NCBI GenBank assembly: GCA_964035015.1
Contig: OZ036014.1
Coordinates: 5,554,495-5,618,494 of the forward strand
Length of the DNA: 64,000 bases
Direction: 5' to 3'
DNA from: Corallium rubrum
Taxonomy: Eukaryota > Cnidaria > Anthozoa > Scleralcyonacea > Coralliidae
The translations under genes were made by a program, and so were the position numbers. This document shows, one piece after another, positions 1-64,000 of this stretch; position 1 is the first letter of the stretch; the number at the start of each line of letters is the position of its first letter. Under the pieces are notes generated by a model that made no database searches, had not been told where the DNA came from, and worked only from the letters and a program-made list of their open reading frames with translations.

Positions 1-1206
1 AGCCATATGTGGCCGAAAGGGCTGTTGTGTTACTGTTTGTTTAAATATTTCACGCCAGAAAACGAGAGTTTGCTTCAGTACTGTATACCTGCGACGACAC
101 AAGCTTCGTAGCGCCAATCTCGAAATTCAAGCTCCTCCCCAATTCCAAAGAGGAGATATCGGCGTTTTATGAATTACTATTGCGTATCGAGAAGGAATTT
201 AGCCGAAAAGTGTGGTTACTGTTCACAACACGTTCGCTTGTTAACAAACATGATTACTATTATTAAGATACCTCGCTACATTGTTTGTCACACTTGACTT
301 CACTTCGTTCTGTGGATTGCCCTCTAGATCTTTATAAAAAAACGTGTATCATAGAGCTCTAATTGTGCCCCACAAACAGTCTGACCTAAGATTTCGTGAA
401 GATTACAGGTATAAAATTATACAAAAAAAACGGAAGACCAACTGTTTGCTTTTACAACGAGAAAATGCTTTTAACTCCGCGTGTTATGACAGCCCACGAC
501 AATGAAAAAACAAACGGAAAACATGCTAGATGAAAAAACAGGGGTGCACACTTTAGAAAACGACACATCCTTTTTCAATTAATACAAAAAGAATCATCTA
601 GAATACAGTAGGAGTTTTTTTTATCCAATTCTGGGGCTTAAATCGTACATTGAATGAAGATTTAGCAGTTGGGTTGGACGCCAGCCGGACATGCCTTTGC
701 GTAATTATATCAAAGGCAATTACCTTACTGATAGCAAAATGAATATTCAGGCTCTTTAATTGGGACGTGCTTCAGAAAATGATTCAGGAAATTTGCTAAA
801 AATACGAGTTGCCAGATAACTCGGATAGTATTATTATTAAATGTATCGTTTTGCGTTGGGGAGGCCACAGCGGGTGTATATTACTGGCTTTATATACACA
901 CAGTCAAATATATGCAGAAAAGAACTTAAAAAACGACTTGTCAAGAAGCATTCATGTGATGTTCAGTTCTCTGTAATTGGCTGCGTCGAGTTGGTTCTGA
1001 TAAGATCAAATCGTGTATCATCATTGATAGCTTATTTATGAAGCTGTTTTTCTTATTTTTAAGAGTCAAGCCGGCACTGTCAATTAGTTTTATAATTTGC
1101 AACTAGTGTACGCTGGTTTTTAAAATTTAAAACAAAGAATGCTACTCATTTATAAACCGTGTTTCTAATAAATTCTAGTACTTTACATCGGCTGAAATTA
1201 ACACGT
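1..1206. other. No gene recognised
   Basis: AT-rich non-coding sequence. I see no family-like open frame, no RNA gene and no clear repeat unit here. Confidence 0.5.
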
Positions 1207-1646
1207 AGGAAATACAAACCATTTCCCGTGTTTTTATCAAGTTATTTGATCAGAAACACGAGTAGAGAAACACGGCTTTTAGACAATCACCAGGTTCACT
1301 GTTTCAAAATAACTTTTAACCAACGTAACAAACAGTGTTTTACGCTCGTTTTTTTTCAGTTTCAAACTTTAAAATACAAGCAAAACCGTTTCAAGTCTTT
1401 GTAGAACCCGCGGGTGAATACAAGAGGTGCATGTACCATTAAGTATACGTAGATAAAAGAAGTCATTCCCCGCGAGTTAATTGTTTAAGTTTAATAGGTC
1501 GAAGATTGCTCCATTAAGAATTGTTTGTGTGTAAACGAAACGGCGCCAGCAGTCGCCCAGAGTGGTGCCATATTTTTATCCGCGACTTATTGTCTTCATA
1601 CTTATGATTTAAACTCACTCTTTTGCCGCAGTCGTGACACTCGTAT
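1207..1646. repeat. Local duplication, copy 1
   Basis: This stretch recurs with small indels at 2132-2546. Shared landmarks in order are AGGAAATACAAACCATTT, AGAAACACGAGTAGAGAAAC, GTTTCAAGTCTTTGTAG, GAATACAAGAGGTGCATGTA, AAACGAAACGGCGCCA and TTTTGCCGCAGTCGTG. The two copies have the same orientation. No coding potential is evident. Confidence 0.8.
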
Positions 1647-2131
1647 ATAAAGCCGTGTTTACACGGCCAAAATTTAAGCACGCTTAAGTTAAGCGTGCTT
1701 AAAACGTACCACCTTGGTGCGTTTACACGGTCATTTAATAATCTCTTACTAAAACACGTACACCATTATTCAACATGGCGGACGAGCTACATTTTTGGTT
1801 TTGGAAGCTTCGTATGGGTAGCGTGCGTCAAAGAACAACGGAAGACCTCGGTACACGAGAAAAAGTAATAGCTATAAGAAAGAAAGAAAGAAAGAAACAA
1901 AGAATAGCGAGATGGAAGCTTCTACAGCATGCAGGGGAAAAAAATCATTTTATCGCACTAATAACACCGTATTAATAGCAAGCGTTTTTCAATCCCGTTG
2001 CGTTTACATGGCCAAGTTAAGCGCGATTAACTGATCGTGCTCAGTTTAATCCACCTCCTTGAGGTGGTGCAAACTAATCGCGATAAATTTACGCCGATCT
2101 GTTTACACGGATATTTTAAGCCCGCTTAAAG
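1647..2131. mobile_element. Spacer between duplicated blocks, probable decayed DNA element
   Basis: The motif GTTTACACGG, with close variants, occurs about four times (near 1656, 1718, 2000 and 2098), each next to TTAAGC-type palindromic sequence such as AAGCACGCTTAAG at 1676. Clustered palindromic subterminal motifs suggest a non-autonomous DNA element. A 66-residue basic frame from 1775 (MADELHFWFW...) inside it has no recognisable family and was not called a gene. Confidence 0.4.
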
Positions 2132-2546
2132 AGGAAATACAAACCATTTTCCCGTGTTTTTATCAAGTTATGTGATCAGAAACACGAGTAGAGAAACACG
2201 GCTTTTAGCCAATCACCAACGCTTAACAGGGAAGTATTTGAACTGTATGTGAACCCAAGCGAAACCTACAATGTTTTACGTTCGTCTTCAGTTTCAAACT
2301 TTAAAACACAAACAAAACCGTTTCAAGTCTTTGTAGGATCCGTGGGTGAATACAAGAGGTGCATGTACCCATTAAGTATACGTAGATAAAAGAAGGGTCG
2401 ATAAAAGATAGGTCGAAGATTGCTCCATTAAGAATTGTTTGTGTATAAACGAAACGGCGCCAACAGTCGCCTATATATCCGCGACTTATTGTCTTCATAT
2501 CTTATGATTTAAACTCAATCTTTTGCCGCAGTCGTGGCACTTGTAT
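2132..2546. repeat. Local duplication, copy 2
   Basis: Direct-orientation partner of 1207-1646, with the same ordered landmarks and a few short deletions, for example where copy 1 has the AGAGTGGTGCCA segment. Confidence 0.8.
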
Positions 2547-3048
2547 TTAAGTATACCTGCATGTGTATATACCGGAACCGGCAAGGGATCGATTATAGCT
2601 TTTCCTGCCAGGATTTATAGTGGCACAGGTAATAATAAGCCCTTGCATGGGTATGATTTTACGTGTGCAGAAGTAGGGAGAAAACATTTATTTATTTATT
2701 TTTTGGAAGGGAATTGGCATCTCCTTCCCAGAACCTGCGTGTAGATCGGGAGGGGTAGTAAATCTTGAAACACAGAATATATAGGAACTCTACTGATAAC
2801 TTTGGAAGTCATTTGTAAACTTAGGAATGGTTTTTCTGTGTGATGGTAATTACATTGATTTCTTTCAAATATAGAAGAAATTTTAACTGATTCCAAACTT
2901 TCAAACGGTAGTGTAATTTACTTGTATTTTAGCATTCATTTTTGATGTCCCTAGTCGTGGATTTATGTCAAGCCGACTACTGTTTTGAGAAAAATCGCGT
3001 TGCGCAATAGTGCCGAAATTTTTGTTGAAGTTTGTAGTTTAAAGCCTG

Positions 3049-3904
3049 GTTTCCATATAGTTGTAATAGGCAAGTTTCAGGGTGTTGAGCACGCATCGTT
3101 TTGCAAAGGAATTGGCGGGCTCTTGGCGCGGGCTCCCCACAAAGTAAGCAATGGCAAACAGACTTGCTAGCGAGCCAACAACAGCAGAATAACAGTGTTA
3201 AACATCCAGAAACTGTATCTATACTTTGTTTATCTTCAACAATATGTTTACTTTGGGTGGAGCTTGCCAGTTTCTTTGAAAAATGATGCGCGCCCAAGAC
3301 CCTGAAACTCGCCTATTGTTGTAATTCAGTCGGCGATTGATAGGCGATTGCTTGCGATATTTCACAACAGTCGTGTTTCCATATAGTTGTAATTGTTGTA
3401 ATTCAAATTGACGATTCGCTCGAACTCAGGACTTCTCAGTTTTAAAAGTGCTTAAATGAGTTAAATATAGTATTTAAAAACAAATTGGAGGACTAAAAGT
3501 TTGTTTGTAATCACTCTTACACAAGTGCAGTAATTTTGCCGCTTTGAGTCTCATGTTTCGTGAACGTTTAAGGACATTTGCGAACGTTGAATTTGGAGTT
3601 TGGCGCTCAAGTCTTCCACTTTGTCATTTGGTAGACTTCTTTAACAAAATCGAGATTTTTTTAAAGGATTTGGCCGGTTTCTGTAATGAATTTGGTCTTT
3701 TAGGTTGCAAAACCCTAGCGAAAAGTCGCCGACTGTCGGCTGTTGTAATTGTTGTAGAAGTTGAACTCGGTTCAACTTCTACAATAGTCGGCGATCGATC
3801 GCCGAATGCATTACAACAATTACAACTCGCGTTTCCATTAAATCGTAACGGTTGTAAGCCCTGATCGGCGACAGTCGGCGACTGAATTACAACTATATGG
3901 AAAC
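3049..3904. mobile_element. Family B TIR element, split by a family A element
   Basis: The ends are inverted copies: GTTTCCATATAGTTGTAAT on the left and ATTACAACTATATGGAAAC on the right. Internal sequence repeats the TIR motif near 3375 and carries many GTCGGCGA palindromic motifs. No transposase frame is present, so it is non-autonomous. A family A element (3069-3313) sits inside its left part. Confidence 0.7.
3069..3313. mobile_element. Family A MITE, copy 1 (nested in family B)
   Basis: About 245 bp with TIRs GGC(A/G)AGTTTCAGGGT...ACCCTGAAACTCGCC, flanked on both sides by TA. Related copies lie at 4556-5016 and 8604-8850, with a left-end fragment at 40563. A TA target duplication and short TIRs are typical of non-autonomous Tc1/mariner-like elements; the superfamily is an inference. 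Confidence 0.8.
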
Positions 3905-4555
3905 TAAGCTTAATAATTGACTAAATCAGTAGCACATCGAGTGTTCTATATAACCAATGCTTTCACGATTATTCGTTTGTGATAACAAAAATAAGGAATA
4001 ATTACATGTATGTACATTTTGGTAATTGTAAAGTATTTCTTGGGAAAATAAAGAAATAAAAAAACACTCCCCTCTCCAATTTTGAAATTTTATACAAAAA
4101 AATTTTGTATTTACATTATTTTTCTCAAACTCATTAATAATTCATGAGTAAAAACTAAAATAAATAAATATTTAATCAGTATTTAGAAATCAGAGGAAGA
4201 TTGCGGTTAAAGAATAAAACATAATCTGAAAATCGTCATCTTGTGACTTGATATTCAAGTTAAAAAACAAGATAAGACAAAATGAGAGGTAATATTTCGA
4301 CTCTATTTCAAAGTCATTATCAAACCAATAATTTACAAGCTTACTGAGTCCTAATATATACAATAATTACAAGGATGATGTCACCGCTTAGTAACTGGAA
4401 ATGTCACCAAGTTGACAAAACGGGTTAGACTGACATGTCAGCTGAATTGTTTCAAGTAAATGAAGATAAAATAAAAGTTGACAGTGGTGAAAGGATATAT
4501 ACCCAACACTGACTCGTCAGTGTTCGTTATCCGATGACTTTTAATACAGCCAATC
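3905..4555. other. No gene recognised
   Basis: AT-rich sequence without recognisable coding, RNA or repeat structure. Confidence 0.5.
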
Positions 4556-5016
4556 GGCGAATTTCAGGGTATTGCGCGCGCATCATTTTGCAAAGGAATT
4601 GGCGGGCTCTTGGAGTAAGCTACCCTGCGAGTCCGAGCCCCTTTCCGACCTACGCAAGCTTCGGGGGAAAGTGGGCGCTGCCAACAAACTCGATCTTCGC
4701 CCCAAGTTTGGGGCGAGTCAGTCAGGTGTTAAACTAGTCAAACCAGTTCTAGTTCACGAACACGTGTAAGCAGGAAAATAGGAAGTGACGCGTTAGAGCC
4801 TGGGCTCAAAATAGTATCTTGGCAACCGTTCACGCATGCTCAAAATGAAATATCGAGTTTGTTAGGTCGGAAAGGGGCTCTGACTCGCAGGGTAGAATTA
4901 AGCTTGCTAGCCAGCCAACATCCGGCAGAAACTGTATCTATATTTTGTTGATTTTAAACAGTATGTTTACTTTGAGTGGAGCTTGCCAATTTTTCGGAAA
5001 AATGATTCTCGCCCAT
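4556..5016. mobile_element. Family A MITE, copy 2 (interrupted)
   Basis: The left end GGCGAATTTCAGGGTATTGC and the right-hand segment (AGTATGTTTACTTTGAGTGG, then a diverged GAAAAATGATTCTCGCCC end) match family A. The middle is interrupted by a family C element at 4621-4894. The right TIR is poorly preserved, so the end is approximate. Confidence 0.7.
4621..4894. mobile_element. Family C TIR element, copy 1 (nested in family A)
   Basis: The TIRs start TACCCTGCGAGTC and continue GAGCCCCTTTCCGACCT, inverted at the right end (AGGTCGG...CGCAGGGTA). A second copy is at 45428-45724. Flanks GAGTAAGC and GAATTAAGC look like a degraded 8-9 bp target duplication, which would fit hAT or Mutator-type insertion. 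Confidence 0.8.
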
Positions 5017-5029
5017 ACAGCCAAACTGG

Positions 5030-5289
5030 TTACAATTGATTTTACTTTTAATACTACCGTGTGTTGCGAAGTTCGGTGGGAAGTTCAGATATTCATTCGA
5101 AAGTTCGAAATTACGTTGCTAAGGTTAAAAAATTATCCAATCAGAATGAGTTTTGATCCAAAGCTCGCAATTTGATTGGATAATTTTCAATCTTGGCAAC
5201 GTAATTCCGAACTCCCGAACGAGTATCTGAACTTCCAAAAACGAACTTCGCAACACACGGCGGTCAAAGTAATGTAAAATCAACTGTAA
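5030..5289. mobile_element. Fold-back family D, copy 1
   Basis: Nearly the whole element is an inverted repeat: TTGCGAAGTTCGGTGGGAAG, GTTCAGATATTCATTC and TTACGTTGC on the left are mirrored on the right. The outer ends are TTACAATTGATTTTAC and ATGTAAAATCAACTGTAA. A diverged copy is at 52944-53206. It has no coding capacity. Confidence 0.8.
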
Positions 5290-6157
5290 AAAGATTTATC
5301 TTGTTTTTGCAGCATGTACTTAGATAAGGATATTTTGCGGGAGACTTGCTCTGGATCTTAATTTCCAATTCCCAACTCTCACAAACCACAAACGTACACA
5401 AGAGCCGAAATACAAATGAAACAAATGCTTGTTTATTGGCGTATTTCAGATGCCAGTTTCCCAAACATTAAGTCTAATTGCTAACGTCCTGTGTTAACTA
5501 AAACAATACGTTTTTAAATAGATTTAACTTCTGATATGCCAGAGTGCTAATATGTTGATACGACCAGCCCCGGGTAACTGCTGTTTTTTACATTTTATGA
5601 ATTACCTTATAAAACAAAGGCGAGCGGACAGCCGGAATTAACGCGACCGCACCCGGCCACAGATAAAATACATAATTACAGATCGCAATCTTCCCTCGCT
5701 GTCTGCGTTCGTGAATCACAATATTTACAATCACAGGTCAATGACAGGTTACGAACTGTACACATTGGTAGCTTAATTTCGTACACTGCCAGCTTTAATG
5801 TCAGTTGCAAATCATTGACGCAACCTTGGCCTAAATTGTTCGGACACTTTTCTGGTTTTGACGATTTGCACTTAATGTTCCAACGACGTTTGGCCAGAAT
5901 TCTAGTTGCGAGGGCTAGGCGACATCTAGGGCCTCAAGGATTATTTGCGGGGTCGTAATTACGATGTCACACTCTCGCGCCAAAAATGCGCTCTGCATTT
6001 CTGTGAGTAAACATTGCACGGAAGTCGCACGTCCAAACATTTTTTGGGTGACCGCGATTATCACAATAGAACAACAAGCCCTACGTCCGGAGTATGCATT
6101 TTTGCGTGCGGGCGCAGAAGGCGCCCAGCTTGCATCCGTTTCAATCTCGCTGAATTT
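5290..6157. other. No gene recognised
   Basis: No coding exon could be supported. A 5' exon of the hydrolase gene that begins at 6518 would be expected upstream, but I could not identify a signal-peptide exon with a matching phase here or further left. Confidence 0.4.
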
Positions 6158-6427
6158 GGGAGGGAGGGAGGGAGGGAGGGAGGGAGGGAGGGAGGGAGGG
6201 AGGGAGGGAGGGAGGGAGGGAGGGAGGGAGGGAGGGAGGGAGGGAGGGAGGGAGGGAGGGAGGCAGGGAGGCAGGAAGGAAGGAAGGAAGGAAGGAAGGA
6301 AGGAAGGAAGGAAGGAAGGAAGGAAGGAAGGAAGGAAGGAAGGAAGGAAGGAAGGAAGGAAGGAAGGAAGGAAGGAAGGATGGATGGATGGATGGATGGA
6401 TGGATGGATGGATGGATGGATGGATGG
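6158..6427. repeat. Compound tetranucleotide array (GGGA)n(GGAA)n(GGAT)n
   Basis: Three consecutive homogeneous blocks: GGGA to about 6262, GGAA to about 6378, then GGAT to 6427, with two GGCA units at the first junction. The array is strictly purine-rich until the GGAT block. Long frames reading through it are artefacts of the period. Confidence 0.97.
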
Positions 6428-6517
6428 GAAATTTGCGCCGCTAATTTCTTTTAAAGTTTTGTTATTTCAACTGGGTAAGGATTCTAACGTTTCATGTTCT
6501 AACTTTTCTTCTACTAG

Positions 6518-9500
6518 ATGGGTCTAATGCATTTTTCTACCTCAGCCGTAATTCAAACAATCAAAACTGGGTAATTAGGCTACAAGCAGGAGGATCTTGC
6601 GTGTCGCAACAAGAATGTATTGACAGAAAAAAGACACCGTTTGGATCTTCTAAATATTTTAAGAAAGCTATAACTGGGACATTTTTAACTTCTGATGATC
6701 CAAATGAGAACCCGACGTTTCACAGCTGGAATAAAGTTTTTATACCTTACTGCAGGTAAAAATGCTTTTTGGCGCTTCCCTTCCTTCCTTCCTTCCTTCC
6801 TTCCTTCCTTCCTTCCTTCCTTCCTTCCTTCCTTCCTTCCTTCCTTCCTTCCTTCCTTCCTTTCTTTCGTCGTTGTAGTATTTTTCCAAAGGGAATGTTT
6901 ACTAATTGCACAGTTTTTCTTAATGTCGTTTTAGCGGAGATTTGTTTGTTGGAAGAATGCGTGCGGAAAAACACGTCTTTAATCTAGATATGCTGGGTCA
7001 TTACATCGTAACAGCTGTTATCAAACAACTCATTCAAGATTATCGCATTAACTCTAAACACAGCGAAGTAAGTTTTCTTGAAATTGGATTTCTCTTCAAC
7101 ACAGTTGACGTTAACAAGACAGCATTGTTCATGGTTGGAAAGACAACATTGTTTACGGTTGATTTTACACCTCTGATTTAATTTACTCATTCAATAGATT
7201 TTATTTGGAGGAGCTTCAGCCGGCGGTATTGGAATGCTGGGTAATATTGATCATATTGCTGGACTTGTCAAACCTGCTAAAGTACGTTATATTTTTGCTT
7301 TTTTTGCGAATGAAATCTAACGTGATGGTGGTAATGGTAGTGGTGGTAGTGATGATGGTGTTGGTGGTAGTGTTGGTGGTGATGGTGATAGTGATGATGT
7401 TGGTGATAGTGTTGGTGTTGGTGGTGGTGGTGGTGGTGATAGTGATGATGGTGTTGGTGATAGTGTTGGTGGTGATGATAGTGATAGTGATAGAATGATT
7501 ATGGTGATAATGCTAATGATGCATGGTATGGTGATGGTGATGGTAGTGATGGTGGTGATAATGGTGATGATTATGGTGATAATGCTAGTGATGGTAGTAT
7601 GATGATGATGGTGATGGTGATGGTAGTGATGATGGTGATGATGGTGATTGTGATGATACGATGGTGATAGTGATAATGATGGTGATGATGGTAATGGTGA
7701 TGGCGACGGTGATGGTAATAATGGTGTTGATTAGATAATGATAATTGGATAATTATAATTGGGTGATAATAATTATACTAATACATAACCTATTGTTAAT
7801 TTTTGATGAAAGGTTTTAGGCTACAACGATGGTGGATGGTTCACACTTTATCCCAACTATCTGGAACCAGTCGGTCCAAGAGCTCCAGAGTTTCTCAACA
7901 CGTTAAGAACGGTAATAATACAACTGGGAATGCCTTTAGTTCATCCGAGACTTGTTTCCTCTGCATCTTATTGAATGGGTTGATCAATAATTTACTCTTA
8001 GAGTAAGGAATATTGATGGTTTATTTTGTTACAGATGTTTAATTTCTTCTGGGATGGCTTCGTAGATGAATCTTGTCGAACGCAGATGTTACAACCTGCA
8101 GCTTGTCTCTATGGTGAAATGGGTGAGAAAACTATAATATAACACTCTAATACTGACACCTTTCTTATATATTCTGTGGTACTGATCAAGAGATGTTGCA
8201 ATGTGGGGGATTTAATGGCAATAATTAGACGGGACGGGAGGTCCATGATTCGAATAAGCGTTCTTCTTCAAATGTGCGCCCCCTCTCGAATAAGTTTATT
8301 CAGTATAGATATAACGGTAAGCGTATTTTACAGTTCTTGCTATTGTTCCTGTCTTTAGTAAAGTTTCTGTTTATCACTGAGTTTATCACCATTTTTATTG
8401 TTTTGTCAAAGAACGTTAACTGTAGAGAGCCTTCTCTAAAATACAACGTTGACTGTATTAATCCAAACAATATACCTTATTCAAAAATGGCCGCCGAATT
8501 AGAATTCTTTTATGTGCATATAAATTATCCCTTATGACCTCATTTTAAAGTAAAAATTATTTTGAATATTTCACACATGAAAGCGAGTTCATAAGGGCTA
8601 ATAGACGAGTTTCAGGGTGTTGCGTGCGCATCGTTTTGGAAAATAATTGGCGGGCTCTTGGCGGGCTCCCCACAAAGTAAGCAATGGCAAACAGACTTGC
8701 TAGCGAGACAACAACTGTCAGCAGAATAACAATGTTTTATATCCAGAAACTGTAGCTATACTTTGTTTATTTTAAACAGTATGTTTACTTTGAGTGGAGC
8801 TTGCCAGTTTCTTTGAAAAATGATGCGCGCGCAACACCCTGAAACTCGCCTATTTATATGTATATAAAATAATTTTAATTCGGTCTATTATTTTTGAATA
8901 AGGTCTGTGGAATCAAAATACTGCACGGTGCTGCGTAGGCAGTGTTGAAATACAAATCGAAATATAGTAAAGTTTGATAGCCTGCGAATACAGCCGCCTC
9001 ACATCGGCGCCCCGGTGAAACGCGAACCCCTGAGAGAGACGTCTGCGACTCGAGAGTAAAAATTCCATACTGATGACGTAGAGTCCGTCGTGAATCAGGA
9101 CGGAGCTCCTGATTGGTTTAGAAGCTTCGAAAGGCTCAGACCACTGATCTCAAATAATAGACTCATTATACTGGATAGATCATCCGGTGCTCGCTGTGAA
9201 GTCGGAATAAATTAGCGGCGGCCATTTCAGGTGGGATCCACTTGGTTTTCAACAGCCAATTTTAAGTTCTCCCATAGCGACAGAGACATGTCAAAAATTT
9301 AGCTGGTTTTTGTTCAAAATCCGATCATTTGAAGCGAAAACCAGAGGCGAAAACTGTGATTCAGCAATATTGTGGGCCCCACCGGATATGGCCGCCGCGA
9401 GATTTTTAGCCTCACTTCCAACTTCAATTTTTGCCACGCGCGAAACAATAGATGCTCTATCCAGTATAATGAGTCTATTATTTGAGATCAGTGGCTCAGA

Positions 9501-12500
9501 CGCTCACACCAAGTACAATTTCAATGCTCAGTTTCTGTCCTAAATTCTAAAGCAAAAGCCTAGTTATTGCCAAAAAAAAGAAAACGGGTAGCTATTCTTC
9601 TCATGCACTACGAGTTCGATTAGCGATAAATTGCAAGATTTCCTATCGAAATCGAACTGAAGCGGCTGTATTCGCAGGCTAAAGGTTTGAGTACTGCCGA
9701 AATTACAGAACGTAGTTTCTAACGTTTCGAAAGAAGGCCCTTCGTTTCTCTCTGACGACATTTCTCTCTGACGAAGGGCCTGTGCTCGAAACGTTAGAAA
9801 CTACATTCAATAATTTCGGCAGTACTCACTCAAACCTTACTATATTTCAATTTATATTTCAACACTGCCTACGCAGCACACTACTTTTGTTTTATTGTTT
9901 GGATTATTTCACCGCCGCGAGCATACCGTATTAGGGAGCTTAAGCAACCGACGTTTTAGAGCCACGGACGGCGATTGAATTCAATAGATCGTTTTCATCT
10001 GACGTCACGGCGGCCATATTGGTGTACCAAAACAATGAAATGGCGGCCATATTGGTGTACGGTATGGGAATAGACGACTTTCACGATCATGCGCAGTAGC
10101 AACAAATATTCAAATTTTGGTCGGAGATAAAAACAACTGTTTTTGCTGGAACGAGCGTATTGAAAATAGTAGAAGTGCAAAGTTTGAAACGAATTGCTTA
10201 ACAAATGGAAAAAGTTTCACAAGCGGAAAGTTGACCATTCCAACAGGGATTTATTAGTGATTTAATAGGGATTTTGGCTTGGTGGGCGGGAGTTGCACGC
10301 CAAGCCAAAATCCCTATTAAATCCCTAGTGGATTGCAAAACTTCCGAAGAGCGTAGCTTTCGCACTATTTGTCCGATTTATTTTAAACTTTGCACTTTTA
10401 CTATTTTTAATATGATCTTTCCAGCTAAAACAGTTGTTTTTACCTCCGATGAAAATTTGAAGTAAAGTTGCTACTGCGCATGAGCCTGAAAGTCGTCTAT
10501 TAGCTCTTTCTTATTCAAATATTTCGTATTGTTTCACCACCCCAATGGGGCCACCGATCACGTGAGTGAAAACGATCTATAGCATTTTTCATTCAAAACA
10601 ATGATAATGAGCAATTTAAAATTCCAAGAGCAAAGTGAACGCCGTCGTCGTTCTACACAAGACGTCATTGAGAGCATTTTCACGTTCTTGAGACGACGGG
10701 TACTTCTAGAACGTTGAGGCCTGTCATCGTTGTTTACTACAATGAGACATGCTTTTAAAGTAGAAAACTTGTATTTTAAGGGGGATAATTTCATTACATT
10801 ACAATATAAAATAAAGGATCTGTATTTTTATATAAAGATGAAATTTTAGCTTATGAGCTAACAGTTTAGATAGTGATTATTCATAACCTTTGTTTTGGGT
10901 AAAAAAATCTTTTCAAAGAATACACGGTTCAGTAGTTCTGTATTGTAGTCCTGCTCTTCCGGTCACCGTCCGTGTCTCAAAAACGCCTAATATGCTTAAG
11001 CTCTCTATTTACTCGTTTAAGCGCCGCGGCGCTCTTTAAATTTTTAGTGTTTCGGATGCGGCGCTTATTTGAGGGCGGCGCTCTTTAAAAATTATTTTAT
11101 TTGTAAACGATAACAAGAAATCTTATCAACAAAAGAAACATGTTTCAGATGTTATCTTGTCATTCACATTGAAATATACTCACTTTGAACATATAAACAC
11201 TGTAATACTGGACAATAAATTTCCAAGGCTGTAGTTGCTTTTTAGTTTGGCTTCTCGAACAATTCTGTCTGACGGTGCTTCGCTTAAGCACCGCATTGTT
11301 GTGAATAAGTGCGGCGCTTATTCGAGGGGGCGCTCTTTAATATTTTTGCTCTCATATGCGGCGCTTAATCAGGGGCGGCGCTTAATCGGGGGCGGCGGTT
11401 AAACGAGTAAATACGGTATGCCTAACTTCAAGAAATTGAATGTATTAATATTTTGATAACAGTACTCGCGTGCGTTGAAAGGTTGATTTTCGACATTTTC
11501 CCAGGGATTAACTTTTTCCTTTTTTTTCTTCGTATTTCCAGTCATCCCATATTTATCTACTCCAATTTACGTCATGGTCTCTCAATGGGATTCATATCAA
11601 CTGCAGGAATTAAACCTTCAAAAATATCAAGCAATTGGTCTACCACCATCTTCCTTCCACGAAGCTCTTTATTTGGTCAAGTTTGGTAACAATACGTACA
11701 GATCCATCAGAAGGGTACGTCATGCTTGTTTCCATCTCGGTAGACTGGGTTGCGCGGTATGCTGAATGCGTCCGCTTACTTGTTGGGCATTTGACAAAGG
11801 TTTCTTCTTCTTTTGTTATACAGCTTATTTCAAGTAACAAATCTGGAGTTTTCTGTCCAGCTTGTGTGTCTCACACTTTTGCTGGGGTAAATGAGACCGA
11901 AGCAGTTATCACAATGGAATATAATATTGCAGGTACGTATTTAGATTGGTGGTTATTTAATTTATTGCTATATATCTAGATATCTGTTTGTTTGTTTGTT
12001 TGTTTGTTCGTTTGTTTGTTTGTTTGTTCGTTCGTTCGTTCGTTCGTTCGTTCGTTCGTTCGTTCGTTCGTTCGTTCGTTCGTTCGTTCGTTCGTTCGTT
12101 CGTTCGTTCGTTCGTTCGTTCGTTCGTTCGTTCGTTCGTTCGTTCGTTCGTTCGTTCGTTCGTTCGTTCGTTCGTTCGTTCGTTCGTTCGTTCGTTCGTT
12201 CGTTCGTTCGTTCGTTCGTTCGTTCGTTCGTTCGTTCGTTCATTCGTTCGTTCGTTTGTTTGTTTGTTTGTTTGTTTGTTCTTCGTCTGTCTGTTTATCT
12301 GTCTGTTTATGTGTCCGTTTTTGTTGTTCATTCTCTTCCCACTTAGTCCGTTCGTTCATATCTATCTGTCGTTTGTGCGTCTGCCAAACTGTGTCTCGGT
12401 TTGTGTGTCCGTGTATCTATCAGACAGATTCCGTCTTCCACCTATTGGTGATTTAAAACGTATACTAATAAATATCTCAAACAACTTCATTGCCTTTTTC

Positions 12501-13078
12501 TCCAGGTGTGACGCCTTACAAAGCGTTATCAGAGTGGTATCATTCCAACGGCGAGGGAGGTACATACGCCGAGGTGCCAGTACAATTTCCTCGTTGTAAC
12601 CCAACATGCTGTTCAAAATATTGCTCAGTTTGTCGACAACCACATGAAAAAGTAGAAATTTTAGGCTTACGGAAGAAGAGGAAACATATCGTTCCTCCTA
12701 CGCCCACGAGCTTGGGTATGTAGTTCACATTTTATGATTTGCAAATGTAAGATGCGTCTTGATTGCTTCTCTCAGTCTCTACGGATCTTCTAATGATTTA
12801 TAACTTTTTCATTTAAATATATGTTTGTATGTTTATGGCCCACAGTAATTGGCTAACGCTGTTGTGGTTCCCCTGCCATTGTTAAACCTGCTGTTATTTA
12901 TATGTTTATTTCTATGTATGTTACATATGGCGAAGTTAATAAAATAAATAAATATCCTCTGTAACTAAATAGTGCTAACAAAGATGTTGTCGTCTTCTTT
13001 CTAGCCACAAGAAACCAATTAAGGATGGTAGTATATCTCATTCCTCTGTTGTTGGCATTCACATTGATTCACAGATGA
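6518..13078 (+). CDS. Notum/pectinacetylesterase-family hydrolase (5' end not found)
   Basis: Predicted alpha/beta-hydrolase related to Notum (which removes palmitoleate from Wnt) and plant pectinacetylesterases. Exons: 6518-6755, 6935-7067, 7198-7281, 7813-7911, 8035-8122, 11542-11714, 11824-11932, 12506-12715, 13005-13078. All have GT-AG borders and consistent phase, giving about 402 residues to the TGA. Family landmarks in order: (D)[31 protein letters not shown], nucleophile motif [17 protein letters not shown] at the catalytic Asp position, and CPACVSHTF with the catalytic His, so the Ser-Asp-His triad is kept. The tryptophan after GG in Notum is absent (GGSC), so the substrate may differ. 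A cysteine-rich segment ([13 protein letters not shown]) follows. The last exon ends in a hydrophobic stretch ([14 protein letters not shown]) and HR, like a GPI-anchor signal or membrane tail. The first exon starts inside a codon, so the signal peptide and ATG lie further upstream. Family call is strong; Notum orthology is not established. Confidence 0.87.
6779..6868. repeat. (TTCC)n microsatellite
   Basis: Perfect TTCC repeat in the intron directly after the first recognised hydrolase exon. Confidence 0.95.
7321..7735. repeat. Imperfect GGT/GAT trinucleotide tract
   Basis: G-rich tract made of mixed GGT, GAT and GTT triplets between the third and fourth recognised hydrolase exons. The same low-complexity type recurs at 34687 and 37283. 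Confidence 0.9.
8604..8850. mobile_element. Family A MITE, copy 3
   Basis: Complete 247-bp copy with TIRs GACGAGTTTCAGGGTGTTGC and GCAACACCCTGAAACTCGCC, flanked by TA on both sides. It lies in the 3.4 kb intron 8123-11541 of the hydrolase gene. The interior matches copy 1 closely, including CTTGCTAGCGAG and CCAGAAACTGTA. Confidence 0.9.
8925..9885. mobile_element. Fold-back family E element (nested inverted repeats)
   Basis: Outer arms GCTGCGTAGGCAGTGTTGAA...TTCAACACTGCCTACGCAGC enclose TAGCCTGCGAATACAGCCGC...GCGGCTGTATTCGCAGGCTA, and inside these ATAATAGACTCATTATACTG is mirrored near 9460. A further hairpin at 9700-9800 reads CTAACGTTTCGA...TCGAAACGTTAG. The right end module recurs beside the 5S-derived repeat at 29571-29757. 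Confidence 0.8.
10069..10502. mobile_element. Fold-back family F element
   Basis: About 430 bp, with roughly 200-bp inverted arms meeting near 10285. The termini are GACGACTTTCA and TGAAAGTCGTC, flanked by TA. The arms share ATGCGCAGTAGCAAC, ACAACTGTTTTTGCTG and AATAGGGATTTTGGCTTGG with their inverses. It is intronic in the hydrolase gene. Just before it, GGCGGCCATATTGGTGTAC is duplicated at about 10010 and 10042. Confidence 0.85.
11006..11413. mobile_element. Family G TIR element with GCGGCGCTT motifs
   Basis: Ends TATTTACTCGTTTAAGCGCC and GGCGGTTAAACGAGTAAATA are inverted. The interior repeats GCGGCGCTTAT/GCGGCGCTCTTTAA in both orientations at both ends, which suggests clustered subterminal protein-binding or hairpin motifs. 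No coding frame. It lies in the same hydrolase intron. Confidence 0.75.
11987..12286. repeat. (GTTT)n(GTTC)n(GTTT)n array
   Basis: Intronic tetranucleotide array between hydrolase exons 11824-11932 and 12506-12715. The long homogeneous GTTC core is flanked on each side by GTTT units. Long frames on either strand are periodicity artefacts. Confidence 0.97.
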
Positions 13079-13564
13079 ACAAGAGAACGCTATTTACGTC
13101 CTTAGTACAATTGGAAATGCACTATAGAGCGCTTTCAGTTTACAAAGTCAGACCGTTTCCCTGGCGGTAACCAAGAGTGGCGTGTGCTGGGTTGGCGTGA
13201 CGCCTCGTACCGCTGAAGACCGAGCCACGCTATCTGCGCCACGTCGACTATCAGCTCACAGACAACTCTGGCTCGTTGTCGATTTGTTAAATATACATTC
13301 ATTTCATATTTTGGTTAATTTGACAGACAGAGAAACGATGGAATTCATCTTTCTAGACTTTTGTAAATATAACTTTGGATAAAAAGATTCTTGTATAACA
13401 TACAACTATTTATACGATTTCTCCATTGTTGAGATTATTAAAGTTCAATTATTGTTATGCAGTTTTACAATTTGCTGCTTAGAGACGTGAAGAACAGAAA
13501 TGGTTTTTAGTTTTACGAGCAATCATTCATCGTGAAAACTATTTTTGGACAGTTATTCTGAGTT
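13079..13564. other. Probable 3' UTR and spacer of the hydrolase gene
   Basis: No open frame of interest follows the stop codon. I could not identify a convincing polyadenylation signal close to it. Confidence 0.4.
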
Positions 13565-13930
13565 GTCCATATGTCATGTGACTTACGTGTGACGTAACGT
13601 GCATGATGTGTGACGTAACGTGTATGATGTGTGACGTAACGTGTATGATGTCACGTGTGTGACGTAACGTATGATGTGACGTAACGTATATGATGTGACG
13701 TAACGTATGTGATGTGACGTAACTTGTATGCTGTGACGTAACGAGTATGATGTGACGTGTGTGATGTAACATGTATGATATGACGTGTATGAGGTAACGT
13801 GTATGACATCACGTGTGTGACGTAACGTGTACGATGTGACTTGTGTGACGTAAGGTGTATGATGTGACGTGCGTGACGTAACGTTTGGCGTAACTAAGGT
13901 AACTTGTTTGATGTGACGTGTGTGTCGTAG
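13565..13930. repeat. Degenerate GACGTAACGTGTATGATGT minisatellite
   Basis: About eighteen imperfect units of roughly 19-20 bp built from TGACGTAACGTG and TATGATG. Units contain TGACGT, the half of a CRE-like palindrome, many times over. A small satellite cluster of the same motif lies at 14874-14945. Confidence 0.9.
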
Positions 13931-14178
13931 AAACCCTGCTTTTCATCTTCTACTCGTTGCTGGTTCAATATTCAACACTCTGGGGACTGTATTTTCTATA
14001 CTTTACTTCATCTTCAAGAATCGTTAACACTCCACATGACACTCTATTCAATCTTTTCAATCAATCACCTAAACACTTATCATGCACTCCTATTTATACC
14101 TAACCAATGGGAAGTTATTTAGCTAAATGTTATTTTAAACTACATCTAATAATAAACAATTATTGAATGAGGTTGAGC

Positions 14179-14281
14179 ATGATATCGAGAATTATCAAGG
14201 ACGAGGTTTGTGTTATCCACCGAAGCCGAAGGCCGAGGTGGATAACACAAACCGAGGCCTTGATAATTCTCGATATCATGC
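14179..14281. mobile_element. Hairpin element
   Basis: Near-perfect palindrome: CATGATATCGAGAATTATCA on the left is mirrored by TGATAATTCTCGATATCATG on the right, with GTGTTATCCACC/GGTGGATAACAC closer in. A second hairpin, GTTTTGGATCGAAG/TTCGATCCAAAAC, occurs at 14453-14483. Confidence 0.8.
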
Positions 14282-14503
14282 GAAAACCGAATCCAATAAT
14301 TGTTTTATTATATTATATATTCTTCTTCGTTTAACGATGGAAACCGGTTAAAAGCCATTTTGTTTACTCTTCAAAAATATTTAGTTTTGGCGGGATTTTT
14401 AGCAAGCTGCCGACCGCGCTGGGGGCTTGGGTTCGACAGCTTGCAATAATACCTTGTTTTGGATCGAAGTTCGATCCAAAACACGGTATTATTGCACGCT
14501 GAT

Positions 14504-15570
14504 CACGTCAGCAGCTGAAATAACGCGTCAGCTTCCAGATACGGTGAATTAGCGGGGGCGTTTTGGCCAATCACGAACGAGAATAAAGTTTGAATATATA
14601 ATAACAACTATTATGGAATTTCTTCCCCAAAAATTCTTCCATCGAATTTCGTCCGCTCCACATTTCTTCCCTTACAATTTCTTCCGATCTATATTTATAC
14701 ATACATACATGCATGGCTTATCTTAACTAAATGCACTAATTTACTAATACAATATTAATTACAATCATTTACGTAAAACGAACAACACATTAAAGTCTCG
14801 TGTTAAATCAGTTCTTATATTTTTACGTGATATGATTCTTTTTGGCATGCTTTTTGCTATTTACATGTAGGTGTGACGGCATGCGTGTGACGTCATGCGT
14901 GTGTGACGTAACGTGACGTGTGTGATGTTATGTAACGTATAACTTGTAAGCACACTAGTATTTTTTTAACCCCATTCTGTACAATAGCATTAGGTTACTT
15001 TGATAGAATTGTGAACAATATTCTTTAAAAATTAGTGAAACTGTTACTACCATTTGCGTTCAAGCGTTTAGCGAATAACTAGTTGTTTTCGAGTTTTGAA
15101 ACAAACGTTGTTCCAATGACAACTATACGTTTGACAGATAAGATCAATAACGAATTTAGGGTGTGTAACTGCGTTGTTATTGCTTGTGTTTCAAGTTTCA
15201 ACGTTGTGTTCTCTGGTTGTGTTGATATTTTCTCACGGGCCACGGCAAGCATGGAATACAAAATAATTGATTTGATATGTCAAAGTGAAACGTATAAGTT
15301 GTCATTGGACAACCGAACGTTTGTTTCAAAACCCGAATAGTAATTTTGAATAATAATTTAGAATATTTTTTTCCCTCGGAGAATGTCGGAAACGTTCGGA
15401 GATCATCGACTACCAAGTCAGCGGTAATCCAAATAAAGAATGCGCTAATAAACAACGGTGGATATTTCAAAACTTTACAAACTAATAAGAAATTTGCCAA
15501 TCTTCTGAATCCAAACTTTTCGCTTTTAAAAGCGTTGAAATTCTGATTCTATTCTGTAAAAAACTCGGGC
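14504..15570. other. Spacer upstream of the CENP-A gene
   Basis: No gene recognised. It contains the small GACGTAACGTG cluster near 14880-14945 and an inverted pair, GTTTTGAAACAAACGTTGTTCC near 15094 against AACGTTTGTTTCAAAACCCG near 15318, which bounds a probable small element of about 250 bp. The CENP-A promoter must lie here, but no core motif stands out. Confidence 0.4.
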
Positions 15571-19280
<3,710 letters not shown>

Positions 19281-19336
19281 CTAAACAGTCTCTATACTGT
19301 AGTTTTTGGACAATCACACCGAATTGTTGAAACCGT

Positions 19337-20508
19337 GGGGCAAATCACTCCAAAAATCTCGTACACTTTGACGAAAAGTCCGCAAAAAGTCCAAAAAGTC
19401 CAGCGGAATTTGTAAAATCCTTAAAAATCAAAAAATCCGCAAAAAGTCCTGAAAATCCATGAAAATCCATAAAAATCCTTTCAAAATCTATTAAAATTCA
19501 CAAAATCTTACTGAATTGATCAAAATCCAAAAAAAATCCGAAGGAAATCTGCACTTTCAACCTACAAATTCGTCATGTACTTCATGTAATTTCATCCTGA
19601 AGTATTTTGTATACATGACAACGAGTTTGCTTGGTCTTGACCACGTGGAAATATCCATCTTTGGCTGACTCGTACCCAGTCGTCTTTGTATTGCCTGCCT
19701 AAATTAATAGGGGGGAATTTGCAGGCGCAACGGGAAATATGAGGTTAGTAAATTTCGTCACCGCAAACATCAAAACCTCAAATCTCCAGAGACTGGGTAC
19801 GAGTCAGCCATTGTCATGAATATACGCCAAATAAAGCACAATCTGATCATATTAATTGTCTATGGTCATCACGAATTGTTCTCGTATTTTTCTGGCCATC
19901 AGATTTATCAATTCTGGATCAACTGTGACGAGTTTTCAAAAGTTTTTGTGCATCTAGTCCACCGAGCAGAGTTCACTCCTCGTCTGCGGTCAAGATGCAA
20001 ATGAATCGATTTTAGCGTTAGGACCATAATGCTTTGTGGCAGCTGTCCAACCTCCTCTGTGCAGTTGCTTAAATTTACTAAAATAACCGTCATGCTTTGC
20101 GGTCGCAGTGCAACAACCACCTGCATGGATGAAATGTAAATATAATTAATCAAGTAGGCGTAGAATATTAATTTTGAGTTAAAGGCGACAGGCTGCAAAG
20201 CTATTTAAATTTTGGATTGGGGTATTACCAACTTTTATTATCGGGATTTTGCATGTTTTTTTTACTGTTGTTATCCTAAATATGTAATGGCCCAATTTCT
20301 AGTTCTCCCATTCGCCTCCTGGGCTTATATTCATTCCCAGTTTCACTTATAGCCCGACCAGAACATGAAAAACAATGGGAAAATATCGTTAACAATTTTC
20401 ACAAAAAGTCCGCAAAAAAATCACAAAAGTCCGAAAGTCCAACGAGAAAATACCCGGACTTTTGAAAGTCCGAAAGTCTCGTACACTTTTTAGCGAGTGA
20501 TTTGCCCC
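19337..20508. mobile_element. Family I TIR element, about 1.17 kb
   Basis: The left end GGGGCAAATCACTC, followed by TCTCGTACACTTT, is mirrored at the right end as GTACACTTTTTAGCGAGTGA then TTTGCCCC. Both subterminal regions are filled with AAAAAGTCCGCAAAA repeats. The flanks GTTGAAACCGT and GGTTGAAACCTGT are similar and may be a diverged target duplication. No transposase frame. A smaller element sits inside at 19662-19810. Confidence 0.8.
19662..19810. mobile_element. Small TIR element nested in family I
   Basis: About 149 bp bounded by TGGCTGACTCGTACCCAGTC and its inverse GACTGGGTACGAGTCAGCCA. It lies inside the 1.17 kb family I element, so it inserted later. Confidence 0.8.
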
Positions 20509-20955
20509 TTGGTTGAAACCTGTTGATCCTTGTTGATCCAAGACTTTTTAAGACATTTTTTTACCTTTTTATTTAGCTTTTACTGTATATATAAGTACTT
20601 AATATTATAAAGAATGCTGATCTTGGTCTCAAGAGGCAGAGGTTCCACCGCATTTTTGTCGCTTTCGGTTTTTTCGCTAAGTTCTATATTCATTTCAGAG
20701 ACATATGAGAAAATTTAACGATTTTCATGAAATTTTAAATTTTTTTATCAAGTTAAATTTATATCTATCAGATTTTATATTCCATCTATACAGTTATAAT
20801 CTTTGTCACTTTCCGATAGGAATTGCTTAATATTATCGTCAACTCAAGTCTGATCTTGGTGTCTTTTTCATTTGCTAAAGGAGAAGTAGTAATACGAGCA
20901 ACAAATTGCTGCAACATTGTTGCAGCATTAATGCAAGTTGAATAGCCTTGCATGT

Positions 20956-21480
20956 AGTGCCACTAACCCAAAAAATTTTTTTTCGCAAATCTAAAAGCCC
21001 TTAATGAGTGGATTAGTCCAGTGAATAAATTATTGGTATTGGACATTTCTTTGGTCTTCTGTAGACCACCAAAGTTGCAAAAATTGGCATATGCATGCAT
21101 GTCCCATGGCGGAGAAGGAAAGGGAATGGGTATATTCCTGGTGTAACGTCAGCCAAGCCAAACAAGGAACTCATTTGAGCTCTGTCTGCTGAATGCATAG
21201 CATTTTTACATTGAGTTAGTTGGGAAAATGAATTTTCAACCCAAAAAATTCTATGTATTCACCAGACAGAGCTCAAAGGAGTTCCTTGTTTGACTTGTCT
21301 GACGTAACACCAGGAATATACCCATTCCCCTTCCTACTCCGCCATGGAACATGCAGATGCAACTTTGGTCGTCTACAGAAGATCAACGAAACGTCCAATA
21401 CCAATAATTTATTAACTGGCCTAATCCACTCAATAAGGGCTCTTAGATTTGCGGGAAAAATTTTTGGGGGTTAGTGGCAC
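20956..21480. mobile_element. Fold-back family K element
   Basis: About 525 bp. Arms of about 240 bp are inverted around a centre near 21225. Termini AGTGCCACTAACCC and GGGTTAGTGGCAC; inner landmarks TGAGTGGATTAG, AATTATTGGTATTGGACAT and GGAATGGGTATATTCCTGGT each have an inverse partner. Two short frames in the arms are mirror images, not genes. Flanking AACATTGTTGCAGC-type sequence recurs inverted at 21490-21612. Confidence 0.88.
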
Positions 21481-21612
21481 TTTAAACATTGTCATTCAAC
21501 AATCATTTTGTTGCTAGTTGAATCAGCATGTTGCAACAAGTAGAACTGGAGTCTACTTTTTTAAACAAATTTATTCAACTTGCAACAAAATCATTGTTGA
21601 CAATGTTTATAG

Positions 21613-22270
21613 TCCGTTTCAGCTTGCTTTTGAAATTCGTTTGTCAACATTCGTTGGAAGGTTGAGAACTTGGTACGGAAGTTCGTTGTGAAGTTCGTCG
21701 TGAAGTTCGAATTTAATAAGCTTTGAATTGAATTCCTTTGGTAAAATCACGGAGAAGAAGTTTATTTGTTGTATAGAATATAATAATAGATACTTGGTTA
21801 AGCAGAAACAAATTGCCGACTTAAATTTGTATCTTAGAGTGGAGTTAGGGCCTGTTAAGCAATTCCTATCAGAAAATGGCAAGGATTTTAAATATACAAA
21901 AAGCCTAAATATGATATAGGCGCCGTCTTGGCTATTTGGCTTGATGTAAATCATTCGCGGCAAAATTCGTTGACTTTGCCAAATTCTGAGGCAATGCAGA
22001 GCCTTGTCAGTGGGACCATGAAAAGTGGGCATAAAACTTTTTAACTTATACATTTTAGTCGATATTAGTTTCTGATCCGAGAGTTGCAAGTATTTAATAG
22101 TCTCTCAGGCAGTTTCCAATAACATGTAACTTTATATAGTTGTTTCAAATCCTAAATTAAAGATTTTAAACTGAGCGATATTGACTTATGAATTATATAT
22201 CGGCCTTTGCTGAACTGGCAACTTATCAGTCATTTTTAAGCCAGACTATACATTTTACGCTGCGAGTGTC
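21613..22270. other. No gene recognised
   Basis: AT-rich. A minus-strand frame of 156 residues spans 21619-22089 but has no recognisable domain and biased composition. GAAGTTCGT occurs three times near 21675-21710, recalling fold-back family D. Confidence 0.4.
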
Positions 22271-23346
22271 TATAATACCAGACTATTTTACTCTGTCTAA
22301 CGCACTCTGTCTAACACCAGACTATTTTACTCTGTCTAAGGCCAGACTATTTTACTCTATCTAATACCAGACTATTTTACTCTGTCTAACACCAAACTAT
22401 TTTACTCTGCCTAACGCCAGACTATGTTACGGTCTAACACGGCCAAACTATTTTACTCTGTTTAACACCAGACTATTTTACTCTGGCTAACACCAGACTA
22501 TTTTACTCTGTCTAACACCAGACTATTTTACTCTGTCTAACACCAAACTATTTTACTCTGTCTAACACCAGACTATTTTACTCTGGCTAACACCAGACTA
22601 TTTTACTCTGTCTAATACCAGACTATTTTACTCTGTCTAACACCAGACTATTTTACTCTGTCTAACGCCAGACTATTTCACTCTGTCTAATACCAGACTA
22701 TTTTACTCTGTCTAACGCCAGACTATTTCACTCTGTCTAATACCAGACTATTTTACTCTGTCTAACGCCAGACTATTTTACTCTGTCTAACATCAGACTA
22801 TTTTACGCTGTCTAACACCAGACTATTTTACTCTGTCTAACACCAGACTATTTTACTCTGTCTAACACCAGACTATTTTACTCTGTCTAACACCAGACTA
22901 TTTTACTCTGTCTAACACCAGACTATTTTACTCTGTCTAACGCCAGACTATTTTACTCTGTCTAACACCAGACTATTTTACTCTGTCTAACACCAGACTA
23001 TTTTACTCTGTCTAACACCAGACTATTTTACTCTGTCTAACACCAGACTATTTTACTGTGTCTAACACCAGACTATTTTACTCTGTCTAACACCAGACTA
23101 TTTTACTCTGTCTAACACCAGACTATTTTACTCTGTCTAACACCAGACTATTTTACTCTGGCTAACACCAGACTATTTTACTCTGTCTAACACCAGACTA
23201 TTTTACTCTGTCTAACACCAGACTATTTTACTCTGTCTAGCACCAGACTATTTTACTCTGTCTAACACCAAACTATTTTACTCTGTCTAACGCCAGACTA
23301 TTTTACTCTATTTTTTACTATGTTTTACTCTTTCTAACTCCAGACT
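22271..23346. repeat. 25-bp minisatellite, cluster 1
   Basis: About 43 tandem copies of a 25-bp unit, consensus CACCAGACTATTTTACTCTG followed by TCTAA. Variants are CGCCAGAC, TACCAGAC and CTCTGGCTAA. Cluster 2 is at 49930-50222. The GGCTAACGCCAGA variant matches the palindromic core of the hairpin repeats at 36750-36963. Confidence 0.97.
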
Positions 23347-24717
23347 ACGAAAGTTCGTCAAGTGGAGATCGCCGCCGGAAATCCGAACTAAGGGTAAAAC
23401 TATATAGTGGTTTTTAATAATAAATCAGTGTATAGTAGATTAATTGTATTATTGTGTGGTTTTGCCTACTCAGAAAACGAATTTTCCACACGATCAACTT
23501 AGCAACAAGTTTATGTTTTGCTTATAAACTTTAATTTTATTTTTTTCCACCCCCATGTTACAGGAAGGTGTGGCATTCACCTTCCCAGGCAATTAAAAAC
23601 TTCCATAACTTCCGCGGTTTTAAATTTCAAACAATTATGCTCTAGTACTATACCCAGCTGTGGTTTAGGCATAGAAGACAATATATAATGAATAAGAATA
23701 ATGAGGAAAAAGCAGCACAGCAGGGAAACTGATTTTGGCAAAGGAAACTGCCATTAAACTAGAGCAAAGTCAGTGAGAAGGAGGTAGACTACCAAAAAAA
23801 ACTCCGAAATACTGTCATTTTAGACGCGTGCCGTCTCACTCCAAAACACTACTCGGGCCAATTTAAAACTACTGACGAATTGCTATAAGGAGACCGTTGA
23901 CCCTTTTCTCCACACCGTTCTTGATAACTAATTTTAGGCCATTAGCTGTTTAGTAATATATATTATTATATAGATATGAAATACCAGGTTTTCTTTTGTT
24001 CAGAAAAGTGATATCTCCACATGTGAAGATATAAATGATATCTTCACATGTGAAGATATCGATGGCATCAGCACTAGGAATCCGCTTCGTATTAAACTCT
24101 TTATTAGCGTAAACAAAATTGTATTCATTCTAAATTATTTACCTATGCTACGCTTTGTTCTACAAACGACGGAAATTCTTGTGAAAAATGCTTTCAAAAC
24201 TTATGGCCGTATATATGTAATATGTTGTAATTTAATATAAGTTTTGTGGAAACACCACGTAAAATATTTCTTTTATATTAAATTATCGCCATGAAAACTT
24301 TCAAAGAATTAATGTTGTAATTTGTTGAGTATTTTGCAAATAGAAGTGTTATATAACCCGCTTTGCTCCATTTTACATATATTTTTTCTAGTTTATCGAT
24401 ATCAATATAATAAACAGAACATTATACGGTCGCTTGGAGATACGAATTTTATTTTCTCGTGTTGTTTATATCTCTCTTGACAACACTCGAAAATAAAATT
24501 CGTATCTCCGCACGGCCATGTAATATCCTCTATTTAATATAGTATTACGTTCACTATATTGTCCGCACTGAAAAATAGATTCTTTTCAGCAATTCAGTAT
24601 AGCAAAGCGATGCACTTATATTTTGGCGTAACTTTAATTAATAAATATTGGCAAAGAGATTTTGTCCAAAGGTCGAAAGGTTTCGTTGGTATATGTTTCG
24701 GTTTAATTTATGTCGGT
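23347..24717. other. Spacer with palindromes, no gene recognised
   Basis: It holds a palindromic segment at 24009-24061 built on GATATCTTCACATGTGAAGA and the hairpin element at 24422-24525. No coding exon could be supported. Confidence 0.5.
24422..24525. mobile_element. Hairpin family L, copy 1
   Basis: Left arm ACGGTCGCTTGGAGATACGA, then ATTTTATTTTCTCG; right arm CGAAAATAAAATTCGTATCT, then CCGCACGGCCATGTAAT. A second member with the same layout is at 45313-45401. Confidence 0.75.
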
Positions 24718-26822
<2,105 letters not shown>

Positions 26823-27389
26823 ATGGTTTGTAGAACTGAAAATTCTGAAACATTCAATTGATTTAGGCCAGAAATAAAGCTGATAAATTTTTATTACTGA
26901 AATATTTTAATGTCCTTTATCGATCCTATTCTGAACATGTATAATTTTTTTTAATATCTGAATGTGAAATAAATGAACGTGAACTTTGTTTGGGAGATCA
27001 GAGTTTAATACCTAATTGTCTTTTAGTAAAAAAGCACGGCTCATTCCCCCCCCCCCCCCCCCCCATCTCCCATTTGCACGAAATACGGAATATTCACATT
27101 AAATTAAATTGAGTTTTCTCTAAACGCTAAACGGAATGACCAAACATGGCCTTGAGAAAACCTCGAATTATTTCAACGCCATAAAACAATAGAAAACCAG
27201 ATGGTTTAGTTAGTATAGATAGCCGGAAAGGCGGAAATGAGTTCGGGATCAGTGCCTCACAGACACAACAATACAAGGGAGGTGCCAAGCTAGTACGCAT
27301 GCTCACAACGCATCAAACATGGCGATCATGACTACATAAAAACGGAAGATGAAGGTGTCGAGCACTTCTTAAAAGAAATCATCAAACAA
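26823..27389. other. Spacer and probable promoter/5' UTR of DENND1
   Basis: It contains a poly-C run at about 27043-27064. The likely 5' UTR leads into the ATG at 27390. No clear TATA or initiator element was identified. Confidence 0.4.
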
Positions 27390-30300
27390 ATGGGCTCTCG
27401 TCTGAGGTAAACAAAAGCTTCTTGTCCTAAAGAGACTTTAGGACTACCTGATTATATTTAAAAGCATTTTCTCTCTCTTTTTAGGCCTGTGCCAGAAAAA
27501 GTTTTAGAATGTTTAATCGAAGTGTCAGCTCCATCGTCCGAAACCGAAGGTTAGGAGTTATGCAACTTGTTAAGTTATGCGCTTTTTGTGTTGCACGTTT
27601 GGCCTTTTTGATGTCTTCTGTTTAATGGATGTTTTTAGCCTCCATGGACATCAATTTAGCGTATTTCTAGTACTGTATTTACCTATTAAATAGCCAGTCA
27701 GTGTATAAATGTGGAACGTATTTCAACTCTTCCCTTTATGAAACCGGGCAATCACAGATCATCCATTGATAATCGCTCATTTAATTGAGGAAACTTAGTT
27801 TTCGTAATGCTCGTCTCGAAATCAAAAGTATTTTAAATAACTGTGGTTTTGTATATACACATCTTGGATATTTATGTTTACAAATATATGGAATCAATTT
27901 GTAGCAAATTAGATTATTCTAAACACTAAAATGGCAAACGTACTCGGTACTTCCTCTTTTATCGTTCTAACCACTTGTTCCTTGCATCCTGGGTTACCCT
28001 GCTTATAATCCATATCTCAGGAAACCTACATCCCCTTTATAATGGTTGCAACAAAGAGATTATTCAGTTTATTTTAAAAAATTTGGTATTCCTAGAATTT
28101 TTAATATTGCAGTTTTAGATTCTCGCAATTGGTTTATATCGATATATGGATCACAGTGTTATTATTTTTTTATTTTTATTTTATTAGCTTTCCAGATACA
28201 CATAATTAACAAATTACAGATATAAATATATAAATGAAAATAGTTTTGGCAGTGACACTGTGCACAACAGCAAAAGTCAATTACTACATGCCAATATTAC
28301 TGGTTGTCAATTTATCTTGGGTGCGCTGTGATCCTCTCCAGACCTATTGAATGCATGAGTGGACCAAGTGGTCAAATATTTGGGCACAATGCCAAAGGGA
28401 AAGCAAGGTTATGTAGGTTATCTAACTAGCCAAACAGAAATTCAACCCTACTTTGTTTACACTTAGCTTATATGCTACACGTAACTTGACCTACCAGAAT
28501 TTTAACCTAAATATGAATCCAAACTTAGTAGTAATATTTCATAAACGAGTGCGTGTGTTTTACCAGGGTTTCCAAACACGCGAGAACAATTGAATTCACG
28601 AGGCTGTTCACCAAGCGATTTTTATAATTGTTTTCGAGAGTTTGTAAAACACAAAAGGCAATGAAAACACGAGGCTGGCATGGCCGAGTGGTTTTTGTTG
28701 TCTTGAGTGTTTTACAAACTCGAGAGAACAATTATGAAAATTACGCAGTGAACAGTCGAGTGAATTCAATTGTTCTCAAGTGTTTGGAAACCCTGGTAAA
28801 ACGCGAGCCACGAGTTTATGAAATAACTTCTCAGTTGACAATAGTCTATTGTTGTAGAATTCCCTAATTAGATGGCGTGCTATTATATAACCTAACTTAA
28901 TTGGTTTCTGTGTTGAGTTTTGCATTTATAATTTAGAATTGTGGTAATAATACAGTTTTCTTTGTTTTGACTGTTTTTATAATTTAGAAATGTTGTAATG
29001 TACGCTTTTTATTGTTTAAAGCATTTATTATCTAATTTCCTAATTATTAATTCAATTTTTCGTTTATTACCGGGGTTTTGCAACTCACGCACGTGATGAA
29101 ATACATGTTTTTGATTGGCTAATTAGCTCATGAATTATTCATGAGTTTGAGAAGGTTACTGTATAAGCTAGGCAGTAAACATGCTAGTGGAATAGCAATT
29201 GAAATATTATAGTAAGGTTAGATACAAGTTAAGAAGTTAAGCCCCCGGTTAGACGGGGTTAGTACTTGGATGGGTGACCGCTTGGGAATGCCCCGTTGTC
29301 GGGCTTGGAACTCATGTGAGTAGAGTTGTAGTTGATCTCTCCTGTGCTTCGAGGGTTTTTCGCCGGGTTCTCCGGTTTTCCTCCCTCCACAAAATCAACA
29401 CCTAACATCTTAGCTGTGATCCGTGGTCTGAACTGTGTCGCATGGCGGCTGCCTGGAGCGCCTTTGATATGCCTTGACACGGCCACATTGATCTGCGTCC
29501 TTCGCAATTCAGCCGCTGGCTGCAAGTAAGGATGATTAGCCCCCACACCTTTATCCTTTATCCTTTTATGTATACTGCTGAAACACATAGTAGTCTAACG
29601 TTTCAAGCGAAGGCCCTTCATCACATTTCTCTCTGACAAAGGGGCTTTGCTCAAAAGGTTAGACTACTATGTTCTCTGTTTCAGCAGTATATTTAACCTT
29701 ACTATATTTTGATTGTTGTTTCAACACTGCCTACACGGCACGCTACTTTTATTTCACTAGTGGAATAGATTTGTTTATAAGCTAGGCAGGGCCAGCAAGA
29801 CTAAAAGCCGGGCCCCTGGACTGACATATGTATGCCCCCCCCTCCCTTAAATTAACATGAAATGTATGAATGCATGATGGCTAAAGCAGACGTTACGCTA
29901 CATTATAAGATGTTCCGTTATATTGTAAGACGTTACGCTACATTCTAAGATGTTACGTTGCATTCTAATTAAGACATCATGCTCTATATAAGACGTTACG
30001 CTACATTCTAAGATGTTGTGTTGCATTCTAATTAAGACGTCATGCTCTATATAAGACGTTACGCTACATTCTAAGATGTCGTGCTCTATATAAGACAGTA
30101 CGCTATGTACATTATAAGACATTACGTTACATTCTAACACGTTACACTTGTACATTATAAGACGGTACATTATGCGATAGTATGCGACACTGTATTGATT
30201 GTAAGATGTTACTTCACATTCTGTGGCTGTGTGCTATCGAAATTTTTTTGTATGCCATTGGGATACTGAAGTTAAGACTTCTAGTATCCAAAATTAAAAT

Positions 30301-33300
30301 CTAGTATCCTGTGGATATCGTGATGCTGCAAATTTCAAGCCCTGTGTACATTACACCAGTCTGCATTACACCAGTCACTAGTGATTGATGTCGCAACGGG
30401 CGATGCGGCCCCTTGCAAGGTCCTAGGCCCTGGGTATTTTTCCCCCTCTGCCCCCTCCTCTCGACAGCCTTGAAGCTAGGCAGTAAACACACTAAGGGGT
30501 CAAGTTAACATATAAGCTAGGTGTAGTTTATAAATGAAAGACCACATTGACGTAGATCAATGTTGCTGTGTTGAGGCATATCATAGGTGCTCCAGGCAGC
30601 CACCAACAACACAGTTCAGACCACGGATCACAGCTAAGATGTTAGGTGTTGATTTTATCGAGGGGGAAGACCAGAGAACCCAGCGAAAAACCCTCAAAGC
30701 ACAGGAGAGATCAACTACAACTCTACTCACATGAGTTCCAAGCTCGACAACAGGGTCATTCCGAAGTGGTCACCCATCCAAGTACTAACCCCATCTAACC
30801 AGGCTTAACTTTTGGTGAGAGGCCACCAAATGCTAGATGGTAAACACAGTTACAGACTAGAGTCAGATATTTTTGGGGTTAGGTGATCCCAGTTTGTTAA
30901 ACCAGAGAAAATTAAATTTTTGGGATGGATTTCTTGTCTCTCTACTTGTGTTCCAGAGGCTCATGAATTAGCCTGTGAATACAGCTAGTCGTACATCACT
31001 CATGGAAATCCCATGAGCGATTGTAAGAGTGCCTGTATTTGCAGGCTACTCATGAATGGTCCTGAGAGTATATGGTGGATTTTATGTACAGTGAAACCTG
31101 AGTTTTGCGACCTCCATGTTTTATGACCACCTGTCATATACGACCCCTTTTTCTGGCACGGACGATTTGTAGTTGAAATATACCTGCAATGAGTGACCAC
31201 CTGCCTTATGTGGCCAGCGACCAGATTTTTGTGTCCCAAACAAGATACAGTATGTACCTGTTGTGAGTGACCAACTCAATGTAAAACTGCCGAAATACGT
31301 GAAAGAAATACCTGTTTTTTTGTAGTAAACAAACGCGAATGCAACCACATGTGAAAACAAGAAGCTGGAAGTGTTGCTCAATTGCCGTGTTACCGGCAAT
31401 GTTTACTACATTTATATAAAGAACCACTACGGGTCACGGTGCTGCCAAAATGGCTGCTATGACATCACATCACTGCCTGTCTGAACGACCACCTGCCCTT
31501 AACAACCACTTTTACGTGGCACCAAGGGTGGTTGCAAAACTCAGGTTTCACTGTAATCATTGGATTTGAGTTAAACTTATAGAGTCTAAAGCTTTGACAG
31601 CAATGATGTAACACGTAGCAAAAACTGACAAAACCTAAAAAAGCTAAATTGTTCATACAAAAATTTTGCCAGAAAAATTATTACAAAAGTATATAAAGTA
31701 TATTTTTTAATATTTTAATGCAGGTGCCACTTTACTAAGCTACTACCCTGAAAGTTATGAAGATGTGGTTAGTATAAATATATTAGTGTCTGTATCTTTT
31801 ATACATGTATATACTGTATTATGTGACTAATATTTTATCATGAGTGTTAAATTTATAATATTTAATTGTCTTATAGGATATGTTACAGAATGTTGTCACA
31901 AAATTTTGTTTCCCATTTGAGCAAGATGCGTAAGCAATAATAATGATAATTTTTTTTTAAATTAATTTTGGCAAATTTAAATCTTAACTTGCAGTAAAGC
32001 TAATGTTAAGACAGCTTGCAAGTTGCTGTAATTTTTTTGATTGTGGCTAAAACTGATTTTTCTTTCATAGGGAAATGGTTGATGCTGTTCAACATTTTAC
32101 CTTTGTATTAACTGACATTGATGGCCTTTATCGCTTTGGGTTTTGTCGCTATCCACCAAAAGCAAAGACATGTCTGTGTATTTTAAGGTAGAATTTCTGT
32201 CAACATTTAGGTATCATATTTTCTAGATATCATATTTTCTAGATATCATATTTTCTAGGCGATAATCCATGGTTTGTTGTTCTTTTCCTAAAACTTATGC
32301 ATTGCTAATTCTCTTCTTTTATTTTTAGTGATTTACCAGCTTTTGACATGTTTTATGGCATGCTCAATACTATAGCTGAATTGGAAAACACTAAAAATGA
32401 CTCGGTCAGTACAGTATGGTACAGTACAATAGAGTAGAGTACAGTACAGCACAGCACAGTACAGTACAGTACAGTACAGCACAGCACTGCACTGAGAGCA
32501 CAGTACAGTACAGTACAGTGCAGTACAGTACAGTACAGTACAGTACAGTACAGTATAGCAGAGTACAGTAGAATACAGTAGAATACAGTAGAGTACAGTG
32601 CATGTAAGATTAGCTTACATTAGTCTGTTCAAGATTAAAATTTCATAAACCAATCTAACGAAAAGAAGATTAACACTAATGACTTCTGTGGCACAACTAA
32701 CCTAACTTTTTTATATCTTATTCCCAATCTAGGTTTTAACAGTGAATCAGTTTTTGGATCTTGTTTTGGAGAAGGAAGTTCCTAAACCTGGTAGCAAGTT
32801 ACAAATCACAGCACCAAAACAGGAATGGGTAAAACATAAATTTAACATGTTGATGTATTATTATATAATTATAATTTTGTTCTCAAAGATGTGATTCAGA
32901 TTGTGAATGAATATGAAGGGTGAAAACACAGCTACAATAACCTCCCTAAAAATATGTAGTGTCCAAAAAAACAACAATGTGATGATGTCCATGAGTAATG
33001 AGAATGGGGTTAAAAAGGGCTTTGGAGTTTGCAATTGCTTTGTGCTCTGTTGCCTGAGACATGCACATATTTATTTAGCAGCACTGACACTTGAGATTTG
33101 ATAGAATTTCTTAATCTTCACGCAGATTACTGTACATAATGCTTGGTATTGTCTGTCTAGAAGTGGTGGCTTTCTCTCACTGGTCATAATTATTACCAAA
33201 ACTGATGATGCACGGCATTGGCCCCACAAAAAACGTGTCATGATTTCTGCCAAAAACATTATACTGTATAACAAATCTTTCTGCATTTCTAAGCCCTTTT

Positions 33301-34917
33301 GGCTAGATAATTCAAAAGTAGCAAATGGACCAATCATATTGCAGTGATCTCACAATGTCAATTTCAAAGGCTAAGGAATACATATGGATTTGTTAAGGTT
33401 TTGGTGGAAAACATGACATGTTTTTTTTGGGCCTAGGTGATTTCTGAAGTTCAAAAAAACAATTTATACGACTGGTTTTGTTGTGTTCTCCTGCATGTAT
33501 GAAATGTTTACATACAATAACTCTGACAGTGACATTCTATCATCTTGGTTTTATTTAGAAGAAAGAATTCAAATACTCGGATCCGGATAAATTGCCTTCA
33601 ATTCCCGAAAATGTAAGAAAAAATTACCTGCAGCAACCAATTCTTAATGAGTAGATATCTTCTTAATTAGTAAATCATGTCATAATTGAATCATTAAATA
33701 TGAATTTACTATATTTTAGAGAAACCTCACAGATTATTTTTCTGCCCTCAATCCAATCAACATGATTGCTCTATTTGCAAGGTAATTACTACAGAAGATC
33801 CCAATTACTTTGTACTGTATCAACAATGTTGCTGTACATGTACGTGTACTGTAGTTTTTGTTGAACTAACTTCTAAATCTGATTTTTTTGTTTGATTCCA
33901 GCATGATGTGGGAACGAAGAATTATAATAACATCTAAAAAATTAAGTCTGGTAAGCTGTCACTGTTACTCAGTAACTCACTGACTTTTAATTGGCATTTT
34001 TATTGTTTTATTGTACAGAGGAGCATGACAGGAGCACTGACTGAAAATTTCAAGAGAATCTGATGCGTAGTTTTCGCGCTATCAACTCTCAAAATTTGCT
34101 GTGGATAGTTTGTTTTGGGGAAATTTGGGCTTCTTGGTAACAATGCCTTATGATGTACACAGATGGATCATTAATTAGTGAAATCTATTGTTCTTATGCA
34201 TAGTTGTCCATCTGCGTATGTCATAAGCATTGTTACCGAAAGCCCAATTTTTCTCCAAGAACGAACTAGCCATGGCAAACTTTGAGAGTTGATAGCGCGA
34301 ATACTACGCATCAGATTCTCTTGAAATTTTCAGTGAGTGCTCTTGCCATGCTCCTGTACAATAAAACAACAAAAATGCTGGGGATTTTTTCATTTCATAG
34401 ACACTTTAAAATGTATTATAACTGGGAGTGATTATTGTGTAACTGGACATCACACAAGTTTTGTTACAAATGTAACAAGACTTGATGGGTCATCCAGTTA
34501 TTGATCAGGGACTGACATTATCAACTGTCTGTATTTCAATCCTGTAACAGATGCAGTATCTTTTTTGTTTACTTAGCTCACAGCATGTACATACAGTGCT
34601 TCATCGCTTCTTTTCCCTATGCACTGGTGAGTTAAGATTATGATCGAAAAAAATAATTCAGTAATGATTATGGTAATTGTTTGTATTGATGGTGGTGATG
34701 ATGGTGATGGTGGTAATGGTGCTGATGGTGGTGCTGATGGTGGTGCTGAAGGCGGTGATAATGGTGGTGGTTGTAGTGGTGGTGGTAGTGGTAGTGGTGG
34801 TGATGATGATGATGGTGATGATGATGGTACTGATGGTGATGATGATGATGGTGCTGATGGTGGTGGTGGTGGTGATGATGATGATGGTGGTGATGGTGGT
34901 GGTGATGATGGTGGTGG

Positions 34918-34952
<35 letters not shown>

Positions 34953-37328
34953 ATGGTGGTGGTGATGATGATGATGGTGCTGATGGTGGTGATGGTGGTG
35001 GTGATGATGATGATGATGGTACTGATGGTGGTGATGATGGTATTGATGATGGTGGTGGTGGTGATGGTGGTGATGATGGTGGTGGTGATGATGGTGGTGA
35101 TGGTGGTGGTGATGATGATGATGATGATGGTACTGATGGTGGTGATGATGGTATTGATGATGGTGGTGGTGGTGATGGTGGTGGTGATGATGATGATGAT
35201 GGTACTGATGGTGGTGATGATGGTATTGATGATGGTGGTGGTGGTGATGGTGATGGTGGTGATGATGGTATTGGTGGTGGTGGTGATGGTGATGGTGGTG
35301 ATGATGGTGGTGGTGATGATGGTGATGGTGGTGATTGTGACCACCACCATTATCATTAACACATCTTCTATTTTTATTCTGATTTTTAGGCAGCATGTGT
35401 TTATTCCAGTGATTCCACCAAGTCTTTTAGATTATTGCTGGTATGAAGAATGGAGAATAATTATGACTTCAGGAAATAGTTTCCTGTAATTTTTATATTG
35501 CTACTTTTGCTTGTATAGTAGTGGACTGCAGATCATATACATATATATTTCTTTTCTGCTTCTAGTGCTCCAATGCCATTTTTAATTGGTGTTCATTCAT
35601 CATTGATGAAAGTATGTACTAGAGTAAATTGATTTTTGCTATTTTATCCAGAATCCCAACTTCATATTTTTCTGCTGATTTACGTTATTCCAGTTTTTTT
35701 TTTCGTCTTTTCTCCTTCCTTCCTTCCTTCCTTCCTTCCTTCCTTCCTTCCTTCCTTCCTTCCTTCCTTCCTTCCTTCCTTCCTTCCTTCCTTCCTTCCT
35801 TCCTTCCTTCCTTCCTTCCTTCCTTCCTTCCTCCCTCCCTCCCTCCCTCCCTCCCTCCCTCCCTCCCTCCCTCCCTCCCTCCCTCCCTCCCTCCCTCCCT
35901 CCCTCCCTCCCTCCCTCCCTCCCTCCCTCCCTCCCTCCCTCCCTCCCTCCCTCCCTCCCTCCCTCCCTCCCTAACTCCCTCCCTCCCTAACCCCTCCCTC
36001 CCTAACTCCCTCCCTCCCTAACTCCCTCCCCTCCCTCCCTCCCTCCCTCCCTCCCTCCCTCTTTGCAGTGTACTCATTGATTTATGCATGATAACTCTCT
36101 CGTATTTCTTTGCAGAAAGTTCGGGATATGCCGCTGGATGATGTGGTTATTTTAGACGTTGATAAAAACGAAATTGAAGTTCCTTTTAAAGATATCGACA
36201 ATCTTCCTTCAGAAGCTGTAAGCAAACCAGACTCAGTCTTAAAAGGGCGCTGCTGTGACTATTGATTCCGCACAAACGAAGGGATGAGCGCACGTACGAA
36301 CGAACGAATAAACGCACGTTCGAACGAATGAACGCACGTTCGAACGAACGAATGAATGCACGCACTAATGAACGCACATTCGAACGAACGAATAAACGCA
36401 CATTCGAACGAACGAATAAGCGCACGTTTGAACGAACGAACGAATGAACGCACGTACGTACAAACGAACGAACGAACGAACGAACACCAGAACGAACGAA
36501 TAAACGCAGGAATGAACAAACGAACTCATGGCAGAATACAAAGCGCTGAGCACTAACTCGTTACGACACCGCGATTTGTAATTTACGATAGCGCATTTAA
36601 TAAATATATTGTATTTTTCCATGCATCTGTAGTGTGTAAAGAACAAAAGTGTTTACCACGAGATACTTTTGAGTGACAGGACTATTGTTTTACATGCTGT
36701 AACATCTTTTGTGCATCTCTTACAGTATAGACACACGGGAAACTATCTTAACCCTTTATCTCCCAGTAGCCACTCCATTGACGAGTAAAGTCGTCTGGCG
36801 TTAGCCAGAGTAAAATACTAAAGACATCGTTGGGCGATAAAGGGTTAACCGAGATAGTTTATTCACCCTTTATCTCCCAGTAGCCACTCCATTGACGAGT
36901 AAAATCGTCTGGCGTTAGCCAGAGTAAAATACGAAAGACATCGTTGGGCGATAAAGGGTTAATTGACTATGCCCAAGCTACTATGGGATGCTATTCTGAA
37001 AGTTGTTATTGCAGCCTTGGCTGAAAGGTAAATGAAGTATTTTTATTCCTAGGTACATAAATTGAGTAGTGCATTAAAGAAAAGCGACATAGCCATTGGA
37101 GATTATGTCTCGAGAGCTTTCCTTGCTGCTATAGTTGTTTTGATTGGTGGATATAGGGACGCCTTGAAATTATCAGTAAGTTCCCAAGATTTATAGTAGG
37201 TAAAAATTTCAGGAGTTTTGCCACAAGAACTTTGCTTGCTGTATGTGAAAACGAAGTATTTTATTTTTTATGTGAAATGCTAACGGTGGTGATGAGGGTG
37301 GTGGTGAGGATGGTGATCATGATGAAGG

Positions 37329-37359
<31 letters not shown>

Positions 37360-40300
37360 GATGATGCTGGTGATGTTGCTGGTGGTGATAATTGTAGTGG
37401 TAATATGGTGATGCTGAAGGTGTTGATGAGGGTCGTGGTGGTGGTGGTGGTGATGATGGTTGTGTTGGTGATGATGGTGATGATGGTGATGAGGGTGGTG
37501 GTGTTGTTGGTCGTGGTCGTGATGATGATCGCGGTGGTGGTGGTGGTAGTGGTGATGATGATGATGAGGGTGGTGTTGGTGTTGGTGTTGGTGGTGGTGG
37601 TCGTGATGATGATGATCGTGGTGGTGGTGGTGGTGGTGGTGGTGGTGGTGATGATGATGATAATGAGGGTGGTGTTGGTGGTGGTGGTGGTCGTGATGAT
37701 GATCGTGGTGGTGGTGGTGGTGGTGGTGGTGGTGATGATGAGGGTGGTGTTGGTGGTGGTCGTGATGATGATCGTGGTGGTGGTGGTGGTGGTGGTGGTG
37801 GTGATTGTGGTGGTGATGATGATGAGGGTGGCGTTGGTGGTGGTGGTGATGATGATTGTGATGGTGATGATGAGGAGGGTGGTGGTGGTGATGATAGTGG
37901 TGGTGATGATAGTGGTGGTGATGACGGTTGTAATGGTGGTGGTGGTGGTGGTAGTGGTGATGATGATGAGGGTGGTGTTGGTGTTGGTGTTGGTGTTGGT
38001 GTTGGTGGTGGTCGTGATGATGGTCGTGGTGGTGGTGGTGGTGGTGGTGGTGGTGATGGTGGTGATGATGAGGGTGGTGTTGGTGTTGGTGTTGGTGGTG
38101 GTCGTGATGATGATCGTGGTGGTGGTGGTGGTGGTGGTTGTGATTGTGGTGGTGATGGTGATGAGGGTGGCGTTGGTGATGGTGGTGGTGGTGATGATGA
38201 TTGTGATAGTGATGATGAAGAGGTGGTGGTGTTTGTGATGATAGTGGTGGTGATGACGGTTGTGATGGTGGTGGTGGTGGTGGTGATGATGATGGTGTTG
38301 ATGATGAGGAAGGTGGTGATGGTGATGGTGATGGTGATGTTTGTAGTGATTAACACAATGGTGTAGTAATGATGTTGATCATAAGGATAATAAACTTTTT
38401 CTTTTCTTAGAGTGATACTATTGTATTCGAGAAAGAATTGTAAGTAGATTTTTGTTCTTGAGTGCAGACATACTAATGACGCTCATACACTTAATACAAC
38501 GACCTCTAAGGCAGAAGAGGAAAGATTTCACTAATTCTGGCTCTCTGTTTCTTTAATCAAGGTTTATAAATTCGCGACCACATATTAAACCATTTCTAGA
38601 GAACCTTCTAACCCTCCAACTCTTTGAACGGGTAAGTTAACGGCAGGATTATTGGATATGCGACGTATCTCAAATACGTGAGAATTTTAAAGTCTGAAAG
38701 CAGGTGAACTGTCGTGATTTCAAATAACGAAGGTCGGACATTTTGAGTAAAAGGGCTGTTTTAGAGTACAAAATACCGACGCACTGAATCAAAGGCCTTT
38801 CACGCAAAATATCAGGACTTCGTTATTTAAAATCTTTGCGGTTCACCACCTTTAAGATTTTCTGAACATCAATTATGGTTTTGCATGCAGTACAACATTA
38901 TTTACAGCTGTGAACAGCTCAGATTGAATTGCGTCTTATTCAGTATGCATATAAAATAGTTTCATTCTTGTTCGCTTTTAGTTCGTTCACCACAGACTTG
39001 AGCAACTTAATTCTGGGGAAGCGATTGACGATGTTTTTGAAGAACAGGTCGGCCTGCATACTGAAAGTAAGCAAGCTTCTAACTGATAGGGCTGTTATCC
39101 GATTAATTTTTACCCAGGCCGCATGTGGGAAGAGTGCTTCCAGTTTGACGCTACCAAACTCCTTACTGGACCTCTAGGGAGAACAGTTTAGATATGACTG
39201 ATAGAGTTATCCAGTATAAATAAAGTTAGTTTAGTTCCTTCTGGTTTCCTTCTGTAGTAACACTGGATCAATGAAGGATGGTCCTTACTCTAGGAAGAAC
39301 AGTTTAGATATGACTGATAGGGTTATCCAGTATAAATAAAGTTAGTTTAGTTTACTCTGGTTTCCTACTGTAGTAACACTGGACCAATGAGAGATGGTCC
39401 TTACTGAACCTCTAGGGAAAACAGTTTAGAAGTACGGTTTAATAAACGAGCAGGAGTGTTTTATCAGATATAAAGACACGAGGCGAAGCCGAGTGTTTTT
39501 ATATCTGATAAAACACGAACTGCGAGTTTATTGAACGGCTTCAAAAACGTAAGTTTGAAAAATAACCTTGTCTAAGCCAAGAAAATCAAAGCTAAAGTTT
39601 CTGTAAATCAGGAGGTATCTTTATCACATATAAAGACACTGATTAAATTTTACTTTCTTTTGAATTTTCCTCATGACTTATTAATGAGTTTTTGAAATGA
39701 CTGATAGAGTTATCCAGTATAAATAAAGTTAGGTTAGTTTACTCTGGTTTCCTCCTGTAGTAACACTAGACCAAGAAAGGACGGTTCTTACTAGACCTCT
39801 AGAACACCGCTGCCAAACGTTTTACGCATGCGCGACGTGCGAGCTCGTCCTCGGAAAAAGAGCGGGAAAACACTGAAATATTTGGACTGGTCCGAGAGTC
39901 CGACACAAAAGTTAACATTATAAGCATACTACCAAAAAGATAAGGTAGGTAATTTGTGCATGGCGTCCTTGTCAATATTGTAACATATTCTGAATTTACC
40001 CCTTCGTAATTTTCTTTACCCTTTTTTTAAAACACAAATGAATAGTCGAGTCTTACTTAGTCTTCACTGTCTGGTTGTTGTCACCACGGCTAGCTCCCAC
40101 TTCTCTTGCAATGTTTACTCAGCGTATTCACGCATGCGCAAACGTTTGGCAGCGGTGTTGACCTCTATGGAGAACGTTAACAGTTGAGATATGGCTGATA
40201 GGTATAAATATAAAGTTAGTTTTGCGTCAAAAGATTGCTAATCATTAAGTTTTGCATTTCATTTCATTTCATTTCAGATAATACAAAATGGTCTTCTCAA

Positions 40301-43300
40301 TATAAACAATGGGTAAAAAACCGTAAGGTACACACAGGAAAACAATTTGACGTTTAAGCGAAAACCGTTTCTTAAATTCTTTGCGTCTCATTGAGTTATA
40401 GATCTTTTGTTTTACAGATTGTATTAGACTAACATTAACAATTTATTTTGTACTTTTCTCTGATATCACAGAGAGACCTCAGTAATCTTAGTGGAAAAAC
40501 AGAGAAGGTAAAGTAAGGCCAACTCTGATCTTTTTGAGTTATATTATGGCCTAGCTTTTGAATGGCGAGTTTTCAGGGTGTTGCGTGCGCATCGTTTTGT
40601 AAAGAAATTGGCGGGCTCTTGGCGGGCTCTCCACAAAGTAAGCAATGACAAACAGACTTGCTAGCGAGCCAACAACAGCAGAGTAACAGTGTTAAACATC
40701 CAGAAACTATATCTATACTTTTACAGGGTTTGACTGTAAAATCAAAAACATTCCGACGCTTTTTACTTCGGACAAAAACTTGCCCACAAATTTAACGGTC
40801 CAAAATTTTTAGATATTCGAAATTTTTAGGATCTGAAGTTATAGAGCTGGTTATAAAATGCTATTTTGTTATTTACTTTTGTAATCCTATTCTAGGCTAC
40901 CCACAAAGCGAATAAGTTTATCCAGGCAGGATTTAAGAATGTCAAGAATCATGGAAAATATGGTTGGAAAGAAGCTGTTAAAGGCCTGAAAGGGACGAAA
41001 AAGAATTTCATCGAATATGTGAAAAAACCGGTAATTTTATTCTGTATGCTGCACTCCACTGCACCGCACCATACTAACCTTTACCGCACCATGGCACACG
41101 ATTCTACCTCAACACACTTCAAAATGCTACATTACTGCACCACGCACACACCCCACCACACCTACACCACACACTATACTACCCCACACTATACCATACC
41201 ATACCCCACCAAACCACACCACACCATACCGCACCACGCTATACCATACCACATTGTACCCTACCACGCCATACCACACCATACCCCACCACCCCTACAC
41301 TACCACACCACACACCCCATGACACCACACACCCTACTAGACCACACTATACCATACCATACCCCACCATACCATACCACACTATACCCTACCACGCCAT
41401 ACCCCACCACACCCCACCATACCATAACATACCATACCACACTATGCCTTACCACGCCATACCCCACCATACCATACCCCACCACACCCCACCATACTAT
41501 ACCACACCATACCACACTATACCCTACCACGCCATACCCCACCATACCACACCACCTACCACTCCATACCCCACCATACCATACCCCACCACACCCCACC
41601 ATACCATACCCACCACACTCCACCATACCACACCATACTATACACCACACCCTACTATACACCACACCCTACCACTCCATACTTCACCATACCACACCAC
41701 ACCATACCACACCACACCACACCACACGGTTACCACACCCTATCACACCACGCGCAACACCACACGCAACATCACACTACTGCTTTTTACAGTATACAAC
41801 ACTACGGCAACGTACTTTAGTCTTTAAAGCCGTGATCAAACGAGAACGCAAGTTAGCTTACGATGACTTGCGATGCCACGTCGGCACAAGTCGTCGCAAG
41901 TTCTGCACTTATTCCGCTAGTTCCCACGCCTTTTCGCTTGTTCTCGTGGTAGTTTCTATGGCGACGGAGCACGAAAGACTTGCATCCACTTGTGTTTTGT
42001 GTTCAAACGATTCGCAAGCTCTCGCAAGTTGAAGAAAACTTGTGATGAAATTTGAACAAGATCAAATTAGTCGCAAGCTAACGCAAGTCACCGCAAGTCA
42101 TCGCAAGCTGGCGGTCAAACGAGACACAAGCAAGCACAAGCTAAAACTTGCGATGACTTGCGTTCTCGTTTGATTAGGGCTTTATACACAATGTTGTTGC
42201 ACTACACCCCACTACATAGCACTGCACCATTGTTTAGTATTTGGAACTATAGTATTTTCCATACGATTTCGATTTTTTTCGAGTTTTTTTCCTGGCGAAT
42301 TTCTAGTAGCAACTGTTAAAATTAAGTGTGTTTTTTTAAATTACTTTTGCATTAGGAAATGGAACTGGATGAATACGAAGACTTAGATAAACCAAGTAGT
42401 TTGACAAAGTCTAACTCGCTTCCCATGCGAAAAGTTAACAATGTGAGAACATCACCGATGCCTTCGCGAAAATCCCTTGGCAGTGCTTTAGTAAGTCGAT
42501 TAAAGGATGACACAGTGGAGTGGAGTGGAGTGGAGTGGAGTGGAGTGGAGTAGAGTGGAGTGGAGTAGAGTTGGGTGGAGTAGAATGGATTTTAGTAGAG
42601 AAGAAATCTTAGTGGACTAAAATCTCTTCATGATAAATCCTGTGTTTTAAAATTATTTTTTTTTATAATTTACTTTTCAGCATAATAATGTCGGCAAGGT
42701 ACCATCCGATCCCAAGAAAAGCCCTTGTCCTACCCGTCCTCCACCGCGAATTCCAACTCGTGCCACTCCTCCACCACGACCTCCTCCTTTCAGAGGGGCT
42801 CCCGCTCCCGATTCAGAGACTCCCGCTCCCGATTCAGGGACTAATTCGCCCATAATCAGTAAGGTACGAGAAAGCATGTGTCGTGACCCGCGAGACCCGC
42901 CTGTTAAAGATTTGATCAATTTCTTCGACAGCCAGGTAAGGTTACATACTCTTGTCTTTCTCATCCTCCTTCTTCTCCTTCTCCTCCTTCTTTTCTTTCT
43001 TCTTTTCCTCGTTCTTTTTCTGCTCTTTATTTTTCCTTCTCTTCTTCCTTCTCATTTTCCTTTTTCTTCTCTTTTTTCTTTTTCCTTCTCCTTCTCTTTT
43101 TTTCTTTTTTCCTTCTCTTCCTTTTCTTAGTGTTCTTTCTCCCCTTCTCTTCCTTCCTCCTAATTCTTGCTATTCTCCCTCTTCTCTTTCTCTTCCTCCT
43201 TTCCTTCTTCTCTTTCTCATTCTCCTTTTCTTTTTCTTTCCCCTTCTTCTCTTTCCACCCCTTCTATTGCTTCTCCTCCTTCTCCTTCTCCGTCTCCTCC

Positions 43301-45040
43301 TTCTCCTTCTCCTCCGTCTCCTTCTCCTCTTTCTCCTTCTCCTTCTTCTCCTCCTTCTTCTTCTTCTCCTCCTTCTCCTTCTTCTTTAGATCTCCTCCGT
43401 CTCCTTCTCCTCTTTCTCCTTCTCCTCCTTCTCCTCCTCCTTCTCCTCCTCCTTCTTCTCCTCCTCCTTCTCCTTCTCCTCCGTCTCCTTCTCCTCTTTC
43501 TCCTTCTCCTCCTCCTCCTCCTTCTTCTCCTCCTCCTTCTCCTTTAGATCTCCTCCGTCTCCTTCTCCTCTTTCTCCTTCTCCTCCTTCTCCTCCTCCTT
43601 CTCCTCCTCCTTCTTCTTCTCCTCCTCCTTCTCCTCCGTCTCCTTCTCCTCTTTCTCCTTCTCCTCCTTCTCCTCTTTCTCCTCCTCCTCCTCCTCCTTC
43701 TTCTTCTCCTCCTTCTCCTTCTCCTTCTCCTTGTCCTTCTCCTTCTCCTTCTCCTTCTCCTTCTCCTTCTCCTCTTTCTCCTTCTCCTTTTCCCCCTTCT
43801 CCTTCTCTCCTTCTCCTCCTCCTTCTCCTTCTCCTCCCCTTCTCCTCCTCCTTCTCCTTCTCCTCCTCCTCCTCTTTCTCTTTCTCTCTTTCTCCTTCTC
43901 TTTCTCCTCTTTCTTTTTCTCTTTCTCTTTCTCTCTTTCTCTTTCTCCTTCTCTTTCTCTTTCTCTTTCTGCTTCTCTTTCTCTTTCCCCTCTTTCTCCT
44001 TCTCTTTCTCCTTCCACTTCTCTTTCTTGTTGTTGTTCTCCTTCTTTCCTTCTCTTCCTCTTCCTCAGTTCTCTTCTGCCTCTTCCGTCTTTTCTTCTTG
44101 TTTCGTTTTGTTTTCCATTCATTCATTTATTTACTTTTTCGTTCGGCTTTTCTCCTTTTCTTTCCATTCTTTACATCCTCTTTTCTTACAACTTTCTACT
44201 GCCATATTTCCAACAGAAATTGAAGTTATTGTTCTATGTCAATGGGCAGTCGTTACCTACAGATTGATCAGTATCTGCCTAGGTTCCAACTGATCCCGTA
44301 TTTATCTCTCTGTCTCACCAGTAGTGCACCTCAGATCGTCGACGTTAGATGACGAATGGATTGAGTTACCCTTATGCCTTGATTTCTAGGAGGACCTGGC
44401 TGATCACGGCTCATCACGGAACGCGTTTGCTGACTTTAAAGAATTTAATTACAAATCTGATAACGAGAACAACGAACCGAAATCTAGCAAAATTAAAGCC
44501 AATTGTTCATCAAGCGACGGTGATTTAACAAGAGAAAACGAGGGTCTGTCATGGGATACCATGATCTCGCTATCTGACGATACACGCCAGTTTCTCCGTG
44601 ATTCCCGCTTGAGTTCTACTGAGATTTCAGAAATCGCTCCGTCGGAGTCGAAGAATGATGAAACTGAATCTCCTCCGCGTTTTAGGCGGAGGCCGCCAGT
44701 GAAAAAGACGCTCAGAGAATTAGCTTTAGATCACAAAACTGAAAGCAAGAGTTGTTTGTTAACTCACGCGGAGTCTTGTCCGTCATTGTTCGATCCCTTG
44801 TCGTGCGAAGACAACTCAGACAATCTCACCCGAAGCTCGCCGTCTTCGAGTAAAAGATGTAATGGGTTAAGTTCAAACGTGGACCTTCTTTTACACGTTG
44901 AAGATCCACCCTCAAGGACAAATTGTGATGACCCGTTTGTAGAACTTATTACCCAAAGGCATAACTTAAAAGCGCCAGGCTTATCGGCGCGTAGACCTCA
45001 GCGGAATGACAATCCTTTATGTGTTGCGAATTTTGAGTGA
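27390..45040 (+). CDS. DENND1: DENND1/connecdenn-type Rab GEF (clathrin-coat DENN protein)
   Basis: Connecdenns activate Rab35 on clathrin-coated vesicles through a tripartite DENN module. Exons: 27390-27406, 27485-27549, 31724-31767, 31877-31929, 32071-32187, 32329-32404, 32733-32828, 33559-33612, 33720-33781, 33902-33950, 34577-34626, 35390-35440, 35566-35611, 36116-36217, 37053-37175, 38411-38439, 38562-38631, 38982-39066, 40278-40327, 40472-40507, 40896-41030, 42356-42490, 42681-42935, 44390-45040. All are GT-AG and in phase; 2451 nt, 816 residues. The start MGSRL matches the family. uDENN (about 1-130): [21 protein letters not shown]. cDENN (about 150-290): [70 protein letters not shown]. 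dDENN (about 300-400): [33 protein letters not shown]. The C-terminal tail has a Pro-rich SH3-type segment (about 525-560), a clathrin-box-like LLHVE (767-771) and a DPF (781-783), as expected for clathrin/AP-2 binding. Confidence 0.93.
28537..28827. mobile_element. Fold-back family M element
   Basis: Inverted arms: ATTTCATAAACGAGTG, GTTTTACCAGGGTTTCCAAA and GAGAACAATTGAATTCA on the left are mirrored on the right up to GAGTTTATGAAATAA. It lies in DENND1 intron 2. Confidence 0.85.
29232..29535 (+). mobile_element. 5S-rRNA-derived SINE, copy 1
   Basis: The first about 75 bases match the 3' two thirds of 5S rRNA: GAAGTTAAGCC, GTTAGTACTTGGATGGGTGA, CCGCTTGGGAAT, then a ...CGGGCTT end. The 5' part of 5S (about 45 nt) is missing, but the internal promoter region (A box, intermediate element, C box) is kept. 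A 230-bp body follows (GAACTCATGTGAGTAGAGTT, CACCTAACATCTTAGCTGTG, ATCCGTGGTCTGAACTGTGT) and recurs in copy 2 in the opposite orientation. 5S-headed SINEs are the SINE3 class. Confidence 0.87.
29571..29757. mobile_element. Family E end module beside the SINE
   Basis: A hairpin TACTGCTGAAACA...TGTTTCAGCAGTA encloses TCTAACGTTTCAAGCGAAGG/inverse, and is followed by CCTTACTATATTTTGATTG and TTTCAACACTGCCTAC. The last part equals the right end of the fold-back element at 8925-9885. Confidence 0.75.
29885..30180. repeat. Degenerate TTACGCTACATTCTAAGA minisatellite
   Basis: About ten imperfect units of 20-50 bp built from GACGTTACGCTACATTCTAA, GATGTT(G/A) and CATGCTCTATATAA, in DENND1 intron 2. Confidence 0.85.
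30540..30813 (-). mobile_element. 5S-rRNA-derived SINE, copy 2 (inverted)
   Basis: Read on the minus strand it starts AAAAGTTAAGCCTGGTTAGA, continues GTTAGTACTTGGATGGGTGA and CCACTTCGGAATGACC, and then carries the same body as copy 1 (GAACTCATGTGAGTAGAGTT, ACACCTAACATCTTAGCTGT). It begins at the same internal 5S position as copy 1. The two copies are about 1 kb apart in opposite orientation inside DENND1 intron 2. Confidence 0.87.
31089..31553. mobile_element. pogo/Tigger-like MITE
   Basis: About 465 bp with TIRs CAGTGAAACCTGAGTTTTGC and GCAAAACTCAGGTTTCACTG, flanked by TA on both sides. The CAGTGAAACCT start and TA duplication are typical of pogo/Tigger relatives of Tc1/mariner. The interior has repeated GACCACCTG motifs and no transposase. 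Located in DENND1 intron 2. Confidence 0.88.
32407..32602. repeat. (ACAGT)n pentanucleotide array, copy 1
   Basis: About 190 bp of ACAGT with ACAGC, AGAGT and AATAC variants, in the DENND1 intron after exon 32329-32404. A purer array of the same unit is at 60727-60985. Confidence 0.95.
33993..34379. mobile_element. Fold-back family O element
   Basis: Arms are inverted over nearly the whole length: GGCATTTTTATTGTTTTATT, TGTACAG.GGAGCATG, AGAGAATCTGATGCGTAG and TTCGCGCTATCAACTCTC have inverse partners to the right. The centre is near 34180. Intronic in DENND1. Confidence 0.85.
34687..35345. repeat. GGT/GAT trinucleotide tract
   Basis: About 660 bp of mixed GGT, GAT and GCT triplets between DENND1 exons 34577-34626 and 35390-35440. 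It stays open in several frames (poly-Asp/Gly, poly-Val/Met, minus-strand poly-His), but none is a gene. Confidence 0.95.
35711..36062. repeat. (TTCC)n(CTCC)n polypyrimidine array
   Basis: A pure TTCC block to about 35830, then CTCC units with a few TAACTCC interruptions near 35970-36030. It ends about 55 bp before DENND1 exon 36116-36217. Confidence 0.97.
36273..36535. repeat. Degenerate GAACGAACGAATAAACGCAC minisatellite
   Basis: Units of about 20 bp made of CGAACGAA and AACGCAC blocks, grading into a pure CGAA tetranucleotide run near 36463-36484. Located in the DENND1 intron after exon 36116-36217. Confidence 0.9.
36750..36963. mobile_element. Tandem pair of ~100-bp hairpin mini-elements (family P)
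   Basis: Two nearly identical units, 36750-36847 and about 36868-36962, each bounded by (AA)CCCTTTATCTCCCA and TGGGCGATAAAGGGTT. Each has a central palindromic core TCTGGCGTTAGCCAGAGTAA. A relative with the same core lies at 60205-60370. The core is also the basic unit of the 25-bp minisatellites. Confidence 0.85.
37283..38349. repeat. GGT/GAT trinucleotide tract, about 1.07 kb
   Basis: Mixed GGT, GAT, CGT and GTT triplets, strongly G-rich on the + strand, between DENND1 exons 37053-37175 and 38411-38439. A higher-order unit (GATGATGATCGTGGTGGTGG plus GAGGGTGGTGTTGG) repeats several times. Long frames in it are not genes. Confidence 0.95.
39430..39540. mobile_element. Hairpin element inside the tandem repeat
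   Basis: A near-perfect palindrome: TTTAATAAACGAGCAGGAGT and GTTTTATCAGATATAAAGAC are mirrored after the centre GAGGCGAAGCC, ending CGAACTGCGAGTTTATTGAA. Confidence 0.82.
39802..40159. mobile_element. hAT-like MITE with 8-bp target duplication
   Basis: About 358 bp with TIRs AACACCGCTGCCAAACGTTT and AAACGTTTGGCAGCGGTGTT. The exact octamer GACCTCTA flanks both sides (39794-39801 and 40160-40167) and belongs to the interrupted tandem unit. An 8-bp duplication is the hAT signature. No transposase frame. Confidence 0.9.
40563..40730. mobile_element. Family A MITE, left-end fragment
   Basis: GGCGAGTTTTCAGGGTGTTG, GGCGGGCTCTTGGCGGGCTC and CTTGCTAGCGAGCCAACAAC match family A, but the right half and right TIR are missing. 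Intronic in DENND1. Confidence 0.8.
41045..41790. repeat. Degenerate ACCAC/CATAC pentanucleotide array
   Basis: About 740 bp of 5-bp-period units (ACACC, CATAC, CCCAC, TATAC), with longer 30-40 bp higher-order repeats. It starts about 15 bp after the donor of DENND1 exon 40896-41030. Frames through it are not genes. Confidence 0.93.
41824..42184. mobile_element. Family R TIR element with CGCAAGT motifs
   Basis: Left end TTAAAGCCGTGATCAAACGA then GAACGCAAGT; right end ACTTGCGTTCTCGTTTGATT then AGGGCTTTA. The interior has many CGCAAGTC/CGCAAGCT motifs in both orientations. Intronic in DENND1. Confidence 0.8.
42513..42600. repeat. (GTGGA)n pentanucleotide tract
   Basis: Short GTGGA array with AGAGT variants in the DENND1 intron just after exon 42356-42490. 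The unit is the reverse complement of the ACTCC array in CENP-A intron 3 (permuted). Confidence 0.92.
42955..44130. repeat. Polypyrimidine (CTT/CTC)n tract, about 1.2 kb
   Basis: Almost uninterrupted C/T on the + strand in the last DENND1 intron. Higher-order repeats of about 130-165 bp are marked by TTTAGATCTCCTCCGTCTCC at about 43386 and 43543. Frames on both strands are low-complexity artefacts. Confidence 0.95.
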
Positions 45041-45427
45041 ACAAGGTATCACGTGACGGTACAGTACAATCCCGTTTGTAAGGACGCGTTTACGGTATAC
45101 CGTAACGAAATTACACTATAACGCGTAGTTCTAGCTCCTATTTAATCCGGAGTGTTAAGCGTAGTGACTACGCTACGGCAAACCGCCCCATTCGGAACAG
45201 TGTAAACAGATGCGTAGGGATTTTTTGAAAGGAAGACTTACCGTACCGTAATATTAAAGTGTAAACGGGTCTAAAAGAACCTCATGACCTCGACAATTAA
45301 CTATATAGAGGATATTACACGGCGGCGCGAAGATATGAATTTTATCTTCGAGTGGATATCCACGAGAAGATAAAATTCATATCTTCAAGCCACCGTGTAA
45401 TGTTCTTTTTATTATATAGATTCAATG
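45041..45427. other. Spacer after DENND1 with a hairpin element
   Basis: The probable 3' UTR, then GTTTACGGTATACCGTAACG-type palindromic sequence (45085-45270) and the family L hairpin at 45313-45401. No clear AATAAA close to the stop codon. Confidence 0.4.
45313..45401. mobile_element. Hairpin family L, copy 2
   Basis: ATTACACGGCGGCGCGAAGA and ATGAATTTTATCTTCG are mirrored as AAGATAAAATTCATATCTTC and GCCACCGTGTAAT. Layout and inner motif match copy 1 at 24422-24525. Confidence 0.8.
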
Positions 45428-45724
45428 TACCCTGCGGGTCAGAGCCCCTTTCCGACCTGCGCAGGCTTCGGGGGAAAGTGGGCTCTGCCAACAAGCTTGG
45501 GGCGAGTCAGTCAGGTTTTAAACTGGTCAAACAAGTTCTAGTTTACGAATACACGTAAGCAGGAAAATAGCAAGTAAGGCCTTTGAGCCTGGGCCCAAAA
45601 TAGTATCTTGGCAACCGTTCACGCATGCTCAAAAAGAAATATCAAGTTTGTTGGCAGAGCCCACTTTACCTAGCTTTACCCCGAAGCCTGTGTAGGTCGG
45701 AAAGGGGCTCTGACTCGCAGGGTA
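45428..45724. mobile_element. Family C TIR element, copy 2
   Basis: TACCCTGCGGGTCAGAGCCC at the left and GGGCTCTGACTCGCAGGGTA at the right. The interior matches copy 1, for example GGGGCGAGTCAGTCAGG and TAGTATCTTGGCAACCGTTC. Flanks GATTCAATG and GATTCGATG look like a 9-bp target duplication with one mismatch. Confidence 0.88.
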
Positions 45725-47580
45725 GATTCGATGCAAAAAGAGGTAAAATTCTAAATGACGTACTCGATATCTTCACTAGTGAGGATATGGAAAATACGAC
45801 ACTGCATATTTCCTAGTACAACACTCGCATCTAATATAAGAACTAAAAATATGTTGCACCTAATTTTTCTTTAGGTCCAAATATAGTAGAATCTTACCTT
45901 TTTAGCCTAACTTGGAAAGATGCTAGTCCTTATAGATGTGGATTTTACTGTACCCTAGGGTCGGTTTTTATTATTACATTATTCCTGGCGTCGAGGTGCT
46001 TTAGAAGATAAAAAGGGATCTATATTTTTAAACAAAAGTACAATTCAACTATCTTGTGTGAACAAATCAAAAGTTTAATCTGAAATTGGAAAGCAAAACG
46101 TTCGGCCTTTAATATTTAATTGAAAGATAGATTCATGTTTATTTTAAGAATTATGTATTGTGTATATATATATATATACAGGGACCTGTTAGATTTGTCT
46201 TAAAAACAAATATATGGCTGGCTGGCGCGTTTTATTTTTGTTCAACTTAATGATTATTGAACGGGAGAAATTCTTTCTCATTGGGTGTTCGCGTTTCCAG
46301 CGTTCTCTTCGCAGCGGGGAGAAAAAAGTATTTCTTAAACAAAATACAGAGTTGTAGGTGCTTATCTTAATTGTACTTTATTTTTAACAGCATTAAAAGC
46401 CGTTATATACATTTTCTCGAACTCCTTAGCTAGTAATTAATGAACGACTCGTTCAATCCGAGACGTTGATTACACCACGTGATAGATATTGCCGTTAAAA
46501 GTACTTGGCGAAACACCTGCTCATCTAAGCCGGCTTATACGCCAATGTAGTAATCTGACATTTCCTGGGTGAGGAGGTCATCTATTTGTGACTCTTACGA
46601 AAACACTAATTCCAAACTGAAACGTACTACGGTTCGACAAAGATTCAGCTTATATTTGTTTTCCATTTTGCGCGCGTGCGCACAACTTCAAAAGTCGTTC
46701 AAAGTTGGTCCTAAATTTCGCGCTGCCCAAAATAAGGGCGTAGGGGTGGGGATGTTGACAATGTTGAGCTGAATTTTCGTCATGATCAAAGCACATCTGA
46801 ACATTGTTCCCAAGTGTTTCTCGAAGGAGGTCATGACCTTGTCTAGGAGCCGCCGTCTCCATTGGGAAACATTTTGGGTCTATCTGGAGCAGGTGTGGCG
46901 GCAGAGGGAGGGGGGGGGGGGGGCAGAGGGAATACAGCCCCCCTGTCGGGGAACTCTAGCCCCACTCCCCCATCGGGGAAAATTTACAGATGTGTCGGGG
47001 AATGATCTGGAAGAAAAATTTTATTTTTAACAATTGACAAAGAACTTTTTAACTGATTAAGCCAGACAAGTCAGTAATTAATGCTTTAATAGTGAAATAA
47101 AGCTCCTTTAGAAACACAGGTACGGTATATATTGCGTAGAAGCCAACAGTAATAATTACAACACAAATTTCCATCTTCTGTATTGAACGAAAATGGCACA
47201 CCAGGTCTTCAACAATTTTTTTTTTTATTGATAGCATGAAAATAGGTGCTGTAGCTTGTCAGTTATTGCGATAATTTTACGCGGAGACGTTGGGAAAAGC
47301 TATACCAGACGTTCATATTTTGAAAATTTTCCGAGGAAGGAGGCCCCCCTGTGTCGGGAATTTCTGGCTACCCCCTCCCTCTACAAACGGTGCGTTTTTC
47401 CGAAGCGGCGACGTCTGTTCTCGTTATTTTCCGAACACGTACTCGTAGCCAATCCGAAGCGTTCAGCGCTGTGTCGAGATTTTCCGACTGGAGGTTGTCG
47501 GTATAAGATTCGGAAGAAGCATTGTTTGTTTCGCATTTTGTTTTCAAAGCGTCACATGTTTAGCAAGGTAGTAGCGAATA
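45725..47580. other. Intergenic spacer, no gene recognised
   Basis: A short TA run near 46160 and a G run at about 46911-46922. A frame over 47256-47636 on the + strand overlaps the next gene out of frame and has no recognisable domain. The region just before 47581 should contain the promoter and 5' UTR of the pseudoprotease gene. Confidence 0.45.
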
Positions 47581-50500
47581 ATGACTGTAATGGGCAAAGA
47601 AAACGAAAACGAATCGTCGAAGAGCTGTCAAGTTGAAGACGTTTACCGCGCTTTGATAGCTGTCAAAGAGAAATCTTCCCAAAGCGGTTACAAAACCTTG
47701 GGGACGGGCTGTGCCGTTCGGACGGGAGACGTCTTTGGCATAAATTGGCGAAAAAAGTTCCACCTTCTGATCTCGTCTGCTCTGGTGTCCAAAGAGACAC
47801 TACAAAATCGAGACAACAGAGGCAAGTACCTCGGTGAATTCGAGAAAGGAAAGCCGCGAATTGAGTTGGAAAAGGCTTCGAATACGCTATTCAAGAAAGA
47901 GCGGAAAGATTTTCATTTTATTGCCATTGGTCGAGGTCGTTCTGGAAAGCTTGGCCATCATGTCTTGGAGATATGCCCTGGTGATCGCGAAGAAGTTCTG
48001 CGTGGGAAACTCGCTTGTTATGTTACTGTCGATTCGGGCGACAAGAACACCCATTCGTTCAAATCCCACGAAATCTCCTATAATCCTCAGCTGAAGGCTT
48101 TTGAAACGACAGATGAACTAGAGCATCACGAATTTCCGAGAGGAGCGCCCGTTCTGAATGCTTCTTACGAAGTTGTGGGCATCATTACCGGCGTAACCGA
48201 AGGCAAAAAGCTAGAAATATGTTTCATAAGCGATTTAAAACCAGGTTTGTGGCTTCACTCTTTTGCTTAAGTGTGCTTTCAGCTTAGAATTTGTTGACTA
48301 GGATGTCAAATCGAGTGTTTTAGTGTTTCAAGTTTGATTAAGGGAGTGACTATTTTTATAGTCAAGAAAATTATGTATATTTAAAAATGTATAGCAACGA
48401 CTCATCAAGGTTCCTCCTCTTCACACTAATCGCTTTCATGCATATATTAGTTATTTAAATCTATTTTAAAGGCAGGCCGATCTCGATTGTCATTCTCTAA
48501 AACCACTTGGCCAAAGTTTGTGTCTTACAGTAATCTCGAATGGAGAATCTCTTATATTATAATGATGATTACATGTTGTGATATTGCAGCGTTTGAGGCA
48601 ATATTTTATGTCATTAGAAGAGGTTATCGACATAAGGAGAGCAGAGTTTGATTTTTTTGAATAAATCAAATATCGTCTAGGTTCGACCTCGGTGAAATCA
48701 ATTTCTGCACGATGACAACATCGTGCGTCATTGCGATGGCTTCCTTTTGTTCCATTGGCTGTCTTTTGTTGCAATTAAAACGTTCTCGAAATCTACACCG
48801 AAACACGGCTTTTGTACGCGATTAGTTCACACAGGGCAGCAATCACTTGGTTTAAATAGACTCCTTGACTTGACATTCAAAAGAAATAGAGCCCTCCTTC
48901 TGTTTATTGACGAGAGCCAGCTAGGCGAAGCTTGTGTGGGCGTGTGCTTCTTTTGATCCCGAATATTCTCTACAGATCAAATTACTTTTACCGCCATTCG
49001 TGTTTCATAGATTCCTGCTTTTTGTAAGGATTCCCTTGTCTGTGAAATATCTCCGAAACTCTGTTCTCCTTCTCGTACTAAACAAACAAAACGAGCAAAT
49101 TTTCAAACGCTGGCCGAGAAATCTGCATACAGAAACGACGTAGTTTCATTCAGCGAATCGGCGGAAACGAAATGTAAATATTTTTGTTATGGCAAACCGT
49201 TGCCGATGACAGAATTGGCCATTTCTATTTTCAAGCACTCCATTAATGGCAATAACGTAGCAATATTTATAATAACTGTTGTCAGGAAGTAACATATCTT
49301 TAGGTGAATAATTTGTACATGCGCTGTTTTGCGTCTTTTACAAAGATATTTATATATAAATACCACTGTAACTGGAGTCGCAAAATTGATAGCCAGATGT
49401 CGCCAAAAAAATTAAGCTGACTGATAAGAAGTAAACAAGCACATTGGACCGCTTAGAAGGATCCAGTTTCAAAGATTTTTAAATTAAAAGTTTGTATGTG
49501 TACATGTAATGCTTTCTGTACAAGATGCCTTCAAGTTTAATTAGGAAGTTTTTCTTACAATGAGGGGAAAGAGCCAGCTGTACAGTTACTGTAAAACATA
49601 TTGTTTACCTGTGTTTATATAAATATCCAACTGACATGAAAATTATTGGAAGAATGGAAGGGCATGATTGGTTAACAGTGCTGACCACATGCACTTATGC
49701 ATTCTGTTTCCAAGGGATGTTTTGTGGTGTTTACCTAGTGAGCCCAGCTGAGTGCCCAAGCTAGCCCAGTCTTGGATGAACATTTTTATTAGGAAAATAT
49801 GCAACAAATGTTGGGTGATAAAGTGGGGCTTATTGCAGGGGGGGGGGGGGGGGCTTAAAGTCCATTTTAGCCCATCTCAAGTAGCTCTTTCACTGCTACA
49901 GTCAGCTTATATTATTTTACTTCAGCTTACACCAGATGATTTTACTATGTCTAATGCCAGACTATTTTACTCTGTTTAACACCAGACTATTTTACTATGT
50001 CTAACACCAGACTATTTTACTCTAACACCAGACTATTTTACTCTGTCTAACACCAGACTATTTTACTCTGGCTAACACCAGATGATGTTACTCCGTTTTA
50101 ACACCAGACTATTTTACTCTGTTTAACACCAGACTATTTTTCTCTGTTTAACACCAGACTATTTTACTCTGGCTAACACCAGACGATGTTACTCCGTTTA
50201 ACACCAGACTATTTTATTCTAATGGAGAAATCTGTAAACAGTGAAAGAGTTTATCATGCTTTTACAGTATCTCTGCCCAGTCTTGTTTTATTTCCTGCTC
50301 AATATTAATGTCTTTGTGATATTTTTAGTAGTTGTTGCTGAGCAACCCAAAGTGGAGGAGACAGTTGTGTCAAAAATTGTAGTTCAACAAGAGCCTGAAA
50401 GCCAACCAGAACTGCCAAAGACCAATGGTGAGATCCCCCAGAAACCACAAAGAGCAAATAAGATTACCAGGACTCAAAGCGAGAAATCTCCACCAGGGTA

Positions 50501-51285
50501 CTTGGGTACAGGAAAGGATCGAGATTTACGTCACTCTTTGAGGTACTCAAACCGCAATGGCTACAAGGTCTATTTAGGTAATGATCAGGAGGAGAAAGGA
50601 GTTCGAAGATGGCGTCCTAAAGGTTTTGGTGCAAAGAAGAACCTGTTCGAAGGGAAGGAGCCAGTGAAATTCCTTGGTGCGCGTCATATTACAAGCCCTG
50701 TTGCAAAAGAACGTCATACAAAGATTCTGTTTAACAAGCCAAGACCAAAATTGACCTCCAGTGTGAGCCTACCATGTCACCTACATGAAACTGGGAAAAC
50801 ATCAAGGCAGTTCAATGGTCTTGTCGATCGAAAGTTTGCTAGTACTTCAAACATACCTCATGGTAAGTTTGGGAAAATCATGTGTGTCCTTTGTTGACAT
50901 TGTTTTGGTAGTTGCTGTGATACCAGCTTTTGCTTGGTAATTATTATACTTTTTTTTTTGTGAAGGCACTTACTTGGTGAAGGATTTGCCTCATTCTGTC
51001 AAGAACAAACTTGCTGTATTCCTGGATGATCCAGCTAAAGGTCAATGCTGGCGAAAGGTGGCAATCCATTATCGAATCCGTGAAGCAGAAGTCAATGATC
51101 TTGCCTTTGGAGCCTCTCGACACATTTCTGGAAGTGAAACGAAAGCGTTGTTCCACAAATTGGAGTTAAAACAGGCAGACTTAACTGTCCTGGACTTGGT
51201 TGATTATTTACTCAGTGAGAAAGTCAATCGTGACATTCTGAACATGTTGCTACCTTACACATATGTAGGAATAAAATGTGCTTGA
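47581..51285 (+). CDS. Trypsin-like pseudoprotease fused to a death domain (predicted)
   Basis: Model: 47581-48244, 50329-50862, 50966-51285 (TGA); phases close, 505 residues. Residues about 25-220 look like the compact trypsin-like fold of HtrA/FAM111-type proteins: GTGCAVRTGDVF (41-52), a strand HLLISSALVS (61-70) where a catalytic His is expected but absent, and EFPRGAPVLNASYEVVGI (184-201), where the Gly-x-Ser-Gly position reads Pro-Arg-Gly, so the nucleophile Ser is replaced by Arg. It should be catalytically dead. Residues about 222-400 are a basic, Pro/Lys-rich linker. Residues about 405-500 are a death domain (LPHSVKNKLAVFLDDP, CWRKVAIHYRI, LFHKLELKQADLTVLDLVDY, NRDILNMLL). The donor CCAG/GTTTGT at 48245 is weak. 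Without it, exon 1 ends at TAA 48270 as a 229-residue protein, and the death-domain exons need another 5' exon. AATAAA at 51270-51275 overlaps the last codons. Domains are fairly sure; the fusion is an inference. Confidence 0.72.
48271..49929. other. Probable intron, no further exon recognised
   Basis: Between the pseudoprotease exon and the death-domain exons. A G run at about 49840-49852 is the only simple feature. No open frame resembling a known family. Confidence 0.5.
49930..50222. repeat. 25-bp minisatellite, cluster 2
   Basis: About eleven units of the same ACACCAGACTATTTTACTCT repeat as cluster 1 at 22271-23346, with variants CTCTGGCTAA and AGATGATGTTACTC. It lies about 100 bp before exon 50329-50862. 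Confidence 0.95.
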
Positions 51286-51431
51286 TGAATATTCTATAAA
51301 CACACTACTCGCACTCGTACAGCATATAAAATTTAGACCCTTTTATTTTGGGTTTGTGCCACTGTATAGAGAATCTCCAGAAAGAAAAAACATTTTAAAG
51401 AAACCATTTTTAAAGTTGCTGTACTACTCAA

Positions 51432-51698
51432 ATCAGTAGAGCGAGACATGGATGATTTTTTTATCTCTTCCGAAGTGTCAGTTTTATTAACCGCAGATCA
51501 TATTTCAAAGCAATCACGAGGTGTATTCTCATGTGCCACGTGATAAACATCCAATCGTTAACTCGTAACTTATCACGTGGTACATAAGAATACACCTTGT
51601 GGTTGCTTTGAAATTGATCTGCGGTTAATGAAATTGTCGCTTCGGAAGCAATGAAAACATCGTCTATGTCTCGCTCTACTGATTTGAGTAGTAATTGG
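51432..51698. mobile_element. Fold-back element
   Basis: Arms ACTCAAATCAGTAGAGCGAG and TTTCAAAGCAATCACGAGGT, then TATTCTCATGTGCCACGTGA, are mirrored from 51570 to CTCGCTCTACTGATTTGAGT. It lies downstream of the death-domain stop codon, possibly in its 3' UTR. Confidence 0.85.
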
Positions 51699-51779
51699 TA
51701 CATTACATCAATTTGGTGATTTTAATTCTACAATCATGGAATAATTACATTGGGACAACTTGCAGCAATGTTAAGTTAT

Positions 51780-51890
51780 CCTCCTTCCCCCTCCCCCACC
51801 ATACAATGTTGGTTCACATTATGAGGTGTGGGTAAGACCTACCCCCAGGGACCAACATTGCATGGTGGGGGGAAGGGTAGACTTCTGGGG
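51780..51890. repeat. Inverted repeat CTTCCCCC...CACCATACAATGTTGG
   Basis: The left arm CCCCCACCATACAATGTTGG is mirrored by CCAACATTGCATGGTGGGGG. The centre contains GGGTAAGACCTACCCC, a second small palindrome. Confidence 0.7.
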
Positions 51891-52066
51891 GTAGAGGAAG
51901 ACCTGTGATGGTGGTTTGGAGCAGGTGACAGATTTTTTTAAAGAGTTTACGATGCTGTCAGAAATTGCACTCCAATGGAAAATGTCCCAATTAATTAATA
52001 TTCTATGATTGTAGAAGTGATGTTCTGTAGACTATTGTACTAATACAATGAAATACAGTAGAGTAT

Positions 52067-52764
52067 TGCTTTTTAATGACACAAAGTAGTAAACATCGAG
52101 TTTTACGGACCCGAAGGCTCCAATGTTACCCGAGAGCTTTAGCCCGAGGGTGACATTGAAGCCTGAGGGACCGTAAAACTCGATGTTCCTCGAGGCAAAA
52201 GTCAACAAGCGTTTTGTTATATACCAAAGACTTTTAAAATACAAAATACCAAGTTGACTCGAAACTTACAAAAGGCAAAAAGACTTACCAAAACACTTTG
52301 ACTTTGTCTTCGTAAATTCAATTCAACTAAACAAATACACCAGACTCAACAAGTACAAAGAACAGCTTTAAATTTATCCAGGTTTTCTTCAGACCTTCTT
52401 TGAAGAGATGTATAGATATTCTTTCCTCTGGAAAATGGACTATTTCGTACCAAACAAGCTCGAAACAGCTCTTGTTTTCAAAATGTTCCGAAAAGTCCAA
52501 AGTTCTTGATCTGATGCAATAATCATTGTGTATTCACGTGAACAACGCATGGTTAAAGCTGACGTCAGAGGGAAACATTGCACTGTTTCCTTCTTCGTTG
52601 TTGACGTCAGAGGGAAACAGTACAATGTTTCCCTCGGCAGAAAGAAACATTGAGTTTGTTGAACAACACGTGACCATGATTTGACCAATAGGATTTCAAC
52701 TTTGGCAAACGAAAGTCTTTGGTATATAACAATGCTTTTTAATGACACAAAGTAGTAAACATTT
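52067..52764. mobile_element. Insertion bounded by a ~32-bp direct repeat
   Basis: TGCTTTTTAATGACACAAAG followed by TAGTAAACAT occurs at about 52067-52098 and again at about 52733-52764. Between them, GTTATATACCAAAGACTTT (52218) and AAAGTCTTTGGTATATAAC (52709) are inverted, and a palindrome at 52096-52186 reads ATCGAGTTTTACGG...CCGTAAAACTCGAT. GACGTCAGAGGGAAACA is also duplicated near 52561 and 52603. Mechanism uncertain. Confidence 0.65.
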
Positions 52765-52943
52765 TGTGGGAAGCACATTTTAACCTAAGGAGTACTGTAA
52801 TTCTTGTTTTAATATATTTTTCCAGCAGCTTATTTTGTTATTAATAAGTATGCTGTGTGCAGTATCCTCATGCAGGCTGTAGAAAGTTGAAAATTTGTCT
52901 TAAAGGTTCTAAACAGTCAACATCTATAATTTCAGCCTTAAGT

Positions 52944-53206
52944 ACTTACAGTTGATTTCACATCACTTTTCTAGTTTTCACCATGCATTGCGAAGTTCAT
53001 TGGGAAGTTCAGATATTTGTTTGGAAGTTTGGAATTACATGTACGTTGCCAAGGTTGAAAAATGATGCAATCAAATTGCGAGCTTGGATCAAAGCTCATT
53101 ATGATTGGATAGTTCTTCAATGTTAGCAATGTAATTCCAAACTTTTGAATGAATATCTGAACTTTGCAACCCACAGTGGAAAAGAGATGTGATAACAACT
53201 GTAAGT
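52944..53206. mobile_element. Fold-back family D, copy 2
   Basis: Ends ACTTACAGTTGATTT and ATAACAACTGTAAGT; the arms carry TTGCGAAGTTCATTGGGAAG and GTTGCCAAGGTTGAAAAATG with inverse partners. Same layout as copy 1 at 5030-5289, with many substitutions. Confidence 0.78.
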
Positions 53207-54212
53207 AACAGCTAGTTGCTATTTCACAGTTGTGCATAATAGTGTTGTGAGTTTCTTTGAGTTGCGATCCTTCCAGTGCAATTTGTAATATTTTAAACAA
53301 AAACGTGTGTGTTGGCTAATTCTAGGATCCTTTGAGAGTCTATAAATGGGAAAGTTGAGGCAGTTATTTTATTTAGTCAGCTGAATTTTAGAACAGTTTG
53401 TGTATTTTTAAAATTGTATTTTCCTTTTAAGAACTGTTTTTGAAGAACTGATTATGCATAGATGTATGCATTAGTAACATTTTAGTCTGATAAATATGTA
53501 ATTTGCAGTTAAATTATTAACTTAAATTAGGTTTAATGAGAAACCGTTGTATTCCTGTTGCAAATATTTGTTCTATGCTGTTTGTTGACCAGTTTTACTT
53601 TGTACTGTCAAAATAAATAGCACTGGTAAAGCATTTTTTTAGTCTTTCATTTTTCTTTATTGGCTTAGAACACTATAAACTGCCTTAAGGCTGTCTTGGA
53701 TGAGTAAAAATAATTGTCGGGTATTTAGAGAGTAAAGTATTAAAAGGGCTGTTTTTTTCTGGTGAATTGCAGGAATGGGTCATCCATTGTGGTGATAATT
53801 GAAACACTTCATGACTGTAAGTTGTTTTCCACAATTTACATAATTCTCCCTTATATTTCAGAATTATTCTTGGAAAAACGTGTGACATTTTTCATGATTT
53901 TCTAAGTTCTGTTGAAGTGAGTCAACCAAAAAAATGTTGATAAAATTTTGAACGTGTATATTTACAGACTGCCTTGAGAAACAATTAGAACAGCTGTTTT
54001 CTGTAATTAGTCAATCAGATTACTCTATTTTGTATCATTATTCATGGCGTAATAAAACCTAAATTTTATTTTTAAAATTATTTTGTTGGAGTGAAAATCA
54101 ACGTTGATCTCTTCACCCCCCCCCACCCCCCCCCCCACCCCCTCCCTCCCTCCCTACGCACCGCTAGAACTCGCGCGAGTTGAAACCTGGGCACTAACTT
54201 TCACTTGTCAAA
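53207..54212. other. No gene recognised
   Basis: AT-rich. AATAAA at about 53613 could serve as a distal polyadenylation signal for the upstream gene, but the distance makes this speculative. A C-rich run lies at 54115-54154. Confidence 0.4.
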
Positions 54213-54418
54213 ATGGCGCTTCTTTTCAAACTTCAAGGCCGCTTTGGTCGTTTAAGAATTGTTGTATATCTTGGAAAGGAACTGGAAAAGTTAAAGGCAC
54301 ATCAAGAAAATATAACAATGAATGCTTTGTGGCGACAACGATATGTTCAGCTAGACCTTCCACACTTTTCTGTCGACTGCAGACACAAGCGACTGATTCA
54401 AGCGAGATGCCAGAAAGG
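54213..54418 (+). CDS. Doubtful first coding exon (hypothetical)
   Basis: An ATG in the common animal start context (AAAATGGCG) opens a 69-residue stretch, MALLFKLQGRFGRL...RLIQARCQKG, that reaches a possible donor AAAG/GTTTGT. The N-terminus is basic with no acidic residue for 22 positions, which could be a mitochondrial targeting sequence. No family is recognised and no second exon was found before the minisatellite at 54690. It may be a chance frame; it runs open to 54479. Confidence 0.25.
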
Positions 54419-54689
54419 TTTGTTTAATGTTAAAGAAACATATTTTATAAAATGTGAAAGAACGAAGGTGGGAAGATAGGAGAAAATGTTTGCGAGGAGC
54501 TTGCCTGTAGTTTTTTAAAAGCTGTATATGTGCTGGCGGTCTGGGAATTTATTTATTAATATTTTGACTCATTGACTGTCTGGGAGAAACATTGTTTACT
54601 GGAAGGCTGGAAATCCCGAATGCTGCAGTATTTTTAACATTATTTAATTAAAGAATGAATGTTGTTCACATTGGTGTGCAGTACTTACT

Positions 54690-56545
54690 GTGTTTACAAA
54701 GTACAGCACAACATTGTTCATAAAGTGCAACACAACATTATCTATGTTGTGTAGCACAATATTGTTTAATACAGTTGCCAACACCGTTCATTGTTTACAG
54801 TTGGCAGCACAACGTTCACAGTTGACAACACAACATTGTTTACAGTTGACAACACAACATTGTTTACAGTTGACGGCACAACATTGTTCACAGTTGACAG
54901 CACAACATTGTTCACAGTTCACAGCACAGCATTGTTCACAGTTCACAGCACAACATTGTTCACACTTCACAGTTGTTACAGTTGACAGCACAACATTGTT
55001 CACGATTGACAACACAATATTGTTTACAGTTGACAACAACATTGTTTACAGTTGGCAACACAGCATTGTTTACAGTTGGCAACACAACATTGTTCACAGT
55101 TAGCAACACAACACTGTTTACAGTTGCCAACACAATATTGTTTACAATTGCCAATGCAACATTGTTTACAGTTGACAGCACAACATTGTTTACAGTTGAC
55201 AGCACAACATTGTTTACAGTTACCAACACAATATTGTTTACAGTTGACAGCACAACATTGTTTACAGTTGCCAACACAATATTGTTTACAGTTGCTAGCA
55301 CGACATTGTTTACAGTTACCAACACAATATTGTTTACAGTTGTCAGCACAACATTGTTTACAGTTGCCAACACAATATTGTTTACAGTTGCCAACACAAT
55401 ATTGTTTACAGTTGCCAGCACAATATTGTTTACAGTTGACAGCACAATATTGTTTACAGTTGCCAACACAATATTGTTTACAGTTGGCAGCACGTCATTG
55501 TTTACAGTTGTCAGCACAACATTGTTTACAGTTGACAGCACAATATTGTTTACAGTTGACAGCACAATATTGTTTACAGTTGCCAACACAATATTGTTTA
55601 CAGTTGCCAACACAATATTGTTTACAGTTGGCAGCACGTCATTGTCAGTTTACAGTTGTCAGCACAACATTGTTTACAGTTGCCAACACAATATTGTTTA
55701 CAGTTGTCAGCACAACATTGTTTACAGTTGCCAACACAATATTGTTTACAGTTGCCAACACAATATTGTTTACAGTTGGCAGCACAATATTGTTTACAGT
55801 TGACAGCACAGTATTGTTTACAGTTGCCAACACAGTATTGTTTACAGTTGGCAGCACGTCATTGTTTACAGTTGTCAGCACAACATTGTTTACAGTTGAC
55901 AGCACAATATTGTTTACAGTTGACAGCACAATATTGTTTACAGTTGCCAACACAATATTGTTTACAGTTGCCAACACAATATTGTTTACAGTTGGCAGCA
56001 CGTCATTGTCAGTTTACAGTTGTCAGCACAACATTGTTTACAGTTGCCAACACAATATTGTTTACAGTTGCTAGCACAACACTGTTTACAGTTACCAACA
56101 CAATATTGTTTACAGTTGACAGCACAACATTGTTTACAGTTGACAGCACAATATTGTTTACAGTTGCCAACACAATATTGTTTACAGTTGGCAGCACGTC
56201 ATTGTTTACAGTTGGCAGCACAACATTGTTTACAGTTGTCAGCACAAGATTGTTTACAGTTGCCAACACAGTATTGTTTACAGTTGGCAGCACGTCATTG
56301 TTTACAGTTGTCAGCACAAGATTGTTTACAGTTGCCAACACAGTATTGTTTACAGTTGACAGCACGGCATTGTTTACAGTTGCCAACACAGCATTGTTAA
56401 CGGTTGGCAGCACAACACTCTTCACAGTTGGTAGCGCAACATAGTTCACAGTTGACAACACAACATTGTTCACAGTTCACAGCACAACATTGTTCACAGT
56501 TGACAGCACAACATTGTTCACGGTTGACAGTACAACATTGTACTG
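54690..56545. repeat. 24-bp minisatellite ACAATATTGTTTACAGTTGC + CAAC
   Basis: About 75 units. Two main unit types, CCAACACAATATTGTTTACA and (GA/GT)CAGCACAACATTGTTTACA with GTTG linkers, alternate in higher-order blocks; a roughly 380-bp block starting near 55480 recurs near 55850. The edges use the TTCACAG variant instead of TTTACAG. AATATT and AACATTGTT make short palindromes in each unit. Frames on both strands are artefacts. Confidence 0.97.
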
Positions 56546-56640
56546 TACTGTATACTGTATACTGTATACTGTATACTGTATACTGTATACTGTATACTGT
56601 ATACTGTATACTGTATACTGTATACAGTATACAGTATACG
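56546..56640. repeat. (TATACTG)n heptanucleotide tract
   Basis: About eleven TACTGTA units at the end of the 24-bp minisatellite, closing with inverted ACAGTATACAG units so the tract can fold on itself. It is flanked by GTTGACAGTACAACATTGT on both sides. Confidence 0.95.
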
Positions 56641-56700
56641 GTTGACAGTACAACATTGTTCACAGTTGGCAGCACAGCATTTTTAACAGTTGGCAGAACT

Positions 56701-57306
56701 TGAGAGCACGACACAACATTGTTAACGCTGCACCACACCTTTTAAAACCGCGTGTTATACGTTTTACGTTTTTTTTCCACGCATGGATACACGTGCCATC
56801 GACGTCTGACGCTTACACCAAGCGGTCAGCGGTATTTTTACCAGCGATTTTCAGAACTCGAAGTGCCGTCTTTCGTTTCCGTGTCTGTCTACTCCACTTG
56901 CCGTGTGCTCGTACGTCTCATACCCCAAATTCACTCCTTGGCTAAACTTTGGTTGAAGCCAAAACTGATAAGCTTCCCGCGAATTTAAATATTAAAAAAT
57001 CCCTTGTAATCACACATCTCGGTAAGACAGCCAGGGGTGTTTATTTTTAAAATTTCATGGCCATCTATTAAATGATGAATGAAGTGTTGGCAAGGGACAA
57101 AATAAGATCCTATTCACAGTCTTCACTACCGAATCCGCGTGTAGCGAAGACCTGAATTGAGCCTTGTTTCACAGCGTTAACTTCCGCAATTCTTCATCAG
57201 TTTTTGAAAAATTCTTCCTCAGAGCTGGATCGTTGACTTCTCGCTTTGACCAAAAGGCGGGATTCTGCATAATCTGCACGGCTGTGTAGTGTCTCTTCGA
57301 ATTAAG
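56701..57306. other. Spacer and 5' region of the coiled-coil gene
   Basis: No gene recognised. This should contain the promoter of the gene starting at 57307; no core promoter motif is obvious. Confidence 0.4.
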
Positions 57307-58059
57307 ATGAATTTGTGGCGTCGCTCTAAATCTTGGTTTCAGGAAGGTTTCTCGGCGCAAACGAAAGAAATCTTCGAGCCTCAAGACTTCCTTCGGCAAG
57401 AGAAGGAAATTCTGAACAAAAAATACGAGAGAGAAAGGAAAATTTTGAGCAAACATTATCATCAACAGCTGCTCGAAGCCAAGTTAAGATTTGACATGGA
57501 GTCACGTCGCTTAGACGACGAACATAATCAATTGAAAACTGATGCGGCAAGGGACGGGAAAGAGAACTGTCCTGAAGATTTTTTAACACTAGCGAAGAAG
57601 ACTATGGAGAACGATGGACTGGAATGGGATCCTTCGGACGATCTGAAGAGTTACAGCGAAGACGAAGTAAGCGATAGCTGGAGTCTTCAGACCGATCTGT
57701 CTCGGCGAAGTTCTTCGGTTTTGAGCCGTGCTCAGTTCGATGATATAGAATCCTGTGACAGTGCTTATCACTCGTTGTCCTTTGAGTTACAAAAAAAGAT
57801 TCTTCCCGACGAAGGAACTCGCACAATAGGCCTAGGAATAACCAGCTATCAACACACAGACGTCGAAAGAAAAGTGGAACAACTCCGATTGACCATACGA
57901 CAGGAAGTTGTTAAAGAATGCGAAGAAAAGTTTCGCCAGGAACGGAATTTTCTTTACTCCATCATCGACGAGTTGGAAGAAAATGTATCGTTGCTTAGGA
58001 AACAGAAAGAGGATATTGTAACAATATTTGAGGCTGGGGATAAAAGACTTCAAAATTAA
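57307..58059 (+). CDS. Intronless coiled-coil protein with KEN motif
   Basis: 250 residues from the ATG at 57307; an in-frame GTG upstream is not a credible animal start. Charged heptad-like helices at about 22-75 (DFLRQEKEILNKKYERERKI...) and 185-240 (VERKVEQLRLTIRQEVVKEC...) predict two coiled coils. They flank an acidic, Ser-rich middle (DPSDDLKSYSEDEVSDSW, DLSRRSSSVLSRAQ). KENCPED at 85-91 fits the APC/C KEN-box pattern with an acid at +6, and DSAYHS (151-156) resembles a DSGxxS phosphodegron with Ala for Gly. These suggest a cytoskeletal or cell-cycle protein with regulated turnover, but that is only motif inference. No signal peptide or membrane segment. I do not recognise the family. 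The composition and length argue that the frame is real. Confidence 0.75.
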   Translation: MNLWRRSKSWFQEGFSAQTKEIFEPQDFLRQEKEILNKKYERERKILSKHYHQQLLEAKLRFDMESRRLDDEHNQLKTDAARDGKENCPEDFLTLAKKTMENDGLEWDPSDDLKSYSEDEVSDSWSLQTDLSRRSSSVLSRAQFDDIESCDSAYHSLSFELQKKILPDEGTRTIGLGITSYQHTDVERKVEQLRLTIRQEVVKECEEKFRQERNFLYSIIDELEENVSLLRKQKEDIVTIFEAGDKRLQN

Positions 58060-58060
58060 A
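58055..58060 (+). terminator. ATTAAA polyadenylation signal overlapping the stop codon
   Basis: ATTAAA overlaps the TAA of the coiled-coil gene and is followed within 30 bases by a G/T-rich stretch (TTATGTTTTGTCTTGTTTTT), as expected for a cleavage/polyadenylation site. This would give a very short 3' UTR. Confidence 0.45.
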
Positions 58061-58189
58061 ACAAAAGTTATGTTTTGTCTTGTTTTTTTTGAGTACTCTA
58101 CATAAACACAGAAGAATATCAAAAATAACTAGCCAGTATTTCCATGAGTTTCTCACACTGCTGAAGTCAACAGAAAAATCTGTTTATTG

Positions 58190-58262
58190 GAGTAAGATTT
58201 GAACTCACGCCTTCGTAGACCCTCCCTCTACGTCTACGACTCTATACCAACAAACGAGTCTA
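58190..58262 (-). ncRNA. tRNA-like sequence (pseudogene or SINE head)
   Basis: On the minus strand a D-arm/A-box-like GTTGGTATAGAG, an anticodon stem GTAGAC/GTCTAC with an enlarged loop, and a perfect T arm GTGAG-TTCAAAT-CTTAC can be drawn. The oversized anticodon loop argues against a functional tRNA. The adjacent GACGTTTCGAGCAGAGCTCT (58366) is a motif seen in dispersed repeats, so a tRNA-derived SINE is likely. Confidence 0.5.
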
Positions 58263-58419
58263 CTATAAGAACATGTAAAGTAGATCGTGTGTAGACTGCA
58301 GTGTTGTGGATAGAGCAAAGCGAAAAGGTGCTGAACTGCTGTAATTTTTGGAATGAAATACTGACGTTTCGAGCAGAGCTCTTTATCAGAGTAAAATGTA
58401 ACATCTAATTTACACAAAT

Positions 58420-59984
58420 CTATGTCGATTCCATATTGTACTCTCGAGAGCTCAACTGGTATAAGGTGACGGATTGATGTTCTTAAAATGCCATTCGAGT
58501 CAACAATTCTTTCCGTTGATTTTGGTTAAAAAGAAGAAACTGATGACATTTTCTTTTTTAGTTTTTCTGAAAATAATTCAGAAACAACTATCAAAGGAGC
58601 CACGTAGAACTTAACAAAAAATATAATTTTAATTTTAATATAATTATAAGTTTCCCTTTGTTTCGTAAAAGACGTTGTCCAATATAGTTTAAAGGGAATG
58701 GGGATTAAAAAAATAGAATTATAAGTGATCTTTGCATGGGTTCTGCGAGTTTCTCAATTCATACTTTAAAAGCTAAGATTTATATGTAAAGTTTAAAGAA
58801 AATCGGGGGTTAGGAATTATACTAATAAATTAATAGTGGGTAATAATATAAAGGAAAAAATACTAATTTTGTTTACGTATACTGAATATGAAAGTCTGAG
58901 CGTAATTTATTTCAGTCTAGCAAAGTAAACTTTTAAAATCTAATTTTGAGATTTTTGAACTGATTATAACTATATAATTCACGGGTGGTCATTATAGCGG
59001 CGAAGTCGAAACGTCAAATTTGTTTAGCTTTATTTAACCGTGTGTTCAGTTTTTAACGAATTTTTAAGTAGACGGCAAATGTTTGATGTGTTATTGCTAC
59101 AATAAGACTAAATTAATCTGTCGATCTGCGAACAATCTTTTTTTGTTTGATATTGGAATGGCACAGCCATATAGTGTTGAACAAACAATGTCCACACCAA
59201 TTAGAATGACTGTTGTCTGGAAATAACACCCCCTCTCCCCCACCCACACCAGCTGAACTCCGGTATATACTGGTTCATTGCTTTTAACAGCGACACGGTG
59301 ACTGCAAGGTTTTAAGAATAGCGACGCAATTCAAAAGCGAGATTTCTCCGACAAACCACAAGATTTTGCCGACAAAAGATAATAGTTTTGCGACATATAC
59401 GAAAAGTGATCATATGTAATGTATGTATTTCGTACGTCAAAAACATCTGAAATGTAAAGTGTTGTTATAGTTCTTGCTGTACAAGCTGTCGTTAAAACTG
59501 TGTTATTACTCAGAAAAAACTCTCAGCTCAGAACGAGACTCGAACTGAACCACAATCTTCTGAATGCTATACAGATTTGAATAGAGTGGGTGTGTTTTTT
59601 TTACCAAGAATTTGTATGATTACGATTTACGACGTGTTTCCAAAATCTAATGTACATTTAATATAAGCCTCCTCCGCAGGCAACTCTCTGTTGATTTTAT
59701 ACAAAAATAGCGCGGAAGGTTTGCTTCTTTTTGTCCCTTGAGTTGCTCATACCGCTTGCGAAATGGTAAAGGATCGGAATACATGAAGGTAATACACGAA
59801 TAAAAATGCGAAAACATGGCTAATAGGTTACCAGTTTTCTAGACAAATTTACCAAATATTTCCTGTCAGTAAAACGCCTTGCCGCGTGCGTATCGAATGT
59901 CCAAAAAATATATATCAGTTCCGCCGCAATTGTTTTTGTCTAGCCTATACGTCGAAGTTTTATTTGTGCCGCTAGAGGGAAATT
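58420..59984. other. No gene recognised
   Basis: AT-rich non-coding sequence with no repeat unit, RNA or exon that I can support. Confidence 0.45.
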
Positions 59985-60009
59985 ATGTGCGTAAATTTTA
60001 GCGTATTTT

Positions 60010-60072
60010 ACGACCCTCGACCAACTACCCTCGACCCTCGACTTGCAACCCTCGACACTCGACCCTCGACCA
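60010..60072. repeat. Short CCCTCGAC repeat
   Basis: Six or so imperfect copies of ACCCTCGAC separated by 0-8 bases. Confidence 0.8.
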
Positions 60073-60116
60073 AAACCCAAACTCGTTCAAATTTCGTTCA
60101 ACACCATTCAACAGGG

Positions 60117-60206
60117 GTGGCCAAACGCTTTCAACATGTTGAATCACAGTTGAATTCAACATTGTTGAACGATGTTGAATGAAATGTTGAAAGCGTTTGG
60201 CCAGGC
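60117..60206. mobile_element. Small hairpin element with GTTGAA motifs
   Basis: About 90 bp with TIRs TGGCCAAACGCTTTCAACAT and ATGTTGAAAGCGTTTGGCCA. The centre has four GTTGAA/TTCAAC motifs that pair with each other. Confidence 0.85.
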
Positions 60207-60370
60207 CTTTCGAGATATTTCATTCCTGTCCAAGGGCTTCCCCAGAGGTGAATAAAATCATCTGGCGTTAGCCAGAATAAAATACTAAAGACCAATTCAG
60301 ACAGGAAAGAGTTAGAGAGATAGTTTATAACTCATTCCTGTCCGAGAACTTCCCCAGAAGTGAAGCCAAT
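60207..60370. mobile_element. Family P relative with the TCTGGCGTTAGCCAGA core
   Basis: CATTCCTGTCC...GACAGGAA ends enclose ATCTGGCGTTAGCCAGAATA, the same palindromic core and the same trailing AAATACTAAAGAC as the elements at 36750-36963. A second, partial unit begins near 60335. Confidence 0.78.
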
Positions 60371-60726
60371 ATTTAATCTGAAATTGACGAGTTGACCCCT
60401 TAAACATCAAAGCATTGTATAAGAACATTGTGTATGACATTTCTTCTTTGCTAAAATTAAGTGTAGGTTATAAATCTTTTATATAATTGCTTTTACGTGG
60501 GCAGGAATGGAAATCTCTCTGCGGTAATGAAGCACTAGGGGAGGTGGGGGTATATTGCAAGTTAGGTTTACTGATTGGCTACCCAGCTAATGGTTTTTTA
60601 ATGTGTGAAGTTTGTGTGATTGACCATAGTAAGATATTGTGGTTAGACTGTGGGATGATCTATATCCAACCAGAATTATCTGGCAATCATTTTGGATTTT
60701 TAATCTTTGAGCCAGGTGATAAGTTT

Positions 60727-60985
60727 CAGTACAGTACAGTACAGTACAGTACAGTACAGTACAGTACAGTACAGTACAGTACAGTAGAGTACAGTACAGT
60801 AGAGTACAGTACAGTACAGTACAGTACAGTACAGTACAGTACAGTACAGTACAGTACAGTACAGTACAGTACAATACAGTACAGTACAGTACAGTACAGT
60901 ACAGTACAGTACAGTACAGTACAGTACAGTACAGTACAGTACAGTACAGTACAGTACAGTATAGTACAGTACAGCACAGCATAGC
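60727..60985. repeat. (ACAGT)n pentanucleotide array, copy 2
   Basis: About 50 ACAGT units with a few AGAGT, ACAAT and ATAGT variants and ACAGC at the right end. Same unit as 32407-32602. Confidence 0.97.
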
Positions 60986-60999
60986 ACAGCACAGCAGTA

Positions 61000-62652
61000 T
61001 ACAGTAATTTTCCCACGCGTTTACGTTTTTGGTTCCGGTAGTACTACTTAAACTAAACAAATGTATTTATTATTATGTGCAATGCACTGCATAATTACAC
61101 TAGGCTTAACAATGCCATATTAAGCAATTAGAACAACGAATCGGCGAAGTAATATTGGGTACAGTGCTTGTCACATGCATGACATACTAGTATTAGTACA
61201 AAAACGAAATAGGAGTGGTTCCCAAGTGGTACACCACTTGAATACCAACCATGCAGTAAGGTTTCAATAATCTTCAATCGACAGTACTTGGTTTGAATCA
61301 GAGTTGGAAAAGCTCTGCTGCGGGTATGCGAGGAAGGTTTACTGACGAGGAAGATTCGACTGGGACGAGTTCGAGACCGCTCTCAAATTCGTCCTATTTC
61401 GCCGTCTAAACAGGCGGAACCGTACTAATTCAAGAGCGCTTCCGAATTGTTCTTCCGTGTAAACAGGCAGAACCGTGGTCATTAAACATGTGATCGCAAC
61501 TAATTCGAAACCGGTTCCGAATTCGTCCGGTACCGCATAAACTGTCTGAGTATTAAAAAAAACGTTATAAACACCACTTAAAATACTCATTAATAATTCA
61601 TGACGAAAACACAAAAGAAATCAATACCGTAGCAGTGGTTGTAAATCGGATACAGCATCGTCCTGATTTACATAAACTTTAGCTTCGATTTTCTCGGCTA
61701 AAACAGAACCGTATCCACAAAATAGTTGGTGAACTTCATTACTTAGATGCATTTGTATTTTAAGAAAGATACAGCATTCGCAACCGAGCTGTATCTGATT
61801 TACTACGGCTCGCTTGCAGCTCGCCTTGTAAATCAAATACAGCTCGGCTGCTCGTACTGTATCTATTACAAATAAATTTAGGGTCTGAGAAAGTTATTTA
61901 ATTGATCAGGCAGAGTGTTGAGGAGAAAAATATTGGTCTCCAGCAAAACATTGGCTGACCAACAAATACTGGTGAAGTGGTTATGGTGAAACACCTAAAA
62001 TCCTAAAGCCTTTTCCTCTCCGCGACAATCGCCAAGTCAATGGCGGTAACTCTGCCTAAATTAACGAGCTGTTCCTGTTGCGGTGTCCCTGCCAGTTTTT
62101 ATTATTATACTGTCAGTATTGTTTTCTTGTTTTGTTATCATATTATTGGTGTTTTTTTGTTTCTGAATTTATAAAAAAAACTAATAATTTAAAATAAAAT
62201 TGGCATACGGCTCAAATTAAATTAAATTAAATTATAGACTATATTCTTTGAAGACTCTATCCTATCGTTTTCCCAGAGTGAATAAGTATTTTTAAATTTA
62301 TATAAAGTTGAGCCATTTTGTGATTAATCATGCAATTTTGCAAACACAAAGTGTTCATAAGTTTCAAATAATAATTTCCCTAATCAATCATTTCATGCTC
62401 TGTTCCTTATATAGTATTCTGGGCATGAAACGCCCCTAAGAACCACCGACTTCTATGATCTTTTTGTTTAGTAAAATGACTTGTCAATATCCTGTGATCT
62501 TGTTATTCATTTATCGTTGCTACCTGTGACTGATAGTCATTAATCGTCACTCGTTGTACTCCGAATGAGTTGGAACAATGTCAGGATGATGTCTTATCAG
62601 TTAACAGCCTCAACGTCTTGGTGAAAAGCTTTTTTAAAGCAAGGGATTAGCG
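61000..62652. other. Spacer with small decayed elements, no gene recognised
   Basis: At 61340-61550 the motif TAAACAGGC(A/G)GAACCGT occurs in tandem with TTCGA palindromes. At 61640-61865, GTAAATC(A/G)GATACAGC occurs in direct and inverted orientation around GGCTCGCTTGCAGCTCGCC. Both look like remnants of TIR elements. AT-rich sequence without features follows to 62650. Confidence 0.5.
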
Positions 62653-62770
62653 TCAATTAGCGAACATCAAACTGCTGATATACACGCCGGGAAGATTTTG
62701 ACGAACCCACGCAGTGAAAGGTGAATATAAAGTCTTTGTTATCTTCAATCTCAAACACGGCCAAATAAAC

Positions 62771-63105
62771 ATAGCATATTCTAGGGATTTTTGGTGAAGG
62801 AAAATTCGGGTGTAGAATATATACATTTTGAGACCAAACCGGGACCAGTTGCGAAAAATGCAACTACACAGGCCTTCCGGCAGGAATTGAAGCCACGACC
62901 TTGCGATTCTAGTGCAATGCTCTGACCACTGAGCCACGGAGGCCGTTGCCGAGAGCTTGATCGCGAGTTCTGTATACATTAAGGTGGTAATGCCAGGAGA
63001 GAATTGAGTTTATTAGAAGTAATATTGGGCATTTCACTCGATTACATAGCATATTCTAGGGATTTTTGGTGAAAGAAAATTCGAGTGTAGAATATATACA
63101 TTTAA
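62771..63105. repeat. Duplicated ~58-bp block around a tRNA-like sequence
   Basis: CATAGCATATTCTAGGGATT then TTTGGTGAA(G/A)GAAAATTCG and GTGTAGAATATATACATTT occurs at 62771-62828 and 63047-63104 in the same orientation. About 220 bp including the tRNA-like sequence lies between. The left neighbour of the second block (63020-63062) is the reverse complement of 16105-16150. Confidence 0.85.
62871..62944 (-). ncRNA. tRNA-derived SINE head or tRNA pseudogene
   Basis: On the minus strand 74 nt fold into a near-complete cloverleaf: acceptor GGCCTCC/GG-AGGCC-like, D arm GCTC/GAGC with A box TGGCTCAGTGGT, anticodon stem TTGC/GCAA, and T-arm/B box GGCTTCAATTCC. The loop would read AGA. The B box departs from GGTTCGAATCC and the acceptor has mismatches, so a SINE or pseudogene is more likely than an active tRNA. 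Confidence 0.6.
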
Positions 63106-63684
63106 TTGAACATACAATGAACAAATAAACGTACTTGTCTCGCCGAAGACTGGTTAGTTTCTTGGTTGGGGACAGATAAAATGATTCGTTTATACTACAA
63201 AATTTCAAGGGCTCGTTTTTCGGATTCCGATTTGATATTCAATACATAGCATACGTTCCAATCCCGTGTAGTGTTAAATAATTCAGAAAAGTGAGTTTGC
63301 CTAGAAGGACAGACGTAGGTCAGTTTTGTACGTATGAACAGATGTTTGTCTGCCGTTGCGGTCCTGGTGGCATGAACGCTGTTTATGTTAGTTTAACGTT
63401 TTTAAAATCCGTTCATAATTATTTTAACCCCCTAAGTCCAACATCAAATCATCTTGCATTAATTATTTCAACAGCTCTACTCCAAGTCACGAGCTTGAGT
63501 CTTGTGATTTCTGAATCCCCCTCGGGGAAGCGTGAAGGGAAATTTTCATTATTTTCCGTATTTTGTCATTTGCCGTGTACTGCAGCTGCTTGTAAAATAT
63601 TGTATTAAGCTTGTATGACGTATATCAGACGTTTGGTAGACGTCTGTTCATCAAGCTCAATTACTCAGAAAAGATTTCTGAGCC
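63106..63684. other. No gene recognised
   Basis: No exon, RNA or repeat could be supported. A + strand frame at 63291-63608 has no recognisable domain and no credible ATG context. Confidence 0.4.
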
Positions 63685-63685
63685 T

Positions 63686-63763
63686 CAGACAAGGTTCGGA
63701 CCTGCAACCTTCTAATGACCGGTTAGACGCTTTAACTTTTGAATTACTGAGGTTTGCAATGCA
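63686..63763 (-). ncRNA. tRNA-like sequence (degraded)
   Basis: On the minus strand the acceptor-like CCTCAG/CTGAGG, the anticodon stem TCTAA/TTAGA with 7-nt loop CCGGTCA, and T-arm/B-box-like GGTCCGAACC are visible. The D arm is degenerate. Probably a tRNA-derived repeat. Confidence 0.5.
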
Positions 63764-64000
63764 TGGAGAGCTAAGCTTGTAAATTTATAGTCATTTCATA
63801 TGGAAAGCGTGAGTTACACGTATGGAGTGGTATGGAGCGTCGAAAACCATTCATTTGATATGTTCTCGCTTTCATTATAAGAAACCTATACAAAATACAT
63901 GTATACATGTTTCTACAGTTCTACTCTCAGTTATGTACATGTTTGTTAAAAAGTTGTTCGTCTAGGCCATGTCCAGCGTAGTCATGAGAAAGATTGTTAT

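Follow-up and report, generated by a model that had tools for sequence, protein, structure and literature searches.

The window, that is the whole 64,000-nucleotide stretch of Corallium rubrum contig OZ036014.1 that was analysed, carries on its forward strand a predicted gene of three exons, with the following features (a stroke in a donor motif marks the exon end):

47581..48244 (+): exon 1; residues 1-221 and the first base of codon 222, with the start codon, a short N-terminal tail and the complete putative trypsin-like pseudoprotease domain
48245..50328 (+): intron 1; phase 1, 2084 bases
50329..50862 (+): exon 2; residues 222-399, a basic linker without methionine
50863..50965 (+): intron 2; phase 1, 103 bases, donor TG/GTAAGT
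50966..51285 (+): exon 3; residues 400-505, a putative divergent domain of the death fold, and the stop codon
51270..51275 (+): AATAAA, a possible poly(A) signal that overlaps the coding end; its position fits the end of the gene

Joined together, the exons (664 + 534 + 320 bases) encode 505 amino acids and a stop codon without any internal stop, and both introns are of the GT-AG type and of phase 1; an initial annotation of this DNA was borne out in its exon coordinates, its frames and the agreement of the intron phases. A stop lies just 5' of the exon 1 ATG, since the open frame begins at 47575. The donor of exon 1 is AG/GTTTGT, and the acceptor of intron 1 is a NAGNAG site (AG at 50327-50328 and at 50330-50331), where the frame is kept with either AG. 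From stop to stop the exon 1 frame comprises 231 codons, which is longer than any frame in 200 sequences simulated with a second-order Markov model of the region (longest 201). The coding frame is also favoured by codon score in each exon (nulls reaching the observed score: 0/500 for exon 1, 3/500 for exon 2, the weakest of the three, and 0/500 for exon 3), the score being approximate because five of the ten in-genome death-domain loci in the training set were read on the wrong strand. The observed/expected ratio of CpG is 1.01 upstream of exon 1, 1.27 in exon 1, 0.69 in intron 1, 0.46 in exon 2 and 0.50 in exon 3, a profile that would be compatible with a promoter at the 5' end and methylation of the gene body. 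Searching the coral's own genome (474,352,983 bases in 312 contigs) with exon 1 returned the window only, as did searches with exons 2 and 3, and the gene is thus present as a single copy. Frames, splice sites and copy number can be read directly from the DNA, and from the same DNA a transcript running from exon 1 into exons 2 and 3 is predicted. The highest 19-residue mean hydropathy of the protein is 1.17 and a membrane segment is not evident; the protein is therefore likely to be soluble and intracellular.

Alternatively, two genes might be present: exon 1 would then form a pseudoprotease gene by itself, with its end at 48270, and the death-domain exons would be part of a second transcript whose 5' exon lies within the 2.1-kb intron. 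Indeed, exon 1 alone contains a complete domain and its frame stops at 48268-48270, an AATAAA is found at 48660 inside intron 1, and the frame 50238-50894, which contains an ATG, extends 5' of the acceptor without a stop. However, the hydrophobic stretch read from this ATG is probably just the translation of a T-rich acceptor tract, the phases of the introns match, and exon 2 is free of methionine. In fact, the 505-residue protein has methionines at positions 1, 4 and 493 only, so that the death part requires a coding exon upstream, and the end of exon 1 offers the fitting phase. Against two genes also speak three further genes of this genome (L077, L078 and L080; see below), which join the same domain types in the same order and the same phase. 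We therefore consider two genes unlikely and keep to the model of one gene with three exons.

Apart from this gene, the window contains several repeats. A 25-base minisatellite is located at 49913..50220 (+) inside intron 1, and its unit is found in about 40 further copies at 22304-23309; tandem arrays were observed at 24719-26822 (about 2.1 kb of TGTT/CTGC/TTGT units) and at 54789-56541 (73 copies of a 24-mer). A single-exon open frame of 250 amino acids at 57307-58056 has a coding score above that of all 500 nulls; Pfam gave no match for it (E<=1).

The protease-like and death-like domains

Pfam found no domain at all in the 505-residue protein at E<=10, and for the exon 1 domain searches of NCBIfam, PADLOC and PDB sequences were equally empty at this threshold. 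Exon 1 stays below the cut-off of PF13365 (Trypsin_2) and is absent from the eight PF13365 matches of the genome (E<=0.01). We compared it with two trypsin profiles, one made of five in-genome PF13365 loci and a broader one made of these and 76 of 80 bacterial relatives (81 sequences). With the broad profile exon 1 is reached by 5 of 1000 shuffled sequences in HMMER (E 5.7, 14 residues aligned) and by 1 of 300 in hhalign (over 16 columns at the serine motif), these matches of 14-16 residues covering the serine motif only; with the five-locus profile the corresponding numbers are 121 of 1000 and 35 of 300. In the trypsin-profile scan exon 1 takes rank 5 among the 432 frames of the window, and a single-sequence AlphaFold2 model of the domain has a mean pLDDT of 32.1, too low to read a fold.

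The missing database match, the shuffles that reach exon 1 with the in-genome trypsins, its rank in the window and the low-confidence model are all points in favour of a reading in which exon 1 is not trypsin-like at all, its landmarks being coincidental and an unrelated domain being joined to the death domain. However, few shuffles reach exon 1 with the broad profile, the pair of domains is found again in three intact genes of this coral, and the landmarks of exon 1 are found in the order and with the spacing of trypsin-like proteases: GTG at residue 41, HLLISSALVS at 61, KDFHFIAI at 109 and EFPRGAPVLNASYEVVGII at 184. To quantify this, the fold landmarks of Trypsin_2 (GTG, His loop, DY, GxSGxP, VVAL) were scored as ordered blocks with spacing limits. 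In a first test 27 of 3000 shuffles reach exon 1 unmasked, with exon 1 scoring 4 bits as compared with 85-115 for four members of the profile, and 13 of 3000 reach it when the catalytic His and Ser columns are masked. A second test, which is not independent because it was re-cut after the first result was known (the changes concern the reference row, two spacing limits and the block borders, where the last two blocks were merged and three columns consisting mostly of gaps were removed), gives 27.4 for exon 1 and 13.2 for the best shuffle (0/3000 reach it). Nor is exon 1 reached in this test by any of 289 control frames from bacterial flanks (best 15.0), these controls being six-frame translations of bacterial loci and not all real proteins. 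Altogether, we regard a chance resemblance as improbable, and exon 1 as probably having a trypsin-like fold. The trypsin-like domain of the initial annotation is hence upheld by the ordered-motif tests, but not by the sequence databases, and its scores with the trypsin profiles are weak.

Both block tests pick the same register, which places Ala67 (Leu68 by eye) at the position of the catalytic His, Asp110 at that of Asp and Arg187 at that of Ser; in this best register the Asp of the triad is kept and His and Ser are replaced. This is consistent with the earlier proposal that His and Ser are lost and that an Arg occupies the nucleophile slot, and catalytic inactivity is predicted from their loss. 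One might thus ask whether the locus was once a functional trypsin–death gene, is now decaying and has no dedicated role, as its catalytic residues are gone and it is a single copy without a close relative in the genome. Yet its three frames are open and show coding bias over 505 codons, and around the lost catalytic sites the landmarks GTG, Asp110, RGAPV and EVVGI persist; a gene in decay appears to us a rather poor explanation, and we retain that of a maintained gene with a putative pseudoprotease domain.

The linker encoded by exon 2 comprises 178 residues and is basic, as had been suggested (34 K+R versus 18 D+E, pI 10.1). Exon 3 has no Pfam match at E<=10 and accordingly lies below the PF00531 (Death) cut-off; the window does not appear among the 80 genomic PF00531 places listed at E<=0.001, and NCBIfam, PADLOC and PDB sequence searches with exon 3 were empty as well. 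With a death profile built from 65 of these 80 places (ten loci and 55 further places), exon 3 scores 9.3 bits in HMMER as compared with 8.5 for the best of 1000 shuffles (0/1000 reach it, by a narrow margin), and 24.1 in hhalign as compared with 22.5 for the best of 500 (0/500). Among the 432 window frames of at least 50 amino acids its frame ranks first with this profile (8.9 bits; next frame 4.0). The full 505-residue protein scores 5.5 bits, a value reached by 3 of 1000 exon 3 shuffles. The pattern W-R-x-x-A and the helix that follows are shared with the in-genome death domains, and the first-helix stretch is similar to the death domain at L172 (E 0.0027 by phmmer, set of 61), a pair that BLASTP aligns in a different register (E 0.019). 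A single-sequence AlphaFold2 model of exon 3 is helical, with a low mean pLDDT of 43.5. Exon 3 thus very probably encodes a divergent death domain, an assignment we hold slightly more firmly than that of exon 1. The in-genome profile supports the death domain of the initial annotation, but to call it 'clear' was an overstatement, because no match was found in Pfam, NCBIfam, PADLOC or PDB. For both folds the support is statistical and falls short of proof.

Trypsin–death genes in the genome and in bacteria

A Trypsin_2 match upstream of a death-domain exon on the same strand was found at three places of the genome (scores with exon pieces joined):

L077, C8 8.84 Mb: PF13365 38.5 bits, PF00531 27.5 bits
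L078, C8 5.16 Mb: PF13365 60.8 bits, PF00531 35.3 bits
L080, C20 9.33 Mb: PF13365 52.2 bits, PF00531 24.5 bits

All three pass the curated Pfam cut-offs for both domains (27.6 bits for PF13365, 22.6 bits for PF00531), although the death exon of L080 is absent from the 80 listed PF00531 places. The catalytic His, Asp and Ser are retained in each of them, and the junction between protease and death domain is of phase 1, as read by hand from the splice sites at this junction only, the joins within the protease domain being approximate. The existence of these intact genes is a direct observation; judged by sequence, the trypsin–death architecture recurs in this genome and has at least three active-looking members. 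The window gene shares with them the domain order and the phase-1 junctions, with a linker exon placed in between. It differs in that its protease part is intronless whereas theirs contains introns, and in that its 178-residue basic linker has no counterpart. Sequence kinship with the three genes is not detectable, as own-genome searches with the window protein return the window only. We interpret the window gene as a putatively catalytically dead, far-diverged case of a recurring design. The domain pair is supported because all three genes show Trypsin_2 and Death above cut-off with the same junction phase. For the same reason the pair is not peculiar to the window gene, and the idea of an architecture unique to it was rejected; the architecture is less singular than the initial annotation had implied, and bacterial fusions of trypsin with death-like domains have been published (PMC8195603 and PMC7159879). 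A fusion of pseudoprotease and death domain is nevertheless the best reading of the DNA, with folds that are supported statistically.

Further loci were inspected. The C32 loci L170, L171 and L173, considered because an initial pairwise comparison had placed their death domains near the top, were rejected as trypsin–death genes, since no trypsin exon was seen by eye in frames of at least 75 amino acids. L079 has a trypsin domain and no death match in its 7-kb locus. L081 (C23 4.50 Mb) is a single open frame of 600 codons that encodes a FAM111-like protease with the serine motif GASGSP, and no death-domain match was found in the locus. The death-domain scan covered the trypsin loci L077 to L081, with L082 outside it.

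Searching PDB with a profile of four intact proteases of this genome returned V8/Spl-type proteases and glutamyl endopeptidases first (best E 8.7e-9), and human FAM111A (8s9l) further down (E 8e-6, 58 profile positions); 'FAM111-like' is therefore a loose name. Vertebrate FAM111 members are characterised by UBL domains or a PIP box in addition to the protease. FAM111A has been reported from a soft coral with its triad intact, and in the tree of the same review the His-Asp-Ser triad is conserved in FAM111 proteins, some of which have UBL domains and some of which, as in soft coral and lancelet, do not (PMC9798293). A death domain is not mentioned in the section of PMC9798293 on these proteins. 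The window gene resembles Trypsin_2 peptidases (PF13365; V8-like, FAM111) in the apparent layout of a trypsin fold, but unlike the FAM111 proteins presented in that review its product has neither the His nor the Ser, and it scores below the PF13365 threshold.

In bacteria, trypsin-like peptidases fused to death-like domains (bDLD1-3) have been described (PMC8195603), as have NucA-trypsin systems and a STAND protein with bDLD2 and trypsin (PMC7159879). Trypsin domains in effector position on vWA proteins are reported to be nearly all catalytically inactive and perhaps dominant-negative or peptide-binding (PMC7159879). Like the conflict systems outlined there, the window gene would combine trypsin-like and death-like domains in a single polypeptide; these systems differ from it in being bacterial and in having other partners (NucA, vWA-MoxR, STAND). 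No conflict-system partner was recognised beside the window gene in the two neighbouring frames that were scanned (Pfam, E<=1). Ten of the 80 bacterial relatives of the in-genome intact proteases were hand-picked and scanned with Pfam. Seven of them (L086, L087, L088, L090, L096, L112 and L121) are fusions, six with a nuclease domain and one with a PLD-like domain, and a death-like domain was detected in none of the ten. On viral contigs no relatives of window exons 1 and 3 were confirmed, and the same holds for searches with the in-genome trypsin alignment and with E. coli DegP as a yardstick. As for animals, no trypsin–death fusion is named in the titles and abstract openings of the papers listed in literature searches, nor is a metazoan one named in excerpts of PMC2575513.

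Possible role of the fusion protein

The reading that we propose, and to which we give about an even chance, is that of one three-exon gene for a soluble pseudoprotease–death fusion acting as a non-catalytic adaptor or decoy. Its product would comprise a dead domain of the Trypsin_2 kind (V8/FAM111-like; His and Ser lost, Asp kept), followed by a basic, flexible linker and by a death domain at the C-terminus. The dead protease groove may bind a peptide, a partner or an active relative without cutting it, and the death domain may enter or block a homotypic death-fold assembly, possibly one built by the three catalytically intact trypsin–death proteins (L077, L078, L080) or by other death proteins. 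FLIP and caspase-8 are a pseudo-caspase and its active relative, and the arrangement suggested here would be analogous to that pair. The likeness between window gene and FLIP(L) would lie in a dead protease domain combined with a death-fold domain and in the existence of active relatives. FLIP(L) differs in having a caspase fold and not that of trypsin, a DED and not a DD, and the reverse order of domains. For FLIP(L) as a pseudo-caspase with death effector domains see PMC7586951. A role of the window protein as a regulator, be it decoy or scaffold, is put forward tentatively; its binding properties, partners and pathway are conjectured from this arrangement, and ligand sensing, which the initial annotation had assumed, is a guess. 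Further-reaching, and in our estimate improbable, is the idea that the coral lineage possesses a protease–death signalling branch that is based on V8/FAM111-like trypsins and not on caspases, is akin to the bacterial conflict systems, and has in the window gene a dedicated pseudoprotease regulator.

If the fusion is transcribed, an animal would pair trypsin-fold proteases, active as well as dead, with death domains, as bacterial conflict systems do. FAM111-like proteases, which in humans are linked to antiviral defence (PMC9798293), would gain an older signalling context, and an immune or cell-death pathway parallel to that of the caspases would become testable in cnidarians. The data thus hint at a little-studied immune or cell-death pathway that is based on proteases.
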